Assembly: GCA_003224525.1 (NCBI GenBank)
Contig: QHZB01000197.1
Location: 1-50,495, forward strand
Direction of reading: 5' to 3'
DNA length: 50,495 nt
Source of the DNA: Acidobacteriota bacterium
GTDB lineage: Bacteria > Acidobacteriota > Terriglobia > Acidiferrales > UBA7541
A model generated the notes under the pieces. It had not been told where the DNA came from. It searched no databases and saw only the letters and a list, made by a program, of their open reading frames with translations. Within the stretch, counting starts at the first letter, position 1. The number at the start of each line of letters is the position of its first letter. Made by a program: the position numbers and the translations under genes. Shown here one piece after another: positions 1 to 50,495 of this stretch.

Positions 1-2151
1 ACATTCTCTGGTCAGCAGGTTGTGAACGAAAACTTTGTTACCACTCGGGCCGACCATAAGTTCTCGGAAAAAGACAGCCTGTATGGAACATACCTGTTTG
101 ATAGAACCCCTTACTCGGCTCCCGACGGTATGAATAACGTCAAACTTGGCAGCCTCAGCTCTCGACAATTCCTGGCGGCCGAAGAAACTCACAGCTTCGC
201 GCCTACCTTTGTCAACGCCGTCCGATTCGGGTTTAACCATGAAGCCGTGAATAACAACCAGAGCACAGGAGCAATTAATCCGGTGGCGGCGGATAGTACT
301 CTGGGTTCCTTCGCAGGTCGAAATGCCGCCCAGGTCCAGATCACCGGCAACTCCCTTATGCCTGGCGGTGTCGGGGGACTGCCAACCTACTTGTACCGTT
401 GGAATTCCTTCCAGGTGTACGACGACGCGTTCCTCAATCGAGGCAAGCACGCGATCAAGTTTGGGGTGGCGGTTGAGCGCATGCTCATGCAAGCCACGGC
501 GCTTACCGATCCGAGCGGCATTTGGCAATTCGCCGATGTACCAAGTTTCATGACGAATCAACCATCGAGGTTCCAGGGAGGAATTGTCAGCACGCTCTCC
601 CCCCGTGATGTTCGCCAGACCATCTTTGGCGGCTACCTGCAGGACGATTGGCGCTGGCTGCCGAATCTCACTTTGAATCTCGGTCTGCGTTATGAGATGG
701 CCACCGTGCCCACGGAGACTCATCGCAAGCTTGCCAACTTGAGAAACCTTAGTGACGCCAGTCCTCATCTCGGCGACCCATTTTTCGTCAACAACCCCAC
801 AACCAAGAATTTCGAGCCACGCTTAGGTTTTGCCTGGGATCCGCTCCGCAACGGAAAGATGGCCGTACGGGGCGGCGCGGGACTCTTTGATGTCCTGCCG
901 CTGCCGTATCAGTTCATCCTTCTCGTGACCCAGGCCGCTCCCTTTTTCGAATACACTTCCATCAAGAATCCAGGACCCACGACATGCAACTGCCCACCAA
1001 CAAAGCCACCATTTTTTGACGGTGTTTTGCCACCTTTCCCGGCGAACAAATTGCGCCAGACGTACACGGACCCCAGCCCCAAGCGCAACTACGTGACGCA
1101 GTGGAACCTGAACGTCCAATACCAGCTCACCCCGAGCTTGGCTGCCATGGTTGCTTACGTTGGATCGCGTGGCCTGCACCAGCCCTTCCGCGTGGACGAC
1201 GCCGATATGGCTCTTCCAACCGTTACTTCAGCAGGCTATTTGTGGGACCCTAACGCGAGCCGGCTCAACGACCATTACGGCTCTATTCGAGGTATGTTCT
1301 ACCAGGGACGGTCTTACTTCAACGCGCTCGAGCTACAGTTGGCGAAGCGCATGAGCCACGGCTTTCAGCTACAGGGGACCTTCACTTGGGGCAAGAGCAT
1401 CGATACTAGTTCCGCCACGGTGGCAGGCGACGCATTTGGTAACTCCATTTCGAGCCTTAATTGGTTCGATATGAGATTGGATCGTGGGCTCTCCGATTTC
1501 AACGTTGGCCGCACTCTCGTTGTGAACGGCACGTGGGACATTCCCACCGCCAAGTCATTCTCCGGACCGGCGAGGTGGATCGCTGATGGTTGGGAACTCG
1601 GTCTGATCCTCACAGTGAGTGACGGCGTGCCTTTTACCCCCACATGGGGTACCGGCGATGACCCGGCTCTTACACAGAACAATGACGATTGGGCGTTCCC
1701 GAATAGGCTTGGCGGCCCTGGATGCAAAACCCTTACAAATCCAGGAAACCCGAACAACTATATCAAGACCCAGTGCTTCGCCATCCCCACCGCACCGGAC
1801 GCTGCGTTTTTTACTGCGAATAATTGTCAGGTCGGAGATCTGACCAACCTTCAGTGCTTCAACCTCCGAGGCAACGCCGGCCGAAACATCATAATCGGTC
1901 CGGGCATCACGAATCTAGACTTCTCCGTCTTCAAGAACAATCGCATCAAGCGTATCTCGGAGAATTTCAACGTACAGTTCCGTGCCGAGATTTTTAACAT
2001 CTTGAATCATCCCAACTTCGCCCCTCCCACGGTGCCCGACGAGAGTGACATCTTTTTGTCAGACGGGACTCTGAGTGGGTCGGCCGGTTTGCTGACAAGG
2101 ACGACGATCCCGGAACGGCAGATCCAGTTTGCAGTCAAGTTCATTTTCTGA
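1..2151 (+). CDS. TonB-dependent receptor, Oar-like (C-terminal part)
   Basis: The reading frame is already open at base 1, so the gene starts outside the window and its N-terminus (signal peptide, carboxypeptidase-like regulatory domain, plug) is missing. What remains is an outer-membrane beta-barrel domain: alternating aromatic/polar strands, extended loops, motifs such as 'LQDDWRWLPNLTLNLGLRYE' and 'FRAEIFNILNHPNF', and a terminal strand ending in aromatic Phe (RQIQFAVKFIF). These features are typical of the large Oar-type TonB-dependent receptors expanded in Acidobacteriota, which import large substrates or bind matrix components; the substrate is unknown. The stop codon is at 2149-2151. 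An exported propeller follows on the same strand 70 bp downstream and may be co-transcribed. Confidence 0.9.
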   Translation, partial: TFSGQQVVNENFVTTRADHKFSEKDSLYGTYLFDRTPYSAPDGMNNVKLGSLSSRQFLAAEETHSFAPTFVNAVRFGFNHEAVNNNQSTGAINPVAADSTLGSFAGRNAAQVQITGNSLMPGGVGGLPTYLYRWNSFQVYDDAFLNRGKHAIKFGVAVERMLMQATALTDPSGIWQFADVPSFMTNQPSRFQGGIVSTLSPRDVRQTIFGGYLQDDWRWLPNLTLNLGLRYEMATVPTETHRKLANLRNLSDASPHLGDPFFVNNPTTKNFEPRLGFAWDPLRNGKMAVRGGAGLFDVLPLPYQFILLVTQAAPFFEYTSIKNPGPTTCNCPPTKPPFFDGVLPPFPANKLRQTYTDPSPKRNYVTQWNLNVQYQLTPSLAAMVAYVGSRGLHQPFRVDDADMALPTVTSAGYLWDPNASRLNDHYGSIRGMFYQGRSYFNALELQLAKRMSHGFQLQGTFTWGKSIDTSSATVAGDAFGNSISSLNWFDMRLDRGLSDFNVGRTLVVNGTWDIPTAKSFSGPARWIADGWELGLILTVSDGVPFTPTWGTGDDPALTQNNDDWAFPNRLGGPGCKTLTNPGNPNNYIKTQCFAIPTAPDAAFFTANNCQVGDLTNLQCFNLRGNAGRNIIIGPGITNLDFSVFKNNRIKRISENFNVQFRAEIFNILNHPNFAPPTVPDESDIFLSDGTLSGSAGLLTRTTIPERQIQFAVKFIF

Positions 2152-2221
2152 TTGTCAAAGGAGGCGGCGAGGGACGCGTTCCTGACCACTTTGACTGTGA
2201 ATGCGCCCAGCTGATTGATAA

Positions 2222-3265
2222 ATGAGGGTTCCCCAAGTGAAAAAGGTGCTCGCAGCGATCTTGTGGCTGGTGCCCGCGATTGGTGTTATTGCATTATCAA
2301 GCGGCGCGCAAGTGAAGCAGCCGCTAAAGTTAGTGGCAACGACCCCATTGCCGGGTTTCTCGGGCGATTTCGACCATTTCGCATTGGATCTCAAGGGCAA
2401 GCGGCTCTTTCTCACTGCCGAGGACCACAAGACAGTGGATGTGTTCGATCTCGAAGGGAAGCACCTTCAAAGCATTACGGGGTTCGGCCAGCCGCACGCC
2501 GCACTCTTTCTTCCGGAATCGGACAAGCTGATCGTCACGGACGGCGACGATGATTTCGGTAAGGTCGAGTTGGTAAGCGGAGAAGACTACAAGATCCTCA
2601 GCACTATCAAACTGCCCAACGGCGTGGATAGCGCGGTATTTGACCCCGCGAGCAAATACTATTACGTCGCCAGCGGCGGCGAAGAGTCCGCAAAGACCCA
2701 TGTGCTCAGCATCATTGACACTAAGACGTTTAAACTGGCCGGGGAAATTACGCTTCCCGGAAACGAATCCGAAGCAATGGCCATCGACAAACAAAGCAAA
2801 AAAATGTACGTGAGCCTCCGGGCCACCAATGAGGTCGGCGTCGTCGACATGGCGACTCGCAAAGTTGTCACTCGATGGCCCATTCCGGGAGCGGCTACCG
2901 CGAACTCATTGGTTCTCGATGAAGCGAACCATCGAGTGTTTATCGCCACGCGAAAGCCCCCCAAGTTCTTTGTGTTCGACACTGATACGGGAAAAGTTGT
3001 GACCTCGCTCCCCTGTGCGCCGCTGCACGACGATATGTGGTTCGATGCCCCGCACAAGAGAATTTACGTGACAGGAAGTGAAACCACCACGGTGTTTGAA
3101 CAAAAGGATGCGGACCATTACACGCATCTGGCAGATGTTCCGACCGGGTTTCGCGCCAAGACTTCTATCCTCGTGCCTGAACTGAATCGGATCTATATCG
3201 CCGTCTCCGGCAAGGGGAAAGCGAATGCGAAGCTCGCGCTCCAGGTTTACGAACTACAGCCCTGA
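2222..3265 (+). CDS. Exported YVTN-type beta-propeller protein
   Basis: 347 aa. An N-terminal hydrophobic signal peptide (about residues 6-28) precedes repeated blades of about 40 residues, with signatures such as 'FDHFALDLKGKRLF', 'VDVFDLEGK' and 'VVDMATRKVVTRWPIPG'. This is the WD40/YVTN (cytochrome cd1-like) propeller fold, usually periplasmic. No catalytic residues can be assigned and the function is unknown. A GTG at 2237 (KKVLAAILWL) would give a more classical signal peptide than the ATG at 2222, and neither start has a strong ribosome binding site. It is a paralogue of the minus-strand propeller at 3771-4880: both have the FDHxAxDxKGxRLF opening and end with a T(S/T)(I/L)LVPEL blade. 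Confidence 0.8.
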   Translation: MRVPQVKKVLAAILWLVPAIGVIALSSGAQVKQPLKLVATTPLPGFSGDFDHFALDLKGKRLFLTAEDHKTVDVFDLEGKHLQSITGFGQPHAALFLPESDKLIVTDGDDDFGKVELVSGEDYKILSTIKLPNGVDSAVFDPASKYYYVASGGEESAKTHVLSIIDTKTFKLAGEITLPGNESEAMAIDKQSKKMYVSLRATNEVGVVDMATRKVVTRWPIPGAATANSLVLDEANHRVFIATRKPPKFFVFDTDTGKVVTSLPCAPLHDDMWFDAPHKRIYVTGSETTTVFEQKDADHYTHLADVPTGFRAKTSILVPELNRIYIAVSGKGKANAKLALQVYELQP

Positions 3266-3402
3266 TCGAGCCCGGCGAGCTATAGAAAAAGTTCAATGCG
3301 CGCGATTTATGGATGCAATACCGGGTTGAAAGATATGCGGTGTTGCCGCGCCCGTGCCTTACCGTCAATGGCTTGTATTTAGAGTTCCGCGGAGGTTTCT
3401 AT

Positions 3403-3678
3403 ATGAAATATTTTGGATTAGGCCGCCTTGGACTGTGGGGCTTCGTTGTCCTGCTGCTCGGTGCATTTGCAATCGCACGTGCCCCGGAGGGCGGCTATCA
3501 CTTGCTCAGGAAATACGGAAATACGAACTCGGCGCTGCCCCTGGCGGCAAAGAATACTGGGACTACATCACGAGAAGGCGGAGTCTCTTGCTACGACTGT
3601 CATTCTACGCTCACCACTCACCTTCGACTTGGCACCAATCGCTTACGAAATACTCTCTCTGTAAGCTCTTTGTTTTGA
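3403..3678 (+). pseudogene. Broken propeller / heme-motif chimera
   Basis: A good ribosome binding site (GGAGG at 3391-3395) precedes an ATG and a clear signal peptide (MKYFGLGRLGLWGFVVLLLG). The frame then reads GGYHLLRKY and breaks at a perfect 8-bp tandem duplication of GGAAATAC (3509-3524). Removing one copy restores HLLRKYELGAAPGGKEYWDY, the usual start of acidobacterial beta-propeller proteins. After about 3565 the original frame instead encodes EGGVSCYDCHSTL, which resembles the CYDCH heme-binding segment of the propeller protein at 16675. The locus therefore looks like a recombination chimera further disabled by a slippage duplication. Translated as is, it gives about 91 aa with no complete domain. 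Confidence 0.6.
3509..3524 (+). repeat. 8-bp tandem duplication (frameshift)
   Basis: Two adjacent perfect copies of GGAAATAC. Deleting one copy joins the YHLLRKY and RKYELGAAPGGKEYWDYIT reading frames, so the duplication is the likely inactivating mutation of the signal-peptide gene at 3403. Confidence 0.75.
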
Positions 3679-3770
3679 TATTCATCCATCCAAGGGGGTA
3701 CTTCCCCCACCGCATTCTCGGCCCAGCACTCTGCCTCTCGAATGCTTCGGCAACGGCAGCCGTGGAACGC

Positions 3771-4880
3771 TCATGGCATCACATCATAGACCAGTATCTT
3801 GGCCTCTTCGATGGTTGCTTCCTTTGATTGCGGGATGGGAGGAACCAGGATGACGAGCTTGGGGATAGCCGCGTAAAACCGCTTGAGTTCTGGCACCAGC
3901 AGCGTGGTCTTCGCAATCGGCCCGGTCGCAACTCTTCCAAGGCGCTCGTAATGGTCCGCGTCAAGCTGTTTGAACACTTCCACGAAGCCGGTCGTTCCCG
4001 TGTAGTAGATTCGTTTGCTTGGCGGGTCAAACTCGAGTTCGTCCACACCGCCCTCGGTGTCGATCGCATCTATCACTTTCCCGGTATCCGAATCCATCAC
4101 CACCAGCTTCCCTGGTTTATAAATGTGTGAGCGTTTCACCCGGCTGCCGACAAACAGGCGATGATGGGCCGCGTCCAACGTCACCGCATGGGGCTCCGGC
4201 CCCCCGGTGATAGGCCACGTGGCGATCACCTTGCGCTTTTCGCGGTCAATGACCACGACTTCGCTTGTGTCACCCATAACTACAAACATTCTTGGCGATG
4301 CCGGATCGAGCACGAGGCCTGCGGGATTCAAGCCGTTGACTTCAATGCTACCCGCGAGTTTGCCGTTCTTTATGTCGACGATTTCGATCGAGCCTCTGGC
4401 ACCCTCTTTTTTGAGCCCATCGGCTCTGTCACCCAGATAAAATAGATGCGTGGCCGGATCATAAACCCCGTTATCTGGCACCCTCCTCGAGTCTTTGTCC
4501 AGCTCGTGGCCGGTCAGGGGGATGTTCTTGACGAGCTCGTACGTATCCCCGCTGAATGCTTTGCACGTTGCATCTCCGTCGTCCACCCAGATTTCGTTGG
4601 TCTCAGGGAGATAGATCGTTTTGCGAGGATCTCCTCCGAACCCTGTGATCGTGTGGATCACTTTGCCCTCGCGCAGGTCGATAACTTCAATCGTCCTCTG
4701 GTGCTCTCCTGGAACGAACAGGCGCTGCCCTTTGATGTCCACCGCCATGTGGTCGAAATAGCCCTCAACATTCGGCAATGGGATGCTCTGGATCTGTTTC
4801 AGCGGCGCGCTCGTCTGGCCCTGCGCTCTTGGAATCAAGATCGTGCACAAAACCCAGAAAATCGCTGCGTACCTTTTCAT
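3771..4880 (-). CDS. Exported YVTN-type beta-propeller protein
   Basis: 369 aa from the ATG at 4880. This start is preferred over the upstream ATG at 4916 because an AGGAG lies 8 bp before it and it begins directly with a signal peptide (MKRYAAIFWVLCTILIPRAQG, cleavage near AQG). Blades contain 'FDHMAVDIKGQRLFVPGEHQ', 'IEVIDLREGKVIHTITGFGG' and 'VVVIDREKRKVIATWPITGG'. It is probably periplasmic. It is a paralogue of the propeller at 2222-3265, but longer because of an insertion after the third blade. It lies 79 bp downstream of the first PrpD-like gene on the same strand and may be read through from it. No enzymatic function can be inferred. Confidence 0.82.
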   Translation of the reverse strand: MKRYAAIFWVLCTILIPRAQGQTSAPLKQIQSIPLPNVEGYFDHMAVDIKGQRLFVPGEHQRTIEVIDLREGKVIHTITGFGGDPRKTIYLPETNEIWVDDGDATCKAFSGDTYELVKNIPLTGHELDKDSRRVPDNGVYDPATHLFYLGDRADGLKKEGARGSIEIVDIKNGKLAGSIEVNGLNPAGLVLDPASPRMFVVMGDTSEVVVIDREKRKVIATWPITGGPEPHAVTLDAAHHRLFVGSRVKRSHIYKPGKLVVMDSDTGKVIDAIDTEGGVDELEFDPPSKRIYYTGTTGFVEVFKQLDADHYERLGRVATGPIAKTTLLVPELKRFYAAIPKLVILVPPIPQSKEATIEEAKILVYDVMP

Positions 4881-4959
4881 TCTTTCGCTCCTCGTTTGCA
4901 ATTTCCCTGAATTCATTTTGCGCGGGCTCTAGCTTGCCGGTGCGAAGATGCCGCCCCCT

Positions 4960-6501
4960 TCATCCTCGTCGAAGCGCGGGCCGTAGTTCGCGCACGTCCT
5001 TTACGTTTTCTATAGCCAGCACTTTCTCGATCAGCGCCGCGGACGCGGTCGCGCCAAGAACGGGCGAGATCAAGTCTCGTGCTTTCGCTACAACCTCCTC
5101 CCGCGTCATGGGATTCTCCGCCGTCCCGCGCACATCTCGGACCCACTCGCTCATTTGCGTGCCGTCGGCGAGCGTCACCTCGACAATGGCCTCGCGCTTC
5201 GGACGCCGGGCATCGATCCGCGGGTCGGCAACTATCTCTACCTTGGCGCGCTGCCGCAGCACGGCGGGGTCCTTCATGCGCGCTTTGTCATGTGCCGATC
5301 GGAAGCTGGCCGTTTTGTCCAGCAGCATCACTGCCACCATGTACTCCAGGCAGATGTCCGGCATGTCGCGATTGCTCACCGTGTTGGCCTCGTCGCTGGC
5401 GATCCGCACGACCACCTTCCGTACATCGTCGGCGGTAAACGTACGCTGTTTGAAGAAATCCGCGAATGCGTCGAGCGGAGCCTGGATGGGCGAGCCTACC
5501 GTCCATTTCTTGATGTTCGTTCGCGTTATCTCATAGCGCTCCCCCAGCTTTTCGACCAGTTGCGTCGGATCGGCTTTGATCACTCCATTTTCCCTAGGGG
5601 CATAGGCTTCAAAAAAATTGTCAGGACCGGAAAAAATGTCGTCAACACCTGTCCAACCCGCGCGGACCAGCATCGCAGCTGTGACTCCGCCAGCCGCCGG
5701 CTTCCCCCCAAAGAGAAAGGCTTTCTCCATATGCTCGGCATCCCGGCTCCAGGCCCCGATTCCCGATGTTTGTTGAGCGCTGTAATCCAGCAGCAAGCGC
5801 ATCTGCTGGGCCCCAAGACCCGCAGCGCAGCCGGCGGCCGCGCCAGCCCCGAAAGCCGCAACGGTGCCGTGCGTGCTCCTGTGCGTCATCGCCTGGTAGC
5901 CCGGTCCGCCCATGCTCATTGTCACGCGCGCCCCGACGTCATAACCAAGCGCCACGGCGCGTAAGAAGTGCTTTCCGCTGATTCCAAACTGCTCGCCGGC
6001 AGCCAGCGCCGCTGGAACTACCGAGACACCGGGATGCGAACGGGACGGGCCGTGCGAATCGTCAGTCTCGTCAGCGTGAGCAAGCACTCCGTTCGCCAGC
6101 GCCGCTTCGATGGGACCGCACACGATGTTTGAAGCGACTACCGTCGCAACCTCCTCACCACCATATACGCGGACAAACTCGATCGCTGCGCGTCCCGGGC
6201 GTATCTCGGAGCCGGAAATCATCGCAGCCAGCGTATCCAAAATGTGATGTTTCGTCTTCTCGACCACTTCGTCCGGCAGCGCTCGTTCACCCGCTTCGCT
6301 CATGTACTTGCTGAGCTTGTCCATAACTGGACTCACACCTTGCGCCGCCTCATCTTCGCTGGCCGCTGCCTTCGCTGCCGCGACGCCGGACGGAATAACC
6401 GTGGCTGCGAATGCCAGGCCGGCGAGTTCAAGCAGGTTGCGCCGGGTGAGAATTGCTCCGCCGCTCCCTGCCAGCTTATCTTTGTCTTCGCCATGTATCA
6501 T
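4960..6501 (-). CDS. Tat-exported MmgE/PrpD family protein (copy 1)
   Basis: 513 aa. MmgE/PrpD proteins include 2-methylcitrate dehydratase, cis-aconitate decarboxylase and iminodisuccinate epimerase: cofactor-free enzymes acting on polycarboxylates. An N-terminal twin-arginine signal (TRRNLLELAGLAFAATVIP, about residues 19-38) precedes the family fold. The conserved active-site stretch 'AHADETDDSHGPSRSHPG' is present, with acidic residues and the His of HPG intact. Classical members are cytosolic, so export is unusual. A GGAGGAG lies about 10 bp before the ATG. The gene follows tarD (164 bp gap, containing conserved element site 1) and precedes a propeller gene. The partner tarD suggests a hydroxy-dicarboxylate substrate, but this is inference. 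Copy 2 at 7868 is a close paralogue. Confidence 0.85.
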   Translation of the reverse strand: MIHGEDKDKLAGSGGAILTRRNLLELAGLAFAATVIPSGVAAAKAAASEDEAAQGVSPVMDKLSKYMSEAGERALPDEVVEKTKHHILDTLAAMISGSEIRPGRAAIEFVRVYGGEEVATVVASNIVCGPIEAALANGVLAHADETDDSHGPSRSHPGVSVVPAALAAGEQFGISGKHFLRAVALGYDVGARVTMSMGGPGYQAMTHRSTHGTVAAFGAGAAAGCAAGLGAQQMRLLLDYSAQQTSGIGAWSRDAEHMEKAFLFGGKPAAGGVTAAMLVRAGWTGVDDIFSGPDNFFEAYAPRENGVIKADPTQLVEKLGERYEITRTNIKKWTVGSPIQAPLDAFADFFKQRTFTADDVRKVVVRIASDEANTVSNRDMPDICLEYMVAVMLLDKTASFRSAHDKARMKDPAVLRQRAKVEIVADPRIDARRPKREAIVEVTLADGTQMSEWVRDVRGTAENPMTREEVVAKARDLISPVLGATASAALIEKVLAIENVKDVRELRPALRRG

Positions 6502-6610
6502 GTGCGTTCATCTCCTCCGGGCACTTCGCGATAGAGCGAATTTGTTCAAGGTTGTCCGGACAGAGTGGACTCAACCGTGCAACCCAAGTTATGTCGTCAA
6601 CCGAATCAAA

Positions 6611-6633
6611 TATCTGAAAACAGTATTAATTCT
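6611..6633 (-). promoter_or_regulatory. Conserved upstream element, site 1
   Basis: Read on the minus strand it is AGAATTAATACTGTTTTCAG followed by ATA, about 110 bp upstream of prpD copy 1. It is nearly identical to site 2 (9491-9515) and related to sites 3 and 4. The centre is an imperfect inverted repeat CTGttTTCAG. It could be an operator or a promoter core element; the binding factor is unknown. Confidence 0.5.
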
Positions 6634-6665
6634 TTTTTAGCTTATTCGATTCGAATTCAGCTCAC

Positions 6666-7838
6666 CTAGTTATCCGTCAGTGCCTTCATAACGCGAAACA
6701 TTTCGCTCTTCGCCTCGAACCCGACACCGGGAATCTCCGGCAGCTTGACGTAACTGTCTTCGACCGCTATCCCGTCGGCAAATCCACCGAACGGCTGAAA
6801 AATTCCAGGATAGGATTCGTTGCCCCCCAGCCCCAAACCGGCCGCGATGTTCAACGACATCTGATGCCCTCCGTGCGGAATACAGCGAGTCGGCGACCAT
6901 CCATATTCCTTCAACATACCCAGGATCCGAAGGTATTCGACTAGTCCGTAGCTCAACGCGCAATCGAACTGCAAGATGTCGCGATCTGATCGCATCTGAG
7001 CATAGCGAATGAGATTTCGTGCGTCCTGCAGGGAGAATAGGTTTTCTCCCGTTGCCATTGCTCCCGGATAATGATTCGCGAGCTTGGCTTGCAGCTGATA
7101 ATCGAGCGGATCACCTGCTTCCTCATACCAACGCAGCCCGTACGGGGCGAGTGCGTGCGCATAGGCGACCGCCGTCTCCAAATCGAAGCGGCCATTGGCA
7201 TCCACCGCCAATTGGTCCGGAGTCTTCAGGATCTTGAGTACGGCTTCAATGCGCTGCAGGTCCTCCGAAAGGGGCGCTCCGCCAATCTTAATCTTCACCA
7301 CGGAATATCCAAGATCGAGATACCCTTGCATCTCATTTTGCAGTGCCGGCAAGCCTTTGTCTGGATAGTAATAGCCACCTGCCGCATAGACGAATACTTT
7401 GCTGCCGAAGAGTCCCCCACGAAAACGGTTTGCTAGGAGCCGGAAAAGCGGCAGCCCGGCGATCTTCGCCACGGCATCCCACACGGCCATATCCAGCACC
7501 CCTACCGCCACCGATCTTTCGCCGTGTCCTCCGGGTTTCTCATTCCGCATGACAGCATCCCAGACTCGAACCGGATCTAGGTTTTCGCCGTTTTCGTCAA
7601 CCAGCGTTGCAGGCTCCGCGGCTCTAAGCCGGGGAATAAAACGGTCGCGCAGGAGTCCGCTAGGCGCGTATCGGCCATTCGAATTGAATCCGTAGCCGAC
7701 CACCGGCGTGCCCTGGCGCATCACATCCGTAACCAGTGCAAGCACACTCACGGTCATTTGGCTGAAATCAATGTACGCGTTGCGAATTTCCGATTTGATT
7801 GGCACTACGGTTTCGCGGATATCTACAATCCTCACCAT
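6666..7838 (-). CDS. tarD: D(-)-tartrate dehydratase, enolase superfamily
   Basis: 390 aa, the full length of the TarD family. The enzyme dehydrates D-tartrate to oxaloacetate in the cytoplasm using Mg2+. The catalytic set described for Bradyrhizobium TarD is present at the same residue numbers: Lys182 and Lys184 (VKIKIGG), metal ligands Asp213 (AVDANGR), Glu239 (WYEE) and Glu265 (ATGENLF), and His322 (IPHGGHQMS). Family hallmarks GYGFNSNGRY and NEKPGGHGERS are also there. No signal peptide is present, in contrast to the exported PrpD-like neighbours. It begins 29 bp after the end of prpD copy 2, so the two form an operon. A C-terminal relic of a second copy is at 9904-9987. A related enolase-superfamily acid-sugar dehydratase activity cannot be excluded, but similarity is specific to TarD. 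Confidence 0.93.
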   Translation of the reverse strand: MVRIVDIRETVVPIKSEIRNAYIDFSQMTVSVLALVTDVMRQGTPVVGYGFNSNGRYAPSGLLRDRFIPRLRAAEPATLVDENGENLDPVRVWDAVMRNEKPGGHGERSVAVGVLDMAVWDAVAKIAGLPLFRLLANRFRGGLFGSKVFVYAAGGYYYPDKGLPALQNEMQGYLDLGYSVVKIKIGGAPLSEDLQRIEAVLKILKTPDQLAVDANGRFDLETAVAYAHALAPYGLRWYEEAGDPLDYQLQAKLANHYPGAMATGENLFSLQDARNLIRYAQMRSDRDILQFDCALSYGLVEYLRILGMLKEYGWSPTRCIPHGGHQMSLNIAAGLGLGGNESYPGIFQPFGGFADGIAVEDSYVKLPEIPGVGFEAKSEMFRVMKALTDN

Positions 7839-7867
7839 TCTTCATGCCCCCGGAAAAACTGTCTAGC

Positions 7868-9391
7868 TCAGGACCGCTGCAGAAGAGGCCGCAGTTCTCG
7901 GATATCTTTTACTCTGTCCAGATTTAGCACTCTCTCAATGAGATTTGCACATTGTGCCGTGCCGAGGATCGGCGCTATCAAATCACGGGCTTTGGCAACA
8001 ATTTCGTCGCGGGTCATAGGATTCTTGGGCGTGCCCCGAACATTGTCAACTCGCTGTGTGAGATGCGTTCCATCCGTCAGTTGCACCTCCACAATCGCCA
8101 CGCGCAAAGGCATGAGGCGCTCTAGCTGCTCATCCGGAATTAATTTCACCTTTTCGCGCTCCCGGAGCGTCGCCGGATCTTTCATGCGCGCTTTGTCATG
8201 TGCCGAACTGAATGTGACCGTCTTGTCCATCACCATCACCGCGACCATATGCTGCAGGCAGATGTCCGGTATCTCGCGGTTGTTCACGATCGCTGCCTCA
8301 TCCGTAGCCAGTTGCACGGAGACCTTCTGTACTTCATTCGAATGGAAGGGGTGCTGCTTCCGCAGCATCTCGAGCGCATCGAGTGCCGCCTGGATCGGCG
8401 AACCTACGGGCCATTTCTTGATATTCGTCCGCAAAATTTCGTAACGCTCGCCAAGCTTTTCGGCCAGCCCGGCAGGATCGGCATGAGCGTTGTACGCCTC
8501 AAAGAAATTATCTTTCCCGGAGAAAATGTCTTCGACACCGGTCCATCCGGCCTGAACGACCAAGGCAGAAGTGACGCCGCTGCGGGCGGTCATGCCGCCA
8601 AAGTGGAATGCTTTCTGGATGTGCTCGGTGTCACGGTTCCATGCACCAAGGCCGGAGGATTGATGCGCCGTGTAGCTCAAGAGAAATCGCATCTGCGCCA
8701 CGTTTAAGCTCGCCGCGCAGCCGGCGGCCGCCGCCGCGCCGAAGAGTGGAGAGATGCTGTGCGTGCTCCAGTGACTCTCCGATTCGAATTGCTGCCCACC
8801 CAGGGTCATCGTGACGCGCGGTCCAACGTCGTAGCCGAGCGTCACCGCGCGCAAGAAGTGTGTCCCGCTGATGCCGAACCGCTCCCCAACCGCAAGGGCG
8901 GCAGGCACTACCGCACACCCCGGATGCGACTGTGACGGTGCGTGCGAATCGTCGGTTTCGTCGGCGTGAGCCAACACCCCATTCGCCAGAGCCGCCTCGA
9001 TCGGGCCACATACAATTTTCGAGGCCAGTATCGTCGCGACCTCTTTGCCACCATAGGCGGCGGCGAATTGTAGCGCTGCGAGTCCGGGTGCTAACTGCGA
9101 ACCAGAAATCATCGCCGCCACCGTGTCCAGAATGTGTTGTTTCGTTTTCTCAGTCACCTCGTCGGGCAGCTCGCGAGCGCTAGCTTCGCTCATGTATGTG
9201 CTTAGCTTGTCCGTGACTGGGCTCACCCCTTGCTCGGTTGTGTCCGTGCCAAGGAATGATTTGGCCATCACCGCCCTGGGTGGAAGCGCCACAGTTGCGA
9301 CAACTATGCCCGCGAGTTCGAGCAGGCTTCGCCGGGAAAGAATTGCCGGGCCGTTCTCTTCCGGCCCGCATTTGTTTCGAGCATCTCTCAT
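7868..9391 (-). CDS. Tat-exported MmgE/PrpD family protein (copy 2)
   Basis: 507 aa from the ATG at 9391, chosen because GAGGA lies just upstream; an ATG at 9412 would add 7 residues. A twin-arginine signal (SRRSLLELAGIVVATVALPP) leads into the same fold as copy 1, with the active-site stretch 'AHADETDDSHAPSQSHPG' and the same C-terminal RELRPLLQRS. Copies 1 and 2 are easily aligned along their whole length. The pair probably arose by duplication around tarD, since the order is prpD2-tarD-prpD1. Likely role: isomerisation, dehydration or decarboxylation of a polycarboxylate outside the cytoplasm, which is inference. A conserved element (site 2) lies about 100 bp upstream. Confidence 0.85.
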   Translation of the reverse strand: MRDARNKCGPEENGPAILSRRSLLELAGIVVATVALPPRAVMAKSFLGTDTTEQGVSPVTDKLSTYMSEASARELPDEVTEKTKQHILDTVAAMISGSQLAPGLAALQFAAAYGGKEVATILASKIVCGPIEAALANGVLAHADETDDSHAPSQSHPGCAVVPAALAVGERFGISGTHFLRAVTLGYDVGPRVTMTLGGQQFESESHWSTHSISPLFGAAAAAGCAASLNVAQMRFLLSYTAHQSSGLGAWNRDTEHIQKAFHFGGMTARSGVTSALVVQAGWTGVEDIFSGKDNFFEAYNAHADPAGLAEKLGERYEILRTNIKKWPVGSPIQAALDALEMLRKQHPFHSNEVQKVSVQLATDEAAIVNNREIPDICLQHMVAVMVMDKTVTFSSAHDKARMKDPATLREREKVKLIPDEQLERLMPLRVAIVEVQLTDGTHLTQRVDNVRGTPKNPMTRDEIVAKARDLIAPILGTAQCANLIERVLNLDRVKDIRELRPLLQRS

Positions 9392-9903
9392 GCTTTCCTC
9401 TTCCAAAGGCACTTTGCTATGGCTTGCTTGCTCATAGGTGCTCGCGCAAGGAGGACCGATCCGGACGAGATTATGTCAGTATCAAAGTCGGATACCTGAA
9501 AACAGTATTAATTCTTCTTTAGCCCGATGGTGTATTCGCCCAACCAGATTCCCTCCCCAACCCTCGATCCACAGAGCATGATGCTATTCCCGCGGGACCC
9601 TGGGAAGGTCGATGCTCGAAGTAGCAACCGAACGATAGTTCGGCTTGAGGGTTCACGCGTCCGTATCTCCAAGCTTGCGAGACAAGAGCAGAATAAAAAG
9701 CGAGTGTCCGATCTTGACGGTAGACTCTCGGATTGCAATTGCGGAGTTTCTGAGAAGGAACTAGAAGGACAGGAACTTAAGTTGCCTTACCGGTTCGCTG
9801 ACGCCTCTGTCGGGCCGGACACAGATCGCATTCAAAGTTAGAACGTCTGCGCGTCGCGCGGCGGTCGCGTGTTTGGGTCCCGTCGCCCCCGCCACGGTGT
9901 CTT
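9392..9903. other. Intergenic region upstream of prpD copy 2
   Basis: About 510 bp. It contains conserved element site 2 (9491-9515) roughly 100 bp before prpD copy 2. The rest (about 9530-9900) has open stretches on both strands, but I find no recognisable protein motif, no good ribosome binding site and no RNA structure. It is probably decayed sequence belonging to the tarD relic that follows. Confidence 0.4.
9491..9515 (-). promoter_or_regulatory. Conserved upstream element, site 2
   Basis: On the minus strand it reads AGAATTAATACTGTTTTCAG followed by GTATC, about 100 bp upstream of the prpD copy 2 start. It differs from site 1 at a single base over 23 positions, although the surrounding intergenic sequence is largely different. 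That local conservation argues for a bound protein or a promoter function. Confidence 0.55.
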
Positions 9904-9987
9904 AGCTACGTCAGCTTGCCCGATATGCGAGGGATCGCATTTGAGGCTAAAAGCGAATTGTTCCGTGTAATGAAAGCGTTGGCGGAG
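9904..9987 (+). pseudogene. Relic of tarD C-terminus
   Basis: In frame from 9904 the sequence encodes SYVSLPDMRGIAFEAK and then SELFRVMKALAE. This matches the last 28 residues of the intact TarD (SYVKLPEIPGVGFEAK... SEMFRVMKAL) at about 19 of 28 positions. Nothing upstream resembles the rest of TarD, so only the C-terminal end survives. It is on the opposite strand to the intact gene and is followed by conserved element site 3 and a PrpD relic, mirroring the intact tarD-site-prpD order. Confidence 0.75.
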
Positions 9988-10033
9988 ACTTGGCCGATTT
10001 TTTGGCGGCGTGCGAAGACTAATTGCGATTAAG

Positions 10034-10059
10034 AGAAATTAATGCTGAATTCAGGTATC
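10034..10059 (+). promoter_or_regulatory. Conserved upstream element, site 3
   Basis: AGAAATTAATGCTGAATTCA followed by GGTATC. It aligns with sites 1 and 2 and here has a perfect palindromic core CTGAATTCAG. It lies 140 bp upstream of the PrpD relic at 10199, in the same orientation relative to prpD as at the intact copies. Confidence 0.5.
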
Positions 10060-10198
10060 CAGACTACTCGTAACGTAACCTTAGTTCTCGCACTTTCGAT
10101 GCTGCCCCGCTCGCCATGGACCAGCCCCCAAGCTCTTGCGGAATAGGACAGGAACCCGCCATTCGGAGGAAAATATCCACGAAGAGAGAGACTCCAAA

Positions 10199-10354
10199 AT
10201 GGTGATCCGGCGCCGCTTGATCAAGCTCAGCGGTGTGTCCACGGTCCTCGCGGCGCTGCCGCCCGGTCACGCGAAGGCTCTCATCGGCAAATTGCTCGCT
10301 CTGGAGACTCTGTGCGATGTCCGCGAGCTCCGCCCCGTGCTTCAAAGGAGTTAG
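10199..10354 (+). pseudogene. Internally deleted MmgE/PrpD relic
   Basis: A 51-codon frame. Its first part ([20 protein letters not shown]) looks like the twin-arginine signal of the PrpD-like genes. Its last part ([20 protein letters not shown] then PVLQRS) matches the C-terminus of the intact copies (RELRPLLQRS in copy 2). About 450 residues between them are gone. The frame ends at 10354, 8 bp before the start of dctA, so transcription reaching dctA may originate in front of this relic. It could be translated as a small peptide, but no enzymatic fold remains. Confidence 0.75.
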
Positions 10355-10362
10355 TCCAAGCG

Positions 10363-11676
10363 ATGCTTCTCCCGGCCGCCACCGCCCCTGAAACAATTTC
10401 ACCTCCGCGCAAAAGGCCCTTCTACATGGGCCTCTCCTTCCAAGTGCTGCTCGGCGTCGCCATTGCCATCATCCTCGGTCATGTCAGCCCCGCTAGCGCC
10501 GTGGCCATGAAGCCGCTCGGCGATGCCTTTATCCGTTTGATCACCATGATCATCACCTTGGTCATCTTCTGTACCTTGGTCACCGGAATCGCCGGCATGG
10601 AGGACATGAAGAAAGTCGGCCGTGTGGGCGGCAAAGCCCTCCTGTATTTCGAAGCAGTCTCGACTCTTGCCCTGCTCATCGGGCTCGTCGTGGGCCATGT
10701 GGTGGGTCCCGGCAGCGGTTTTAACATCGATCCTGCTACGCTGGACGCCAAGGCCGTGGCCGAATATGCCGGCCAGGCCAAAGCCCAAAGTGTTGCGGAG
10801 TTCCTCGTCCACATCATTCCGAACACGGTTGTAGATGCGTTCACGCGGGGAGACATTTTACAAGTGCTGCTCGTCAGTCTTCTGTTCGGCTTCGCTTTGT
10901 CGCTCGCCGGCCCGCGCTGCAAACCGCTCGTCGATCTCTTGGACGCCCTGACCCGCGTCGTCTTCGGCGTGGTCGCCATCTTGATGCGCTTCGCCCCCAT
11001 CGGAGCTTTTGGCGCCATGGCCTTCACCGTCGGCAAATACGGTCTGGCTTCCTTGGGTCCTCTCCTCAAATTGATGGTCACGCTCTATATTACATCGATA
11101 CTCTTCGTCATCCTCGTGCTGGGGGGCATCGCCCGCGTAGCAGGCTTCGGAATCCTGCGCTTCCTCTGGTATCTTCGCGAAGAAATTCTCCTCGTGCTGG
11201 CCACGAGTTCCTCGGAACCCGCGTTGCCCTCGCTCATGGCCAAGCTCGAAAAGCTGGGCTGCTCCAAAGCCCTCGTCGGCCTGGTTGTCCCCACCGGTTA
11301 CACCTTCAATGCCGACGGCACGAGCCTCTACATGACTCTTGCCGCGTTATTCGTGGCTCAGGCGACCAACACGCATCTAACACTGGCCCAGCAATTCACG
11401 ATCCTGGGCGTCGCGGTGCTCACCTCCAAAGGCGCGAGCGGCGTGCAAGGAGCCGCCTTCATCGCGCTCGTCGCCACCATGATGGTGATCCCAACCATAC
11501 CGGTTGCCGGCATGGCGCTGATTCTCGGCATCGATCGTTTCCTCAGCATGTGCCGCGCTGCTGTTAACATGACCGGCAATGCGGTTGCCACTCTCGTCGT
11601 GGCCCGTTGGGAAAACGAGCTAGACCGCAACACTCTGCGAAAGAATCTGGCAGCGGAAGAAAGTGGAGGGCGCTAA
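10363..11676 (+). CDS. dctA: C4-dicarboxylate:cation symporter, DctA-like
   Basis: 437 aa from the ATG at 10363 (AAAGGAG at 10344-10350, spacing 12). Inner-membrane symporter of the DAACS family with eight transmembrane segments and two re-entrant hairpins. It has the serine-rich hairpin ([20 protein letters not shown]), the family motif ([20 protein letters not shown]) and the C-terminal ([23 protein letters not shown]) region, all closest to DctA rather than to glutamate carriers. DctA imports succinate, fumarate, malate and related C4-dicarboxylates with protons or sodium. Next to tarD and tartrate dehydrogenase it is the natural uptake route for tartrate or malate in this cluster, which is inference. 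A weak 6-bp hairpin (CACCGC/GCGGTG) follows the stop. Confidence 0.88.
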
Positions 11677-11889
11677 ACACCGCCCTGTGAGCGGTGACGA
11701 TCCACTACGGGGATCTGGGAAGCTGGCCAATCGCTCGGTGAAGCCTGCGTGATTGCTAGATGGAACTAATTCCCACGGCTGATCGTTATGAATTACGAAA
11801 ACGAAGCGCAGAAGCAGTATTCATTATGGCGAAACACAGCATAATCCGATCCGTGGCGGAACTGCCGCTAATGCTTGTTGTTTGGTCAG

Positions 11890-11994
11890 AGCTTGAGGAT
11901 TCGCGCGGCGTTGTCGCCTAAGGTCATCTTTCGTTGCACGCTCGTTATATTTACCTGATCCAGGAAATGCACCGGCCTTTCGTACTCCATGTCG
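11890..11994 (-). pseudogene. Relic of amidohydrolase-family C-terminus
   Basis: The minus strand encodes MEYERPVHFLDQVNITSVQR followed by KMTLGDNAARILKL and a stop. The ending (LGxNAARIL) is the hallmark C-terminus of amidohydrolase-2 (TIM-barrel) proteins. Only about 34 residues remain, and upstream it joins directly to an Ldh2-family fragment in another frame. Confidence 0.5.
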
Positions 11995-12202
11995 AGGCAG
12001 CTCCGTTCGATTTTCCGTCCAGCAAACCAAACATCAGAGCCAGTCCATACCCTTTCGGGCCGCCGATGGATGCAAGGAAACCTTCCCTCGCGCGCTTCGG
12101 ATCGGTCAAGGGTAGACCTTGGCGGTCGATCATCCAGCCTTCCGGTATCTGCTCATTCGAGCCCGTTCTGACAGAGATTCCCGAACGCCAGTACGCCGGC
12201 AC
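11975..12202 (-). pseudogene. Relic of malate/L-lactate dehydrogenase (Ldh2)
   Basis: The frame encodes NEQIPEGWMIDRQGLPLTDP and then GFLASIGGPKGYGLALMFGL, the conserved C-terminal third of the Ldh2/YiaK/ComC family of NAD(P)-dependent 2-oxoacid reductases. Both ends are missing: no start region upstream, and similarity stops at NGAAS, where the amidohydrolase relic begins. It is probably a deletion remnant of a gene that once belonged to the dicarboxylate cluster. Confidence 0.65.
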
Positions 12203-12222
12203 CTAGCTCTCAACTCCAACAG

Positions 12223-13059
12223 GTGAGTTATGATAAAAGTGCGTTCTTGAGCAAAAAAGTGCAGACTTACTCTTTCAATGGAAAAACCTTCGTGAAAGCG
12301 AAAACGGAGTTAATACTCACGATGTGTTGTCTTCCCTTGCCGATCTTCGCGCAAATGCCGACCGTTATCCCGCTGGCTTCCGAACCTCATCATCATCTTG
12401 CATTGCACAACGAATACGTGAACGTGTACGAGGTCGAAGTCGCACCTCACGATTCCGTGCAGTTGCACCGGCATGAATTTGACGCGATTAGCATCATGAT
12501 GAGCAATTCTGAAGTCATTGTCGAGGCACCCGGGAAACCGGACGTACGACAGAAACTCTCCGAGGGTCAAGTGCGGCTTCAGTCCAGCGGCTATGTGCAT
12601 TCGACGTCGATCGAGGGCGACACCGCATACCGCAACGTCACCGTAGAGCTCCTTTTCCGTCAGCAAGGAGGGCGCAATCTCTGCGCTAAGTTGATTGACA
12701 CCCAGGGGCTGAACTGCCCCAGTAAACAGGCATCCCCGCCGGACCACACACACATAGAACAACCCCAATATGAAACCGACCAGACGTACGTGACCCTTAT
12801 TCGGGTGCTGCCCCACCAGAAAGTCACCTTAGGGGGCGCTGGCCGTCTGGAATTGATCGTCTTGCTAGACGATGCATCAGAGGCAACTGCAGAAGAGACG
12901 AGCTCGGGTAATCCTTTGCGTCCCGGCGATTTTAGGTGGATTGCGATTGGCCACGCAGCATGTGTATTCGAGAATAAAAGCAGCAAAGAAATAAGATTGA
13001 TTTCGTTTCGATTGAAACCTCAAGGGTCTGTGGAAACAATACCAGTACCGAGAAAGTGA
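12223..13059 (+). CDS. Exported cupin-fold protein
   Basis: 278 aa from a GTG at 12223. A GTG at 12292 would give a shorter form beginning directly with a signal-like segment (KTELILTMCCLPLPIFAQ) and may be the true start; neither has a strong ribosome binding site. After the signal come two cupin-like halves. The first has HHHLALHNEYVNVYEVEVAP and a metal-type pattern 'LHRHEFDAISIMM' with a later His in SSGYVHS. The second (about residues 180-270) has VTLIRVLPHQKVTLGG and ends in a beta-rich stretch. Specificity is unknown. It is the last plus-strand gene before the convergent tartrate dehydrogenase (6 bp apart). Confidence 0.65.
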   Translation: MSYDKSAFLSKKVQTYSFNGKTFVKAKTELILTMCCLPLPIFAQMPTVIPLASEPHHHLALHNEYVNVYEVEVAPHDSVQLHRHEFDAISIMMSNSEVIVEAPGKPDVRQKLSEGQVRLQSSGYVHSTSIEGDTAYRNVTVELLFRQQGGRNLCAKLIDTQGLNCPSKQASPPDHTHIEQPQYETDQTYVTLIRVLPHQKVTLGGAGRLELIVLLDDASEATAEETSSGNPLRPGDFRWIAIGHAACVFENKSSKEIRLISFRLKPQGSVETIPVPRK

Positions 13060-13065
13060 CTGCTC

Positions 13066-14127
13066 CTACGTGCTCACTTGCAGGGCGATAGCCGTCCCTA
13101 GATCCTTAGTCGTCGAGATACCTCCAATATCCGGAGTGCGAACTTTCGATTGCGCCAGAATATTCGCGATCGCATTCTCGACGGCATCGGCGGCGTCCGG
13201 AACGCCCAATTGCCTGAGCATCATGGCGCCCGACCAAATCTGCCCTATGGGATTGGCTATTCCTTTTCCGGCGATATCGGGGGCCGAGCCGTGGACGGGT
13301 TCGAACATGGATGGAAATTCCTTTTCCGGATTGAGATTCGCGGACGGAGCGATGCCAATCGATCCGACCACAGCCGGACCCAAGTCGGAGAGAATGTCAC
13401 CGAAAAGGTTGGAGCCAACAACGACATCAAACCAGTCCGGATGGCGCACAAAGTGAGCGGTCAGGATATCGATGTGATATTGGTCTGTGCGGATATCCGG
13501 AAATTCAGCCGCCATCCCATGAAAACATTCGTCCCAGAACGGCATGGTGTGGATGATCCCATTTGATTTTGTTGCGGAAGTCAGATGCTTGTTTCTTTTG
13601 CGAGCCAATTCGAAAGCGAATCGCATCACGCGATTTACGCCACGCCGCGTGAAAACTGTTTGTTGAACGGCCATCTCCTCTTCCGTGCCCTCGTAGAGAC
13701 GCCCGCCAATGTTTGAATATTCTCCTTCGTTGTTCTCCCGGACGATGCAGAAATCAATCTGACCGGGTTTCCAATTCTTGAGCGGAGTCTCAATCCCGGC
13801 AAAAAGACGCACGGGCCGCAAATTTACGTATTGCCGGAAGGTACGGCGGATGGGGATCAAGAGTCCCCAAAGCGAGACGTGATCCGGCACGCTGGGATGC
13901 CCAACGGCGCCGAGGAAGATAGCGTCGAAAGGCCGCAACTGCTGCAGGCCATCGGCGGGCATCATCTTTCCGGTTTTAACGTAGGTCTCACAACTCCAAT
14001 CGAAGGAGTTCCAGTTCAATCGAAAACGAAAGCGCTGGCCCGCTGCTTCCAGCACGCGAATGCCTTCCGGCACTACTTCCTTTCCGATGCCGTCTCCGGC
14101 GATAACTGCGATGTTGAAAGTTTTCAT
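13066..14127 (-). CDS. ttuC: Tartrate / D-malate dehydrogenase
   Basis: 353 aa, in the beta-decarboxylating dehydrogenase family (isocitrate/isopropylmalate type). NAD-dependent cytosolic enzyme that oxidises tartrates and oxidatively decarboxylates D-malate to pyruvate. Seen: nucleotide loop (VIAGDGIGKEVVPEGIRVLE), substrate-binding 'QYVNLRPVRLF' and 'CIVRENNEGEYSNIGGR', catalytic lysine region (SATKSNGI), metal aspartates (SNLFGDILSDLGPA) and 'FEPVHGSAPDIAGKGIANP'. The absence of the isopropylmalate-specific loop and the PDHVSLWGLLIPIR motif point to the tartrate/D-malate subgroup. It starts 12 bp after the stop of PrpD copy 3, so they are co-transcribed. It supports a tartrate/malate catabolic role for the cluster. 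A degenerate paralogue lies at 32419-33470. Confidence 0.88.
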   Translation of the reverse strand: MKTFNIAVIAGDGIGKEVVPEGIRVLEAAGQRFRFRLNWNSFDWSCETYVKTGKMMPADGLQQLRPFDAIFLGAVGHPSVPDHVSLWGLLIPIRRTFRQYVNLRPVRLFAGIETPLKNWKPGQIDFCIVRENNEGEYSNIGGRLYEGTEEEMAVQQTVFTRRGVNRVMRFAFELARKRNKHLTSATKSNGIIHTMPFWDECFHGMAAEFPDIRTDQYHIDILTAHFVRHPDWFDVVVGSNLFGDILSDLGPAVVGSIGIAPSANLNPEKEFPSMFEPVHGSAPDIAGKGIANPIGQIWSGAMMLRQLGVPDAADAVENAIANILAQSKVRTPDIGGISTTKDLGTAIALQVST

Positions 14128-14139
14128 GTACGCCAGACT

Positions 14140-15651
14140 CTATCCTTTTCCTTTCTCGGCTGCCAACAACGGTGAAAGCGCGCTCACATCCGGGGCGGTA
14201 TCTAGGGCGCGGACAAAAGCGATTATTTTCTCGGTCTTGGCGCTAGGCCAGTCTGCGAATTCGGCGCATCCCTTGAATTTTGCCGCTGCTTCTTCAAAAG
14301 TCATGGGGTTGGCAGGGCTGCCCTTGCCAAAATCAGCTCGGCCGGTGATGACTCTCCCGTCCTTCAAATGGATTTTCAGCAGGGAGGTCATCTTGTCGTA
14401 GCCGGCGCTCTCAGCCTCTGAGTCCACATAAAAGTTTATCTTCCTGATCATTTCCTGGACGTCGGCGCGCTGAACTACTTTGTCCGAGAACTCGCCCAAC
14501 CCCGCCTTTCGTTCCAGCACCAGAATCGCCATGCAGAATTCCATGCTGAATTTGGCTTCCAGTCCGGTCTTTGGCTGGTGGTGGAGAAGAGTTGTGGTCA
14601 TGTTGTGATTGGCACCGACGTCCATCTTTTCTACTTGAGTTGCTTGAATATTGTTGGTTTCGATCAGACGCGCCAGCTCGGTCATCGCAGGATGTGTGAG
14701 GGAGCCCGATGGATAAGGTTTTAAGGAGATCCCGGGAGAGACGAACGTCCAAGGTTTTCCCAGACGGCCTATAATCGCCGCCGGATCATACGATCCTCCG
14801 AAAGCATGGAAGAATCCACGATCCGCTTCCAGAATTTGCTCCGCTGCAGACCAGCCGAGTGCGACAAGTTCAGTCGATTCCAGCCCGCTTTCTGCTGCTC
14901 GCCCGGCCTGGAAAGGCTTGGTCATGGTGCCAAAGTTTTCTCTCAGGCCCCCAGATTGACTGGCGGCCAGGCCGAACACGTTTAGCGTTTTTGAAAGATC
15001 GAAGCGAAGCAGCTTCGCGCAGGCCGCCGCGGAGCCGAACGGTCCGCATGTTCCCGTGGAATGAAATCCATCTTGATAATGGCGGGGCGAAATCGCTTCC
15101 GCAATTTTGCATTCCACTTCGACTCCCAAATGGTAGGCAAGCATCAGTTCTTTGCCGGACACGGCCCCGCGTTCAGCAAGCGCCAGGGTAGCGGAAAGCA
15201 CGGGTACGGTGGGATGCACTAACAGGCCATACACACGGTCCTTGGCAACCGCGAGCTGCGTATCATCGAAATCATCCGCATGAATCGAAACGGCGTTCAC
15301 GAAGGCAGCGAAGCGCGGGGAAGTTTTCCGCGCTGATCCGATGATGGAGGCTTTTCCGTCGAAGAGGCCGAGATCTTCAAGGTACTGGCGGCAAATGGCT
15401 CCTGTCCGCGCCATGGAACCGGCCAACGCTAGTCCCAGACCGTCAAGGATAGACTTCTTGCCCAATTCGATTACTTGCGACGGAATATCCTCGTATTTTG
15501 TCGTCGTGACAAACCTGCCGACGTAATCCGTGAGGCCAGGGGACTTGGGGAAATCACTGCCGGCTGCGACTTCCGCACCTTTTGCGGAATTGACGAGCAC
15601 GGTCGAAACAAACACGCCGAGAGATGCTTTGCCAAAGTCACGCCTGAACAT
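14140..15651 (-). CDS. Exported MmgE/PrpD family protein (copy 3)
   Basis: 503 aa. The start is an ATG with AAGGTG 4 bp upstream. The N-terminus FRRDFGKASLGVFVSTVLVN looks like a Tat signal, with cleavage near KGAE. The fold is MmgE/PrpD, with the active-site stretch 'HADDFDDTQ' and a later 'LVHPTVPVLSA', but it is clearly more divergent than copies 1 and 2, which closely resemble each other. It is the first gene of a two-gene operon with tartrate dehydrogenase. The family contains dehydratases, decarboxylases and epimerases of polycarboxylates; an epimerase or dehydratase feeding TtuC is plausible but unproven. Confidence 0.83.
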   Translation of the reverse strand: MFRRDFGKASLGVFVSTVLVNSAKGAEVAAGSDFPKSPGLTDYVGRFVTTTKYEDIPSQVIELGKKSILDGLGLALAGSMARTGAICRQYLEDLGLFDGKASIIGSARKTSPRFAAFVNAVSIHADDFDDTQLAVAKDRVYGLLVHPTVPVLSATLALAERGAVSGKELMLAYHLGVEVECKIAEAISPRHYQDGFHSTGTCGPFGSAAACAKLLRFDLSKTLNVFGLAASQSGGLRENFGTMTKPFQAGRAAESGLESTELVALGWSAAEQILEADRGFFHAFGGSYDPAAIIGRLGKPWTFVSPGISLKPYPSGSLTHPAMTELARLIETNNIQATQVEKMDVGANHNMTTTLLHHQPKTGLEAKFSMEFCMAILVLERKAGLGEFSDKVVQRADVQEMIRKINFYVDSEAESAGYDKMTSLLKIHLKDGRVITGRADFGKGSPANPMTFEEAAAKFKGCAEFADWPSAKTEKIIAFVRALDTAPDVSALSPLLAAEKGKG

Positions 15652-16195
15652 TTTTCACCTTAGACGATTGCACATTTACTTCTGGCTGCATCCATTGCCT
15701 CAACTTGACCATGTATTGAAATTTTTGTGTCTGTGAACAGTGGGGAAAGGGACCTACGCCCGTCCCTAAGGCAATTTTCAGACCCGCGGCGACGGCGCGG
15801 CGGAAATTTGGTTCCGATACTTCGGCTACGGTATGGCCGCCGTACTTTCAATGCCCGATCTCTCTCGCCAGACGAAGATAAGGATGGGAAGAGGCCCAAA
15901 CTTTAGTTGAAAGAAGCGGCTCTCGACCCGGCGGATGCTACGTCACGATATTCGCCCAGTCAACGGCCGCTGCTGGCGGCGAGCTGACTCGCGCAGCCTG
16001 CAATGAATTTAAAGCGCTTGTTTTCAAGCAATTTTCGTCCTACGCCACTATTCAGCTAAATAGAAATTAATCTTGTTTTAAGTTCGCATGGCGATGAATG
16101 ATTTATGCTCTGTCGCGCCAGCATGCGGCTGTGGCCGAAGCGCATCTTGTAATTATGGTGAAGGAAAGTAGAGATTCAGCGTTCAAGGAGAGAAA
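15652..16195. other. Intergenic region
   Basis: About 540 bp between divergent genes. It contains a short hairpin (GGGAC/GTCCC around 15751-15768) and, near the right end, a weak match to the conserved upstream element (site 4, 16062-16084). No protein similarity is visible in either direction. Confidence 0.45.
16062..16084 (+). promoter_or_regulatory. Possible conserved element, site 4
   Basis: AGAAATTAATCTTGTTTTAA followed by GTT. The left half is identical to site 3 and the right half to sites 1 and 2 at most positions, but the CTG..CAG core is not kept. It lies about 110 bp upstream of the 16196 leader. Weaker than sites 1-3. Confidence 0.3.
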
Positions 16196-16240
16196 ATGAA
16201 GAGACTATTTCTGAACCGGGCCACGATCCCGGTTCATTAG
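16196..16240 (+). other. 14-codon leader ORF overlapping a hairpin
   Basis: An excellent ribosome binding site (AAGGAG, 16185-16190) drives an ATG and a 14-residue peptide MKRLFLNRATIPVH ending in TAG. Its second half is a perfect inverted repeat: TGAACCGGG (16212-16220), loop of 7, CCCGGTTCA (16228-16236). The next gene starts at 16252. It could be a translated leader controlling that gene, or a frame-broken N-terminus. Confidence 0.45.
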
Positions 16241-16251
16241 GCACGCCAAAA

Positions 16252-16596
16252 ATGTGGAAGAAATTTGCGGAGAAGCTTGACCTTCCTGACGGTCACGACT
16301 TTCACATCCAGAATTATTTCATCACCTACAAAGTGCATTTGCGGACTTCCGGCAAATGGGTGATCATCGTTGACCGCGGACACATGACTTCTTTGGACGA
16401 CTCGGATGTGCGCGCACTGGCCGCAAAGTATGGCGATCCCGGCAAATTGCTGGCCGAAGATTGGATACCGGACGTTCCGGGAATCAACGTGCTGGGCGGC
16501 TATGAGGAATACGCCCGCGATCCCTGGAAATACGCCAACGCTCGAATGCAGAAGATCCTCGCGGGTGATTTCACCTTCAATGATCCCGGTAAATAA
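16252..16596 (+). CDS. Small hypothetical protein
   Basis: 114 aa, not recognised. Charged and soluble, no signal peptide or membrane segment. Recognisable pieces are 'VDRGHMTSLDDSDVRALAAK' and 'YGDPGKLLAEDWIPDVPGIN', with an aromatic-rich tail (YEEYARDPWKYANARMQKI). It reads like the C-terminal segment of a larger protein. The ATG has no ribosome binding site of its own, the good site being 60 bp upstream at the leader ORF, so this may be the 3' remnant of a longer gene whose 5' part was lost, or be translated by coupling. It precedes the heme-propeller gene by 78 bp. Confidence 0.5.
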   Translation: MWKKFAEKLDLPDGHDFHIQNYFITYKVHLRTSGKWVIIVDRGHMTSLDDSDVRALAAKYGDPGKLLAEDWIPDVPGINVLGGYEEYARDPWKYANARMQKILAGDFTFNDPGK

Positions 16597-16674
16597 GCGA
16601 AAATATTTTCTGCTCGCCGTGGAGATAGGTTCGGCCGCACCGGGCTGCAGGCTTGAGTTTAGGGGAGGACCGCA

Positions 16675-18585
16675 ATGAAGGCGGTCAGTCTACGCCTGGC
16701 CATATGCGGCGCGTTTTTAGTGTTCAGCGGTCTCACCCTGGCAAATCCCCCGGAAACCGTTCATCGCCTGAGTCAGAAACATGACCTTGGCGCACTGGCC
16801 CGTGCCCATCAATCGGCCGGCGGCGCGGGGCAGGTGCAGCCGTCTCTTGATTTTGAAACCTACCGAATTCGTATCGAACCAATCTTCCTTAAGCCACGGC
16901 CAGGTGGAGTGCGATGCTACGACTGCCATTCGATGTTAGCCACGCGCTTGCGGCTGGAGCCGCTGTCGGCGGGAAGTTCCTCGTGGACGGAAGAGCAATC
17001 GCGCCGAAACTTTGAGGCTGTCTCCCAACTGGTCACACCCACGGAACCATTGAAGAGCCATTTGCTGCTTCATCCTTTGGCGCAAGAGGCGGGCGGCGAT
17101 CCGCTGCACACGGGCGGCAAGTTCTGGGCATCGCAGGACGACCCGGAATGGAAAATGCTTGCCGACTGGGTCAGCCATGGCGACCAGACGCCGCCGGCCG
17201 CTCAAGCAAGATCTCGTCCCGCCGCGACAGACGCTCTTGATTTTCAGTTATTCAAGACCAGCGTCGAGCCTGTCTTCTTAAAGGAGCGCTCGGGACACGC
17301 CCGCTGCTACGGTTGCCATATTCTATCCAACAGAGTTTTTCATCTCGAGACGTTGTCACCGGGAAGCTCGAATTGGACCGACGAGCAATCGCAGCGCAAC
17401 TTTCAGGGTGCTCTACAGCTGGTTGTTCCTGGGGACCCTGCCTCGAGCAGACTTTTGATCCATCCTCTAGCTCCCGAAGCGGGAGGAGATCCGTTTCATT
17501 CCGGCGGCAGGCAGTTTGCGTCACCGAACGACCCTGACTGGCTTGCCCTCGCTGAATGGGTGCGTGGTGTTCGAACGGGAATTGCTTCTGAGTCTGCGCC
17601 GGGAGCAATGACGCTGATCTATGTGACGAACAGCGCTGGCGATACCGTCGACGTGATTGATCCCGCCACAAACAAAATCGTGCAGGTGATACGAGGCATA
17701 GAGTTACCGCATGGCGTCGCATTCTCTTCCGATGGGTCGCGCGTCTACATCAGCAATGAATCGGAAAGCATGCTTGACGTGGTGGACCGAAGGAGCGGAG
17801 AAATTCTGCGGAAAGTGTGTCTCAGCGGTCGCCCGAACAACATTGCCATTACTAAAGATGGAGACCGGGTGCTGGTGGGCATACGGAGGGAGCCGGGAGT
17901 CGTGGACGTGATCGACACAACTTCGCTCAAGCGATCGAAGAGCATTCCCGTGGACGGAAGCGTCCACAATGTATTCGTCACGCCTGATGGCAAGTACGCG
18001 GTCAGCGGTTCGATCGAAAACAAAGCAGCCACCATCATTGATCTCCAAAGCGAGCAAGCGGTTTGGGAAATCAAATTCGACAGTGCCGTGCGCCCCATGG
18101 CGTTCGAGGCAAACCCCGACGGTTCGACAAGCCGCATTTTCGTCCAGCTCACCGGCCTGAACGGGTTTGCAGTGGTGGATTTCGCGAAGCGCGCCGAAGT
18201 GGCCAGGATCAAGCTGCCGGAGCAGCCCAGTGGTTTCGGGATTGCCGAGGGTCGAACAGGCACTCCTTCACACGGCATCGGAGTCGCACCCGACGGGAAA
18301 TCGCTGTGGGTCAACAGCACTCTCGCCAATGCGGTATTCAAGTACTCTCTGCCCGAACTGAAGCTGGCCGGATATTCAGCCCTGCCGGTGGTTCAGACGC
18401 TGGGACATTCGCCAACCGGCGCCGTGCCGGAGTGGATTACGTTTACGCCAAATAGCAAGATTATTTATGTCTCCAACTCCGGGGCCGGCTCGGTGTCGGC
18501 CATCGACACGAAATCTTTGAAGGCCGTGGCTGTAATCGCTGTCGGAGAAGTTCCCAAAAGGATTAACACCCTGGCTCTGCATTGA
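16675..18585 (+). CDS. Exported two-CxxCH plus beta-propeller protein
   Basis: 636 aa with GGGAGG upstream of the ATG. A signal peptide (residues 1-23) is followed by two homologous cytochrome-like modules, each about 130 residues with one CxxCH heme-attachment motif: CYDCH at residues 81-85 and CYGCH at 211-215. Each motif is followed by matching stretches (SSSWTEEQSRRNF / SSNWTDEQSQRNF and LHPLAQEAGGDP / IHPLAPEAGGDP), so they are an internal duplication. From about residue 305 a YVTN propeller follows (LIYVTNSAGDTVDVIDPATN and later blades). Probably a periplasmic redox or binding protein carrying covalent heme; substrate unknown. A fragment of the same heme module occurs in the relic at 3403. 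Confidence 0.8.
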   Translation: MKAVSLRLAICGAFLVFSGLTLANPPETVHRLSQKHDLGALARAHQSAGGAGQVQPSLDFETYRIRIEPIFLKPRPGGVRCYDCHSMLATRLRLEPLSAGSSSWTEEQSRRNFEAVSQLVTPTEPLKSHLLLHPLAQEAGGDPLHTGGKFWASQDDPEWKMLADWVSHGDQTPPAAQARSRPAATDALDFQLFKTSVEPVFLKERSGHARCYGCHILSNRVFHLETLSPGSSNWTDEQSQRNFQGALQLVVPGDPASSRLLIHPLAPEAGGDPFHSGGRQFASPNDPDWLALAEWVRGVRTGIASESAPGAMTLIYVTNSAGDTVDVIDPATNKIVQVIRGIELPHGVAFSSDGSRVYISNESESMLDVVDRRSGEILRKVCLSGRPNNIAITKDGDRVLVGIRREPGVVDVIDTTSLKRSKSIPVDGSVHNVFVTPDGKYAVSGSIENKAATIIDLQSEQAVWEIKFDSAVRPMAFEANPDGSTSRIFVQLTGLNGFAVVDFAKRAEVARIKLPEQPSGFGIAEGRTGTPSHGIGVAPDGKSLWVNSTLANAVFKYSLPELKLAGYSALPVVQTLGHSPTGAVPEWITFTPNSKIIYVSNSGAGSVSAIDTKSLKAVAVIAVGEVPKRINTLALH

Positions 18586-18758
18586 ACTCGGCGGCTGTCC
18601 CTGGCCAAAATTAAAGGCGCGTTTGGAATCGATAACGTGTAGAGATGCCGCATAATATATTACGTGAACGAAAGTCAGGGGTTTGCGGAGATCGATGAAC
18701 GTCACTTGAGAATCGAGCTTTAGGCTTCGCGTACTTTCGTATTCTGCGGGAGGGAGTT

Positions 18759-19976
18759 GTGAATTACGCAGTGCTGCTTCAATCCGCCTTAGTGGCCTTG
18801 CTTCGGAATAAAATGCGAAGCATGCTGACGGTCCTGGGCATCACCATCGGGATCGCGGCGGTTATCTGCGTCGTCGCGATCGGCAAAGCCGGACAAGCCC
18901 AGGTCGAACAGCAGTTGAACAACCTGGGGGATAATTTTGTCTGGATAGAAGCGGGCGGACGCGCGGTGAATGGAGTGCGCACTGGCACGCACGGGACAAA
19001 AACTCTGACATACGCCGATGCGGTGGCGATAAAGAATCAGGTCTCGCTGATCAAGAGCGTTTCACCTAACGTCGATGGACCGGTGCAGATCATCTATGGA
19101 AACCAAAACTGGTTTACAGGGTTCCGAGGCGTTTCGCCGGAATACTTCGACATAAAGCGCTGGTATGTGGATCAGGGCGCCGCATTCTCCCAGGACGATG
19201 TGGACCGAGCCGCGGACGTCTGCGCGATTGGTCGCACCGTGCGCGATCAGCTTTTCGGCGTCGAGGACCCGATTGGGAAAGTGATACGCGTCAAGGACGT
19301 TCCCTGTAAGGTGGTGGCCACTCTTCATCCGAAGGGGCTATCCGTTTCCGGGCAAGACCAGGACGATACCATTCTCATGCCGTACACCACTGGTCAGAAG
19401 AAGATTAAAGGGGCTAACTGGCTGGACGACATACTGTGCTCGGCGGTATCGCAAGCGGCCGTCAAAGTGGCGGGCCAGGAAGCGGCGGCGGTGCTCCGGG
19501 ATCGCCATCATTTGCGCCCCGAAGAGGAAGATGACTTCAATATTCGGAATCCCGAGGACATTATCCAGGCGCAGCTCGAGGCCAGCCGGACTCTTACGAT
19601 TCTTCTGATTGCCATCGCTTCCATTTCCTTGTTAGTGGGCGGGATCGGGATCATGAACGTCATGCTCGTTTCGGTAACCGAGCGGACCCGTGAGATCGGC
19701 GTCCGGGTGGCGGTTGGCGCGACCGAAGAAGCCATCCAGCTACAGTTCTTAGGCGAATCAGTCATGCTGAGCCTGGTGGGCGGAGCGGCTGGAGTGCTGT
19801 TCGGAGTCGTTGGGTCGTATTTGGTTGGCCAAACACTGCGGTGGCCCATGCAAATGTCACTTGAGTCCGTCGTGATTGCGGCCGTCTTCTCGATTGCAGT
19901 GGGAGTGTTTTTTGGGTATTACCCGGCGAGAAAGGCCTCTCTGCTGGACCCTATCGAAGCACTGCGGTACGAATGA
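18759..19976 (+). CDS. MacB-type ABC transporter permease
   Basis: 405 aa, GTG start preceded by GGGAGGGAG. FtsX/MacB permease architecture: one N-terminal transmembrane helix (about residues 20-42), a large periplasmic domain (about 45-275), and three C-terminal helices (ILLIAIASISLLVGGIGIMN onward), ending in the conserved 'YYPARKASLLDPIEALRYE'. It carries no nucleotide-binding domain; that is the separate gene at 21354. First gene of a permease-adaptor-ATPase operon. Works as a dimer in a tripartite exporter of peptides, lipids or small molecules; no outer-membrane TolC homologue is encoded in this window. Confidence 0.9.
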   Translation: MNYAVLLQSALVALLRNKMRSMLTVLGITIGIAAVICVVAIGKAGQAQVEQQLNNLGDNFVWIEAGGRAVNGVRTGTHGTKTLTYADAVAIKNQVSLIKSVSPNVDGPVQIIYGNQNWFTGFRGVSPEYFDIKRWYVDQGAAFSQDDVDRAADVCAIGRTVRDQLFGVEDPIGKVIRVKDVPCKVVATLHPKGLSVSGQDQDDTILMPYTTGQKKIKGANWLDDILCSAVSQAAVKVAGQEAAAVLRDRHHLRPEEEDDFNIRNPEDIIQAQLEASRTLTILLIAIASISLLVGGIGIMNVMLVSVTERTREIGVRVAVGATEEAIQLQFLGESVMLSLVGGAAGVLFGVVGSYLVGQTLRWPMQMSLESVVIAAVFSIAVGVFFGYYPARKASLLDPIEALRYE

Positions 19977-20007
19977 ACCTGCCGGATCTCGGGGCTCAGG
20001 AAAAAGG

Positions 20008-21327
20008 ATGAAAACAAAGAGCAAGTGGTACATCGTGGCGGGTCTTGTGGTCTTCGCTGGAGCATTTGTGGCTTTCGGATTGAACCGCAGCGCCCAGCCG
20101 CAGCACTTCACCGCCAAGGTTGAACGGGGCGACATCCACGATGTCGTGGAAGCCACCGGAACCATCAACGCGGTGATCACCGTCCAAGTTGGATCTCAGG
20201 TTTCCGGCACCATCGCGAAGCTAAATGTCGACTTCAACTCCCGCGTCCACAAGGGCGATGTCGTCGCACTGATCGATCCCGCACTGTTCCAAGGGGCGCT
20301 GTTACAGTCTTCCGCCGATTTGGACAATGCCAAAGCCAACGTGGCGGCGGCGAAGGCCAACCTGGAAAAGGCGAAGGCCGCCTCGCAGCAGACCAAAGCC
20401 GACTACGACCGCGTCGCTCAGCTCTCGAAGGATAACATCATGAGCCAGCAACAACTGGACCTCGCCAAAGCCAACTATGATTCAGCGAACGCGGCGGTGG
20501 GCGCAGCGGCCGCAAACGTTACGCAGGCCGAGGCCCAAGTCAGCCAAAAAGCCGCGGCTCTGGCGGTGGCCCAAACGAATCTCAACTATACCGTGATTCG
20601 ATCTCCCATCGATGGCACCGTGGTGGCGCGCAATGTGGATGTGGGACAGACGGTGGCCGCCTCATTGCAAGCGCCAACGGTCTTTACCATCGCACAGGAT
20701 TTGAAAAAGATGTTGGTATACACCAAAACGGACGAGTCTGATGTTGGCAACATCAAACTGGGGAAGGCGGTCACGTTTAAGGTGGATGCCTTCCCAAAGG
20801 ACACCTTTCGCGGAGTGGTCAGCCAAGTCCGGATGAATCCGACCACCGTGCAAAACGTGGTCACCTACGACACGATCATCGAATTCGACAATCCGGAGTT
20901 GAAACTGTTCCCGGGAATGACGGCCTACGTGAGCATCCCCGTGACGACCGCGCAAAATGTATTGAAGCTGCCTAACACAGCGTTGCGGTACAAGCCTCCA
21001 ATGGCTCCCGAGGAGGTTCTGGCGCTCTATAGGCGATACGGGATCGAAGGAGACGAGAAACAACGCGCCGGCGAAGAGCGCAGCTCGCCGGCCGGCAGTG
21101 GAGCACAAAATCTGCCGCGTGCTCCGAGAGCAGAGAATGCGGTCGTATGGAAGCTGCATGCCGATAACACCATGGAGCCCATCAAGATTTCACTGGGGAT
21201 AACGGACCATTCTTTTACGGAAGTGACCGCGCTTATTAAAGGGGAACTGAAAGAAGGAGACGAACTCATTATTCGTTCCGTGATGCCGAAAACGCAGAAT
21301 CCGGGAGGCGCGGGGATAAGGCGCTAG
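20008..21327 (+). CDS. MacA/HlyD-type periplasmic adaptor
   Basis: 439 aa from the ATG at 20008. An N-terminal membrane anchor (residues 7-25) precedes lipoyl half-motifs (VQVGSQVSGTIAKLNVDFNS and YTVIRSPIDGTVVARNVDVG) flanking a long Ala/Lys-rich coiled-coil hairpin (about residues 95-200). Beta-barrel and membrane-proximal domains follow. It is the membrane-fusion component linking the permease to an outer-membrane channel. A low-complexity charged insert (about residues 345-380) interrupts the last domain. It lies 31 bp after the permease and 26 bp before the ATPase, hence one operon. Confidence 0.88.
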   Translation: MKTKSKWYIVAGLVVFAGAFVAFGLNRSAQPQHFTAKVERGDIHDVVEATGTINAVITVQVGSQVSGTIAKLNVDFNSRVHKGDVVALIDPALFQGALLQSSADLDNAKANVAAAKANLEKAKAASQQTKADYDRVAQLSKDNIMSQQQLDLAKANYDSANAAVGAAAANVTQAEAQVSQKAAALAVAQTNLNYTVIRSPIDGTVVARNVDVGQTVAASLQAPTVFTIAQDLKKMLVYTKTDESDVGNIKLGKAVTFKVDAFPKDTFRGVVSQVRMNPTTVQNVVTYDTIIEFDNPELKLFPGMTAYVSIPVTTAQNVLKLPNTALRYKPPMAPEEVLALYRRYGIEGDEKQRAGEERSSPAGSGAQNLPRAPRAENAVVWKLHADNTMEPIKISLGITDHSFTEVTALIKGELKEGDELIIRSVMPKTQNPGGAGIRR

Positions 21328-21353
21328 TGCTCCGCGAGTAATGAAACTCCGCT

Positions 21354-22154
21354 ATGTCAACGATTGATTCGATGCCGGTCGTCAACCAAACCGAAGCTGC
21401 GCCGATTGCCTCCGCCGGAGCCGCTGTCATCCGCGTGGAAGACGCCCACAAGTACTACGATCTAGGTGAAACACGTGTGCACGCGCTCCGCGGTGTCAGC
21501 ATCGTGATTGGGCAGGGAGAGTTCGTGGCCATCATGGGGGCGAGCGGTAGCGGCAAATCGACGTTCATGAATATGCTGGGCTGTCTCGACCGCCTCAGTT
21601 CCGGGCGATACTTGCTCGAGGGTATCGACGTTTCGCGGCACGACAAGAGGGCGCTGGCCTTGATCCGTAACCAGAAAATCGGGTTTGTATTCCAAGGCTT
21701 TAATTTACTGGCGCGCACGACGGCCCTTGAAAATACTGCATTGCCTACACTGTACACAAAGATCGATAAAGCCGAGCGAGGAAAGCGCGCCGCGGAGGCG
21801 CTGGCGATGGTCGGCCTCGCCGACCGCGCACAGCACTTCCCTTCGCAGATGTCCGGGGGACAGCAACAGCGGGTTGCCGTCGCGCGCGCACTGGTAAACC
21901 GCCCCTCCATCCTGCTGGCCGACGAGCCCACGGGCAATCTCGACAGCCGCACTTCTGTTGAGATTATGGAAATCTTTCAGAGCCTGAACGACAAAGGATT
22001 AACCATCGTACTGGTTACGCACGAGCATGATATCTCTCAGTTTGCTAAGCGTGTGCTCGTCTTCCGCGACGGAAAAATCCGCAGGGACGATCCGGTAGTC
22101 CATCGGCCCAAGGCCACGGAAGTCCTGAAGACGCTGCCGACCCTTGAAGACTAG
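21354..22154 (+). CDS. MacB/LolD-type ABC transporter ATPase
   Basis: 266 aa. Walker A GASGSGKST (residues 62-70), Q-loop in VFQGFNLL, ABC signature MSGGQQQR, Walker B ILLADEP and the switch His in VTHEHD are all present, so it should be active. It energises the permease encoded at 18759, with the adaptor at 20008 between them. The N-terminal 25 residues are an Ala-rich extension with no known role. It is the last gene of the operon; the tRNA-derived attachment scar lies about 90 bp after its stop. Confidence 0.92.
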   Translation: MSTIDSMPVVNQTEAAPIASAGAAVIRVEDAHKYYDLGETRVHALRGVSIVIGQGEFVAIMGASGSGKSTFMNMLGCLDRLSSGRYLLEGIDVSRHDKRALALIRNQKIGFVFQGFNLLARTTALENTALPTLYTKIDKAERGKRAAEALAMVGLADRAQHFPSQMSGGQQQRVAVARALVNRPSILLADEPTGNLDSRTSVEIMEIFQSLNDKGLTIVLVTHEHDISQFAKRVLVFRDGKIRRDDPVVHRPKATEVLKTLPTLED

Positions 22155-22246
22155 AGGGAGTCAGCCTCAACATCGCGTGAGCTCAGCTCTGAGCAGGAGT
22201 GAACGACATTAGGTGAAGTTCACTTTGATGAAGTCATGTAGACAAA

Positions 22247-22295
22247 GAAGTGGTGCGCCCCGGGAGACTCGAGCTACCGACGTTCTGGTTCATAG
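22247..22295 (-). repeat. Left attachment scar: degenerate tRNA-Arg 3' half
   Basis: 49 bp matching 43527-43575 at 42 positions without gaps and in the same orientation. On the minus strand it contains the equivalent of the anticodon loop, T-arm (CTCGAGTCTC) and acceptor end ...GGGGCGCACCA. Here the anticodon reads ATG and the T-stem is mispaired, so it is a decayed copy and not a functional tRNA. There is no 5' half. It marks an integration site of a tRNA-targeting element. Confidence 0.7.
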
Positions 22296-22388
22296 CTAGA
22301 TTCTGATTTGCTATCTCGTTGATTCGTCTTGGCTCTCGATACCTGATGTATCCTGGTTTTCAGTGGTTTTCAGTGGTTTTCGGGGCTA

Positions 22389-22407
22389 TTGGACCCATTT
22401 TGGACCC
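22389..22407 (+). repeat. Paired TTGGACCC boxes, arm-type site candidate
   Basis: Two direct copies of TTGGACCC starting 11 bp apart, about one helical turn. The same pair with the same spacing (TTGGACC, TTGGACT at 43654 and 43665) follows the right tRNA-derived scar. Short direct repeats like these beside an att core are typical arm-binding sites of tyrosine recombinases; the assignment is inferred. Confidence 0.45.
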
Positions 22408-22559
22408 AACTTTTTGGGGTTCCATCGAAACTCGATCAGCTAACGCGGCAAGATGACAAACTCAGGAGGCTGCATGAAAAAAACATTTCAGAGAAATGTT
22501 AGGCAAACCCGTCAGCCCGTCGGACACCACTGAAACTAAGCAGTTCAGGGGGAAGGTCT

Positions 22560-22698
22560 CTTGCCCTACTTCGGGATGGCTATCTACAACATCTTGCTGT
22601 GAAGGGCTTCAGCGAAGCCACTCTCAGAGTTCGCCGCGTGAACTGGGTCATCGATGCCGTTCATCAGCCCATAAAGGCAGATCAAAAACTATTGTGAC
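22560..22698 (+). pseudogene. Tyrosine recombinase relic (core-binding domain)
   Basis: The frame from 22560 encodes LALLRDGYLQHLAVKGFSEA then TLRVRRVNWVIDAV before a stop. This is the helical SAM-like core-binding domain that opens XerC/XerD-type tyrosine recombinases (YLxHLxxKxxSxxTLxxRR...). The catalytic R..HxxR..Y domain is absent; GH97 begins on the opposite strand at once. It is the expected position of an integrase next to an att site, so the island once carried its own recombinase. Confidence 0.6.
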
Positions 22699-24653
22699 TC
22701 CGAGAAACGCGCCAAGAAACCACCCCCTGCCCGCAATTCGATGGTGAGGGAATTGCTGCGCTTATGAGTTGACTTTTCGATTTCCACCTTGACGTCGTCC
22801 GTGGGGCTGTCATGAACGAGTACACCATTGTATGGGGCCTCGCCCAGGAACGAGAGAGGTACGCGTATCGTCTTGGCTTGAGGACCACACATAATCGCCA
22901 AGAACCACGTGTTACCTTTGCGCCGGGCGTAGGCTGCGAGTTCGCCGATCGCGGAATCCGGCAAGACGATGGTTTCGTCCCAGACGGGAGGAACGCTCTT
23001 GATCACGTCGACGGCAGGGTTGCTCAGAATGGTCTGCGGATTGGCGGCAATCGTAAGTAAAGGAGCGGCAAAAACAGCGATGCTGGCGATCTGGTGCGCC
23101 ACGGTCGTATCGCGGCGGCGGTCGTTGAATAACATAGCGGTGTAGTCAGCCGGCCCCGCCAAAAGGCGCGTGAAGGGCAAGATGGTTTCGTGCCGGGCGC
23201 GTTCCTTCAGGGCGCTGGCCTCCATCCCTCGGATGGCTTCGCGAACCAACTCGTTGGGCCAAGTGCGCTGGCGACCGGTGGGCTTATTTGCACCGTGTAA
23301 CACCACGAGAATTTGGTATTTGGCTGCCTTTTCTAAAAGCGCCTCGTATAGATCGATCACTTCTTTGGCTTCGTGATCGAAGAAGTCGATTTTGGCGCCG
23401 GTTACACCGAGATCGTGCAACATCTTGAAGAATTCCTCGCGCGCTTCCGGAGTGCGGAGATCCTTGCTGTGCTTCCAGAACCACACGCCAACTCCCTGCT
23501 GCCTGGAATAATCGACCACTTCTTTCCTCTGCGCTGGCGTCCATTTATTCCAGAAGCCCTCGATGACGTTGTATTCGAACCCGAGCTGTCCAGCCATGCG
23601 GGAGAATTCCTTCATGCCATCTACGCCTTCGGGACCACCGTCAAGATAGCGCCAAACGGCACGGCCGGGTTTGATCCATGAGGTGTGGATTCCTCCAGCG
23701 AAAAATTTTGCATCAGGGGGCGGGCAGAGATTGGGCAAGATCGTGCTATTGGCCAGCGTGTTTAAGTCTGGCCCCACCATTACGACACGCCACGGAGTCG
23801 TGACTGTTCCCGCGATAGATACCGGTGTGCCGAGGCGCTTGGCTTCATCCCTTCCATATCGCAATTCGAATGGCCAGTTCAGCGGCTGCCGGTGTCCCAG
23901 ACCGGTAATCCACCCTCGTCGACCATCCGCCTCCAGACCCATTCCGCTGTAATTCACCAGATTGGCCTCGGAGATGGAAGCGTAGCCGGCATCGAGCGGC
24001 AGTTTGAACGTCAGCGGAGGTCCGGCCCATTCTCCGGCGTGAACTTCGGAAATATTCTTCTTCACGAACTCAGTTTCATAGTGGCCGTCGGCCAGTCCGC
24101 CATACCAAAGCATCGAGCCGTCGGGAATAACGAAGGTGGAATACTCGTCCAGGGCCCGCGAAGCGTTTTCTTCGCCGGGAATGACGTGGCGATAGGCAAC
24201 GCCATCATTGAATACGCGGATCTCAAGAGTGTACGAAGTGAAGCTCAGGTCATGCGTGAGAGAAAGTTTGACGCCGTTGCTTCGATTGACAGCCAAGCTG
24301 CTAGCGCCATACCACGGATAGGACTCGTCGATAGAATAGTGTTCGAGGTTGTCGAACACAACTCCCGATGAAAGGTCATAGCCATCAAGCTTCATAACGA
24401 TCGGAGACGGCTCGATCACGACTGTATTCCCCATTGTCACGGTGAAGGTTAGGCGCTCCGCGTTGGGCAGGATCGTGAATTTGATTTTGCCGTCGGGGCT
24501 TGCGACCTGGACTTCTTGCATGTGAACGCGCTGCGATCGTCGAGACCTGGGCGGCTGCGCTTGTGGCTGTGCTTGGGCGAAGCTTGCTTGCGAAAGGCAG
24601 AATGCCCCCGCGGCTCCAAGAAACAAGGGAGCAAGAACCACTCTTTTCCGCAT
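22689..24653 (-). CDS. GH97 family glycoside hydrolase
   Basis: 654 aa. A signal peptide (residues 1-28) is followed by an N-terminal beta-super-sandwich (about 45-290), a (beta/alpha)8 catalytic barrel (about 300-560) and a C-terminal beta domain. GH97 hydrolyses alpha-galactosides or alpha-glucosides. In this protein the barrel stretch 'GVTGAKIDFFDHEAKEVIDL' carries an Asp at the position of the nucleophile of retaining GH97 enzymes, which favours the alpha-galactosidase-like subgroup over the inverting SusB type; this is inference. It is the last gene of a receptor-GH29-GH97 operon and probably acts in the periplasm on imported oligosaccharides. The 3' end overlaps the recombinase relic by 10 bp. 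Confidence 0.88.
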   Translation of the reverse strand: MRKRVVLAPLFLGAAGAFCLSQASFAQAQPQAQPPRSRRSQRVHMQEVQVASPDGKIKFTILPNAERLTFTVTMGNTVVIEPSPIVMKLDGYDLSSGVVFDNLEHYSIDESYPWYGASSLAVNRSNGVKLSLTHDLSFTSYTLEIRVFNDGVAYRHVIPGEENASRALDEYSTFVIPDGSMLWYGGLADGHYETEFVKKNISEVHAGEWAGPPLTFKLPLDAGYASISEANLVNYSGMGLEADGRRGWITGLGHRQPLNWPFELRYGRDEAKRLGTPVSIAGTVTTPWRVVMVGPDLNTLANSTILPNLCPPPDAKFFAGGIHTSWIKPGRAVWRYLDGGPEGVDGMKEFSRMAGQLGFEYNVIEGFWNKWTPAQRKEVVDYSRQQGVGVWFWKHSKDLRTPEAREEFFKMLHDLGVTGAKIDFFDHEAKEVIDLYEALLEKAAKYQILVVLHGANKPTGRQRTWPNELVREAIRGMEASALKERARHETILPFTRLLAGPADYTAMLFNDRRRDTTVAHQIASIAVFAAPLLTIAANPQTILSNPAVDVIKSVPPVWDETIVLPDSAIGELAAYARRKGNTWFLAIMCGPQAKTIRVPLSFLGEAPYNGVLVHDSPTDDVKVEIEKSTHKRSNSLTIELRAGGGFLARFSESQ

Positions 24654-24707
24654 GCTTTCACCTCTCCATTGAATTCCTGGATAATGGTTCCCGTCGCCGG
24701 CGCCGCT

Positions 24708-26066
24708 TCAGACTCCTTCGCGCGGCTTTTCCTTGCGGACAAAAATGTTGTCCTGGGTGGGTTCCGCATCGCATTCGAGGGCGATGGTCGTAACCGCATG
24801 GTCCGGCGCTTCTGTCGGCAGGCCAGTGAGGCGCACGCGGTACTTGTCCTGTTGGAAGTTTATTTTTTCGCCAGAGGCGAGGAAGTGAGCGGACTTCACC
24901 TGTGCTTGCAAACCAGCCATCACCAAATAGTCGCCGGGCCAAAAGTGCACGTGCATGTAGAGGGTGTTGCCTTTGCGCGTGAAGCTCGCGTAATTGGAAC
25001 GGCGGGGCTGACACGGATCTGAACCATAGATGGACTCACCGTTGCGGCGCATCCATTGGCCGACTTCCGTCAACACGCGGACGGATTCCTCGGGCACGCT
25101 GCCATCAGCGCGCGGCCCGATATTCAGCAGGTAGTTGCCCGTGTCGCGGGAACAGGAAATGACATTCTGAATGACGCGGCGCGAGCTCTTCCAATCGTCA
25201 TCGGCCCGCTGGTATCCCCAACTGTCATTCAGAGTCATGCAGGACTCCCATGCGCGGCCTTCCTTGTCCGCGGTGATCTGCTGTTCGGGAGTGGAAAAAT
25301 CGCCTGGAAGCTTGTTGCGATTGTTCACGATGATGTCCGGTTGAAGCTCAAAGACCATCTTATTCATGCGCTCGGACTCCCATCCAGCGGCGTCGAGAGG
25401 CCAGGAGACGTCGTACCAGAGGACGTCAATCTTTCCGTAGTTGGTGAGAAGCTCGCGGATGTGCGTGTGAATGTATTCGACGAAGCGCTTGCGTGCAGCG
25501 TCGTCCGTGGCGCAGCGAGCGCCGTCGGGATGGTGCCAGTCCATCAACGAGTAATAAAAGCCCACACGCATGCTCTCGGCGCGAGCGGCTTCGACATATT
25601 CGCGGACCAGATCGCGGGCTGGCCCCTGCTTGGGGGAGCAGTAATTCGTGGTCTTCGTGTCGAAGTGGCAAAACCCCTCGTGATGCTTGGTCGTCATCAC
25701 CATGTAGCGCATGCCGGTTTCACGGGCGATCTTGGCCCATTCGCGGGCTGGGAATGGTTTCGGTTTGAATTGCCTAGCGAGCGGAGCATATTCCGAAACC
25801 GGAATGCCCTCGTTTTCCATGACCCATTCATGGCGGCCGATGACACTATAGAGCCCCCAGTGGATGAACATTCCAAAGCGAGCCTCGTGCCACCACTTCA
25901 TCCGGCGCTGACGGTCGGCGTCACCGGTGGCCGGGGCCGTCGCGGCCTGCTCTGGAGTGGATGATTGTGCGAAACCGAGCGCGGGACTTATAGGAAGCGT
26001 CGCCGCTGCCAAGACTGTTCCTGTTCCAATCATCCAATCGCGACGCGACGGTTTGCTTTTTGACAT
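24708..26066 (-). CDS. GH29 alpha-L-fucosidase, Tat-exported
   Basis: 452 aa from the ATG at 26066 (GAGAGGG upstream); an ATG at 26084 is also in frame. Twin-arginine signal (PSRRDWMIGTGTVLAAATLP). GH29 barrel features: 'HEARFGMFIHWGLYSVIGRH', 'YMVMTTKHHEGFCHFDT', 'KIDVLWYDVSW', in which the Asp of WYD is the predicted nucleophile, and 'GNYLLNIGPRADGSVPE'. The family removes alpha-L-fucose from glycans and plant or algal polysaccharides. The acid/base residue of GH29 is poorly conserved and cannot be named with confidence. 54 bp separates it from GH97 downstream; the TonB receptor is upstream. Confidence 0.9.
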   Translation of the reverse strand: MSKSKPSRRDWMIGTGTVLAAATLPISPALGFAQSSTPEQAATAPATGDADRQRRMKWWHEARFGMFIHWGLYSVIGRHEWVMENEGIPVSEYAPLARQFKPKPFPAREWAKIARETGMRYMVMTTKHHEGFCHFDTKTTNYCSPKQGPARDLVREYVEAARAESMRVGFYYSLMDWHHPDGARCATDDAARKRFVEYIHTHIRELLTNYGKIDVLWYDVSWPLDAAGWESERMNKMVFELQPDIIVNNRNKLPGDFSTPEQQITADKEGRAWESCMTLNDSWGYQRADDDWKSSRRVIQNVISCSRDTGNYLLNIGPRADGSVPEESVRVLTEVGQWMRRNGESIYGSDPCQPRRSNYASFTRKGNTLYMHVHFWPGDYLVMAGLQAQVKSAHFLASGEKINFQQDKYRVRLTGLPTEAPDHAVTTIALECDAEPTQDNIFVRKEKPREGV

Positions 26067-26106
26067 CGGTTGAGCCCTCTCCACAAGAACTTTAGTCTAT
26101 CCGGTG

Positions 26107-26136
26107 GCGCGGCGGTGGGCGTGAACACCGCCGCGC
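26107..26136 (-). other. Strong intercistronic hairpin
   Basis: Perfect 11-bp inverted repeat GCGCGGCGGTG, loop of 8, CACCGCCGCGC, located between the receptor stop (26166) and the GH29 start (26066). There is no T-run after it on either strand, so it is not a classical terminator. It may protect the 3' end of the receptor mRNA and lower expression of the enzymes relative to the receptor. Confidence 0.55.
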
Positions 26137-26165
26137 GCTCTAACGAAAGCCAAGCCCAGCCGGCC

Positions 26166-29100
26166 TCAGAAGGTGAATCTCAGCCCAAACTGCATCTGCC
26201 TGGGATCATGGGCGAGGGTGGTGATTCGTCCAAAAGCCTTGTTGGCGACTGTCAATCCGGAATCACTGCTCTGCGTGGTTGGCGTGTCCCAGTTCTGAAT
26301 ATTGAGCACATTGAACGACTCGAAGCGGAGCTGGAGAGACATGCCTTCCCTGGGCGATGGGACGCTTTTGAACAAAGAGACATCCATGTTGTACACGGGA
26401 CGCCCCCGGAATGCATCGCGCCCAAGATTCCCAAATGCACCTGAAGGCACCGTAAACGCGCAAGGATTGAACCAAGTTTGAGAAGTATGAATCTGATCAG
26501 CGGCCTTCCCGCCTTGCGAAATAGTCAGCTGACACAAGGGATCAGGATTCGCAGCTACCGGCCCCGCCTTGAAGGGGTCAGCAACTACGTTGGGCCGCCC
26601 GTAACTGGTAAAGTTCTGGGCGCCGACTCCTCCTGATCCCGTGAGATTGGCGGGATCACCAGTCACTCGGAGGGTGTACGGCTGGCCTGACCTTGCCTGG
26701 AAGATATAGTTGGCCTGCCAGTTGCCTACAATCCAGGACAATGGGCCGCCGTGAAGCCATGATTTCCCTTTCCCGAACGGGAGCTCATAGACGGTGAACC
26801 AAGACAGAAAATGTGTGATGTCGAATCCAGAGACGCCGCGGGCGGTGCTCTGGTCATAATAGTTTTGAACGGTCGAACCTCCTCCATTGCCGTTCTCGAC
26901 ACCGAAATAGCCGCTGCTTACATCGATGGACTTTCCGTAGGTGTACGAAACCAGCGACTGCAGTCCATTGGAAAACCTGCGCTGCACTCGGGCTTCCAAT
27001 GCGTTGTAGTTGGAATAGCCGATGCTCTGCGCGTACGTAAACCCAGGATTTGCCCAAGGCATGGTTCGCAGCGTGTCAACGGACACAAAATAAGCGGTTT
27101 GACAGCTCGTCCAAGCGGCGGTTGGGGGAGTCGGCTTAGGACCGCATGTAGTGACTCCGTGCGCACTCGTGGTGACGGGATCGGTCACGTTGCTAGAACT
27201 AAATTGGGCAGAGTTAGCTTTTCCTTCGTAATCAAGGCGTCCATTCTTGCTGCCCACGTAGGCGGCCGAAAGCAGCAGGTGGGGAGTGAGCTGCCGCTGA
27301 ATTTCCACATGCCACTGCTGCGAATAACCGTCCTTGTAGGAGTGGGGATCGAGGGCGAATCCCCCGGCGGTCCAAGGAGTTGGTCCAGGCAGGGGATTCG
27401 GAAAGCTACCCTGAATGTCTGAGATCAATTTGCTCGTTCCTCCCGAGAAATCCGCGGGGGCGTTCACATTGCCGCTAAAAGCTGTGGCATCAGGCCAGAT
27501 CCCGTGTTCGAGGTCATTTTGTGCAGCTTGGCCTCTTCCCGCCAGCGTGTCCCAGTAGAGTCCGTAGCCTGCGCGGAGCGCCATGTTGGAACTGACCTGC
27601 CAAGCTACGCCTACACGCGGGCCCCAGTTGTCGCGGATTGGTGGAGGATCAAAGAACGACTTTCCTGCCAGCACCGCGCTGCTGAAATGCGGGTCCAGAC
27701 GAAAATCACAAGGGATTCCATTTGGTTTGTTGTTGCATGTTGAGTTTGTAGGGGTGTAGAGGGGTCCTCCGTCCGGAATGCAGGGCGCCTGATTGGCTTG
27801 GCTGCAGAGCGGAGGCATCGTGGAGGCCCCGATGACATATTGCTTGGTGGTCAAATCCATGGTGCTCCAAAGACGCCCGTCCGTCGTTTGCGGCTGTGTG
27901 AGATAGTCGTAGCGCAGGCCCACGCTCACCGTGAATCTAGGCTTTACCTTCCATTCGTCCTGAATGTACGCCGCCCACGAGGCATACTTGTACCTGACCG
28001 GTCCACCATGCAGGACAGGCAACTGAGCGCTGAAACTGCTTGGGAAAGCCATGAGCGCCGACGCCAATGTCAATCCAGTTGATGCGTTGCTAGGGAGGCC
28101 GGTCTGTTGTCGGCTAAAGTTGAAAGTTTGGAAGGTATTCTCCTGGACCCGCTTGGAACCGATGAACCAGAATCCAGTCTTGAAATTGTGATTGCCCTTG
28201 ATCCAACTGACATTGGGCGTAACACTCCAGTTCGGATTTTCCCGGGGCGCTGCGCCACGAGTACCGAAGTTAACGTTGGTCCCGGCCGTCCAGTCATTGC
28301 CGAGGTTGACGAGCATCCCGCCGTATTTGTCGATGTCCTTGAAACCAAGCTGCTTCATCGGGTCCGTCTCAAACGAACTTTGGTTTTGCTGGCTGGCGTC
28401 AACGGCTGGCCGGCCCGCGTAGCCGGCGCGCACATCGAGAATGAGATTCGGCTTGAAGGTATGTACCCATGCTCCGCCGTAGTTCCTGCCTTGTGAACCT
28501 CCCGAGGTCGATCCTGTGTCGCCTATCGGCGTGAAGGCTGACACACGCTGCTCGGTATAGCGGAAGAAAACGTTGTCGCTGTTGCGGAAACGGTGATCGA
28601 TGCGCACTTGAAAACTGTTGGAATTATTTGTCTCGGCCCGGTTTTGCTGATAATTGAACCCGGGGGTCCCGGTCAGATTAGGGACAGGAGAATATTTTTG
28701 GAGGAACGATTGCATTGCCGAGTTAATCAGGCCTGTACCGTCTGTGAAGTTCGGAATCTTATTGCATGGGACGGAGCCCGCCAAATTTGGCTGCAGGTGG
28801 GTAGTGGGGTCAGCGGGCAAGGGATTGCCCTGGGCGTCGCACAGGAAACGCGACCGATTATTTCCCACCGTGCTGTAAGGGTTGTAGAGATTAGGGTTGC
28901 TGACGAGCGTCTGGGAGAAGTCACCCGCCAACTCCGCGGCGGTCGGCACATAGGTCAATGACTGAGGTGGCTTGCTATATCTCCAGCCATCATATCCCCC
29001 GGAGATAAACGTTTTGTTTTTGATGATCGGGCCACCACCCTCCGCTCCAAATTGGTTCTGTCGAAACCCGGCAATGGACGGAGCTTTCGTGAGGGGGTTG

Positions 29101-29945
29101 AAATCTGTGAATGTATTGCGGGCATCAAAAGCGTTATTGCGGACATACTCGAAGACCGAGCCATGAAAGCTGTTGGTCCCTGACTTGGACACCATGTCCA
29201 CTACGCCGCCAGTTGCGCCGCCATACTCGGCCTTGGCGTCGTGTCCGACGACTTTGAATTCCTGAACCAGATCGATGTTGGGAATCACAATGTATGTTGG
29301 GCCGCGTATATTTGTGTTGATGATTCCGTCAAAAAAGTAGAGCTTCGAACGATTCTCCTGCCCATGGAATGAAGCGTCGGAGAATCCCGACCCGGGGATT
29401 CCAACATTCCCTTCGCAACAGCCAATGCTTTTGTTTTGCGCGGTAGAAACTGGGGTGACACCTGGTGTGAGGGTCAGGAGCTGCGTAAAATTCCGTCCAT
29501 TCAGTGGCAAATCGTTGACGGCCTTTTCTTCGATCACCGTGCCCAGATCGCTCGTCGATCCCTCGAGCATCGCGGCTTCCGCGTTCACCACCACTCGTTC
29601 GGTAATGGCGCCGACCTCCAATCTTACGGTTTGCATGACCGTTTGATTCACGCCCACGTCGAATGCGGAAATTTGCGTGATCTTGAAACCTTTTGCCTCC
29701 ACGCCCAGAACATAACTTCCTGGCTTGACGTTGATGAAAACGAAGTAGCCGTCGACATTTGTCGCGACTCGATCCTCAATCTTGGTGGCCTGGTTGGTGA
29801 GTTTGACCGCGGCGCCAGCCACAAATCCACCTGACGTGTCGGTGACCGTGCCATTCACTTCGCCTGTAGCCGTTTGCGCGTGCGTTACCCTAGCGCTTAC
29901 GAACAGCACAACAAGAAGAATGGTTGCCATCTTCGCCGGTCGCAT
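26166..29945 (-). CDS. TonB-dependent receptor, Oar-like, full length
   Basis: 1259 aa from the ATG at 29945, preceded by a near-perfect AAGGAGG 7 bp upstream. Order: signal peptide (residues 1-24, ending AQT), a carboxypeptidase-like regulatory Ig domain (GEVNGTVTDTSGGFVAGAAV..., about 28-110), a plug domain (about 115-250, with LNGRNFTQLLTLTPG), and an outer-membrane barrel ending in aromatic RQMQFGLRFTF. It should import or bind a large glycan-derived ligand with energy from TonB. It opens an operon with GH29 and GH97, so the ligand is probably the polysaccharide those enzymes cleave. No SusD-like lipoprotein accompanies it. The IclR gene is divergent. Confidence 0.92.
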   Translation of the reverse strand: MRPAKMATILLVVLFVSARVTHAQTATGEVNGTVTDTSGGFVAGAAVKLTNQATKIEDRVATNVDGYFVFINVKPGSYVLGVEAKGFKITQISAFDVGVNQTVMQTVRLEVGAITERVVVNAEAAMLEGSTSDLGTVIEEKAVNDLPLNGRNFTQLLTLTPGVTPVSTAQNKSIGCCEGNVGIPGSGFSDASFHGQENRSKLYFFDGIINTNIRGPTYIVIPNIDLVQEFKVVGHDAKAEYGGATGGVVDMVSKSGTNSFHGSVFEYVRNNAFDARNTFTDFNPLTKAPSIAGFRQNQFGAEGGGPIIKNKTFISGGYDGWRYSKPPQSLTYVPTAAELAGDFSQTLVSNPNLYNPYSTVGNNRSRFLCDAQGNPLPADPTTHLQPNLAGSVPCNKIPNFTDGTGLINSAMQSFLQKYSPVPNLTGTPGFNYQQNRAETNNSNSFQVRIDHRFRNSDNVFFRYTEQRVSAFTPIGDTGSTSGGSQGRNYGGAWVHTFKPNLILDVRAGYAGRPAVDASQQNQSSFETDPMKQLGFKDIDKYGGMLVNLGNDWTAGTNVNFGTRGAAPRENPNWSVTPNVSWIKGNHNFKTGFWFIGSKRVQENTFQTFNFSRQQTGLPSNASTGLTLASALMAFPSSFSAQLPVLHGGPVRYKYASWAAYIQDEWKVKPRFTVSVGLRYDYLTQPQTTDGRLWSTMDLTTKQYVIGASTMPPLCSQANQAPCIPDGGPLYTPTNSTCNNKPNGIPCDFRLDPHFSSAVLAGKSFFDPPPIRDNWGPRVGVAWQVSSNMALRAGYGLYWDTLAGRGQAAQNDLEHGIWPDATAFSGNVNAPADFSGGTSKLISDIQGSFPNPLPGPTPWTAGGFALDPHSYKDGYSQQWHVEIQRQLTPHLLLSAAYVGSKNGRLDYEGKANSAQFSSSNVTDPVTTSAHGVTTCGPKPTPPTAAWTSCQTAYFVSVDTLRTMPWANPGFTYAQSIGYSNYNALEARVQRRFSNGLQSLVSYTYGKSIDVSSGYFGVENGNGGGSTVQNYYDQSTARGVSGFDITHFLSWFTVYELPFGKGKSWLHGGPLSWIVGNWQANYIFQARSGQPYTLRVTGDPANLTGSGGVGAQNFTSYGRPNVVADPFKAGPVAANPDPLCQLTISQGGKAADQIHTSQTWFNPCAFTVPSGAFGNLGRDAFRGRPVYNMDVSLFKSVPSPREGMSLQLRFESFNVLNIQNWDTPTTQSSDSGLTVANKAFGRITTLAHDPRQMQFGLRFTF

Positions 29946-30110
29946 ACACACCTCCTTGGCATGAATTCCGGCATTCCGAATCCAAACCGAAGACGAGAGG
30001 CGCGCAGGCCATGGGGCGTAAAACCGAAGAGTCCGCCCGCGCCGCTTCCAGCCCGAGACTGAGAGGCTTGTATCAAGCCGCATCGGGAAGTTCAATATTA
30101 AAAATCTATA

Positions 30111-30125
30111 TTTCAAATACTGAAA
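30111..30125. promoter_or_regulatory. Palindrome in divergent receptor/iclR promoter region
   Basis: TTTCAAATACTGAAA is an inverted repeat (TTTCA/TGAAA, 5-bp spacer) in the A+T-rich gap between the divergent receptor and iclR. A further half-related TTCAATATT lies at 30091-30099. Length and symmetry suit an IclR-family operator; binding is inferred only. Confidence 0.4.
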
Positions 30126-30242
30126 AACTAAACGATCTTTTGCGCTAAGATGCCGCAAAGCACTATAGCCGCGGCCGCCGAGCGGGTACGGGCGAATTCC
30201 TCAAACGCGGCGGTGACCACTGAAGAGAAGGAGCAGCCTTCC

Positions 30243-31022
30243 ATGATCCGGGCACGAGAATCTAAGTCCGCACCAGTAGGGGTGGTTGGAAAAGTCTTAC
30301 GAATTTTGGAAGCCCTGGACGCCGCTCCCACCGGGCTGCAGCTACGCGAGATTTCTCAGCAGACGAGCCTCAACAAGAGCACGGCTTATCGATTCCTCGC
30401 TCACTTGGAAAGCGAAGGCTATCTGTTCCGCGATGATGCTGGAGCCTACATCGCGGGACCCAAACTGGCCAGGCTGGGCGCCGGAATCACCTACCATGCC
30501 ACCCTTCGCAAGATCAGCCGTCCAGTGCTTATGCTGCTGTCGAAAGAAACCACGGAGACGGTAAACCTCGCCGTCCTGGACGGACACGATGTGCTTTACC
30601 TCGAAGTGCTGGAGAGCGCCCACTCCTTCCGTATGGCCTCTCAGCCGGGAATGCACCGTCCGCCGAACTGCACCGCTTTAGGCAAGGTTTTGCTGGCGTT
30701 TCTCCCCAGTGAGCAACGCGAAGAGATCCTGCCTATGCTGACCTTTGAGCGGGCCACTCCGCGCACTATTCCAAATCTTGCACGCTTCCGAAAAGAGCTT
30801 GTGCGCGTCGTGCAGCAAGGCTACGCGATGGATGACCAGGAGACGGATCTCGGGGCACGATGTGTCGCCGCTCCAGTGTTCGACGAGAGCGGCAAAGTTG
30901 CGGCCGCCATCAGTGTTTCCGGTCCAACTACGCGCATGAGCCGCGACCGAATTCAAGAGTTTGCACTTGCCACAAAGAAAGCCGCTCGAGCTATTTCGGC
31001 GCGTCTCGGCCATTCGAATTGA
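30243..31022 (+). CDS. IclR-family transcriptional regulator
   Basis: 259 aa from the ATG at 30243 (GAAGGAG 9 bp upstream); an earlier ATG at 30150 has no such site. An N-terminal winged helix-turn-helix (about residues 15-75: 'VLRILEALDAAPTGLQLREI', 'STAYRFLAHLESEGYL') is followed by the GAF-like IclR effector domain with typical segments (NCTALGKVLLAFLP, GYAMDDQETDLGARCVAAPV). IclR proteins usually respond to aromatic or sugar acids and control adjacent catabolic operons. Its position, divergent to the receptor-GH29-GH97 operon and inside the island, makes it the likely local regulator. Confidence 0.92.
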   Translation: MIRARESKSAPVGVVGKVLRILEALDAAPTGLQLREISQQTSLNKSTAYRFLAHLESEGYLFRDDAGAYIAGPKLARLGAGITYHATLRKISRPVLMLLSKETTETVNLAVLDGHDVLYLEVLESAHSFRMASQPGMHRPPNCTALGKVLLAFLPSEQREEILPMLTFERATPRTIPNLARFRKELVRVVQQGYAMDDQETDLGARCVAAPVFDESGKVAAAISVSGPTTRMSRDRIQEFALATKKAARAISARLGHSN

Positions 31023-31142
31023 GACTTGGCAGCGTCTTATTATTCACACGGTCCAGAGCCAAGCCAAGGGCAGCGCGGATTAACCTAAGAAAATTCCCAC
31101 GAGTGCGGCAAAACCCTTCAACAAAATGACCCTAGCCGTGGA

Positions 31143-32375
31143 CTACCAGCGGAAGGGAAACAGCTCGATCTTCTTGAGCAACGCAGGATCAATCTTGATG
31201 GCGAGTTCCTCGTAGCGGCGATCCTTGAATTTCACAGCTGCGACTGCCAGCAGCGGAGAAATTTCAGCGGCCTTGAATTCGATGATTTGCTGGTAAGGCC
31301 ATTTCTCCTGACCGCTCACGAAGGGAAGCAGATAGTCGAGCGCCTTGCGGATGCTGCGGCCATCCGAGGATCGAAAACTCCAAAGGTCAACGCCCACGTT
31401 TTCTCCCAGCAGTCCCAGTTCAAGGAGCCCTGCGAGATTCATTGTGCTGTAGCCCAGGGCTTTCGTCCTTTCAAGCTCCAGTGGTTGTCGTCCATCCGGC
31501 TCAATCTGGATTTCAATGCGCCGCTCTGGGACCGATTGAAGAACGCGGCTCGCGATATTCGTATCGCCCGTGAAAAGCGCCAGGGACACAATCTGCACGT
31601 CGTAATAACTGCCATGATTGTTTTTCGCGGCGGCTTCCTCTTTGCCTTTGTCAGAGTGCAGCATCCAATCCAGGAACCGTGCACACCAGCCTTCCATTCC
31701 TTTCTGGTCGGCGGGGGTCCAAGACTTGGAGACGGCGAAGAATCCAATTGCATCTACGAGACCGTAAACATCGCGAGTCTCAATCAACCCAGTGCCCCGT
31801 CCGGTGTTGTGTCCGGGGACTCCTTGTCCGAATTCCAGGTTCGCATTCATTCGCGTTTCGGGGTTCAGAAACCATGTGCGCAGTAGTTCGGTCGCATGGG
31901 TGGCATACGACTCTTCACCGAAAAAGTAAGAGGCCAATGCAAGAGTGTGAGTTGCCGAGATCGCGCGGTCCATGTACTTGTGATCCTGAACCTGCTCGAT
32001 CTCAGGATTTACTTGGCCATCGCGGCGGATATACGGCAATCCGTTCGGCTTCGCGGGGTCGGGCCACCAATACGGCGCCAAGCTCAAATAATCGTGCTTG
32101 TCGTCGCTCGGAGGTTTAATGGATTTCGAGGCTACCGACAATGGCGTTTGTCTGAGCGCGATGTCTGCATCGCTTCGCAATTGACCGAGAGCTGGATCGC
32201 TGACCTCTCCAAGGGCAATTCCACTTCTGATTTGCTGCAGGGCCGCTCGCGGCCAGGAAAAAACTCGAGGTCCATTCACATCAGGCGGGGACTTGCGCTC
32301 CTGCGCCGCGCATGTGCCGAAGGCGCCAGCGAAGAGCAACATAGAATGTAGGACGGCAACGCTCTGTATGTTCAT
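31143..32375 (-). CDS. Alginate-lyase-family secreted protein
   Basis: 410 aa from the ATG at 32375, which opens a signal peptide (MNIQSVAVLHSMLLFAGAFG). An upstream in-frame ATG at 32462 would precede it with unlikely sequence. An alpha-helical toroid typical of the alginate lyase superfamily (PL5/PL38-like) is indicated by 'DDKHDYLSLAPYWWPDP', 'WFLNPETRMNANLEFGQGVP' and the catalytic-type 'NNHGSYYDVQIVSLALFTGD', with Asn-His and Tyr. Family members cleave uronate-containing chains by beta-elimination or act on related substrates; exact specificity cannot be read. The other island genes for acid-sugar breakdown suit a uronate substrate. Confidence 0.8.
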   Translation of the reverse strand: MNIQSVAVLHSMLLFAGAFGTCAAQERKSPPDVNGPRVFSWPRAALQQIRSGIALGEVSDPALGQLRSDADIALRQTPLSVASKSIKPPSDDKHDYLSLAPYWWPDPAKPNGLPYIRRDGQVNPEIEQVQDHKYMDRAISATHTLALASYFFGEESYATHATELLRTWFLNPETRMNANLEFGQGVPGHNTGRGTGLIETRDVYGLVDAIGFFAVSKSWTPADQKGMEGWCARFLDWMLHSDKGKEEAAAKNNHGSYYDVQIVSLALFTGDTNIASRVLQSVPERRIEIQIEPDGRQPLELERTKALGYSTMNLAGLLELGLLGENVGVDLWSFRSSDGRSIRKALDYLLPFVSGQEKWPYQQIIEFKAAEISPLLAVAAVKFKDRRYEELAIKIDPALLKKIELFPFRW

Positions 32376-32418
32376 GCCACCCAAACGGGAAAGGCTCGCG
32401 CCAGTAAACGAAACATGA

Positions 32419-33470
32419 TCAGATTTGATCGTAGCCCTCTGCGTCGGTTTTGCACAAAACATCAGCCCGCACGCTCGTCACTGTCATTCGTAATTTTTTC
32501 AGCGGACCGTTGGACAGGAATTGTACTGTGACCGTGAGTCCGTTCGGCAATTGTTGCGTGCTGTCCTTTAGATCGATCACGGCGGTCCATATCGCGGCAA
32601 TCGGATTGGCGATGCCTTTGCCCGTGATATCAAAGGCAGCTCATGAATTGGCTTGAACATGGAAGGAAAGCGGCGCTCCGGGTCAATGTTGCCCGTCGGG
32701 GCGATTCCCAGGCTGCCGGCGAGGGACGCTGCGAGGTCGGAGAGAATGTCGGCGTGCAGATTTGTAGCCACAATGGTGTCCAGGCTCGCGGGCTTGCCCA
32801 CCATGCGAGTGGTCATGGCGTCGACCAGCATCTTGTCGCAGGTGACACCCGGGAACTCAGTTGCCACCTCGGCCGCGATCTCGTCCCAGAGAACTATGCC
32901 CTGGCGCTGCGCGTTGGATTTCGTGATGACCGTCAGCAACTTTCGTGGCCGGTCTTGTGCGAGCTTGAAAGCCAAGCGCATGATGCGCGTTACGGCGCTG
33001 CGGGTGAAGATCGAAGTTTCCGTGGCGACCTCTTCTGGGAAACCGCGATGGGCGCGGCCACCATGGCCAGCATATTCGGCTTCGGTGTTTTCGCCGACGA
33101 TGGCCCAATCGAGATCGCCAGGCTTACAGTCGCGCAGCGGCCATGACAGTCCTTGCAGGATACGCGTGGGCCGAAGATTGACATACTGGTCGAAGCCCTG
33201 GCATATCGCCAGGCGCAGGCCCCAAAGCGTGATGTGGTCCGGCACGGCGCGAGCGCCGACGGCACCAAAAGAAATTGCGTCGAACGGGCCAAGGAGTTTG
33301 AGGCCGTTTTGCGGCATCATCACACCGTGCTTTTTTGTGGTAGTCCGAGCTACCTTTAGCCGAAATCCGCCAGCCTTTTGTGTAAGCGTTTGCAAGACTT
33401 CAAGGCCGGCAGCGATCACTTCGCGGCCGATGCCCTCCGCAGGGATAGCTGCAATTGAATACTCGCGCAT
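32419..33470 (-). pseudogene. Degenerate tartrate/malate dehydrogenase homologue
   Basis: Same family as the intact enzyme at 13066, with clear similarity up to FPSMFKPIH. It then has a frameshift near 32638: the other frame restores AFDITGKGIANPIAAIWTAV. After this, homology is lost and a foreign tail runs to a stop at 32419. Key residues are also lost: the nucleotide loop reads AEGIG instead of GDGIG, the substrate Arg of 'VRENTEGEY' is Gly (VGENTEAEY), 'NLFGDILSD' is NLHADILSD, and 'FEPVHGSA' is FKPIHE. Taken together it is a decaying gene. It is divergent from the MFS transporter, with a shared 145-bp promoter region. Confidence 0.75.
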
Positions 33471-33531
33471 TTCCGCCCCTGAACCTGCCGCCTGTTAAAG
33501 AAGGCTCACGCTTTTTTTGTGTATACTATGC

Positions 33532-33548
33532 GGCGCAAAATTTGCGCC
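33532..33548. promoter_or_regulatory. Operator-like palindrome in divergent promoter
   Basis: GGCGCAAA-A-TTTGCGCC, perfect 8-bp arms around one base, between the dehydrogenase relic (33470, minus) and the MFS gene (33616, plus). A TATACT at 33522 is a plausible -10. The spacing suits a dimeric repressor; the regulator is unknown. Confidence 0.5.
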
Positions 33549-33615
33549 ACGAAAAATCAAAAAATAGTGCAGGATGGCTTCGCCGCACTGTTAAGAGCTT
33601 GCAAATCGAGGGAAG

Positions 33616-34935
33616 ATGGACGTCCTACCGACGGACCCAGCAGTCGCCCTACGCGCGCGAAGACGAATCGCGTGGCGGCTCCTTCCCTTTCTCTTCCTGC
33701 TCTATATCATCGCCTTCCTGGACCGGATGAATGTGGGCGCGGCGGCTCTGCAGATGCCCGGCGACTTGGGCTTCAACGACAGAGTGGTTGGCCTCGGAGC
33801 CGGGATGTTTTTCATCGGATACGTGGTGCTCGAAATCCCCGGCGCGTTGATTGCCGAACGCTGGAGCGCACGCCGTTGGATCGCCCGCATTATGATTTCC
33901 TGGGGAATGATAACCGCGCTGCTGGCGTTTATCCACACCGCGCGGGAGTTTTATTTGGTGCGTTTTCTTGTGGGTGCGGCGGAGGCGGGATTCTTCCCTG
34001 CCGTCATTGTGTATGTGTCTCACTGGTTTCGGTATCAGGATCGCGCGAAAGCGATCGCTGTTTTTTATGCCGCTAATCCACTTTCATACCTGATCGGCTC
34101 GCCGCTCGCGGGATTGTTGCTGGGCATTACCTGGCTTGGTTTAAGGGGTTGGCGATGGTTGTTCATTCTGGAAGGAATTCCGGCGGTTGTGTTCGGCGTG
34201 ATTACGCTTTTTTATCTGACGGATTGGCCGCGAACGGCAAGTTGGCTCCGCCCGGATGAACGCGATTGGATCAACGATGAATTGGAGAGGGAAAAGCAGG
34301 CGAAGAAAAAGGTTCGTTCCTATACGATTTGGCAGGCACTTTCGCAGCGCGACGTGATTCTGCTTACATTGAGTTATTTCTGCGCGACGACAGGAGGCTA
34401 CGGAATCGCGTTTTGGCTCCCGACGATTTTGAAGCGGCTTTCCGGGCAGAGCGATCTTCGCGTGAGTCTGTTGGCCGCGTTGCCCTATCTTGCCGGTTTC
34501 GTGACGCAACAGTGGAACAGTTGGCACTCCGACAAGAGCTATGAGCGCCGCTGGCATGCCGCTGTTCCGATTTTTCTTTGCGGCTTGATTTTGTTGCTGG
34601 CAGTTACTTTTGGTTCGAACATCATGCTCGCGGTCGTTTTGTTCACCTTGGTGGGAGCAAGCTACTTTGCATTCCACCCGTGTTTTTGGGCCGTCCCAAC
34701 GGCTTTTCTCAGTGAGTCGGCGGCGGCGGCTTCGATCGGTTTGATTAATTCGCTGGGAAATCTCGGCGGGTTTGCCGGTCCGCTGATAATGGGTTACTTG
34801 GTGAACCGCACCCATAGTTTCACTGCTGGACTCTTGTACTTGGTTGGCAACCTTTGCCTCTCCGGCATTTTGATGCTTCTGGTCGGTGCGGGAGGGGGCT
34901 CATCGTGGCAGCAGAGAGGAGTTCCAGTAATCTAA
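33616..34935 (+). CDS. MFS transporter, anion:cation symporter (ACS) family
   Basis: 439 aa, twelve predicted transmembrane helices. ACS-family signatures: 'LYIIAFLDRMNVGAAALQM' in helix 1, 'GYVVLEIPGALIAERWSARRWIARIMISWG' spanning helices 2-3 in part, and 'FYLVRFLVGAAEAGFFPAVI' in helix 4. ACS members import organic anions such as tartrate, hexuronates, galactonate or aromatic acids by proton symport in the inner membrane. The neighbours (dehydratase, 2-hydroxyacid dehydrogenase, reductase relic) point to a sugar acid. Transcribed from the divergent palindrome-containing region. Confidence 0.88.
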   Translation: MDVLPTDPAVALRARRRIAWRLLPFLFLLYIIAFLDRMNVGAAALQMPGDLGFNDRVVGLGAGMFFIGYVVLEIPGALIAERWSARRWIARIMISWGMITALLAFIHTAREFYLVRFLVGAAEAGFFPAVIVYVSHWFRYQDRAKAIAVFYAANPLSYLIGSPLAGLLLGITWLGLRGWRWLFILEGIPAVVFGVITLFYLTDWPRTASWLRPDERDWINDELEREKQAKKKVRSYTIWQALSQRDVILLTLSYFCATTGGYGIAFWLPTILKRLSGQSDLRVSLLAALPYLAGFVTQQWNSWHSDKSYERRWHAAVPIFLCGLILLLAVTFGSNIMLAVVLFTLVGASYFAFHPCFWAVPTAFLSESAAAASIGLINSLGNLGGFAGPLIMGYLVNRTHSFTAGLLYLVGNLCLSGILMLLVGAGGGSSWQQRGVPVI

Positions 34936-35019
34936 AGGAAGGAGCGACCTGCGTCAGAAGGCCAGCCTGGCCGCGTCGGACAACCGCCAAGATTCTTATG
35001 GCAGATGCAGATCGGAGGC

Positions 35020-36744
35020 TCAATGAATTTCGGGTTCAGGGATAGGCTCGGTGCCTTCCAGAAAATCGAAATCGCATCCTTCGTGAGCTTGTTTGATGTG
35101 TTCCATAAAAAGCTTCCCGTAGCCACGTGGATATATGCCCTCGTTGGGGCGCCAAGCCGCGCGACGGCGTGCAAGCTCATCTTCGTTCACATGCATGTTG
35201 AGTTGGCGGGCAGGGACGTCGAGTTCGATGATATCGCCTTCCTTCAACAACGCGAGTGGCCCGCCAACGAAGGATTCAGGAGAGACGTGGAGGACACAGG
35301 CACCGTAACTCGTGCCGCTCATGCGCGCGTCGGAAATACGGACCATGTCGCGGACGCCAGTCTTTAGTATCTTTTGCGGAAGCTGGAGATTTCCCCACTC
35401 GGGCATTCCCGGGGCGCCTTTCGGGCCAGCATTGCGCAGAACCAGCACGCTATTCGCGTCGACATCGAGGGCGGGATCATCGAGGCGGGCATTTAGTTCG
35501 TCGAAGCTGTCAAAAACAATGGCTCGGCCGGTGTGCTTGAGGAGCCGCGGCTCAGCGGCGGACGCTTTGATGACTGCGCCGTTGGGGGCGAGATTTCCAT
35601 AGAGAATGGCCAAGCCACCAGAGGTGAGCACCGGACTGTCAAGACTGCGGATTACATCCGAATTATAGATTTCGGCACTGGCGATATTTTCACGAAGAGT
35701 TTTTCCGGTGATGGTCAGGCAAGTTAAATCCAAGTGGGGTGACATCGCTTTAAGCAGAGCTGGTAGACCACCGGCGTAATAGAAATCTTCCATGAGGTAT
35801 TTGCCGCTCGGACGAATATTCGCGAGCATGGGCGTCTTTTTTGAAAATTGGTCGAAGTGCTCGAGCGTGATTTTTATTCCCGCTCGCCCTGCCACGGCAA
35901 GCAGGTGAATCACAGAGTTCGTCGAGCCGCCGAGCCCAAACACTGCGGCGATCGCATTGTTGAAGGAAGCTTCGCGCAAAATGTCGCGTGGCTTCAAATC
36001 TTCCCAGACCATTTCCACTACGCGACGGCCTGAACGGTTTGCCATTTTTGGGTGATTGGCATCGACTGCGGGGATCGAGGTCGCGCCGGGAAGAGTGAAG
36101 CCCAACACCTCGGTCAAACTCGTCATGGTCGACGCGGTGCCCATGGTCATACAGGTTCCAGCAGAGCGCGCGATGCCGTCTTCGATCTCGGTCCATGCTC
36201 GCAGATCGATGTTGCCTGCGCGTCGTTCTGCCCAGTACTTGGAGACGTCAGAACCGCTGCCGAGAATCTGACCGTGCCAGTTGCCGCGAAGCATCGGTCC
36301 GGCGGGAACGTAGATTGCGGGGAGATTCATACTGATGGCGCCCATCATGAGTGCAGGCGTGGTTTTGTCGCAGCCGCCCATTAGGACGCAGCCATCGGCG
36401 GGGTAGGAGCGCAGGAGTTCCTCGGTCTCCATCGCCAGCAGGTTGCGATACATCATTGTGGTGGGCTTTTGAAAAGTTTCGCCGAGGGTAAACGCGGGCA
36501 TTTCCACAGGGAAACCGCCGGCTTGCCAGACGCCGCGCTTCACGTCTTCGGCGCGCTCGCGAAGATGGCTATGGCAGGGGTTGATATCGCCCCAGGTGTT
36601 AATGATCGCGATTACGGGTTTTCCGGCATAATCCGCTTGGGTGCAGCCCATGGAGGCAGCGCGTGAGCGGTGTCCGAACGAACGGAGGTCGTCGGGCCCG
36701 TACCAGCGATAGCTTCTCAGCGACTTGGGATCTTTTTCCGACAC
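35020..36744 (-). CDS. IlvD/Edd-family sugar-acid dehydratase
   Basis: 574 aa, the length of pentonate dehydratases. Three cysteines for the [2Fe-2S] cluster are at residues 57 (INPCHSH), 125 (MGGCDKTTPA) and 198 (GTCMTMG), close to positions 59, 127 and 200 reported for L-arabinonate dehydratase of Rhizobium leguminosarum. The catalytic Ser region 'ISDARMSGTSYGACVLHVSP' is present. It is the acid-sugar subgroup, which dehydrates L-arabinonate, D-xylonate, D-galactonate or L-fuconate to 2-keto-3-deoxy acids. Adjacent GH51, GH39 and GH29 suggest arabinonate, xylonate or fuconate as candidates; the choice is not decidable from sequence by eye. Convergent with the MFS gene. Confidence 0.88.
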   Translation of the reverse strand: MSEKDPKSLRSYRWYGPDDLRSFGHRSRAASMGCTQADYAGKPVIAIINTWGDINPCHSHLRERAEDVKRGVWQAGGFPVEMPAFTLGETFQKPTTMMYRNLLAMETEELLRSYPADGCVLMGGCDKTTPALMMGAISMNLPAIYVPAGPMLRGNWHGQILGSGSDVSKYWAERRAGNIDLRAWTEIEDGIARSAGTCMTMGTASTMTSLTEVLGFTLPGATSIPAVDANHPKMANRSGRRVVEMVWEDLKPRDILREASFNNAIAAVFGLGGSTNSVIHLLAVAGRAGIKITLEHFDQFSKKTPMLANIRPSGKYLMEDFYYAGGLPALLKAMSPHLDLTCLTITGKTLRENIASAEIYNSDVIRSLDSPVLTSGGLAILYGNLAPNGAVIKASAAEPRLLKHTGRAIVFDSFDELNARLDDPALDVDANSVLVLRNAGPKGAPGMPEWGNLQLPQKILKTGVRDMVRISDARMSGTSYGACVLHVSPESFVGGPLALLKEGDIIELDVPARQLNMHVNEDELARRRAAWRPNEGIYPRGYGKLFMEHIKQAHEGCDFDFLEGTEPIPEPEIH

Positions 36745-36968
36745 AGAGTCCTTTCCGAAAACGTAAGGCTTGATTCACACAACCGTAGAACTTTGAAACC
36801 GGGCGGTCAACTCCGAATCGTTCTTGCTGAACCGGTGTATTGTAGGAGGCCGGAATTTGCGGTGTCAAATTCCAAGACTAAACAAGGGGTTTGCTTCTTG
36901 CGACGGCGATTCTGGAGAAGGTCCGCTTTGATTGTGGTGCATTCTCTTGCGCTGTTCGGACGACGACC

Positions 36969-37940
36969 ATGAGAAACGACACGATTCTAGTGCTAGCGAG
37001 ACCAGGCGAACCTCAGCTTGCGATGCTGAGCCAGTTGCCAGCGGAGGTAAAAACGATCGTCGGAGACGCTGCCGAATCATTTGGCCAAGAGGCCACCCAC
37101 GCGAACGTGCTCTTCAACTGGTCGGGCTCCCTCGCATTGTTTAAGAAGGTGTTTGCAATTTGTCCGAATTTGCTTTGGGTGCATTCCCGTTCCGTGGGCT
37201 TGGAGAGAACGCTGTTTCCGGAGTTGATCGAGAGTGCCGTGCCACTGACCAATGGGGCGGGCGTGTTTAGCGGATCTCTGGGCGAGTTTACGCTCGGCGC
37301 GATCTTGTATTTCGCGAAAGATTTCCGGCGCATGGCTCGGAATCAGATGGCTGGCGTGTGGGAGGTCTTTGAAGTTTCGTGGGCGTCGGGTAAGACCGTT
37401 GGAATCATTGGTTATGGGGACATCGGGCGGGCGATCGCGGAGAGAGTGCGCGCCCTTGGAATGAATGTGCTCGCCGTGAAGCGGCATGCTTCATGTTCCC
37501 AGGATGTGGATCCGTTGGTTACCGAGACTTACGCGCCAGAGCGGCGGGTTGAAATGATTTCGCGCTGCGACTATGTCGTTGTAGCCGCACCCTTGACTTC
37601 GGAGACTCGTGGGATGATTGGCGAGGCAGAGTTTGCCGTGATGAAGCCCACGGCGGTGGTGATCAATGTTGGGCGCGGGCCGGTCATCAACGAGGTAGCG
37701 ATGATCGGCGCCCTCTCCAACGGCCGGATTAGAGGCGCTGCCCTGGACGTGTTCGATCACGAGCCGTTGCCGACGGGTCATCCGTTCTACAAGCTAGAAA
37801 ACGTTTTGCTTTCGCCGCATTGCGCGGACCATACGCCAGATTGGCTGGACAATGCTATGCAGTTTTTCATCGAGCAATACGAACGATTCCGGAAGGGTGA
37901 GCCGTTACGCAATATCGTGGATAAGCGCTTGGGGTACTAA
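36969..37940 (+). CDS. D-isomer-specific 2-hydroxyacid dehydrogenase
   Basis: 323 aa from the ATG at 36969, which lacks a strong ribosome binding site. Rossmann NAD-binding motif GIIGYGDIGRAIAERVRALG (about residues 140-160). Catalytic triad regions are present: Arg in 'VINVGRGPVINE', Glu in 'ALDVFDHEPLP' and His in 'LSPHCADHT'. The family reduces glyoxylate, hydroxypyruvate or other 2-keto acids with NAD(P)H. It is divergent from the IlvD-type dehydratase, whose keto-acid products it could process; substrate unresolved. Confidence 0.88.
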   Translation: MRNDTILVLARPGEPQLAMLSQLPAEVKTIVGDAAESFGQEATHANVLFNWSGSLALFKKVFAICPNLLWVHSRSVGLERTLFPELIESAVPLTNGAGVFSGSLGEFTLGAILYFAKDFRRMARNQMAGVWEVFEVSWASGKTVGIIGYGDIGRAIAERVRALGMNVLAVKRHASCSQDVDPLVTETYAPERRVEMISRCDYVVVAAPLTSETRGMIGEAEFAVMKPTAVVINVGRGPVINEVAMIGALSNGRIRGAALDVFDHEPLPTGHPFYKLENVLLSPHCADHTPDWLDNAMQFFIEQYERFRKGEPLRNIVDKRLGY

Positions 37941-37983
37941 GCATAACCGCAAAAATCGGCTTATTTTTCGGCAATCTGCGCTT

Positions 37984-38928
37984 CTAAGTCAGCGCATGGA
38001 CTTCGCGCCAGATTGTTGGTTCTACTGGAATGCCTTTCTCAAGATCTTCTTTTCGCGTTTGCAACGTGTGCTCACCGGGATATCGCACTTGTTCACCGGA
38101 CAGGGCTGCTTGTGATTGCAAGTGGTCGATGATCTGATCGGCGACACTCGTCGATGTATCCGACTGCTCCGAAGATTGCGCGTTAATGGCGATGAATATC
38201 TGTGAGAGCTTTGTCTCGCGTTCACTATCCGTCGGTATCTCAAACGTGGCGCAACCGCCCGATTGCATCGTTGCAACCATATCCAACATCAGCGCCAAAC
38301 CCGAACCCTTCCAGTAGCCGATAGGTAGTGGACGTTTGGATGCCTCAATGGCAGCGGGATCTTGTGTGAGGTGTCCAGCCGCATCGAAGCCTCCAGCGAC
38401 AGGCAATTGTTCACCGCGCATTCGATAGGCAGCGACAGCGCCGTAAGAAAACTGCGACAGCGCCATGTCAAGAACTACGTGGCCTTTCGCTCTCGGCACG
38501 GCTATGATCAGCGCATTGTTGCCGACGCCAGGACTGCTTGCTCCCCACAGCGGTAGATTTGGCAGGGTGTTGGTCCAGCAAATTCCGATGACCCCGGCTT
38601 CGGCTGCTTGCCAGACCTAGCTGCTGCCGCGCATCCAATGGTTGCTATTTGCGAGAGCTACCCAGCCAATTCCCTTTTCCCGCGCGATCGCGATCGCTCT
38701 GTCTATGCAATGCTAGGCGTTCAGATTTCCAGGCCCGCTGTTTCCATCCCATCGCTCTAGCAAGCCAAAATTCGCGACCCAGGTCGGCTCTGCCTGCACT
38801 GCAATGATCCCTGTGCTTACCGAAAACTCCATCCAGCCGTTTTCAGCCCTATGTAACATTCCGATCTCCTGGTTAGCCTGCTTCAATTTCATCTTCTTGA
38901 AAATCACTGATTTCAAAGGTATTCGCAC
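37984..38928 (-). pseudogene. yiaK-like reductase pseudogene with two amber codons
   Basis: One continuous frame resembles the C-terminal three quarters of 2,3-diketo-L-gulonate reductase YiaK (Ldh2 family): [31 protein letters not shown], 'PVAGGFDAAGHLTQDP' and 'GYWKGSGLALMLDM'. It is broken by TAG at 38713-38715 (after NLNA) and TAG at 38617-38619 (where family members have Tyr in GGSYGWQAAE). The first 70-80 residues of the family are absent; the frame instead runs into a repeated sequence (38884-38955). The longest piece, from a GTG at 38499, is 171 aa and lacks most of the active site. Formerly it may have reduced a 2-keto sugar acid. Confidence 0.8.
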
Positions 38929-38955
38929 CGGATAGCATTTTCGGTAGGGACAGGA
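38884..38955 (-). repeat. Dispersed degenerate repeat, copy B
   Basis: About 83% identical over 71 bp to 48724-48794. On the minus strand both encode (M)xSGANxFEIxDFQEDE, suggesting a duplicated piece of a coding region. It lies exactly where the yiaK-like pseudogene loses its N-terminus. Confidence 0.5.
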
Positions 38956-38985
38956 GTCCCCCTCTTAGTTGTGTTTAACTTGTAG

Positions 38986-41109
38986 CTAGCGGGCTGCGAC
39001 TCCCGTGAATGTGTCGTTTCCCTCAATCGGAATTAACGACTGCGGTACTGCGTCGAAAAGAAGTTGACTCAGTACGTTCAGGGTTATGACGGAAACCGAA
39101 TGTTGGGGGAAATCGACCAGAAAATTCGGTCCGATTTTGATCGTTTTCTGCTGTAGTGAAACCGCGTTCGGGGTCGCAAAGCTGTTGGCCGAGGTCATCG
39201 AATCCGCGTTGATAGTCTCCATGATGGCGCTGGAAGACAGCGGCGCCCCAACAATGTGCACTGAAGTGCACAGCGCTCTCTGCGGATCTGTATTGACGGC
39301 TTTGATGAAGATGTGCTTACCGTCAGCAGTGCGGCTCACCACTACATCCAAATAAGGCACGCCCTTGCCCTCCCTAGTTGTGTCGAATGTGGGGCTGCTC
39401 ACGCGCGCGGTGATTCGTTGTGCGCCAAGGTGGCGATTGTAAAGTTCATTAACGAGGTACGTGGGGGTGACGAATAAGTTGTCGCGGCTGGCCTGGACCA
39501 TTCCTCCCGACCACCCGTTCACCATGTCGGACACCGCGCTCATGGCCACAATGTCGCTGCGCTCGAATACGTTCATAAGCCGCGCGGCATATAAGGCAGA
39601 CTCCATCGAGTGTTGCCTTGGCAAGGGCGACGAGGTGTTCCATTCGTTGATGGCCAGTTTGATTGTGCGTCCGGGAACGAGATCACGAATGAGACCACCA
39701 ACTTGCTTGTAGAAACGTTCGTAGAACAATGGGTGGGCCATGAGGTTTAACGGATCACCCATCATCTGCCTAACACCGTAATAATGATGGATCGCAAGAT
39801 AGTCGATATGAGGGCCCGCAAGCCGCAGGACCGTGCGGTTCCAGTCCATGTTGTTGTCGCCAACAGCGATTAGCTGGATGGACGGGTCGACGCCGGACAT
39901 GGCTGCGGCGTAGCGTTCGAAGTTCTGTGCATAGGTATTGGCATCGCTATGCCCACGAACCCAGTCTCCCCAGATTTCGTTCCCAACTTCCCAATACTTC
40001 ACCTTGAACGCATTGGAGTTGCCGTTCGCCGCGCGCATGGCGCCTTGACGGGAAGATGCCGGACCGTTCGCATACTCAACCCACGCCGCCGCCTCAGTAG
40101 GCGTTGCGCCGCGGCCCTCGACATTCACGGTAATCGACGGTTCAGCGCTGACATTTCGGCAGAGACGAACGAATTCATCAGTGCCAAAATCGCTGGGCTC
40201 CGGCTCGTTGCCCCAGGAAAGGTTCGTCCACGTGAGCCGCTGATCGCGCGGACCAATGCCCCACATCCAGTGATAATCCTGAGCAACGTTTCCGCCTGGC
40301 CAGCGAATGAAGGCAGGACGCAACGCTTTGATCTTCTGGAAGACATCGGAGCGCACGCCATCCACGGCATCACCCGGTAACATAGAAACCTGGTCGAGCC
40401 AGAGGCGGCCTTTTCCGCTGAACAGGATGACGATCTTTGCGAGCGCATCACTCTTTGAAGGAGTCAGAGTGAAATCGTATTTCTTCCAATCTCCGAAAAC
40501 ATCATTGATCTCCGCAGACGAGTAGGTTTCCCCGCCCGTCCTGTCCGCTTCCAACGCAACATGGACGCGAGCCTTGAATCCATCGGTCCTGATCCACAGA
40601 TAACCATGGTAAGGGAGTCCCTGCCGAATGGAGATGCCCCCTTGGCGGATTCCACGGCGCTGGCCATCGTCTTCGGCAAGATCCACGCGCAGCGAATGTT
40701 CGGTTCGCTCAGTCATGAATTCGTGGCGCATAGAGTAATACACCGCATCGTCCCAGTGGAAATGCAGCCCTGGATCATCATTGCGGTCATCTGGTTCGCG
40801 TTCCCAATAGCGAGGCAGCCCTATCGCATTTGGTGCTTCGTCGAAACTTCGATCACGAATAAGTTCAGCGGTCAATCCGCGCTTCACGCCTTCAAACATA
40901 AATTCATCAAATTGGCCGTAGAGTACCGGGCTTATTTGACCCTCGACCCGATCCACATCGATTTCTACGGTTGCGACGGCTGGGCCTCGCTGATCTTGGG
41001 CTCCAAGCGGAGGCCGAGTGAGATAGAAACCGCAGAGAACTAAGCCGAATGATGACCACAGAGCCAAATTCATCGCGGGGTTCGCACTTTTTGTTCCAGC
41101 GAAATTCAT
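38986..41109 (-). CDS. GH51-type alpha-L-arabinofuranosidase
   Basis: 707 aa. An N-terminal signal segment (NLALWSSFGLVLCGFYLTR) is present; the ATG at 41073 is an equally possible start. A carbohydrate-binding-like beta domain (about residues 45-230) precedes the (beta/alpha)8 barrel. Acid/base Glu is in 'KYWEVGNEIWGDW' and nucleophile Glu in 'LAINEWNTSS', followed by a C-terminal beta-sandwich. GH51 releases arabinofuranose from arabinoxylan, arabinan or pectin side chains. The N-terminal opening 'ISPVLYGQFDEFMFEG' is typical. Divergent to the GH39 gene with a shared 200-bp promoter region. Confidence 0.88.
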   Translation of the reverse strand: MNFAGTKSANPAMNLALWSSFGLVLCGFYLTRPPLGAQDQRGPAVATVEIDVDRVEGQISPVLYGQFDEFMFEGVKRGLTAELIRDRSFDEAPNAIGLPRYWEREPDDRNDDPGLHFHWDDAVYYSMRHEFMTERTEHSLRVDLAEDDGQRRGIRQGGISIRQGLPYHGYLWIRTDGFKARVHVALEADRTGGETYSSAEINDVFGDWKKYDFTLTPSKSDALAKIVILFSGKGRLWLDQVSMLPGDAVDGVRSDVFQKIKALRPAFIRWPGGNVAQDYHWMWGIGPRDQRLTWTNLSWGNEPEPSDFGTDEFVRLCRNVSAEPSITVNVEGRGATPTEAAAWVEYANGPASSRQGAMRAANGNSNAFKVKYWEVGNEIWGDWVRGHSDANTYAQNFERYAAAMSGVDPSIQLIAVGDNNMDWNRTVLRLAGPHIDYLAIHHYYGVRQMMGDPLNLMAHPLFYERFYKQVGGLIRDLVPGRTIKLAINEWNTSSPLPRQHSMESALYAARLMNVFERSDIVAMSAVSDMVNGWSGGMVQASRDNLFVTPTYLVNELYNRHLGAQRITARVSSPTFDTTREGKGVPYLDVVVSRTADGKHIFIKAVNTDPQRALCTSVHIVGAPLSSSAIMETINADSMTSANSFATPNAVSLQQKTIKIGPNFLVDFPQHSVSVITLNVLSQLLFDAVPQSLIPIEGNDTFTGVAAR

Positions 41110-41236
41110 GCAGATTAGCCAGCCGATCGAGTAAAGGCACTGTTCATTGATTTTGGCCGCACGGCGGCGATGATTATTGCTGAATCTAGTGCATTCGGAA
41201 AGAGGTATGACGTCACCCTAGAATTCCGGCGACGTA

Positions 41237-41266
41237 TTGCCTAACCGTCGACCCCAACCCTATAAT
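41237..41266 (+). promoter_or_regulatory. Sigma70-like promoter for GH39
   Basis: TTGCCT (41237-41242), 18-bp spacer and a consensus TATAAT (41261-41266). It would give a leader of about 40 nt before the GH39 start at 41312. Confidence 0.5.
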
Positions 41267-41311
41267 CTGCGACCAGAAGGTCTCGTTAGCCTTCTTCCCA
41301 ACGGGTGAACT

Positions 41312-43006
41312 TTGTATCGAATCCTTGCTGCGCTGGTGCTTCTGTTCTTCGTAGTTCGTTCGTCCTGCTCGCAAGAAGTGGCGCAAGACATAAGCATCAA
41401 GGTGCACGCCGATCAACCGGATGGACCAATGATCCCCATCTGGAATTATTTCGGCTACGACGAGCCCAATTACACTTACTCGCCCAATGGCAAGAAATTA
41501 CTCGGCGAGCTCGCCACCCTGAGCCCCGCACCGGTCTACGTTCGTGTCCACAATCTGCTAACGACCGGCGACGGGTCGGCCTCATTAAAATGGGGCTCCA
41601 CGAATGTCTACACGGAAGACGCCGCGGGAAAGCCGGTCTATAGCTGGACCCTTCTGGATCGCATTTTCGATACCTTTCACGCCGCTGGAATCAAGCCACT
41701 GGTCGAAATCGGATTCATGCCCGAAGCGCTTTCCACTCACTCACAGCCTTACCGCCACACTTTTCCGCAAGGCTCAGTTTTTACCGGCTGGACTTACCCG
41801 CCGAAGGATTATCAGAAGTGGTCCGAAGTCGTCTTTCAATTTGTTCGGCATCTTCGCGAGCGCTATGGCGACGCGGAAGTAAAAACCTGGTTGTGGGAAG
41901 TGTGGAATGAACCGGACATCCCTTACTGGCAGGGCACTCCCGAGGAGTTCTTCAAGCTATACGACTATTCGGTCGATGCCGTACTGCGAGCGCTGCCTGA
42001 TGCTCGCGTCGGCGGCCCGGATTCCACCGGCCCTGGTTCTCCGAAGGCTGCTGAATTCCTGCGCAATTTTCTCGATCATTGCGCGCACCAGCGAAACCAA
42101 GTGACCGGAAAGACCGGCTCGCAACTTGATTTCATCGCCTTTCATCCTAAGGGCTCACCAGCCTGGCAAGGCGATCACGTGGTGATGGGGATGGCGCGCC
42201 AGCTCGCATCCATCGAACAGGGTTTCAAAATCGTGAAGTCTTTTCCTGAGTGGCATGACACTCCAATCATCCTTGGAGAGTCCGACCCGGAGGGTTGCGC
42301 GGCGTGTTCAGCGCGCACCAATCCCCAGAATGGATACCGTAACGGCGCCTTGTATGCCGCCTACACAGCGGAGGCGATCAAAGCCAGCTACGCACTGGCG
42401 GCCCGCGAGCAAGTTCGTCTTGCCGGCTCCGTAACTTGGTCCTTCGAGTTCGAAGACCAGCCCTACTTCGAAGGATTTCGCGAACTGGCCACAAATGGAT
42501 TGGACAAACCGGTGCTCAATGCCTTCCGGATGTTCGGGTTGCTGGGCAGCGAACGCGTAAAGGTTTCGAGCACCGGTGCGCTTCCAACCGAGCAGGTTGT
42601 AAGCTCAGGAGTGCGGCAACAGCCGGATATCAGCGCCATTGCTACCCGCAAGAATCAGGAAGTCGACATCATGATTTGGAATTATCACGACGAGGACGGT
42701 GACGCCCCCGCTGCGCCCATCGACCTAGCGATCACCGGCCTGCTCGAAGCCATGCACATTGCGCCCATGCACCTTGCGCTTGTCGAACATTTTCGGATTG
42801 ACGCGCGTCACAGCAATGCCTTCACGGCTTGGAAACAAATGGGATCACCGCAATCTCCTTCCCCCGAGCAGTACGATCAGTTGCAGAGCGCCGGCCACTT
42901 GCAGCTCCTCACCTCGCCAGCCTGGGTTCCGATTGAGCACGGCGTAGCCCATTTGCAATTCACCTTGCCAAGGCAAGGCTTGACCCTCCTGCGCATTACC
43001 TGGTGA
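41312..43006 (+). CDS. GH39-type beta-xylosidase-like hydrolase
   Basis: 564 aa from a TTG start, chosen because it opens the signal peptide (YRILAALVLLFFVVRSSCSQ); no better in-frame start exists nearby and no strong ribosome binding site is seen. The GH39 barrel contains 'RVHNLLTTGDG', the acid/base Glu in 'LWEVWNEPDIPYWQG', 'FIAFHPKGSP' and the probable nucleophile Glu in 'IILGESDPEG'. A C-terminal beta-sandwich ends 'LTLLRITW'. Members cleave beta-xylosides, alpha-L-iduronides or related linkages. An unusual cysteine pair (EGCAACSA) follows the nucleophile. Together with GH51 it would debranch and trim xylan- or arabinan-like oligosaccharides. Confidence 0.85.
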   Translation: MYRILAALVLLFFVVRSSCSQEVAQDISIKVHADQPDGPMIPIWNYFGYDEPNYTYSPNGKKLLGELATLSPAPVYVRVHNLLTTGDGSASLKWGSTNVYTEDAAGKPVYSWTLLDRIFDTFHAAGIKPLVEIGFMPEALSTHSQPYRHTFPQGSVFTGWTYPPKDYQKWSEVVFQFVRHLRERYGDAEVKTWLWEVWNEPDIPYWQGTPEEFFKLYDYSVDAVLRALPDARVGGPDSTGPGSPKAAEFLRNFLDHCAHQRNQVTGKTGSQLDFIAFHPKGSPAWQGDHVVMGMARQLASIEQGFKIVKSFPEWHDTPIILGESDPEGCAACSARTNPQNGYRNGALYAAYTAEAIKASYALAAREQVRLAGSVTWSFEFEDQPYFEGFRELATNGLDKPVLNAFRMFGLLGSERVKVSSTGALPTEQVVSSGVRQQPDISAIATRKNQEVDIMIWNYHDEDGDAPAAPIDLAITGLLEAMHIAPMHLALVEHFRIDARHSNAFTAWKQMGSPQSPSPEQYDQLQSAGHLQLLTSPAWVPIEHGVAHLQFTLPRQGLTLLRITW

Positions 43007-43259
43007 TGGCACGCCTCGTCGCGAGATTCTTGTCAAGTGTTGACCACCGCTCAGGGTGAAAACGCTGGTGTCCGTTAACAATACGGTCGTCGGTTTGGCA
43101 GGACAAACTTCCAGAACGATTTGGATCCCAAGGTTTTCTACGAAACCATTCCGGTCACCAGATTGGATCTAGAAACCCGCCGCCACAACCCGCGAAAAAA
43201 TCTTCTCCTAGCAAAATTTTAGCTTGCCACCCGCCGCGCTTTCATAGATGACGTGTGGC

Positions 43260-43278
43260 GGCGAATTGTTATTTCGCC
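43260..43278 (+). repeat. REP-like palindrome, copy 4 (short arms)
   Basis: GGCGAA-TTGTTAT-TTCGCC. The loop is the exact reverse complement of that in copies 1 and 2. It shares a longer right flank (ending ATTCTGCGATGC, to 43312) with copy 3 at 49805, showing that the repeat unit extends about 35 bp past the palindrome. Confidence 0.6.
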
Positions 43279-43526
43279 CATGACTCCCCGCACTGCTAGC
43301 ATTCTGCGATGCGTTATCCGGCCCAACTTCTCTCCATAAACTTATTGATAAGTCCTTTCAAATCAACAAATCTTTCTGGGCAAGTTTCTGGCACCAGTGA
43401 CGCGTCGAAGACGCAGTCGGGGCTGAACGTGAATCACTTCCGACAACGTTGCGTGAAGGCACGGCCAGGACACACCTATTCCCCCGTATTATTCAAATCG
43501 CCAAATCGTTTTTGTTTTATTTGCTA

Positions 43527-43575
43527 GAAGTGGTGCGCCCGGAGAGACTCGAACTCCCGGCCTTCTGGTTCGTAG
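43527..43575 (-). repeat. Right attachment scar: tRNA-Arg(ACG) 3' half
   Basis: On the minus strand: anticodon loop CTACGAA (anticodon ACG), anticodon-stem 3' strand CCAGA, variable loop, T-arm GGGAG-TTCGAGT-CTCTC, acceptor strand CGGGCGC, then ACCA. This is a well-formed 3' half of tRNA-Arg(ACG). The expected 5' half (D-arm, acceptor 5' strand) is absent from the sequence beyond 43575, so it is not a working tRNA but the crossover segment left by an element that integrates into tRNA-Arg. It is paired with the 22247-22295 copy. Confidence 0.75.
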
Positions 43576-43653
43576 TAGATACGCAGTGGAAAACTCTGAG
43601 TGCTGCTTCTGGTGTCGCTTACAGCGGAACGCGCCATTTATCTCGCCCTTGAG

Positions 43654-43671
43654 TTGGACCGAAGTTGGACT
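43654..43671 (+). repeat. Paired TTGGACY boxes, arm-type site candidate
   Basis: TTGGACC at 43654 and TTGGACT at 43665, 11 bp apart, mirroring the pair beside the left scar. No recombinase relic is visible after this pair. Confidence 0.4.
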
Positions 43672-43904
43672 GAAATGACTGGCATGCCTGATAGCAAGGT
43701 TGTGGACGCTCCGTTCGAGTGAAAAACGCGGTTTGAAGCGCAACAAGTCCTGTATGGGGAACGAAGCTCAGGATGGTTAAGCCGCTATTCGCGGGCACCG
43801 TTGCGCTAGTGATTGAAAGCAGATTACCTACGGCATCGTGGCGTACGTTGCAACATCAGCTGGAATTAGATCATCCGAATTTTTTAGGGGAGGTGCCGCC
43901 CGTA

Positions 43905-43970
43905 ACGCATGTTACATGACCTCTTTGTATGTTCTTGATTTCAAATGCGTTCTTAATTTTGACGAGGCAC
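43905..43970 (-). repeat. Dispersed degenerate repeat, copy C
   Basis: Resembles 48645-48720: both share TCTTTGTATG, ATTTCAAA and CGC/GTTCTTA blocks in the same order. It corresponds to the 3' end of the coding relic at 48674-48880. Heavily diverged. Confidence 0.35.
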
Positions 43971-44025
43971 AGGCTTCCGGACGCCAGCTTCCCGCTTTAT
44001 TCTGGTCCGTTGAGAGCGCCAATGC

Positions 44026-46632
44026 TTACTCGTACCGCAAAGCAACAATCGGATCGACCTTCATCGCTCGCCTCGCCGGGATGTAGCTCGCGGCGAGGGC
44101 GACGAGCATCAGCAAAGCCGCCACTCCGGAGAATGTCAGCGGGTCGTGCGCACTCACGTCGTAGAGCAGGCTTGATAAGAAACGGGTCAGTAGGAGAGCT
44201 CCGCCAACACCGCTGCTGACGCCAAGCAGCGCTAACTTGAATCCTTGCCGGACAACGAGCTTGAGGATGTCTTGGCGATCCGCCCCCAGGGCAATCCGAA
44301 CACCGAATTCATGAGTCCGCTGGCTCGAGGAATACGCAATCACGCCATAAACCCCGATTACGGCAAGCGACAGCGCAAGCAACGCAAAAAGTCCCAACAG
44401 CAACATTCTGAAACGCCGAGGCGCCACGGACTTCGCGATGACCTCGTCCATCGTCGTGGTGCCAGACAGAGGTTGATTTTTGTCAATGCTTTGGACGGCC
44501 TCTCGGACCGCTCCTGCAAGCAGCGGCGGTTTGGATTCGGATCGCAGCACGAACGCCATGGAGAAAGACGGCTGCTGGAGGTAGGGCACGAAGATTTCCG
44601 GAACCGGCTCCTTCTCGAGGGCATCTTCTCTTGCGTCGGCGACTACACCGACCACTTCCTTCCACGGGGCGGATGGCGCACCAAAGCTGATGTCTTGACC
44701 AATCGCGTCGTGCGCTCCGAACACGATTCGCGCGAGCGATTCGTTAACTATGACAACCTCTTGAGCACTCGCGGCGTCCCTGTCGCTGAAGGTGCGCCCC
44801 TTCACCAAGCGAATCCTCATCACGTGAAAATAATCCGGGCTGATCTCCGTGACCGAGATTGGCTGCGGCGGCCGGAAGTTTTCGGCGCCCTGGATATGCA
44901 GCATCATGGTGGCATTATGGGGCGGACCCAGCGGATACCGCTGCGTCAACGCTGCCTCTTTGACGCCGGGCAGGTTCCGGATGCGCTCGAGCGAGGCCTG
45001 GAAAAACGCCGAGTGCTGTTGGGAGTCAAAGGCCGCAGTCAAAGGCCTCTCAACCGTCGCGACCAGCAGACTATTCGGATCGAAACCGAGATCGACTTCG
45101 GTGAGGCGCAAAAAACTCCTGACCAAGAGGCCAGCGCCAACCAGCAGAATCAGCGATAAACCAATTTCGCCCACTGACATCATCCCGCGCAGGCGATACG
45201 TTCCAGCCCTCGCCCCCAAGCACAGCCCGCCCTCTTTAAGCATTTCATTCACATCCGTGCGCGAGGCAATCAAGGCAGGGACAAGACCAAACAAAAATGA
45301 CGCGAGAGTGATAATGGCGGCGGAAAAACCAAAGATTCGCGGGTCAAGACGAACGCTGCCCGGAAGGGTCGCAGGAATCAGTTCCCTCAGAATTTTCGTT
45401 GCCCAAAGTCCCGTTATCGATCCGAGCACGCCTCCGATCGCAGCCAGCAGCAAACCCTCCGTGAGCAATTGCCGCATCAGCCGGAGACGCCCGGCCCCGA
45501 GCGCCGCCCGGACAGCTATCTCCCTGCTACGAACAACGCTACGCGAAAGCAGCAAATTGGCAACGTTGGCGCACGCGATCAATAGAACGAAGCCGACGGT
45601 CCCCAATAGGATCAAGAGAAGGGAACGCACATTCTGCACCAGCATGTCGTGCAGCGGGATCACTTCCACTGTTTCGTGTGCCCGGAACTGCGCGGCTTGC
45701 GGCGGGTATTCCTTGTCCATCTCCTGAGAGAGGAGTTGCAGGTCTACTTGCGCCTTGCTGATTGGAATCCCAGGTTTCAGACGTCCGATGGCCGCCAGCA
45801 TCATCCACCGGGGAGAGTGCGGCGAGAAAATTTGCGCATCAAGCGCGAGCGGCGTCCACACATCCGCTTGCGGACGCAAGCTGGCCGGCATTACTCCGAC
45901 CACGACGTAGCCGGCGCCGTCCAGACGAATCGTCTCGCCAATAATCCCTGGATCGGCGCCAAAGCGGTTGCGCCACAATGTCTCACTCAGAACTGCCATG
46001 TGCTCTTGGCCTTGCTTCCCCTCCTCAGGTAAAAATGCCCGGCCAGCAACCGGCTGAACTCCTAACATTGAAAAAAGCCCGGTCGTCACGTTCGTGACGG
46101 TTACACGCACCGGCTCACCGGCGCCGGTCAGGTTTGCACCGGAGGTCCCGCCGAAAGCGGCGATTTCCTCGAAAACGTGGTTGCGATCCTTCCACGCGGG
46201 GAAGTCCGCGCTGACCACCGTTGAGGGGCCAAACGCAAAATGCTCCGTGGCCCACACCAGTCTCGCAGGATCCTTAAACGGCAAAGGCCGCAGCAAGACC
46301 GCATCAACCACACTGAAAATCGCTGTGTTCGCGCCGATGGCAAGCGCCAAAGTAAGCACGGCGACAGCGGTGAAACCGGGACTCTTGACCAGCATCCGCA
46401 GGCCGAAGCGAACGTCCTGCCGGAAGTGATCCCACCAAAGCCAGCGACCGGTTTCGTAAAAGCGCTCCTGGGCTTGCGTCACGTTGCCGAAGGCGCGGCG
46501 CGCGGCGGCTCGCGCCTCCTCCTCACTCAAGCCCTGTTCCTGCAACCGCTCGATCTCAAGCTGCAGATGGGCCTCAATTTCGGCATTGAAGTCGTTCGCC
46601 GGCCGCTTGCGTCCGAACATAGCTCTAGCCAT
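44026..46632 (-). CDS. ADOP: duplicated MacB-like orphan permease
   Basis: 868 aa. Features of the acidobacterial duplicated orphan permease family: a cytoplasmic N-terminal helix domain ([20 protein letters not shown]...), then two MacB-type permease halves, each with a first helix (about 83-105 and again about 490-515), a periplasmic domain and three further helices. The first half has '[15 protein letters not shown]', the end of the whole protein '[19 protein letters not shown]'. No ATPase is encoded nearby, hence 'orphan'; function is not established. It overlaps the end of padR by 8 bp, a typical padR-ADOP pair and a sign of translational coupling. Confidence 0.93.
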
Positions 46633-47068
46633 CTTTGGCCTCCGGTTCGAGAATCCTTCCGATGGCCGTCACGAGCCGCCTCCAGCGCGTGTTTTCTTTG
46701 ACAAGCTGTTTTCGCCCAGCCTGGGTCAGAGTATAGAAGCGAGCTTTCCGGTTGTTCGCCGAAGTTCCCCAGTGAGCGGCAATCCACCCTTGCGCCTCCA
46801 GGCGCTGCAGCGCGGGATAGAGCGCGCCGTGTTCCACCAGCAGCGCTTCTTCCGATGTCTGCTGAATGGATCGCGCGATGCCCTGGCCGTGTTGCGGTCC
46901 AAAAACAAGCGTGCGAAGGATAAGCAGGTCCAGCGTGCCCTGCAGCAGTTCGAGCCGTTCTCTGGCTTCTTGGGCTGGGAAGGTCAGAATGGGATCAAAC
47001 CAAGTGCAGCCTGTCTCTGGCGAAATAACAATTCGCCAGAGACACGCGCAACCGGTCACAATCGCTCG
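46625..47068 (-). CDS. PadR-family transcriptional regulator (start uncertain)
   Basis: The recognisable protein starts about 46970: [20 protein letters not shown] (winged helix), '[20 protein letters not shown]' (wing/recognition region) and a C-terminal helix, ending at 46625. PadR-ADOP partners are normally about 105-115 aa and begin with an ATG a few residues before the LLQGTLDLL motif. Here no ATG, GTG or TTG is in frame at that place. The nearest in-frame start is a GTG at about 47068, which would translate through the REP-like palindrome (47012-47044). The native start was probably separated from the gene by the palindrome, or the palindrome is now part of the protein. Likely autoregulator of the ADOP operon. 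Confidence 0.75.
47012..47044 (-). repeat. REP-like palindrome, copy 1
   Basis: Perfect 13-bp arms TGTCTCTGGCGAA / TTCGCCAGAGACA around loop ATAACAA, directly 5' of the recognisable padR coding region. Compared with copy 2, one stem position changes on both sides in a paired way (T-A versus C-G), keeping the hairpin. Confidence 0.75.
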
Positions 47069-47093
47069 CTTCGTCCCGAGACCAAATCGAACG

Positions 47094-48101
47094 TCAAAAC
47101 TGGGATAAGAAATGATCGAAAACTCGCATGGTGGCGTGGTGATTATCCTCCAGGAACCAGCCGTGCGAATTGCGGGGCAAAACAATCAATTGCTTGTTCG
47201 TCGATCCCAGCGATTCAAATAGGGTGTTGGCGAGATCCTCGCCAACGAGGAGATCCAGAGCGCCGTCAACGACCAGCGCCGGGACGGTAATATTGCCCCA
47301 AGGCAACGTTTGAGCCGGGCATACGTTAACGACTGGAGGAGAGAGAGGGCATATATTCACTTCCTCCACGACCGCGATCGAACTATCCGGCTGTAAGAAC
47401 GGCGACGAAGAGAATATGGCCAATGCATCCGGCGAAATCGTTGATTTGCCCGTAAGGGGATCGGTCCCGAAAATGATTTCATCAATTTCGGATTGCGTGG
47501 GCGCTAATGCCTCGGGAAATTGGGAAAATAGTATCCTCGGCACGTCTCCGAATAGGTTTTGTGGTATGACAAAGCCACCCGGGGCTGTGGATAACAATCC
47601 CACGCCGGCAGCCAACTGATGTTGCGGATCAGAAGCGGCGAGTAAGCCGGTAATCAGCCCGCCCTGGCTCCAGCCAATGACAACCGGCACCCGCCCGGTG
47701 TTATTTCTGATGTAGCCGGCCACCGCCGCGGCGTCCCTCACCCTACCGAGGATATCGATTGGGAAATAGTCCGTGGGTATCGCTGGCGCCGGCAAGGAGC
47801 CGCCCATGCCACGAAGGTCGAGCGCATAAACGTCGTAACCAAGTACCGCGAGGGAATCCATCACACTGCGACCCGGAAAATCCCAGGTCTGGCTATTTAC
47901 CCAGCTTCCGTGTATCAGCAACACAGGAACTTTGCTCGGCTGGGCTCCGGCTTTGTGGCTCACGTGGATCGAATAATTGTCGCTGGTGACATAAATATCG
48001 GGGAGATGAACGACGGACTGTTGTGCGCGGGCTGGCACGCTGTTTATCAGCATCATTGCCAGCACAAGGAATCTCAATAGACGGATCGGCAACCGCTTCA
48101 T
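47094..48101 (-). CDS. Secreted alpha/beta hydrolase
   Basis: 335 aa. AGGAGG lies upstream of the ATG and a signal peptide follows (residues 1-26, ARAQ). Alpha/beta-hydrolase fold: oxyanion motif LLIHGSWV, nucleophile elbow GWSQGG (Ser at about residue 146), acid Asp in 'VVDGALDLLVGEDL' and catalytic His in 'NSHGWFLED'. All triad residues are present. It could be an esterase, lipase or lactonase; substrate unknown. It lies upstream of padR on the same strand, and its stop is only 26 bp from the possible GTG start of padR. Confidence 0.85.
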   Translation of the reverse strand: MKRLPIRLLRFLVLAMMLINSVPARAQQSVVHLPDIYVTSDNYSIHVSHKAGAQPSKVPVLLIHGSWVNSQTWDFPGRSVMDSLAVLGYDVYALDLRGMGGSLPAPAIPTDYFPIDILGRVRDAAAVAGYIRNNTGRVPVVIGWSQGGLITGLLAASDPQHQLAAGVGLLSTAPGGFVIPQNLFGDVPRILFSQFPEALAPTQSEIDEIIFGTDPLTGKSTISPDALAIFSSSPFLQPDSSIAVVEEVNICPLSPPVVNVCPAQTLPWGNITVPALVVDGALDLLVGEDLANTLFESLGSTNKQLIVLPRNSHGWFLEDNHHATMRVFDHFLSQF

Positions 48102-48591
48102 GGTGATCCTCCTCTTTTTTGCTCTTTAGCTAGCTAAGATCTTTAGCGGGAAGGGGAGCTCTTTCCTCCTGAAACAAAACTCCAACTGGAAAAGAATAAC
48201 ACTTCCCACCTACACCTCTTTCAGAAAAGTGATTCAAAAAGATTGATGCCGGTAATAATCGACAATCCGTCCGGAACCCTGTCTGTACTTGCCAGAGCCC
48301 CTTCAAGTCCATTTTGCGACGGTTTGATGTCAGCGAGGATCAGCGGCTTGCTGCCGCTCGATCTCCAGTGATTCCCAACCGCTTAAGTGAATCTCGGTGA
48401 TGACCAGTCGCCGGGTGGAGTGCTCCTGCGGCTGATATATCCGCAGCACTACTCGCGACTGTGGAAGTTGCGACGCATCCACCGGATACTTGGCCAATCC
48501 AGAGAGATCTCGAAAGGGGAGGGCCCCTTCGAAACGCGTCAGGAATCAGGCGTATATTGCGCCGAATATGGTGAGTAGTTGGGCCAGCAAC

Positions 48592-48626
48592 CTGCCTCTG
48601 GCGAAATAACAATTCGCCAGAGGCAG
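48592..48626 (+). repeat. REP-like palindrome, copy 2
   Basis: Perfect 14-bp arms CTGCCTCTGGCGAA / TTCGCCAGAGGCAG with the same 7-nt loop ATAACAA as copy 1. It sits in non-coding DNA. The changed C-G pair relative to copy 1 is a compensatory substitution. Confidence 0.78.
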
Positions 48627-48673
48627 CTGAACCTCATATATGTAACGGGTTACACGACGTCTTTGTATGCTGT

Positions 48674-48880
48674 TCATTTCAAACGCGCTCTTACTGTAAT
48701 TCTGGCGAACCACACCGCAGTTTCATCTTCCTGAAAGTCGGTGATTTCAAAGGCGTTCGCGCCGGATGACATTTTCAGTAGGGACAGGGGATGGTTTTTC
48801 TGTACCCACGCTTCGAAGTCCGTCCAAAGCTTTTCGGCAACCGACCGCGTCTCTTCGGCCTCACGCGCCGAGAGAGAGTC
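48674..48880 (-). pseudogene. Unidentified coding relic (68 codons, no start)
   Basis: A stop-bounded frame encoding SAREAEETRSVAEKLWTDFE, AWVQKNHPLSLLKMSSGANA and FEITDFQEDETAVWFARITV before TGA. Composition and periodicity look protein-like, but there is no initiation codon at the start and a stop directly precedes it. Parts recur at 38884-38955 and, weakly, at 43905-43970, so it is a fragment of a gene that was once present in several copies. Family not recognised. Confidence 0.45.
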
Positions 48881-48969
48881 TTATAACAAACTTCGTTTGC
48901 ATCCTGTATTCCCGTCCCGTCCTCGCCCTAGGCTCCCATCGTGTTCTCGTAAACCCAGTAAACCCCTAC

Positions 48970-48998
48970 TTGACAAGTGTGTAAAAAGTGTGTATCCT
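48970..48998 (+). promoter_or_regulatory. Promoter of hicAB
   Basis: Consensus -35 TTGACA (48970-48975), 17-bp spacer, -10 TATCCT (48993-48998). The hicA ATG begins 6 bp after the -10, at the expected transcription start, so the mRNA would be leaderless. Confidence 0.7.
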
Positions 48999-49003
48999 AT
49001 CTT

Positions 49004-49192
49004 ATGTCCAGTCGAGAAGTCATACAGCGTTTGAAGCAGGACGGCTGGTATGAGGTTGCGCATGTTGGGAGCCACAAACAGTTCAAGCATCCGGTGAAGA
49101 CGGGACGGGTCACTGTGCCACATCCTGTTCGAGATATACCAATTGGCACGCTGAGAAGCATCGAAAAGCAAGCAGGCATTAGGTTGAGGTGA
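49004..49192 (+). CDS. hicA: HicA-family mRNA interferase toxin
   Basis: 62 aa, normal length for HicA. A small dsRBD-like fold with 'EVIQRLKQDGWYEVAHVGSH' and 'QFKHPVKTGRVTVPHP'; the catalytic His is in VGSHKQF (residue 24). HicA cleaves mRNA and is neutralised by HicB. No ribosome binding site precedes the ATG, which lies at the predicted transcription start. The antitoxin gene begins 3 bp after the stop. Confidence 0.93.
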   Translation: MSSREVIQRLKQDGWYEVAHVGSHKQFKHPVKTGRVTVPHPVRDIPIGTLRSIEKQAGIRLR

Positions 49193-49195
49193 TTG

Positions 49196-49615
49196 ATGGA
49201 TTACATCGCTTATCTGCACAAGGATCGTAAATCGGATTTTGGCGTGAGCTTCCCAGATTTTCCTGGGTGCATTACGGCTGGTAGAACTTTGGAAGAAGCG
49301 CGGCGCAGAGCGGCAGAAGCCTTGAGCTTTCATATCGCTGGTATGATCGAGGATGGCGAGAAGATTCCCAATCCATCAACGGTTGATGACGTGGCAGGTG
49401 ATCCTGCCCTTAAGGGCGCCGTGGCGTTTCTTGTCCCCGCACATTCAGAACGGACAGTCCGCGTCAACATAACTGCTCCGGAGAGCCAGATTGAGAAGAT
49501 TGACCGTTTGGCGCGGTCTGCTGGCTTAACGCGATCGGCTTTTCTCGTGCGGTCGGCCATCCAGTCTCGGCCAGCGAAAAAGAAGAAGCACAAGAACAAA
49601 GAAGCTTTCGCTTAA
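49196..49615 (+). CDS. hicB: HicB-family antitoxin
   Basis: 139 aa. The start is the ATG at 49196, preceded by GAGGTGA overlapping the hicA stop, so translation is coupled. The N-terminal partially degraded RNase H-like fold has DFGVSFPDFPGCITAGRTLE and 'AAEALSFHIAGMIEDGEKIP'. The C-terminal DNA-binding segment 'VRVNITAPESQIEKIDRLAR' then 'SAFLVRSAIQS' resembles a ribbon-helix-helix. A Lys-rich tail follows. It binds HicA and probably represses the promoter at 48970. Confidence 0.93.
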   Translation: MDYIAYLHKDRKSDFGVSFPDFPGCITAGRTLEEARRRAAEALSFHIAGMIEDGEKIPNPSTVDDVAGDPALKGAVAFLVPAHSERTVRVNITAPESQIEKIDRLARSAGLTRSAFLVRSAIQSRPAKKKKHKNKEAFA

Positions 49616-49804
49616 CCCGGTATGATCAAAAAAACTGTCCTGGTCACTGCCCTGACCAAGAACTCATTGCTCAGCACACGTTGATGACAAATCAGGCCCG
49701 GGAGGTCGTTTGCCAGGGGAGATTCGCGGCATCCTTGATAAATAATATATGTGCTGGTCGTGAGCCCAGCGCCCGCTGTCCCGTCGACTTTTATGCCAGT
49801 CTCT

Positions 49805-49823
49805 GGCGAATTGTTATTTCGCC
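49805..49823 (+). repeat. REP-like palindrome, copy 3
   Basis: GGCGAA-TTGTTAT-TTCGCC. The left flank (CAGTCTCT) matches the long arm of copy 1, but the right arm has diverged after TTCGCC. The right flank to 49867 (ATTCTGCGATGC) matches copy 4. Confidence 0.6.
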
Positions 49824-49875
49824 CATAATTCCTCAGGATTCCCCGTCCTGCTACGCATTCTGCGATGCCAATCTA

Positions 49876-49938
49876 GTCGTTCTGTTCATCCACTTGATCG
49901 CCACCTTGGCCCGGTTGCTCGGGCCTGGCGGCGTCCCA
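49876..49938 (+). pseudogene. Transposase N-terminal relic
   Basis: Encodes VVLFIHLIATLARLLGPGGV. The pattern LxxTLARLLGPGG is the start of a widespread group of integrase-core (rve) transposases, in which it is followed by a KHQLLILNR-type stretch; here similarity ends at once. No inverted repeats were found. Only a scar of an insertion sequence. Confidence 0.4.
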
Positions 49939-49971
49939 AAAACCTTGACACGGCCGGCGTGGTTAGAGATG

Positions 49972-50139
49972 GCCAGTAAAGTCAGATTACCGGAGAAGTT
50001 CCTTTGGCGGATGAGGAAGGAACTACATGAGAAAAAAGAAAACTTGCTGATTGACCTAGCGATAAATGACCTGATTCACCGTCCGCAAGTGATCGGCAAG
50101 CTTGGCTCTCTTTCCTACTCAGGCGGCCACGCGGAATGA
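49972..50139 (+). CDS. Doubtful small ORF
   Basis: 55 codons from the ATG at 49972 (ASKVRLPEKFLWRMRKELHE...). Basic, helical, not recognised and without a clear ribosome binding site. It overlaps the end of the convergent TonB-type gene by 21 bp. Listed because its composition looks protein-like; it may be a remnant. Confidence 0.2.
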   Translation, partial: ASKVRLPEKFLWRMRKELHEKKENLLIDLAINDLIHRPQVIGKLGSLSYSGGHAE

Positions 50140-50495
50140 AATCCGCACGCGGGCTGGAAAATCTACGGGGTGCCCGTCCCGTGTTGCTGGCTTGAAGTGG
50201 ATTTGTTTTGCCGCCTGGACTGCTGCTTGATCAAGACCGTGGCCCAGGCCGCTCACCACACTGTTCACCTGAAGTTGGCCGGATGCGAGGAAGACCACAT
50301 CTAGAATTACGTCGCCTTCGATTCGGAGAGTACGGCCTTCGTCCGAATAAACGGGGTGCGGCCTATCCAAAATGCTAACAGGAGTGTTCCCGCCTCCCTT
50401 GCCGAGCGCTTGTCTATTCGGCCCCTCAGCGACCGTGCCGCGCATGCCGTTGGCGCCGCCACTGCCGTTGCCATTGCCCGGGCCGCCGGGCAGAA
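50119..50495 (-). CDS. TonB C-terminal domain protein (partial)
   Basis: The frame is open to the window edge, so the N-terminus is missing. A Gly/Asn-rich linker (PGGPGNGNGSGGANG) leads to a TonB C-terminal domain: 'PHPVYSDEGRTLRIEGDVIL', 'QVNSVVSGLGHGLDQAAVQA' and 'IHFKPATRDGHPVDFPARVR'. These match energy-transducing TonB proteins that contact TonB-dependent receptors. The usual membrane anchor would lie beyond 50495. It could energise receptors such as those at 1 and 26166, though acidobacteria carry many such proteins. Confidence 0.85.
   Translation of the reverse strand, partial: LPGGPGNGNGSGGANGMRGTVAEGPNRQALGKGGGNTPVSILDRPHPVYSDEGRTLRIEGDVILDVVFLASGQLQVNSVVSGLGHGLDQAAVQAAKQIHFKPATRDGHPVDFPARVRISFRVAA

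Follow-up and report, generated by a model that had tools for sequence, protein, structure and literature searches.

The MmgE/PrpD family is best known for its part in propionate breakdown, and its named enzymes serve central metabolism in the cytosol or, in animals, in the mitochondria. The locus analysed here raises the question of what such proteins might do when they carry twin-arginine-type N-termini and lie among genes for tartrate utilisation. The window, i.e., the whole stretch of 50,495 nucleotides analysed (contig QHZB01000197.1 of an Acidobacteriota soil bacterium), holds three complete MmgE/PrpD proteins (PrpD1, PrpD2, and PrpD3), grouped around homologues of TarD, TtuC, and DctA as follows:

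22–2151, + strand: TonB-receptor-like outer-membrane beta-barrel, C-terminal part, cut by the contig start (PF25183, 448 bits; PF00593, 36.5 bits).
2222–3265, + strand: YncE1, YncE-like beta-propeller, probably periplasmic (weak YncE/PF21783 matches below cut-off; Sec-type N-terminus by eye).
3771–4916, – strand: YncE2, YncE-like beta-propeller, last gene of a PrpD2-TarD-PrpD1-YncE2 unit (order kept in relatives).
4960–6501, – strand: PrpD1, exported-type MmgE/PrpD of the PIQ clade (Pfam 161 + 96 bits; tree, active-site columns, signal tests).
6666–7838, – strand: TarD, D-tartrate dehydratase homologue in which no signal peptide was seen (phmmer).
7868–9412, – strand: PrpD2, exported-type MmgE/PrpD of the PIQ clade (Pfam 166 + 99 bits; predicted structure, signal tests).
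9901–9987, + strand: relic of a TarD C-terminus from a second, decayed copy (translation; 28 residues at 68% to TarD, 9904–9987).
10199–10354, + strand: relic of a second PrpD1, its signal peptide fused straight to the C-terminal tail and the middle gone (translation).
10363–11676 (listed ORF from 10312), + strand: DctA, C4-dicarboxylate transporter (PRK01663/NF002461, 628 bits, cut-off 513).
12223–13059, + strand: cupin-like protein, probably bearing a secretion signal (no family match; both labels from reading the sequence).
13066–14127, – strand: TtuC, a homologue of tartrate dehydrogenase that lies 12 bp behind PrpD3 (TIGR02089, 550 bits, cut-off 470.4).
14140–15651, – strand: PrpD3, exported-type MmgE/PrpD of a separate IDS-epimerase/BsIRG1-like clade (Pfam 200 + 97 bits; phmmer, columns, predicted structure, signal tests).

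All three PrpDs well exceeded the curated PF03972 and PF19305 cut-offs, and they were the sole PF03972 matches of the 98%-complete source genome, which also encodes TatC. The TarD homologue, a member of the enolase superfamily, matched 4kem (phmmer, 1.2e-190) and Bradyrhizobium Bll6730 (2dw7, 3.7e-180), the characterised TarD, over its full length, and its catalytic Lys, Asp, Glu, and His motifs were identical in the alignment. The first-pass annotation, which had named a TarD with its catalytic residues, a DctA-like importer, and a TtuC-like dehydrogenase from the letters alone, was therefore borne out on each of these genes. Since positions 10199–10354 are a PrpD1 relic, the ATG at 10363, and not position 10312, is the probable start of DctA. 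A homologue (75%) of the cupin-like protein adjoins DctA in the neighbour map of locus L066.

The same annotation had read the three PrpD N-termini (PrpD1, TRRNLLELAGLAFAATVIPSGVAAAKA; PrpD2, SRRSLLELAGIVVATVALPPRAVMAKS; PrpD3, FRRDFGKASLGVFVSTVLVNSAKGAEV) as twin-arginine-type export signals, and all three passed both a strict and a relaxed signal test, the strict one being a simple rule (twin-arginine plus hydrophobic stretch). Among relatives, the strict test was passed by 51/66 PrpDs of set B (genomes mostly of the window's order) and 89/106 of set C (named loci, overlapping set B in genomes). As controls, shuffled N-termini passed in 33/1320 (set B), 71/2120 (set C), and 0/380 (phylum sample) cases, and other clustered neighbour genes passed in 45/347; 165/2600 shuffles passed the relaxed test. 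The phylum sample comprised the 30 best PF19305 loci and was thus not random; 19 of these were near full length by a window-PrpD profile, and none of the 19 passed the strict test, while one (L032), which groups in an exported lineage, passed the relaxed test. Eight of the other 11 (L004–L010 and L014) showed no RR signal on reading, the judgement leaving out L011, L022, and L028; the script totals for all 30 (1 strict, 3 relaxed) were set aside, several rows being antisense frames.

A tree was built to place these signals. Its input of 194 rows (191 near-full-length proteins out of 195 PrpD hits, plus the three window proteins) was reduced to 133 rows at 90% identity, the split PrpD3 of L073/L109 (one genome) being left out. 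The relaxed test was passed by 87/90 rows of the PIQ clade containing PrpD1 and PrpD2, 14/15 of the PrpD3 clade, and 5/5 of a third lineage, versus 0/15 of the phylum's cytosolic clade; the window rows had been labelled Tat by hand in these counts and were later shown to pass, and their removal gave 85/88, 13/14, 5/5, and 0/15, respectively. Eight further rows outside these clades were all signal-negative. In alignment A3, a hand-picked set from which L171 was left out, R-R was invariant in 46/46 rows. L103 was counted as a miss, its signal being absent from the open frame and an RR-coding stretch lying upstream of an in-frame TGA. PrpD3 signals appeared weaker by eye, and the L108 PrpD3 failed the test.

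Misread start codons were ruled out as the source of the RR, which lay upstream of the domain in 86/88 PIQ rows and 14/14 PrpD3-clade rows other than those of the window, and the N-terminal extension recurred in unrelated genera. The RR N-termini might still be non-functional as export signals and the PrpDs cytosolic, a reading to which the strict-test misses in set B (15/66) and set C (17/106), the pass rate of 75/88 among non-window PIQ rows, and the L171 PrpD without RR could be credited. We consider this very improbable, however, given the position of the RR ahead of the domain, the split between the exported and cytosolic clades, and the predicted structures, in which the low-confidence residues outside the fold were the first 32 (PrpD3) to 60 (PrpD2). 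With an R-R and a hydrophobic stretch that are conserved in relatives, the window PrpDs can be regarded as candidate Tat substrates, and judged by sequence the export-type signal is inherited in three PrpD lineages. Such signals, shared by relatives of several bacterial groups, suggest that acids may be processed beyond the inner membrane.

The active-site columns bear on which reaction might be carried out there. The catalytic H, K, and K residues were kept in the PrpD1 and PrpD2 orthologues and in the PrpD3 clade, which carries D, H, Y, H, K, and K at these columns. For iminodisuccinate (IDS) epimerase, PMC7347537 proposes two bases, His99 and Tyr145. Both were present in the PrpD3 clade (15/15) and in the PrpD1 orthologues (12/12), and the Tyr145 column, which splits the two orthologue groups, held Phe in 13/13 PrpD2 orthologues with the His kept, leaving PrpD2 without the second base. 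Moreover, D-to-E and H-to-Q changes marked the PIQ active-site columns in 90/90 rows and the second His (H151) was missing in 22/65 other PIQ rows, from which PrpD1 and PrpD2 may act quite differently. At the column of human ACOD1 His277, PIQ rows had Q (90/90), so PrpD1 and PrpD2 do not resemble the animal-type cis-aconitate decarboxylase in this respect; the PrpD3 clade had H in 15/15 rows at a nearby column picked by eye. According to PMC7347537 and PMC11814083, His277 is also missing in BsIRG1 and in Aspergillus CAD.

The predicted models (pLDDT 90.2 for PrpD2 and 82.0 for PrpD3) matched IDS epimerase (2hp0) with a TMt of 0.89, the best PDB match of PrpD2, and 0.86, respectively, and in sequence PrpD3 matched 7bra (phmmer, 3.4e-50) and 2hp0 (1.8e-49). 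IDS epimerase and BsIRG1 being the nearest folds was counted in favour of an epimerase- or dehydratase-type reaction. A methylcitrate-cycle role was ruled out: PrpD1 scored 41, 18, and 20 bits against the equivalogs NF042438, TIGR02330, and NF006943 (cut-offs 950, 458, and 575), PrpD2 scored 37, 13, and 15 bits, and PrpD3 scored 32 bits against NF042438, with TIGR02330 and NF006943 not among its matches listed. The export-type signals and the lack of any other PF03972 match in the genome likewise speak against this role.

The next question was whether the association with tartrate genes recurs, as the first-pass annotation's case for a new pathway layout demanded. When neighbour tables were compared by reading, 11 of the order's 13 TarD orthologues lay between PrpD2 and PrpD1 and two were not beside a PrpD, and 17/24 TtuC orthologues had a PrpD match no more than 2 kb away, whereas seven were not beside one; counted among the 17 are G462 and G409, whose PrpD match is fragmented, and the 24 leave out a 116-aa TtuC fragment of G469. 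The TtuC-like genes of betaproteobacterial L172, L176, and L182 (41%) were counted apart for their low identity, that of L172 scoring 281 bits against the tartrate dehydrogenase cut-off of 470. PrpD3 was followed by TtuC after 12–19 bp in the window, L108, L113, and L130, and PrpD1 was separated from DctA by 0–8 bp in L109, L112, L113, and L130. The PrpD2-TarD-PrpD1-YncE2 order was repeated in L105, L106, L107, and L118. The linkage of exported-type PrpDs with tarD, ttuC, and dctA is thus recurrent.

Twelve of the 13 TarD orthologues belong to the window's own genus, which would fit a clustering that arose by chance or clonally within one genus and has no functional link. This is extremely unlikely in our view, since the core set is kept across two unit types that differ in gene order (the next gene being either DctA or YncE2), and since PrpD2-TarD is also kept in L110, L111, and L114, metagenome-assembled genomes placed among the gammaproteobacteria by label only, two of which have a TtuC homologue (64% and 49%). 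In L111, a different TonB receptor precedes a PrpD2-TarD-TtuC-DctA-YncE-PrpD3 arrangement. TonB-receptor homologues were found within 4 kb of PrpD1/2-type genes at 17/78 named loci.

Taken together, we give an even chance to this being an envelope-spanning locus for the utilisation of a hydroxy-polycarboxylate, most likely tartrate, with periplasmic PrpDs acting before import by DctA or TcuC. We infer the periplasmic location, reaction, substrate, and order of steps from the gene content, conserved export-type signal, catalytic residues, and linkage observed. The TonB-type outer-membrane protein would admit the acid or its metal complex to the periplasm, where the Tat-exported PrpDs, folded and cofactor-free, would take off the proton alpha to a carboxylate, in line with the proposal for iminodisuccinate epimerase. 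Acids that neither the carrier of the inner membrane nor the cytosolic enzymes accept, be they stereoisomers or bulkier compounds, would thereby be epimerised or dehydrated, PrpD3 (H plus Y) presumably acting as a two-base epimerase and PrpD1 (Y) and PrpD2 (F) as a pair with different tasks. The product would be imported by DctA (in some relatives also by TcuC) and finished in the cytosol by TarD and TtuC. Enzymes of the TarD type convert D-tartrate to oxaloacetate, and those of the TtuC type act on L- or meso-tartrate and D-malate. Tartrate would be the likeliest substrate at the window locus, and the course from receptor via periplasmic PrpD and DctA to cytosolic TarD/TtuC appears the most economical reading.

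The layout proposed in the first-pass annotation is thus supported in part, by the conserved signals and the recurrent linkage. Other loci speak against a reading restricted to tartrate. TarD was absent within 4 kb at 66/78 named PrpD1/2-type loci (4 kb were available on both sides in 51 of these, with TarD near in 11 and absent in 40), so that the exported clade extends beyond tartrate. At Edaphobacter loci, an OMP-DctA-hydrolase-PrpD-bicupin-PrpD order was found, in which all four enzymes have an SRR/TRR N-terminus, the bicupin is of the oxalate-decarboxylase family, and DctA is accompanied by neither TarD nor TtuC within the ca. 20 kb read. Whether hydrolase, PrpD, bicupin, and second PrpD form a Tat-exported version of the pathway is evenly poised. 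Elsewhere, in L115, a PIQ gene lies among cytosolic-type PrpDs.

The Edaphobacter loci would also suit exported PrpDs that dehydrate, hydrate, or decarboxylate tricarboxylates or C5–C6 acids (citrate, isocitrate, aconitate, or methylcitrate-like) on the periplasmic side and pass the product on to DctA or TcuC, TarD/TtuC being only co-regulated. The solved relatives CAD/BsIRG1 and PrpD use such acids, and a symporter of TcuC type (701 bits against a cut-off of 445) lies between TtuC and PrpD2 in L108, with relatives at that same place in L109 (a 144-aa piece) and L130, and further ones in L116 (over the TcuC cut-off) and L156. Nevertheless, clustering of the YncE2-OMP type loci L105, L106, L107, and L118 yielded no TcuC-type gene, and the placement of TarD between PrpD2 and PrpD1 and of TtuC directly behind PrpD3 is at odds with mere co-regulation, so that we hold this to be possible though rather unlikely.

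A further alternative takes the PrpDs as true IDS-epimerase-like enzymes. Their substrates would be amino-dicarboxylates or chelators resembling iminodisuccinate, hydroxyaspartate, or aspergillomarasmine, taken up through the TonB receptor as metal complexes. The closest fold of PrpD2 and the two bases kept by PrpD3 (PMC7347537) agree with this. In L117, a PrpD1 orthologue between a BhcC-like aldolase and a gamma-glutamyltranspeptidase hints at amino-dicarboxylates, its BhcC- and BhcD-superfamily neighbours both scoring far below the family cut-offs, and ca. 3 kb upstream of PrpD2 in L106 and L107 lies a gene of the alanine racemase family whose product begins with a twin-arginine-type N-terminus (family scan for L107 only). 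However, family profile scans recognised no nitrogen-metabolism gene in the window cluster, and TarD and TtuC are enzymes of nitrogen-free acids, making this alternative decidedly doubtful.

Returning to the envelope pathway, it is a balanced call whether at least two lineages, and probably three, have shifted MmgE/PrpD chemistry to the periplasm, as a widespread and so far undescribed pathway reshaping hydroxy-polycarboxylates between an outer-membrane receptor and DctA/TcuC. If true, the existence of so large an exported branch would imply that in soil bacteria organic acids undergo carbon-acid chemistry beyond the inner membrane and that genes annotated just as "MmgE/PrpD family protein" need another reading, and it would open a direct way, amenable to testing, to new epimerases or dehydratases. 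The family includes the source of the immunometabolite itaconate (PMC11814083). In the open-licence literature searched, TarD/TtuC paired with an exported PrpD was not found and no description of a Tat-exported PrpD was among the matches listed, PMC10924467 mentioning PrpD as a neighbour gene.

Compared with known systems, the window PrpDs share the fold and the His and Lys active-site residues of IDS epimerase (2hp0/2hp3), with both proposed bases in PrpD3 and PrpD1, but the D-to-E and H-to-Q changes set PrpD1 and PrpD2 apart, the Tyr base is missing from PrpD2, and the window proteins carry export-type N-termini, the aligned part of IDS epimerase beginning at residue 22. Cis-aconitate decarboxylase/BsIRG1 (7bra) is the best sequence and fold match of PrpD3, with D, H, Y, H, K, and K conserved, and differs from the window proteins by their export-type N-terminus and from PrpD1 and PrpD2 by the Q at the ACOD1 His277 column. 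With 2-methylcitrate dehydratase PrpD/MmgE the Pfam domains are common, whereas the scores of 13–41 bits against cut-offs of 458–950 and the export-type N-terminus set the window PrpDs apart. Finally, the window TarD and TtuC are full-length close homologues of Bradyrhizobium Bll6730 and of the TIGR02089 family, respectively.

The window is the entire contig G000:C188 of a 6.47 Mb genome that is 98% complete and encodes TatC. Among the best 80 matches listed (which perhaps did not include the window's own record), the nearest named relatives of PrpD2 were Acidobacteria group gp2 MAGs, including 'Candidatus Acidiferrum typicum'. Profile and sequence comparison upheld the first-pass assignment of the window genes to the MmgE/PrpD, TarD (D-tartrate dehydratase), TtuC (tartrate dehydrogenase) and DctA (C4-dicarboxylate transporter) families. 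Between 3771 and 15651, DctA and a cupin-like gene (plus strand) sit between two minus-strand units, i.e., PrpD2-TarD-PrpD1-YncE2 (YncE2 being a beta-propeller gene) and PrpD3-TtuC:

4960-6501, minus strand, PrpD1
7868-9412, minus strand, PrpD2
9901-9987, remnant of a TarD C-terminus, ahead of DctA
10199-10354, PrpD1 signal peptide fused to its own C-terminal tail (last residues), ahead of DctA
14140-15651, minus strand, PrpD3

The stretch 9901-10354 appears to be the degraded terminus of another TarD-PrpD1 run, beside one complete PrpD2-TarD-PrpD1-YncE2 run; the annotated DctA start (10312) overlaps the PrpD1 relic. PF03972 matches three proteins of the genome, all of them inside the window, so that a cytosolic methylcitrate dehydratase of this family was not found in the genome. 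Elsewhere in the window (32577-33470) lies a second, short tartrate-dehydrogenase-like gene (297 aa, 47% identity to TtuC), neighboured by an alginate-lyase-family gene, a galactonate-type transporter, an L-arabinonate dehydratase (over cut-off) and an IclR regulator.

The export signal was judged by its inheritance among relatives, with homologues gathered via profiles or via two internal peptide patterns; since these patterns exclude the signal region, the pattern search is not circular. A strict rule (RR and, beginning no more than 9 residues after it, a 12-residue stretch free of D/E/K/R and averaging at least 0.9 in hydropathy) passed 0/19 PrpDs of the phylum sample (30 best PF19305 loci), 51/66 of set B (mostly order genomes) and 89/106 of set C (named loci, sharing genomes with set B), with shuffled N-termini passing in 0/380, 33/1320 and 71/2120 cases, respectively. 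Other clustered neighbour genes passed in 45 of 347 cases, several being Sec-type starts by eye.

On a tree of 133 rows, built by a quick method and containing some long branches, the Tat label, assigned by a relaxed rule that 165 of 2600 shuffles also pass, required 7 changes vs. 24.9 with shuffled labels, and 0 of 500 shuffles scored as low. The PrpD1/2 clade (hereafter PIQ clade; 90 rows, branch length 2.35) was Tat-positive in 87 rows, the PrpD3 clade in 14/15, and a third lineage (Granulicella, Edaphobacter, a Rhodospirillaceae MAG and two further genomes) in 5/5, as opposed to 0/15 in the cytosolic phylum clade. The twin-arginine-type N-termini first noticed on the window PrpDs are thus inherited. 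All eight rows outside the named clades were Tat-negative, and L032, a phylum-sample locus, grouped with the third, exported lineage. The three PIQ-clade misses were L118 (RR present, hydrophobic stretch interrupted by Arg), L171 (without RR) and L103, where an in-frame TGA near 8930 separates the RR-coding stretch from the downstream PrpD. Among non-window PIQ rows, 75/88 passed the strict rule and 86/88 carried RR. In the AlphaFold models, pLDDT stayed under 50 over residues 1-32 of PrpD3; in PrpD2, the first 60 residues averaged 44-66 per block of ten, with most of the domain > 90.

Across 95 order genomes, 11 of the 13 TarD orthologues (at least 80% identity) lay between PrpD2 and PrpD1, in 10 genomes; the contigs of the other two showed no PrpD match of this kind, and one of these two orthologues has an in-frame TAA. 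Of 24 near-full-length TtuC orthologues (at least 74%), 17 had a PrpD match no more than 2 kb away (two of these matches being in pieces) and 7 did not. Two unit types recurred, i.e., PrpD2-TarD-PrpD1-YncE2-OMP (OMP being a TonB-receptor-like outer-membrane protein; L105, L106, L107, L118) and PrpD3-TtuC-PrpD2-TarD-PrpD1-DctA (L108, L109, L112, L113, L130), with L118 and L130 coming from the same MAG, gp2 AA93. L078 carries PrpD3-TtuC-PrpD2-PrpD1-DctA without TarD, and L111 (MAG labelled gammaproteobacterial) has a different TonB receptor followed on one strand by PrpD2, TarD, TtuC, DctA, YncE and PrpD3. The proposed association of exported-type PrpD with tarD, ttuC and dctA therefore recurs, judging from gene order.

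TtuC requires NAD, and since moreover no signal was seen on TarD or TtuC, both probably act in the cytosol. A compact PrpD enzyme could pass Tat folded and would not require periplasmic NAD, so that the PrpD step would be placed ahead of DctA import. TarD would be a D-specific dehydratase and TtuC an L/meso-acting dehydrogenase; epimerisation of tartrate isomers by PrpD would account for both being kept side by side. PrpD may instead dehydrate tricarboxylates, which would account for the TcuC-type symporter gene sometimes found behind TtuC in units of the PrpD3-TtuC-PrpD2-TarD-PrpD1-DctA type, some of which end in OMP.

Within 4 kb of a PIQ gene, 78 named loci held TarD in 12 cases, TtuC in 7 (plus 3 of low identity), DctA in 9 and OMP in 17; among loci with full 4-kb flanks, TarD was near in 11/51. 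Since TarD neighbours so few PIQ genes, the exported clade is wider than tartrate. Named strains of Edaphobacter lichenicola (L146, L158, L159) carry an operon-like OMP-DctA-hydrolase-PrpD(third lineage)-bicupin-PIQ PrpD array, in which the alpha/beta hydrolase, both PrpDs and the bicupin (oxalate-decarboxylase family, TIGR03404 476 bits vs. 254) each start with an SRR/TRR-type signal. That the same layout across the envelope here holds another exported PrpD as partner suggests conservation of the periplasmic step as such. Three genomes of one related genus (G483, G484, G485) hold nine PrpD-family matches each, fragments counted, making several substrates likely.

PrpD may also work on amino-dicarboxylates, which would account for L117 (4845-13403), where a PrpD1 orthologue has a BhcC-like aldolase on one side and a gamma-glutamyltranspeptidase on the other; a BhcD-superfamily gene lies close by (Bhc scores far under cut-offs). 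The data do not firmly choose among tartrate epimerisation, tricarboxylate dehydration and amino-dicarboxylate chemistry. About 3 kb upstream of PrpD2, L106 (5633-6988) and L107 (5563-6789) carry an alanine-racemase-family gene with a twin-arginine-type N-terminus (TIGR00492 over cut-off in L107, the one locus scanned).

No exported PrpD was found among the matches listed in open-licence literature on the PrpD family with Tat, periplasm, exoproteome or tartrate, on tartrate epimerase/racemase, or on tartrate enzymes with Acidobacteria. For iminodisuccinate (IDS) epimerase and for cis-aconitate decarboxylase/BsIRG1, PMC7347537 and PMC11814083 propose that a His (with a Tyr or second His) shifts a proton adjacent to a carboxylate. 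Active-site columns were mapped onto our alignments from the BsIRG1 residues named in PMC7347537. D91, H102, Y146, H151, K200 and K266 were kept in 15/15 PrpD3-clade and 5/5 third-lineage rows. The PIQ clade kept H102 and K200 in 90/90 and K266 in 89/90 (one gap); in 90/90, E takes the place of D91 and the column of human His277 holds Q. H151 was kept in 25/25 PrpD1 and PrpD2 orthologues and in 43/65 other PIQ rows. The Y146 column, corresponding to Tyr145 of IDS epimerase (proposed there as second base in PMC7347537), holds Tyr in 12/12 PrpD1 and Phe in 13/13 PrpD2 orthologues, indicating that the paralogues stayed distinct. Finally, the fold nearest to the PrpD2 model (pLDDT 90.2) was IDS epimerase (2hp0, TMt 0.89), and that nearest to the PrpD3 model (pLDDT 82.0, from an alignment of only 14 sequences) was BsIRG1 (7bra, TMt 0.86), with IDS epimerase a close second.
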